DNA of 9,197 nucleotides from Candidatus Babelota bacterium. GTDB lineage: Bacteria; Dependentiae; Babeliae; Babeliales; JABCYS01. Position 1 is the stretch's first letter; each line of letters begins with the position of its first letter. The notes below the pieces were generated by a model that worked only from the letters and a program-made list of their open reading frames with translations, ran no database searches and was not told the DNA's origin. Made by a program: the position numbers and the translations under genes. Of this stretch, positions 1-9,197 are shown one piece after another. Where the stretch lies: the NCBI GenBank assembly GCA_013290085.1, contig JABCYS010000032.1:1-9197 (forward strand), written 5' to 3'.

Positions 1-44
1 AAATTTGCTGCGATGAAGTAAAAAAAATTCATGGCCACGGCCGC

Positions 45-50
45 TATAAT
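45..50 (+). promoter_or_regulatory. -10-like element (TATAAT) upstream of the secreted-protein triplet
   Basis: A perfect TATAAT lies 58 nt before the first ATG of the secreted-protein genes. No TTGACA-like -35 hexamer sits 16-18 nt upstream; that stretch is an A-run (21-27). There is no TGn extension either. A GGCC-AC-GGCC dyad (33-42) fills the space just upstream and could be an operator. The expected transcription start is near 56-58, exactly where the leader stem described next begins. The -10 match is seen directly; promoter activity is inferred. Confidence 0.45.
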
Positions 51-56
51 GTACTA

Positions 57-107
57 CGCTGCTCCTCAAGGTGATTGAGGCTTGTTTGATATTTTGAGGA
101 GTAGTGC
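57..107 (+). promoter_or_regulatory. Structured 5' leader with two mutually exclusive hairpins, one masking the SD
   Basis: Bases 57-69 pair with 94-106 in an uninterrupted 13-bp stem (two G-U pairs), extendable by two more G-U pairs (70-71 with 92-93), with a loop of about 20 nt. The right arm contains the SD (GAGGAG, 96-101) and ends one base before the start codon at 108. An alternative 6-bp hairpin pairs CCTCAA (64-69) with a second TTGAGG copy (75-80) and would free the SD. Both folds use bases 64-69, so they cannot coexist. The base pairing is seen directly. A role as a riboswitch, thermosensor or protein-controlled switch is inference, and it matches no known riboswitch class that I recognise. 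Confidence 0.5.
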
Positions 108-494
108 ATGGGCAAAATTAAAATAACAATCTTTTTTCTATCGACCGTCATAAGTTTTTCAGTCGAAGCATTCTATCTTCGTAACAATTCTCAATACACG
201 GTATGTGTTGAAATAGTGCCTATAAACAAAGGAAAAAGAGATGAAGGTGCAAAGGAATATGTGGTATTACCGGCTAAGAGTCACGTTGAATGTGTGAGAG
301 GGCGGCCATCAAAAAACCTTCTTACCTTTGTTTATCTGGATGAAAGTGATTTTCCGGTTTATATGGTTCCCAACATGTTTGTTGAAGAACGTATGAGCGA
401 GAAGGTTGAGGTGATTGATGTCATTATGCCAATGAATAATTTTAATGTTGAAAAGATACGTTCAATCTTTGGAACCAATGCTGTTCGTGTTTAA
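108..494 (+). CDS. Short secreted protein, paralogue 1 of a tandem triplet
   Basis: This 128 aa protein belongs to no family I recognise. It opens with a basic K3-I-K5 start, a hydrophobic core (residues 6-18) and V-E-A21|F, a convincing Sec signal peptide with cleavage after A21. The mature part starts with F-x-x-N-N-S, then alternating hydrophobic residues (about 30-38) and a V-L-P-A motif (53-56), suggesting a small beta-rich domain. Cysteines at 33 and 62 could form a disulphide after export. The N-terminal half aligns with the two following genes, but the C-terminus is shorter and lacks their VPFFWxGAK(I) tail. The start is fixed by GAGGAG at 96-101, six nt before ATG, and this SD can be masked by the leader stem. 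It lies 11 nt upstream of paralogue 2 and is probably co-transcribed with it. Location (periplasm, surface or host) is unknown. Confidence 0.8.
   Translation: MGKIKITIFFLSTVISFSVEAFYLRNNSQYTVCVEIVPINKGKRDEGAKEYVVLPAKSHVECVRGRPSKNLLTFVYLDESDFPVYMVPNMFVEERMSEKVEVIDVIMPMNNFNVEKIRSIFGTNAVRV
114..144 (+). repeat. 31-nt direct repeat in the signal-peptide coding region (copy 1; copy 2 at 512-542)
   Basis: Bases 114-144 and 512-542 are identical over 31 nt, covering codons 3-13 of paralogues 1 and 2. The corresponding segment of paralogue 3 (from about 1004) starts with the same bases but carries several substitutions. Conservation falls sharply after the signal-peptide codons. This is a coding repeat left by tandem duplication, not a mobile element. 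Confidence 0.85.
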
Positions 495-505
495 AAGGGG
501 AATTT

Positions 506-967
506 ATGAATAAAATTAAAATAACAATCTTTTTTCTATCGATCTTCATTAGTTTTTCAACCGAAGCATTCTTTGTTGCTAACAAATCGCCCTACGAGGT
601 AACGGTGGAATTTTGTTTGCCAAATGGTGAGCACGATGCTTTTTTAACGCTACCAGCTGGCGGCTTGACAACTATTCGTTCTTGTGAGGATCCACAACTT
701 CCTCACTTTTCAGAATACATGCTTAACATTGTTTTTATGCAAGGTAAAACACCGGTGTATCACTCTTTTTTAGGAACTCCTCTTGCTAATATAGGAGAAA
801 ATATGTGCTTACTTTTTTCAACGGATTGTGGGATGGAATTTATTGCGGCAACCGCTGCAATGAAGCTAGCGATTAAAAATACATCTTTAGTACCGCTGAG
901 TAGTGTGCCGTTCTTTTGGAGTGGTGCGAAAATCAAGGTTCCTCAAGGGAGCACGAACCTTTCTTAA
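506..967 (+). CDS. Short secreted protein, paralogue 2 of a tandem triplet
   Basis: This 153 aa protein has no recognised family. Residues 1-21 form a signal peptide nearly identical to that of paralogue 1 (KIKITIFFLS core, T-E-A21|F). The mature part begins FFVANKSPY and continues with a V-x-V-E-F strand (32-36) and L-P-A (49-51). A hydrophobic middle and four cysteines (37, 60 and two near 110-120) follow. Its C-terminal P-L-S-S-V-P-F-F-W-S-G-A-K-I segment is shared with paralogue 3. The start is set by AAGGGG (495-500), five nt before ATG; this SD differs from the GAGGAG used by paralogue 1 and is not in an obvious stem. It follows paralogue 1 by 11 nt and precedes paralogue 3 by 30 nt. 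Export is well supported; function is unknown. Confidence 0.8.
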   Translation: MNKIKITIFFLSIFISFSTEAFFVANKSPYEVTVEFCLPNGEHDAFLTLPAGGLTTIRSCEDPQLPHFSEYMLNIVFMQGKTPVYHSFLGTPLANIGENMCLLFSTDCGMEFIAATAAMKLAIKNTSLVPLSSVPFFWSGAKIKVPQGSTNLS

Positions 968-997
968 AGGTGTGCAAATTTTTTAAGGGGTATACCT

Positions 998-1471
998 ATG
1001 CACAAAATTAAAACAACAATCTTTTTGTTATTGATTTTCCTTAGTTTTCCAGTCGAAGCATTCTTTCTCTGCAATAAATCTCCGTTCGATTTAATAGTGG
1101 AATTTTGGTCGCCAATCAATGCAAAGAATGAATACACAAAAAATGACTTTTTAATGCTACCGGCCAGTCGTATGACAGATATTGTTCCTTACGAAGATTT
1201 TAGGTATCCGCCTTTTTCTAACTACATGCTTAAATTTGTTTGTTTTGATAAGGAGAGAAAAATTGTAGGTGCAACCAGTAGAGTTTTAGTTAAGGATATC
1301 AACGATAATACGTTTCTAGTTTTGTTAGCAGAGCCGCTTGAGATTAGATCTCTTAAGGCAACTCCTCAGATGAATGAGGCAGCCAAAAAACACATTGCAT
1401 TATTGCCACTAACAGCGGTACCGTTCTTTTGGGGCGGCGCGAAAATCCAAAACTCTTACTTTAAAAGTTAA
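998..1471 (+). CDS. Short secreted protein, paralogue 3 of a tandem triplet
   Basis: This 157 aa protein is the third tandem copy. Its signal peptide (residues 1-21, KIKTTIFLLL core, V-E-A21|F) is followed by FFLCNKSPF, then V-E-F-W-S-P (34-39) and a M-L-P-A motif, so the mature start aligns closely with paralogue 2. The C-terminus repeats the L-P-L-T-A-V-P-F-F-W-G-G-A-K-I segment. The central region is more charged and contains isolated hydrophobic strands, compatible with a small beta-sandwich; that fold is a guess from the residue pattern. AAGGGG (985-990) lies seven nt before ATG. The TAA stop overlaps the stop codon of the convergent membrane-protein gene on the other strand. I recognise no enzyme motif. 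An envelope or host-interaction role is plausible but inferred only from export and duplication. Confidence 0.8.
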   Translation: MHKIKTTIFLLLIFLSFPVEAFFLCNKSPFDLIVEFWSPINAKNEYTKNDFLMLPASRMTDIVPYEDFRYPPFSNYMLKFVCFDKERKIVGATSRVLVKDINDNTFLVLLAEPLEIRSLKATPQMNEAAKKHIALLPLTAVPFFWGGAKIQNSYFKS

Positions 1472-1484
1472 GAACGTTTCTTAA
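1468..1484. terminator. Short inverted repeat across convergent stop codons, possible weak terminator
   Basis: TTAAGAA (1468-1474) and TTCTTAA (1478-1484) form a perfect 7-bp inverted repeat with a CGT loop. It covers the stop codons of both convergent genes. Read on the minus strand, it is followed by CTTTT, a short U-tract; on the plus strand there is none. Only one G-C pair supports the stem, so termination would be weak. No better terminator is visible at this junction. Confidence 0.3.
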
Positions 1485-2109
1485 AACTGTTCAAAAAGAA
1501 AAGAACCATCCCACTTAACAGCGCGGCAAAGAAACACCAGACAGACCCATAGGCATGGTGCCAAAAAAAATAAGAGGCAAGGAGCGCCGCTCCAACGCTA
1601 ACACCAAAAACCCAAAAGTAGCGGATGCTTGAAACGAACCACGGTACAATAACCGGAATGGTATACAGTAGGTACCCCCAGGTAAGATACGCAGGCATGT
1701 CATGGGCGTAGACAATATTATCGTTAGAAATGGTAGGAGCTACCGGATATATGATCAATAAACTCGCCAGATAGCCAGAAACAAGCCCACCACCAATAGC
1801 CAAGAATCGTATGATCTGTTTTCGTGTTTTATCTTTTTCTAAGAGCCAGACCGAGAGTGGTATCCACGCAGGCCAAACAATATAAGCGAAAAATAAAAAA
1901 AGGTAGGTTGCTAAATGTTGCAAGGATGCATAGGCCTCTTGTTGTAACGAGAGCCATACTAACCCTTCACTTGCCTGTTGTATGGCAAAAAAGAGTGGCA
2001 CCAGGGCAAGCATGAGTTGAGTTTTTGCTTTTACCGTTTTTATTGTTAATGCACCGATCACCGTAAGCAGTGCCGCCGAGGTAAAACTTGCTGCTGCAGA
2101 AAAACACAT
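1468..2109 (-). CDS. DUF6629-like seven-helix membrane protein
   Basis: This 213 aa protein is almost entirely hydrophobic, with about seven membrane segments (roughly 5-23, 31-55, 66-90, 100-122, 139-158, 163-182 and 187-207) and a basic KKRS tail. The N-terminal MCFSAxASF, the FAxQQxxEGLVWL motif (41-53), the WPxWxP motif (79-84) and the C-terminal SVWCFFAA motif (189-196) match my recollection of the DUF6629 family, whose function is unknown. The full family length seems present. AAGGAG (2118-2123) lies eight nt before the ATG. It follows the aldolase by 22 nt and is probably the last gene of the bamA operon. The conserved Gln, Glu, Trp and His residues inside helices could bind a ligand or substrate, but no reaction can be assigned. 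Confidence 0.8.
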   Translation of the reverse strand: MCFSAAASFTSAALLTVIGALTIKTVKAKTQLMLALVPLFFAIQQASEGLVWLSLQQEAYASLQHLATYLFLFFAYIVWPAWIPLSVWLLEKDKTRKQIIRFLAIGGGLVSGYLASLLIIYPVAPTISNDNIVYAHDMPAYLTWGYLLYTIPVIVPWFVSSIRYFWVFGVSVGAALLASYFFWHHAYGSVWCFFAALLSGMVLFFLNSFKKRS

Positions 2110-2131
2110 TTTCTTCTCTCCTTTTTAAAAA

Positions 2132-3046
2132 TCATGACAAATATTTGAGCGCTTCATCGACCGTTTTATTTTCCAAGGTTATTGCTGCAATCGCCTGAGT
2201 CATTGCGATGGCAGATTTATTATCGCGTGCGTGAATATTTCTTCCGGTGGCGTTACCAGAAACATGCCCAATGTGAATTTGATCATACAAGGTTTGTAGA
2301 AAAATCTTCGGCTCAACAGTTTTTCCACCTGAGCAAATTAATTTTGTTTTTCCCGCAGCTTCTGAGGCGACTGCAAGCCACTGAGCTGAAGTGAGAGCAT
2401 CAGCATCCGGTGGATTAATTTTCGCAAAGTCCGTGCCAAGTGATGCAGCAACCCCTGCAGCTCCTGCAATGAGCGAACCTTCATGCTCCTTTTTGACCGC
2501 CTTGCCGCGAGGATAAAGCCATACCACGGTAACAAGACCATGTTGATGCGCCTGCCATACCGCCTGAGCTGCTTGGTTGAGCATTTCAGATTCAAACTCA
2601 CTTCCCAAATAGATGGTATAACCAATACCACGAATATTGAGACCAGAATTTTTTTTGAACGCAACTACATCTTCAACAGTCCAGAGTGCGGTACTTAACG
2701 GATCGCGCTGCTGTGTAGTCACCAGATTGGTCTTGCCATTTATTTTTACAATGTAGTTAACCGAGTTGTACTGCTTCCCATAACGCGCAATAAGGCCAAG
2801 ATGAGTGGCAAATGCACCAATGCGACCCTGCGCAGCAATTTTAAAAAGATGTTCAGGGTTGTTGGCCTCAGGAGAAATCCCCGGCCCATAAAAATCAGCA
2901 TTTAAATGTTCAATCTTTTGGTCGGCAGCAAAAAGCATGAGGCGCCCGGTATCATGAGTGATGGCGGAGTAGTTGGTTGCGTATTCTTTTTCCTGCGCCT
3001 TAGGAACATCCACGGGGATTTCAAGAGAAAAGACATTTTTTTTCAT
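2132..3046 (-). CDS. Class I (Schiff-base) aldolase, FbaB/DhnA type (probable fructose-bisphosphate aldolase)
   Basis: This 304 aa cytoplasmic protein has a TIM-barrel aldolase pattern. A-A-D42-Q-K-I-E-H resembles the substrate-binding aspartate strand. G-Y-T-I-Y-L-G-S-E (142-150) and V-V-W-L-Y178-P-R-G (174-181) match the FbaB/archaeal class I family, with Y178 as the likely catalytic tyrosine. D-F-A-K209-I-N-P-P carries the probable Schiff-base lysine. C-S-G-G (238-241) and G-N-A-T-G-R-N (264-270) should bind substrate phosphate. The predicted role is reversible cleavage of fructose 1,6-bisphosphate to dihydroxyacetone phosphate and glyceraldehyde 3-phosphate, but related enzymes act on other sugar phosphates, so the substrate is unproven. 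AGAGGAAG (3050-3057) overlaps the upstream ftsI stop codon and lies nine nt into the gap, indicating co-expression with division genes. Confidence 0.8.
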   Translation of the reverse strand: MKKNVFSLEIPVDVPKAQEKEYATNYSAITHDTGRLMLFAADQKIEHLNADFYGPGISPEANNPEHLFKIAAQGRIGAFATHLGLIARYGKQYNSVNYIVKINGKTNLVTTQQRDPLSTALWTVEDVVAFKKNSGLNIRGIGYTIYLGSEFESEMLNQAAQAVWQAHQHGLVTVVWLYPRGKAVKKEHEGSLIAGAAGVAASLGTDFAKINPPDADALTSAQWLAVASEAAGKTKLICSGGKTVEPKIFLQTLYDQIHIGHVSGNATGRNIHARDNKSAIAMTQAIAAITLENKTVDEALKYLS

Positions 3047-3055
3047 TCGCTTCCT

Positions 3056-4678
3056 CTAAATTATTTTGTCATGGATTAAAACTTTTTCTGCGACCTTTTC
3101 AAAAAGAGGCGCTGCTACGGTAGCAGCATACACTTTGTGAGGAGAATCTTTTACAAAGGTAACAATAACTCGTTTGTAATCACCTTTTTCAACCACACCA
3201 GCAAAAGAATAGGTAAGATGGTCAGTGTATTTTCCATTCTGAGCAAGCTTAGCAGTACCTGTTTTACCCATAACCCGATAACCTTTAATACGTGCGTATT
3301 GTCCCGTTCCTTCTTCAATCGCCTTTTCTAAAATGTTTCTCATGGTGGCGATGGTTTTAGCAGAATAGATAGGCTTGGCCGATTTCTTCTCTGGAGCAGT
3401 AAGGAGAAGTTTTGGTTCAACAAGATAGCCATTACTAGCAATAACACTAAATGCCTGAGCAAGTTGTAAAAGTGATGAAGTAATTTCATACCCAAACGAG
3501 AGAACGATGACAGATCCTCGCGACCATTTTTTTGGCGGGTTAACAAAACCTGGTTGTTCACCGGGCCAGCCAAGTGACGTTTTTTTCCCAAAACCAAGAC
3601 GCTTGTAATGGTCATACAATTTTGGCCCAAGGCGTAAAGCAACCTTAGCAACCCCAAAATTATTTGATTCAGCAATGACTGTTTCAAAAGATGCGATGCC
3701 TAAAGGATGTACGGTGGAAAATGGAATACCATTGACAGAACCAATCTTGATATTTTCGCAATCGATTAATTCATCGGCGGTTACCACACCTTCTTCGAGC
3801 GCAGCAAGGGCAAGGAACACTTTTATGATAGACCCCGGCTCATAAACATCGGTTACTAATTTATTTTTCGTGAGTTCCATATTTATTTTTGTACTATCGT
3901 TGGGATCAAAGTTTGGATAGCTGGTCATGGCAAGAATTTCACCATTGGCCGGATTGAGAATGATGATGCTTCCTTCCTTGGCCTCAAACTTCTCAACGGT
4001 GTTTTTTAATTCTTCATGCGCTAAAAACTGTAAATCACTATCGATCGTTAATTGAATCGGAGCCCCGTCATGTCCCTCAACCTTGGTTTCCTTTTTAAAA
4101 TAGAAATGACCTGAGCGTGCATCTTTATCCAACATGTGGGTGGAGGCCTTACCGGCAAGGGTATTGTTATGAAGAAGTTCTATACCAAACATGCCAACAT
4201 TATCGATATCAGTGATACCGGTGATTGCTCCTGCCGATGCTAAAGGATAATAGCGGCTTGGTTCTTTAAGGAGAAAGATATCTTCAAGACCACTTTTTTG
4301 AATAAGTTCTACCTGGTCAGGAGTTAATTTTCGTTTGATGTACATAAAATGACCTTCTGCTTTTTTCAGACGATCAACAGCCTGTGGGAAATATTTCTTC
4401 AAAAAAGAAATGAGTTTTTTTCGATCCTTTATTTCTTTAGGCAAAATAAAAGCCGATAAACTATCTTGATTCACTGCCAGTGGATTGCCCAAGCGATCGA
4501 GAATTTCTGCTCGTGGCGGCATGGTGGTAACGGTAACGTGGTATTGTTTGTTAGCCAGGTCGGCAAAAAAGGCCCGCTGCTTTATTTGAATCGAGTAAAG
4601 GTTGAATAAAATGAGAAGATAGAGCAGGCAGAAAACAAAGAAAATAAGACTGGTTCTAATTTTATAATCGTGGGTCAT
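3056..4678 (-). CDS. ftsI: Septal peptidoglycan transpeptidase FtsI (class B penicillin-binding protein)
   Basis: This 540 aa protein has a short cytoplasmic N-terminus, one membrane anchor (about 10-30) and the class B PBP dimerisation domain opening with P-R-A-E-I-L-D-R-L-G (55-64). The transpeptidase domain follows from about 205. All three catalytic motifs are intact: S283-I-I-K286 (nucleophile serine), S338-N-N340 and K472-T-G474. The R-G-S-V-I-V-L-S-F-G-Y segment (387-397) is also typical. It cross-links peptidoglycan stems in the periplasm. An FtsL-like gene directly upstream favours septal FtsI over elongation PBP2. The ATG overlaps the ftsL stop (ATGA, 4675-4678) and has no visible SD, so translation is probably coupled to ftsL. 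No PASTA domains are present, and the length is normal for the family. Confidence 0.93.
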   Translation of the reverse strand: MTHDYKIRTSLIFFVFCLLYLLILFNLYSIQIKQRAFFADLANKQYHVTVTTMPPRAEILDRLGNPLAVNQDSLSAFILPKEIKDRKKLISFLKKYFPQAVDRLKKAEGHFMYIKRKLTPDQVELIQKSGLEDIFLLKEPSRYYPLASAGAITGITDIDNVGMFGIELLHNNTLAGKASTHMLDKDARSGHFYFKKETKVEGHDGAPIQLTIDSDLQFLAHEELKNTVEKFEAKEGSIIILNPANGEILAMTSYPNFDPNDSTKINMELTKNKLVTDVYEPGSIIKVFLALAALEEGVVTADELIDCENIKIGSVNGIPFSTVHPLGIASFETVIAESNNFGVAKVALRLGPKLYDHYKRLGFGKKTSLGWPGEQPGFVNPPKKWSRGSVIVLSFGYEITSSLLQLAQAFSVIASNGYLVEPKLLLTAPEKKSAKPIYSAKTIATMRNILEKAIEEGTGQYARIKGYRVMGKTGTAKLAQNGKYTDHLTYSFAGVVEKGDYKRVIVTFVKDSPHKVYAATVAAPLFEKVAEKVLIHDKII

Positions 4679-4941
4679 TGGTTTAATTTTCGTACTTGAG
4701 AAAGAGCAACTGGTTCCATACGTAATTGGGACTTGGCAAAATCTTTTACCATCGAAGGATTCACGTGCGCGTGATATTGTTGTGTTAACAGCTTCTTTTT
4801 TTCGTGTAACTCTTCACGGACTCGTTCCTTTTTCTGTTTTTCATACGACAAGCTGATGAAACGGTTTTGCTTATGAATAATGAGCACAATAAAAAGTATG
4901 TGAGTCGAAAAAAATAAGGCTGCGAAAGTTTTTCTTTTCAT
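4675..4941 (-). CDS. ftsL: FtsL-like divisome protein
   Basis: This 88 aa bitopic protein has a K-R-K cytoplasmic tip, one membrane helix (about 5-22) and a charged periplasmic coiled coil (about 28-58, rich in E, K, R, Q and L). It ends with V-K-D-F-A-K-S-Q-L-R-M-E-P (65-77), which resembles the A-x-x-x-L-x-M end of FtsL proteins. In the family, FtsL pairs with FtsB and recruits or activates FtsW/FtsI at the septum. Sequence identity across FtsL proteins is very low, so the call rests on topology, size and its position directly before ftsI with a 4-nt overlap. TAGGAG (4948-4953) lies six nt before the ATG, and the gap to bamA is 56 nt without a convincing terminator. The alternative is another small DivIC/FtsB-type coiled-coil protein. 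Confidence 0.7.
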   Translation of the reverse strand: MKRKTFAALFFSTHILFIVLIIHKQNRFISLSYEKQKKERVREELHEKKKLLTQQYHAHVNPSMVKDFAKSQLRMEPVALSQVRKLNQ

Positions 4942-4997
4942 CAGGAACTCCTACGCCTCCATGATACTTTTTTCCCTCACTAAGAAACAACAATCTT

Positions 4998-7481
4998 CTA
5001 AAAATTGTGAATCATAGAAAAATGTACTTCACTCTCTGGTTCACCAATTTTCTTGTTACGATCCAATTTGAAGCCCCAGTCAATTTGCACCGGCGTTGGT
5101 TGGAGCATACGTATGCCGACACCAACAGCGTGACGATAGCGGAAATCATTATTGCGCAGACGTAACGGGCTAATACAATTAGCATCCGGGGTATCCCAGC
5201 CGGCACCACCATCGTAAAAGAATGATCCCTTAATGCTAAAGTCTGGCTTGATAGGGAAAAGAAGTTCAATATTCGTCCACAATGCCTTTTTACCACCAAT
5301 AGACTCATTCTCCCAAGCAGGACCTATCTGACCAAAGAGGAAGCCACGTACTGATGCCGGACCACCAATATGGTACAGCTCGCGGTACGGAATGGTGCTT
5401 GAGCCTACGGGGTTTACTATGCCAGCATGAGCATGGAGGCATAGAATTAAATCTGATTCACCGATAAGTGGCGTATACCATGACGCGTCAGCTTCAACTT
5501 TTATGAATCCTAAATTAGCCGGTGCTGTTGGCGCACCAAATTTTGCAGAAGCAAGCCATTGATACCCGCGACTTGGATGCATCGGGTGGTTTCTCATGTC
5601 CTGGTTGAGTACATACGAAGCCCAGACAAGGTTTCCTGCTTGGAACCGGCGGTTAAGAATTCCTTGGAACTCAGCCTGAGCGACAATATTTTTTGCAACA
5701 GCTTTTGGCGGGGAGCCGTAAAAGAGATTCTCATACCCAAGTTGTAGTTGCATATGCGTATCACGTGGATGGTCTAAGAAAATACCAAACCCTAATGAGG
5801 CACCAACACGTTTTTCAGTCACTTCTTGGGATACGTTATGGAGGTCTTGGTACTGAGAACGGTTGGCAAAAAAGTTAAATGCGCCGGAAATAGGTTGGTT
5901 ATAAATCCAAGGACTGAAGAGACTAAAGTTTCCTGTTTGCTCTGCACGAGAAAGAGCGGCATTGACATCATAATGAATACCATAGCCGGCAAGATTAGTA
6001 TTTGCAAAACCAATGCTGAGAGTTAATGCTCGTGTAGGATCGGTAATATCATTTGCATTACCATTAAATCCTGCCTGCAAGCTTAATTGACCCGTCGGTA
6101 CCTCTTTTAAAATAAGATCAAGGTCACACAGATCTTCGCTTACGCGATTCATCTTCCAGTTAACACCATTTTTCTTGTCAAAGTAGCCAAGAAGCTCAAC
6201 ACGATTTTTGGAGAATTCCATTTTTTGCGTGGTGATGATGTCACCTTCGTCTAAAAGAATCTGGCGACGTATGACAAAGTCGCGACTTTTTTTATTGCCA
6301 ATGACGTTGATGCGGTTAAGACGTACCTTGTTTCCTAACTCTGAGTAGAAGGTGATCGCAACAGTCTTTTTTTCATCATCTGATTGTATCGCTGGATCAA
6401 TGTCCGCATAAATATAGCCACGCTCTCCCCACAGGTTGCGCATAATCTCCATTGATTTTTGTACCTTTGCTTGCGAGTAAAGCTCATTGGGGCGAAGCGG
6501 TAAAATTCTGAGAAGTTCTTCCTCTGACATGATCTCATTACCGGTAACTTTTACGTCGCTGATGGTATACAAAGGACCTTCTTCAATATGGAAGGTGAGG
6601 AAAAAGTTTTTTGTTTTTGTGTCCATGTCTACATCGACATTGACTACTTTAGCAGCCAGATACCCATGGTTTTTGTACGTGGTCTCAATAGTATATTTAT
6701 CCATCTCCAGCGCTTCAGGATGGAATGATCCGGCGCTGTCCAAGAAGCTTAAAAGCCAATCCTCTCGGGTGTACATGACGCTGCGTAAACGCTTTGCAGA
6801 TATATGCTTGTTGCCTTCAAAAAGGACTTGGCGCACAACAGAATGTTTTCCTTCTTCGATGGTGAAAAGAACGGTTGCTTTATTATCTTTGACCGTGTAG
6901 CTCGGGGTTATGGTGACAAAGTGATAACCTTTATCGAGATAGAGTTGCTTTAAGATGGAGGTGAACTTTTTGAGCTCTTCCTCATCAACCGCGGGAATTT
7001 TGGAAAAATCTATTTTCTTCTGAATCTCTTTTTCCGATAAATGGGCATTCCCTTCAAACTTAATTTCATCAAGCTTGTTTTTTTCTTTAACGACGACATA
7101 CAAGTTCATGAGCTCAGAAGAAACATCCTCACCCATAACCTCAATGTCCCTGAAATAGCCGAAATTATAAAGATTGCGCAGAAGAATACTTGTTTTTGCC
7201 GGATTAAAAACCTCACCTTTTTTATAAGGGATACGATTAAGAATGGCTTCTGATGTAACAAGCGTATTGCCGATGATGGTAATGTTGTTAATTAATTTTG
7301 GCCGCTCTGATTCTTCATCACCAGGTTGATCGGAGAGTGGTTCTTGAGGAGCAAGGGCTTGTTCTTGATCGAGAGCCTGATTTTGCTGGGGAGATTGAGG
7401 TTGAGGATCGTCGGCGTGTAGGGGAAGGGAATAGATACCAAGCATGCAGAGCAGGGCAATGATACGAAACAAAAACCACAT
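4998..7481 (-). CDS. bamA: Outer membrane protein assembly factor BamA (Omp85)
   Basis: This 827 aa protein has a signal peptide ending near L-H-A (about residue 23), a Q/P/E-rich linker (24-61), five POTRA domains (about 63-135, 137-211, 214-303, 304-381, 384-462) and a 16-strand barrel ending in the aromatic residue F827. The barrel carries the loop-6 V-R-G-F motif (711-714) that defines Omp85 proteins. It folds and inserts beta-barrel proteins into the outer membrane, so the cell is diderm. Each POTRA begins with the usual I-x-x-x-G-N pattern. I chose ATG at 7481 because AGGAGT (7489-7494) lies seven nt upstream; an in-frame TTG at 7484 would add one residue and is less well spaced. It is the first gene of the minus-strand operon. 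The disordered linker is unusual but not diagnostic. Confidence 0.96.
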   Translation of the reverse strand: MWFLFRIIALLCMLGIYSLPLHADDPQPQSPQQNQALDQEQALAPQEPLSDQPGDEESERPKLINNITIIGNTLVTSEAILNRIPYKKGEVFNPAKTSILLRNLYNFGYFRDIEVMGEDVSSELMNLYVVVKEKNKLDEIKFEGNAHLSEKEIQKKIDFSKIPAVDEEELKKFTSILKQLYLDKGYHFVTITPSYTVKDNKATVLFTIEEGKHSVVRQVLFEGNKHISAKRLRSVMYTREDWLLSFLDSAGSFHPEALEMDKYTIETTYKNHGYLAAKVVNVDVDMDTKTKNFFLTFHIEEGPLYTISDVKVTGNEIMSEEELLRILPLRPNELYSQAKVQKSMEIMRNLWGERGYIYADIDPAIQSDDEKKTVAITFYSELGNKVRLNRINVIGNKKSRDFVIRRQILLDEGDIITTQKMEFSKNRVELLGYFDKKNGVNWKMNRVSEDLCDLDLILKEVPTGQLSLQAGFNGNANDITDPTRALTLSIGFANTNLAGYGIHYDVNAALSRAEQTGNFSLFSPWIYNQPISGAFNFFANRSQYQDLHNVSQEVTEKRVGASLGFGIFLDHPRDTHMQLQLGYENLFYGSPPKAVAKNIVAQAEFQGILNRRFQAGNLVWASYVLNQDMRNHPMHPSRGYQWLASAKFGAPTAPANLGFIKVEADASWYTPLIGESDLILCLHAHAGIVNPVGSSTIPYRELYHIGGPASVRGFLFGQIGPAWENESIGGKKALWTNIELLFPIKPDFSIKGSFFYDGGAGWDTPDANCISPLRLRNNDFRYRHAVGVGIRMLQPTPVQIDWGFKLDRNKKIGEPESEVHFSMIHNF

Positions 7482-7530
7482 CAAAAAGACTCCTGGGATC
7501 TAATCACTACTTCAAATCATGGATTGCGTG

Positions 7531-7540
7531 CTACGCGTAG
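7531..7540. repeat. Perfect 10-bp palindrome in the bamA leader
   Basis: CTACGCGTAG is a perfect palindrome lying 10 nt downstream of the predicted bamA -10 element, close to the expected transcription start and about 50 nt before the start codon. Its position would suit a repressor operator or a small hairpin at the 5' end of the mRNA. The symmetry is seen directly; any function is inferred. Confidence 0.4.
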
Positions 7541-7549
7541 AGTGTGCGG

Positions 7550-7578
7550 AATATACTGCAGGTGATGTCCAAACGCAA
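7550..7578 (-). promoter_or_regulatory. Candidate promoter of the bamA-ftsL-ftsI-aldolase operon
   Basis: Read on the minus strand, TTGCGT (7578-7573) and TATATT (7555-7550) are separated by 17 nt. The -10 matches consensus at five of six positions, but the -35 matches only TTG. Transcription would begin near 7543, giving a leader of about 60 nt. No other pair with correct spacing was found closer to bamA. Confidence 0.4.
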
Positions 7579-7591
7579 TGTGCATGAGCAA

Positions 7592-7656
7592 TTTTAGGAA
7601 AGTAAGGATACTATTTTTTTCAAAATTGACCAAAAATAATAGGCATCTTCCTAAAA
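7592..7656. repeat. Nested A/T-rich dyad in the divergent intergenic region
   Basis: TTTTAGGAA (7592-7600) is the exact reverse complement of TTCCTAAAA (7648-7656). Inside it, TATTTTT (7612-7618) pairs with AAAAATA (7632-7638). The two arms are nearly centred on the same point, giving a nested imperfect dyad of 65 nt between bamA and cysS. It could be a regulator site shared by the two divergent units or an RNA hairpin in the cysS leader. The rest of the 235-nt gap shows no T-box motif, RNA gene or ORF with an SD, and no convincing cysS promoter pair. Confidence 0.3.
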
Positions 7657-7716
7657 AAGAACTAGGCTAACCGTCATTCGTTCACCAGCAAGCAACTCTA
7701 AGAAAAAAGGTTTTTT

Positions 7717-9054
7717 ATGACGCCAGTTGCGATTACCAATACCTTATCTGGAAAAAAAGAAACAATCGTTCCACTCCACCCCGGAAAAATAAAAATGTAT
7801 GTGTGCGGCATAACTCCCTATGATTACCCACACATGGGTCATGGAAGAGTCTATGTTACCTTTGATCTTCTCTACCGCCTCTTAACAACACTTGGCTATG
7901 AGGTTTCCTACTGTCGCAACTTTACCGACATTGATGATAAATTGCTCAACAAAGCAGAACTTGAACTTGGTGATCGTATGCGGTACCTGGAAATTGCTGA
8001 TCGGTATATCAAAGCATTCCACCAGGACATGAACTCGTTAAATTGCAAAAATCCTGATTATGAACCACGCGTTACCCAAACAATCCCCGAAATTATAGCG
8101 TTCATAGAAGGGTTAATTAAAGCAGGTAAGGCGTATGAGGTCAGTGGGGATGTCTACTTTAGTATCCCGTCATTCCCTGCGTACGGAGAACTTTCCAAAC
8201 GCAACATCGATGACCTTATGGCCGGGGCACGGGTGGAAATAAGTGAACTTAAAAAAAATCCGTTGGACTTTGCTTTGTGGAAAGCTGAGCCGCAAGGAAT
8301 GTTCTGGAAAAGTCCGTGGGGGTATGGCAGACCAGGCTGGCATATTGAATGCTCAGCAATGGCAAAAAAATTCCTCGGCGAACAACTTGATGTTCACGGC
8401 GGCGGCATGGACCTCATCTTCCCGCATCATGAAAATGAAAAGGCGCAATCAGAAGGGTTGTTTGATGAACAGTTTGTTCGCACCTGGGTACACAATGCTT
8501 TTGTTACCATCAATAAAGAAAAAATGTCCAAATCATTGGGCAACTTTTTTATCCTGCGTGATATTTTTAAACGCTATGATCCTATGGTAGTCCGCTACTA
8601 TTTCTTAAACCACTATTTCCGCGCACCGTTGGATTTCTCTTTTGATGACCTTGATATGGCCCAAAAAAGTTATCAACGTCTCTGCAAGTTCTTTGCGGAA
8701 GACCAAGCGGCAGCATGTGAAGATATGCTTGCCTCGCCGCTGGTCAAAAAAATGCTAGCCTTTGTGGTTGATGACCTGAACACCGTGGGCATGTTAGGTG
8801 TTTTGTTTGAGCACCTGCCAGAACTAAAAAATAATGCATCTGAACGAGCATGCGTAAAAATGTTCCTCAATCAGGTACTGGGATTAACTTTACAACCATT
8901 GCCGGAGAAAGAGGTCGCCATAACTCCTGAAATACAAAAACTTCTTGATGAGCGCGAAAAAGCTCGTGTTGCCAAGGACTGGAAACGGGCTGATGAGTTA
9001 CGTGACCAGCTCAAAGCCCTGGGCATTGAAGTACACGATAAAAAAAATAAGTGA
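7717..9054 (+). CDS. cysS: Cysteinyl-tRNA synthetase
   Basis: This 445 aa cytoplasmic class I synthetase attaches cysteine to tRNA-Cys using ATP. The Rossmann core has the HIGH-type signature H39-M-G-H42 and the canonical K269-M-S-K-S273 loop. The zinc site that selects cysteine is complete: C30, C212, H237 and E241, matching the usual Cys-Cys-His-Glu set. The N-terminal M-Y-V-C-G-I-T-P-Y-D and central G-R-P-G-W-H-I-E-C-S-A-M segments are classic for CysRS, and the C-terminal helical domain ends in a basic tail. Length is close to the roughly 460 aa of the E. coli enzyme. AAAAGG (7705-7710) precedes ATG by six nt. It is transcribed alone, divergent from bamA, and ends just before an intrinsic terminator. 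The isoleucine-to-methionine change in HIGH is conservative. Confidence 0.97.
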   Translation: MTPVAITNTLSGKKETIVPLHPGKIKMYVCGITPYDYPHMGHGRVYVTFDLLYRLLTTLGYEVSYCRNFTDIDDKLLNKAELELGDRMRYLEIADRYIKAFHQDMNSLNCKNPDYEPRVTQTIPEIIAFIEGLIKAGKAYEVSGDVYFSIPSFPAYGELSKRNIDDLMAGARVEISELKKNPLDFALWKAEPQGMFWKSPWGYGRPGWHIECSAMAKKFLGEQLDVHGGGMDLIFPHHENEKAQSEGLFDEQFVRTWVHNAFVTINKEKMSKSLGNFFILRDIFKRYDPMVVRYYFLNHYFRAPLDFSFDDLDMAQKSYQRLCKFFAEDQAAACEDMLASPLVKKMLAFVVDDLNTVGMLGVLFEHLPELKNNASERACVKMFLNQVLGLTLQPLPEKEVAITPEIQKLLDEREKARVAKDWKRADELRDQLKALGIEVHDKKNK

Positions 9055-9058
9055 ATAC

Positions 9059-9094
9059 AAAAAAAAAGCCCCGTTGTCGCTAACGGGGTGTTTT
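9059..9094. terminator. Bidirectional intrinsic terminator after cysS
   Basis: CCCCGTT (9069-9075) pairs with AACGGGG (9082-9088), a 7-bp GC-rich stem with a six-base loop that starts 14 nt after the cysS stop codon. On the plus strand TGTTTT follows; on the minus strand the stem is followed by a run of nine U (A-run 9059-9067). It should therefore stop transcription in both directions, as expected between convergent genes. Confidence 0.85.
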
Positions 9095-9098
9095 CCCT

Positions 9099-9197
9099 TT
9101 ATATTTTTGCTCCTAACCCGCATACAGTAAAGCATGCGGAATTTGAAACAAAGTATCTGGGAACATCAGCGACAACGGGAATTTGTTTACCGAGCGT
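9099..9197 (-). CDS. 3' end of an unidentified convergent gene (partial)
   Basis: An open minus-strand frame enters from the window edge and ends in TAA at 9099-9101. It gives the last 32 residues of a protein, including K-Q-I-P-V-V-A-D-V-P-R-Y-F-V and ending in C-G-L-G-A-K-I. The frame is supported mainly by the terminator that follows it, whose U-run is strongest on this strand. A competing plus-strand start at 9134 opens to the edge but lacks an SD. No family is recognisable from so short a piece. Confidence 0.4.
   Translation of the reverse strand, partial: TLGKQIPVVADVPRYFVSNSACFTVCGLGAKI

Follow-up and report, generated by a model that had tools for sequence, protein, structure and literature searches.

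The window (the whole stretch of 9,197 nucleotides analysed here, from a Candidatus Babelota bacterium) holds nine genes. These genes, and the features of the leader that precedes the first of them (gene 1), are as follows.

31 to 78, plus strand: possible 15-codon leader ORF MATAAIMYYAAPQGD, overlapping the left arm of the hairpin; low confidence (ORF reading, codon score)
45 to 50, plus strand: TATAAT, candidate -10 element (sequence)
57 to 69, plus strand: left arm of the hairpin, complementary to the Shine-Dalgarno sequence (anti-SD), pairing extendable to 73 (sequence and folding)
64 to 80, plus strand: alternative hairpin 64-69/75-80, -6.8 kcal/mol (folding)
75 to 80, plus strand: decoy TTGAGG copy (sequence)
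94 to 106, plus strand: right arm of the hairpin, with the SD inside it at 96-101 (sequence and folding)
96 to 101, plus strand: GAGGAG, Shine-Dalgarno sequence (SD) of gene 1 (sequence; paralogue alignment)
108 to 494, plus strand: gene 1, a predicted secreted paralogue of 128 aa whose start is predicted to be masked (ORF; paralogue alignment)
108 to 494, 506 to 967 and 998 to 1471, plus strand: three tandem short paralogues with signal-peptide-like starts (genes 1, 2 and 3)
after the paralogues, other strand: DUF6629 protein, DeoC/LacD-type aldolase and penicillin-binding protein with a transpeptidase domain
further on, other strand: short FtsL/DivIC-like protein (weak matches), then a BamA-like protein
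last gene of the window: cysteinyl-tRNA synthetase

The signal-peptide DNA of the three paralogues is very similar, and their mature parts have diverged. At the upstream end of the window (1-78), frame 1 reads KFAAMK and meets a TAA at 19-21, where an upstream gene may end, and then runs from ATG 31 to TGA 78; frame 3 is open to 72-74 and scores as non-coding (-5.6 bits). At the other end, a terminator-like hairpin listed on both strands (9068-9089) lies directly 3' of the cysteinyl-tRNA synthetase gene.

The protein that we take to be BamA-like matches two loci (44% and 39% identical), one in a bacterial MAG and one in a Candidatus Dependentiae MAG. Judged by eye from the translations, both adjoin a cysS-like gene, and the first likewise has FtsL-, FtsI- and aldolase-like genes in conserved order. 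The three-gene paralogue operon is absent from both loci, and a profile of the paralogues had no match in the two genomes, an empty result without evidential value. On the strength of these two loci the window is assigned to Dependentiae. Among 101 genomes of the phylum, the aldolase has matches in 67 (at most 60% identity) and the DUF6629 protein in 46, in both cases distant kin only.

An inverted repeat over the Shine-Dalgarno sequence of gene 1

The earlier note on this DNA had described a stem of 13 pairs, two of them G-U, between 57-69 and 94-106, with the ribosome binding site GAGGAG in its right arm. Both descriptions are confirmed. Bases 57-69 (CGCTGCTCCTCAA) pair with 94-106 (TTGAGGAGTAGTG) over 13 consecutive positions including two G-U pairs, in excess over chance in shuffles, and the run grows to 17 (57-73 with 90-106) if three extra G-U pairs and one U-A pair are counted. 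GAGGAG at 96-101 lies 6 nt 5' of ATG 108, and the latter is backed as the start of gene 1 by an alignment of the three paralogues that begins ATG-NNN-AAAATTAAAA. The fold of 56-112 reaches -25.3 kcal/mol (z -5.12) and that of 52-125 reaches -25.6 kcal/mol (z -4.35), with none of 200 shuffles as low in either case. The gene 1 leader is the lowest-energy 60-nt fold of the window in step-2 frames on both strands, and in a window scan 74-nt frames as low as this leader make up 0.5% on the plus and 0.1% on the minus strand. The inverted repeat over the gene 1 SD is real and statistically unusual.

The cost of opening the SD through the start, a measure of accessibility rather than a model of translation rate, amounts to 19.0 kcal/mol in gene 1, against 5.1 in gene 2 and 6.2 in gene 3, and ranges from 2.2 to 7.7 kcal/mol in five other measured genes of the window. 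The claim that the downstream paralogues lack a comparable stem is thus borne out. The stem of gene 1 is of the SD-sequestering sort: the SD pairs with an upstream partner, and an opening cost of 18-19 kcal/mol for transcripts starting at 50-56 would be strong enough to compete with the ribosome. An 11-pair run also covers the gene 3 SD, but it is weak. We also observe an imperfect palindrome over the gene 3 SD at 976-1009 (AGGGGTATACCT), far weaker than the gene 1 stem.

As a background we used 100 stretches (2.0 Mb, 26 Dependentiae genomes), mostly long contigs and not randomly chosen, with 1629 genes called by script as ORFs of at least 100 codons whose starts were picked by SD score, some of which will be wrong; 1081 of them are SD-bearing (SD score of at least 3). 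When only upstream pairing and the first few coding bases are costed, gene 1 (18.98) ranks above every one of the 1081 SD-bearing genes, whose maximum is 16.3. A single gene among the 1629 lies above it (L134:6259), and that one looks like a terminator ahead of a misplaced start. Once 60 coding bases are counted as well, 19 kcal/mol is reached by four of the 1081 SD-bearing genes, by five of all 1629, and by three of the 332 SD-bearing genes whose local GC is similar. The median of SD-bearing background genes is 5.6. Shuffling the dinucleotides of 48-93 with the SD and start held fixed reproduced the observed opening cost in 18 of 10,000 sequences. In a first run over 40 of these stretches, an unbroken run of at least 13 pairs over the SD (G-U allowed) was found in 3 of 652 genes, one of which has 17 pairs like gene 1, yet an opening cost of only 11.0. 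We infer that a leader of the gene 1 type occurs in about one gene per thousand, so that a single case would be unsurprising in a genome with roughly a thousand genes.

A masking of the SDs of secreted genes throughout the phylum was considered and rejected, as upstream pairing is lower in secreted-looking genes than in others (medians 3.2 vs 4.1, P 2e-6). With coding sequence included, the medians are 5.5 vs 5.7 (P 0.04).

Relatives and comparable stems

A protein search in which 559 candidates were scored returned only the three paralogues of the window at E <= 0.01; because the search relies on shared words of five residues, distant relatives may have escaped it. A profile of the paralogues gave nothing convincing in 101 genomes of the phylum, where eight places in seven genomes reached E <= 0.1 (best 0.006) and four of the eight have stops inside them. 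Two of the weak profile matches (E 0.006 and 0.02) are similar, adjacent stretches of one contig (L003 and L010; genome G096, contig C12) with stop-interrupted, FFLCNKS-like translations. A marginal match (E 0.0275) falls on a 566-codon ORF that runs to the end of its locus and is repetitive in its later part (L007, 1480-3177); the N-terminus of this ORF, LPAGGMTNIAS, resembles LPAGGLTTIRS of gene 2. None of seven stretches of viral contigs is a relative of the paralogues.

At the DNA level, the leader region (1-175 of the window) has a match at E <= 1 in 99 of the 101 genomes. Among the matches listed all are short, the best (27 bases, E 1.9e-4) falls within the coding part, and none spans both arms as a repeated element would. 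A covariance model built from the single leader gave hits at E <= 1 in three of the 101 genomes under stricter filters (best 0.106). The pattern CTCCTCA..TGAGGAG..ATG likewise occurs in three of the 101 genomes, against one for a reversed control. One of these sites (L072, 597-552, minus strand) is an SD hairpin of CTCCTCA and TGAGGAG before a predicted signal-peptide ORF, weaker than that of gene 1 (-12.1 kcal/mol, z -3.9). The second (L071) lies inside a longer ORF, and the third (L073) between two genes of the other strand, with the next start some 36 bases further on. At L073 the inverted repeat (807-848, CTCCTCACCACGA/TCGTGGTGAGGAG read on the minus strand) has 13 pairs, and both genes beside it are on the plus strand. 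In these searches neither the leader nor its proteins yielded a homologue.

Among the background genes with an SD, the strongest upstream stem (L145:9939, 9880-9945, genome G047) stands before a signal-peptide-like protein and has a counterpart (L178, 1511-1578) with similar neighbouring genes in G050, the closest related genome found. The stem is not kept there: the leaders are 88-89% identical, the left arm has changed without compensation, and the fold drops from -19.3 kcal/mol (z -2.4) in G047 to -10.7 (z 0.1) in G050. This one case shows that strong SD stems need not be kept in relatives.

Folding of the leader and the start of transcription

The earlier note had interpreted the leader as a translational ON/OFF switch, in which the decoy TTGAGG copy at 75-80 rivals the SD copy for the same strand. 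The two hairpins are indeed mutually exclusive, but they are not balanced (-25.3 vs -6.8 kcal/mol). When the SD and start are forced open in 57-125, hairpin 64-69/75-80 is the sole structure that remains, at -6.8 kcal/mol. The check by co-transcriptional and thermodynamic folding that the note had proposed was run and lends the switch no support: in a minimum-energy walk along the growing chain from 56, taken at every third base, the best fold at 81 through 96 is the decoy hairpin and from 99 on it is the long stem, which takes over once its right arm is made. The mask would form before initiation, because a ribosome would need bases past the start codon. The switch therefore finds no support, with a decoy hairpin about 18 kcal/mol weaker and displaced between 96 and 99, an SD paired from 10 to 60 C and no Rfam family. 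The modelling gives no support to a balanced ON/OFF switch and does support a brake that would be OFF by default.

Several known classes of regulatory leader were likewise considered and rejected. An RNA thermometer shares with this leader an SD within a stem, and differs in that no melting is seen here up to 60 C. The mean unpaired probability of 96-101 ranges from 1.5e-5 at 10 C to 8e-4 at 60 C (1.2e-4 at 37 C, 1.7e-4 at 42 C), so that in the model the SD is more than 99.9% paired even at 60 C. A translational riboswitch would resemble the leader in having two exclusive hairpins that share one strand, one of them over the SD. By contrast, the leader here measures only about 50 nt, has no aptamer of a known class (the whole window gave no Rfam match at gathering thresholds) and separates its two folds by about 18 kcal/mol. 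An intrinsic terminator or attenuator is contradicted by the main stem, which runs into CATGGGC without a T run. Hairpin 64-80 is listed as terminator-like, with a poor tail (CTTGTTTGAT), and the window has nine terminator-like sites in all, against 9.5 in shuffles.

The strength of the mask depends on where the transcript begins. From TATAAT at 45-50 the predicted start falls near 57, where the stem has its foot. This bears out the placement of the stem at the predicted transcription start, though no -35 element is recognisable (22-27 reads AAAAAA). A scan for consensus promoters listed none at TATAAT 45-50. A TATAAT at -75 to -46 is found in only 34 of 1075 background genes, and this rarity mildly favours a real promoter. 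The opening cost falls from 19.4 kcal/mol for a start at 50 to 18.3 at 56, 16.7 at 58, 13.2 at 60 and 10.1 at 62, and is 7.1 from 64 to 72. In the model, a start a few bases further downstream would remove most of the brake.

Interpretation and comparison with known systems

The explanation that we favour, tentatively, is a 5'-terminal, SD-masking hairpin which, given a transcription start near 56-60, would brake gene 1 by default. Initiation drops strongly when a start site carries several kcal/mol of excess structure, and judged by the modelled stem the hairpin probably keeps the translation of gene 1 low. In a transcript from about 56-60, the first 13-17 bases would fold onto the gene 1 SD once the latter is made. 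Gene 1 would be poorly translated by default and genes 2 and 3, with open SDs, would be translated independently, the fixed brake setting the ratio among the three paralogues. Relief, if any, might come from 5' trimming, from a start at about 64 or later, from a ribosome arriving from upstream, or from an RNA or protein partner. Pairing and energies are computed here; where transcription starts, that the stem acts as a brake and how it might be relieved are what we infer. Points against the brake are the lack of a -35 element and of homologues in the searches above, the few background genes that match gene 1 in opening cost with coding bases counted or in length of unbroken pairing, and the background stem of G047 that is not kept in G050. 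One can also conceive of a conditional gate in this little-studied phylum of parasites. Here the 5' end of an effector-like Dependentiae mRNA would lock its own SD, and one of the three secreted paralogues would be produced only at a particular stage, when the lock is released by an RNA acting in trans, by a protein or by a ribosome on the leader ORF; in our judgement this is improbable.

A static SD mask being the likeliest mechanism, its main rival is an incidental inverted repeat, which would have arisen by chance or through a template-switch event in replication, would be under no selection and would lower gene 1 passively at most. We regard this as rather unlikely and as the reading to be weighed most seriously against the mask. 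Chance is non-negligible, given the 18 of 10,000 shuffles and the one background gene in 1629 that lies higher, and the feature was selected as the most striking one in 9 kb. The G047 stem, not kept in G050 although the leaders are 88-89% identical, fits an incidental origin, as does the finding that the secreted-looking genes of the phylum have no preference for upstream SD pairing (medians 3.2 vs 4.1). However, gene 1 tops the 1081 SD-bearing genes on upstream pairing, and the foot of its stem coincides with the predicted transcript start. If incidental, the repeat is a caution that SD hairpins this strong occur at about one gene per thousand. If the brake is real, the leader provides a compact case of leader folding that sets the output ratio of a paralogue operon. 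We found no literature that treats Dependentiae together with riboswitches, and the RNA-level regulation of the phylum is little explored.

The remaining readings concern which transcripts carry the left arm and what reaches it. It is possible that the native transcript starts in or after the left arm and escapes, so that the hairpin silences only read-through from upstream, as in the fold-back inhibition of IS10, where a 5'-side inverted repeat masks the SD only in transcripts begun upstream. The costs of 10.1 at a start of 62 and 7.1 from 64, near the SD-bearing median of 5.6, and an upstream gene that may end at 19-21 agree with this reading. The sole clear -10-like hexamer near the gene nevertheless predicts a start at about 57 rather than at 64 or later, and unlike in IS10 no insertion sequence is recognised among the genes of the window and the -10 places the start at the stem foot. 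We consider escape very improbable. Control by the leader ORF, in the manner of toiL-topAI and ermC, would have a ribosome on 31-78 sit over the left arm and thereby release the SD. This reading draws on the overlap of the ORF with the left arm, on its stop inside the decoy and on its codon score of 4.9 bits, a value attained by 38% of real open windows and 4.7% of off-frame ones. A ribosome over 49-76 cuts the opening cost to 6.2 kcal/mol; the cost is still 12.6 with a ribosome at the stop codon of the ORF (61-88), 10.7 with one over 34-61 and 18.7 with one over 16-43. Moreover, ATG 31 has no SD, leader ORFs of this kind are common (214 of 1075 background genes), and transcripts from TATAAT 45-50 lack the start of the ORF, which needs a transcription start upstream of 31. 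We consider such control very improbable. Least probable of all is that the repeat serves as a DNA operator or as an mRNA-protecting 5' stem with SD masking as a side effect; its position directly downstream of the -10 would suit the former, and 5'-terminal stems can stabilise mRNAs.

Returning to the SD mask, the leader would by its anatomy belong with the SD-sequestering leader hairpins, an already known kind. It resembles toiL-topAI and ermC (PMC12121999) in having a gene's SD paired to a stretch upstream of it, together with a small ORF that runs over the pairing strand; it differs from them in that the ORF of the window lacks an SD, encodes no known stalling peptide and is of a common sort (214 of 1075). 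In aapA3, a type I toxin mRNA of Helicobacter pylori, an anti-SD upstream of the SD traps the latter co-transcriptionally and blocks translation, and the hairpins are reported to be transient steps (PMC6733600) towards a long-distance lock between the 5' and 3' ends, with an antisense RNA and 3' processing. The gene 1 leader likewise has an upstream anti-SD able to trap the SD in a hairpin during transcription. In contrast to aapA3, it has one very stable local stem, placed before a predicted secreted protein of 128 aa.
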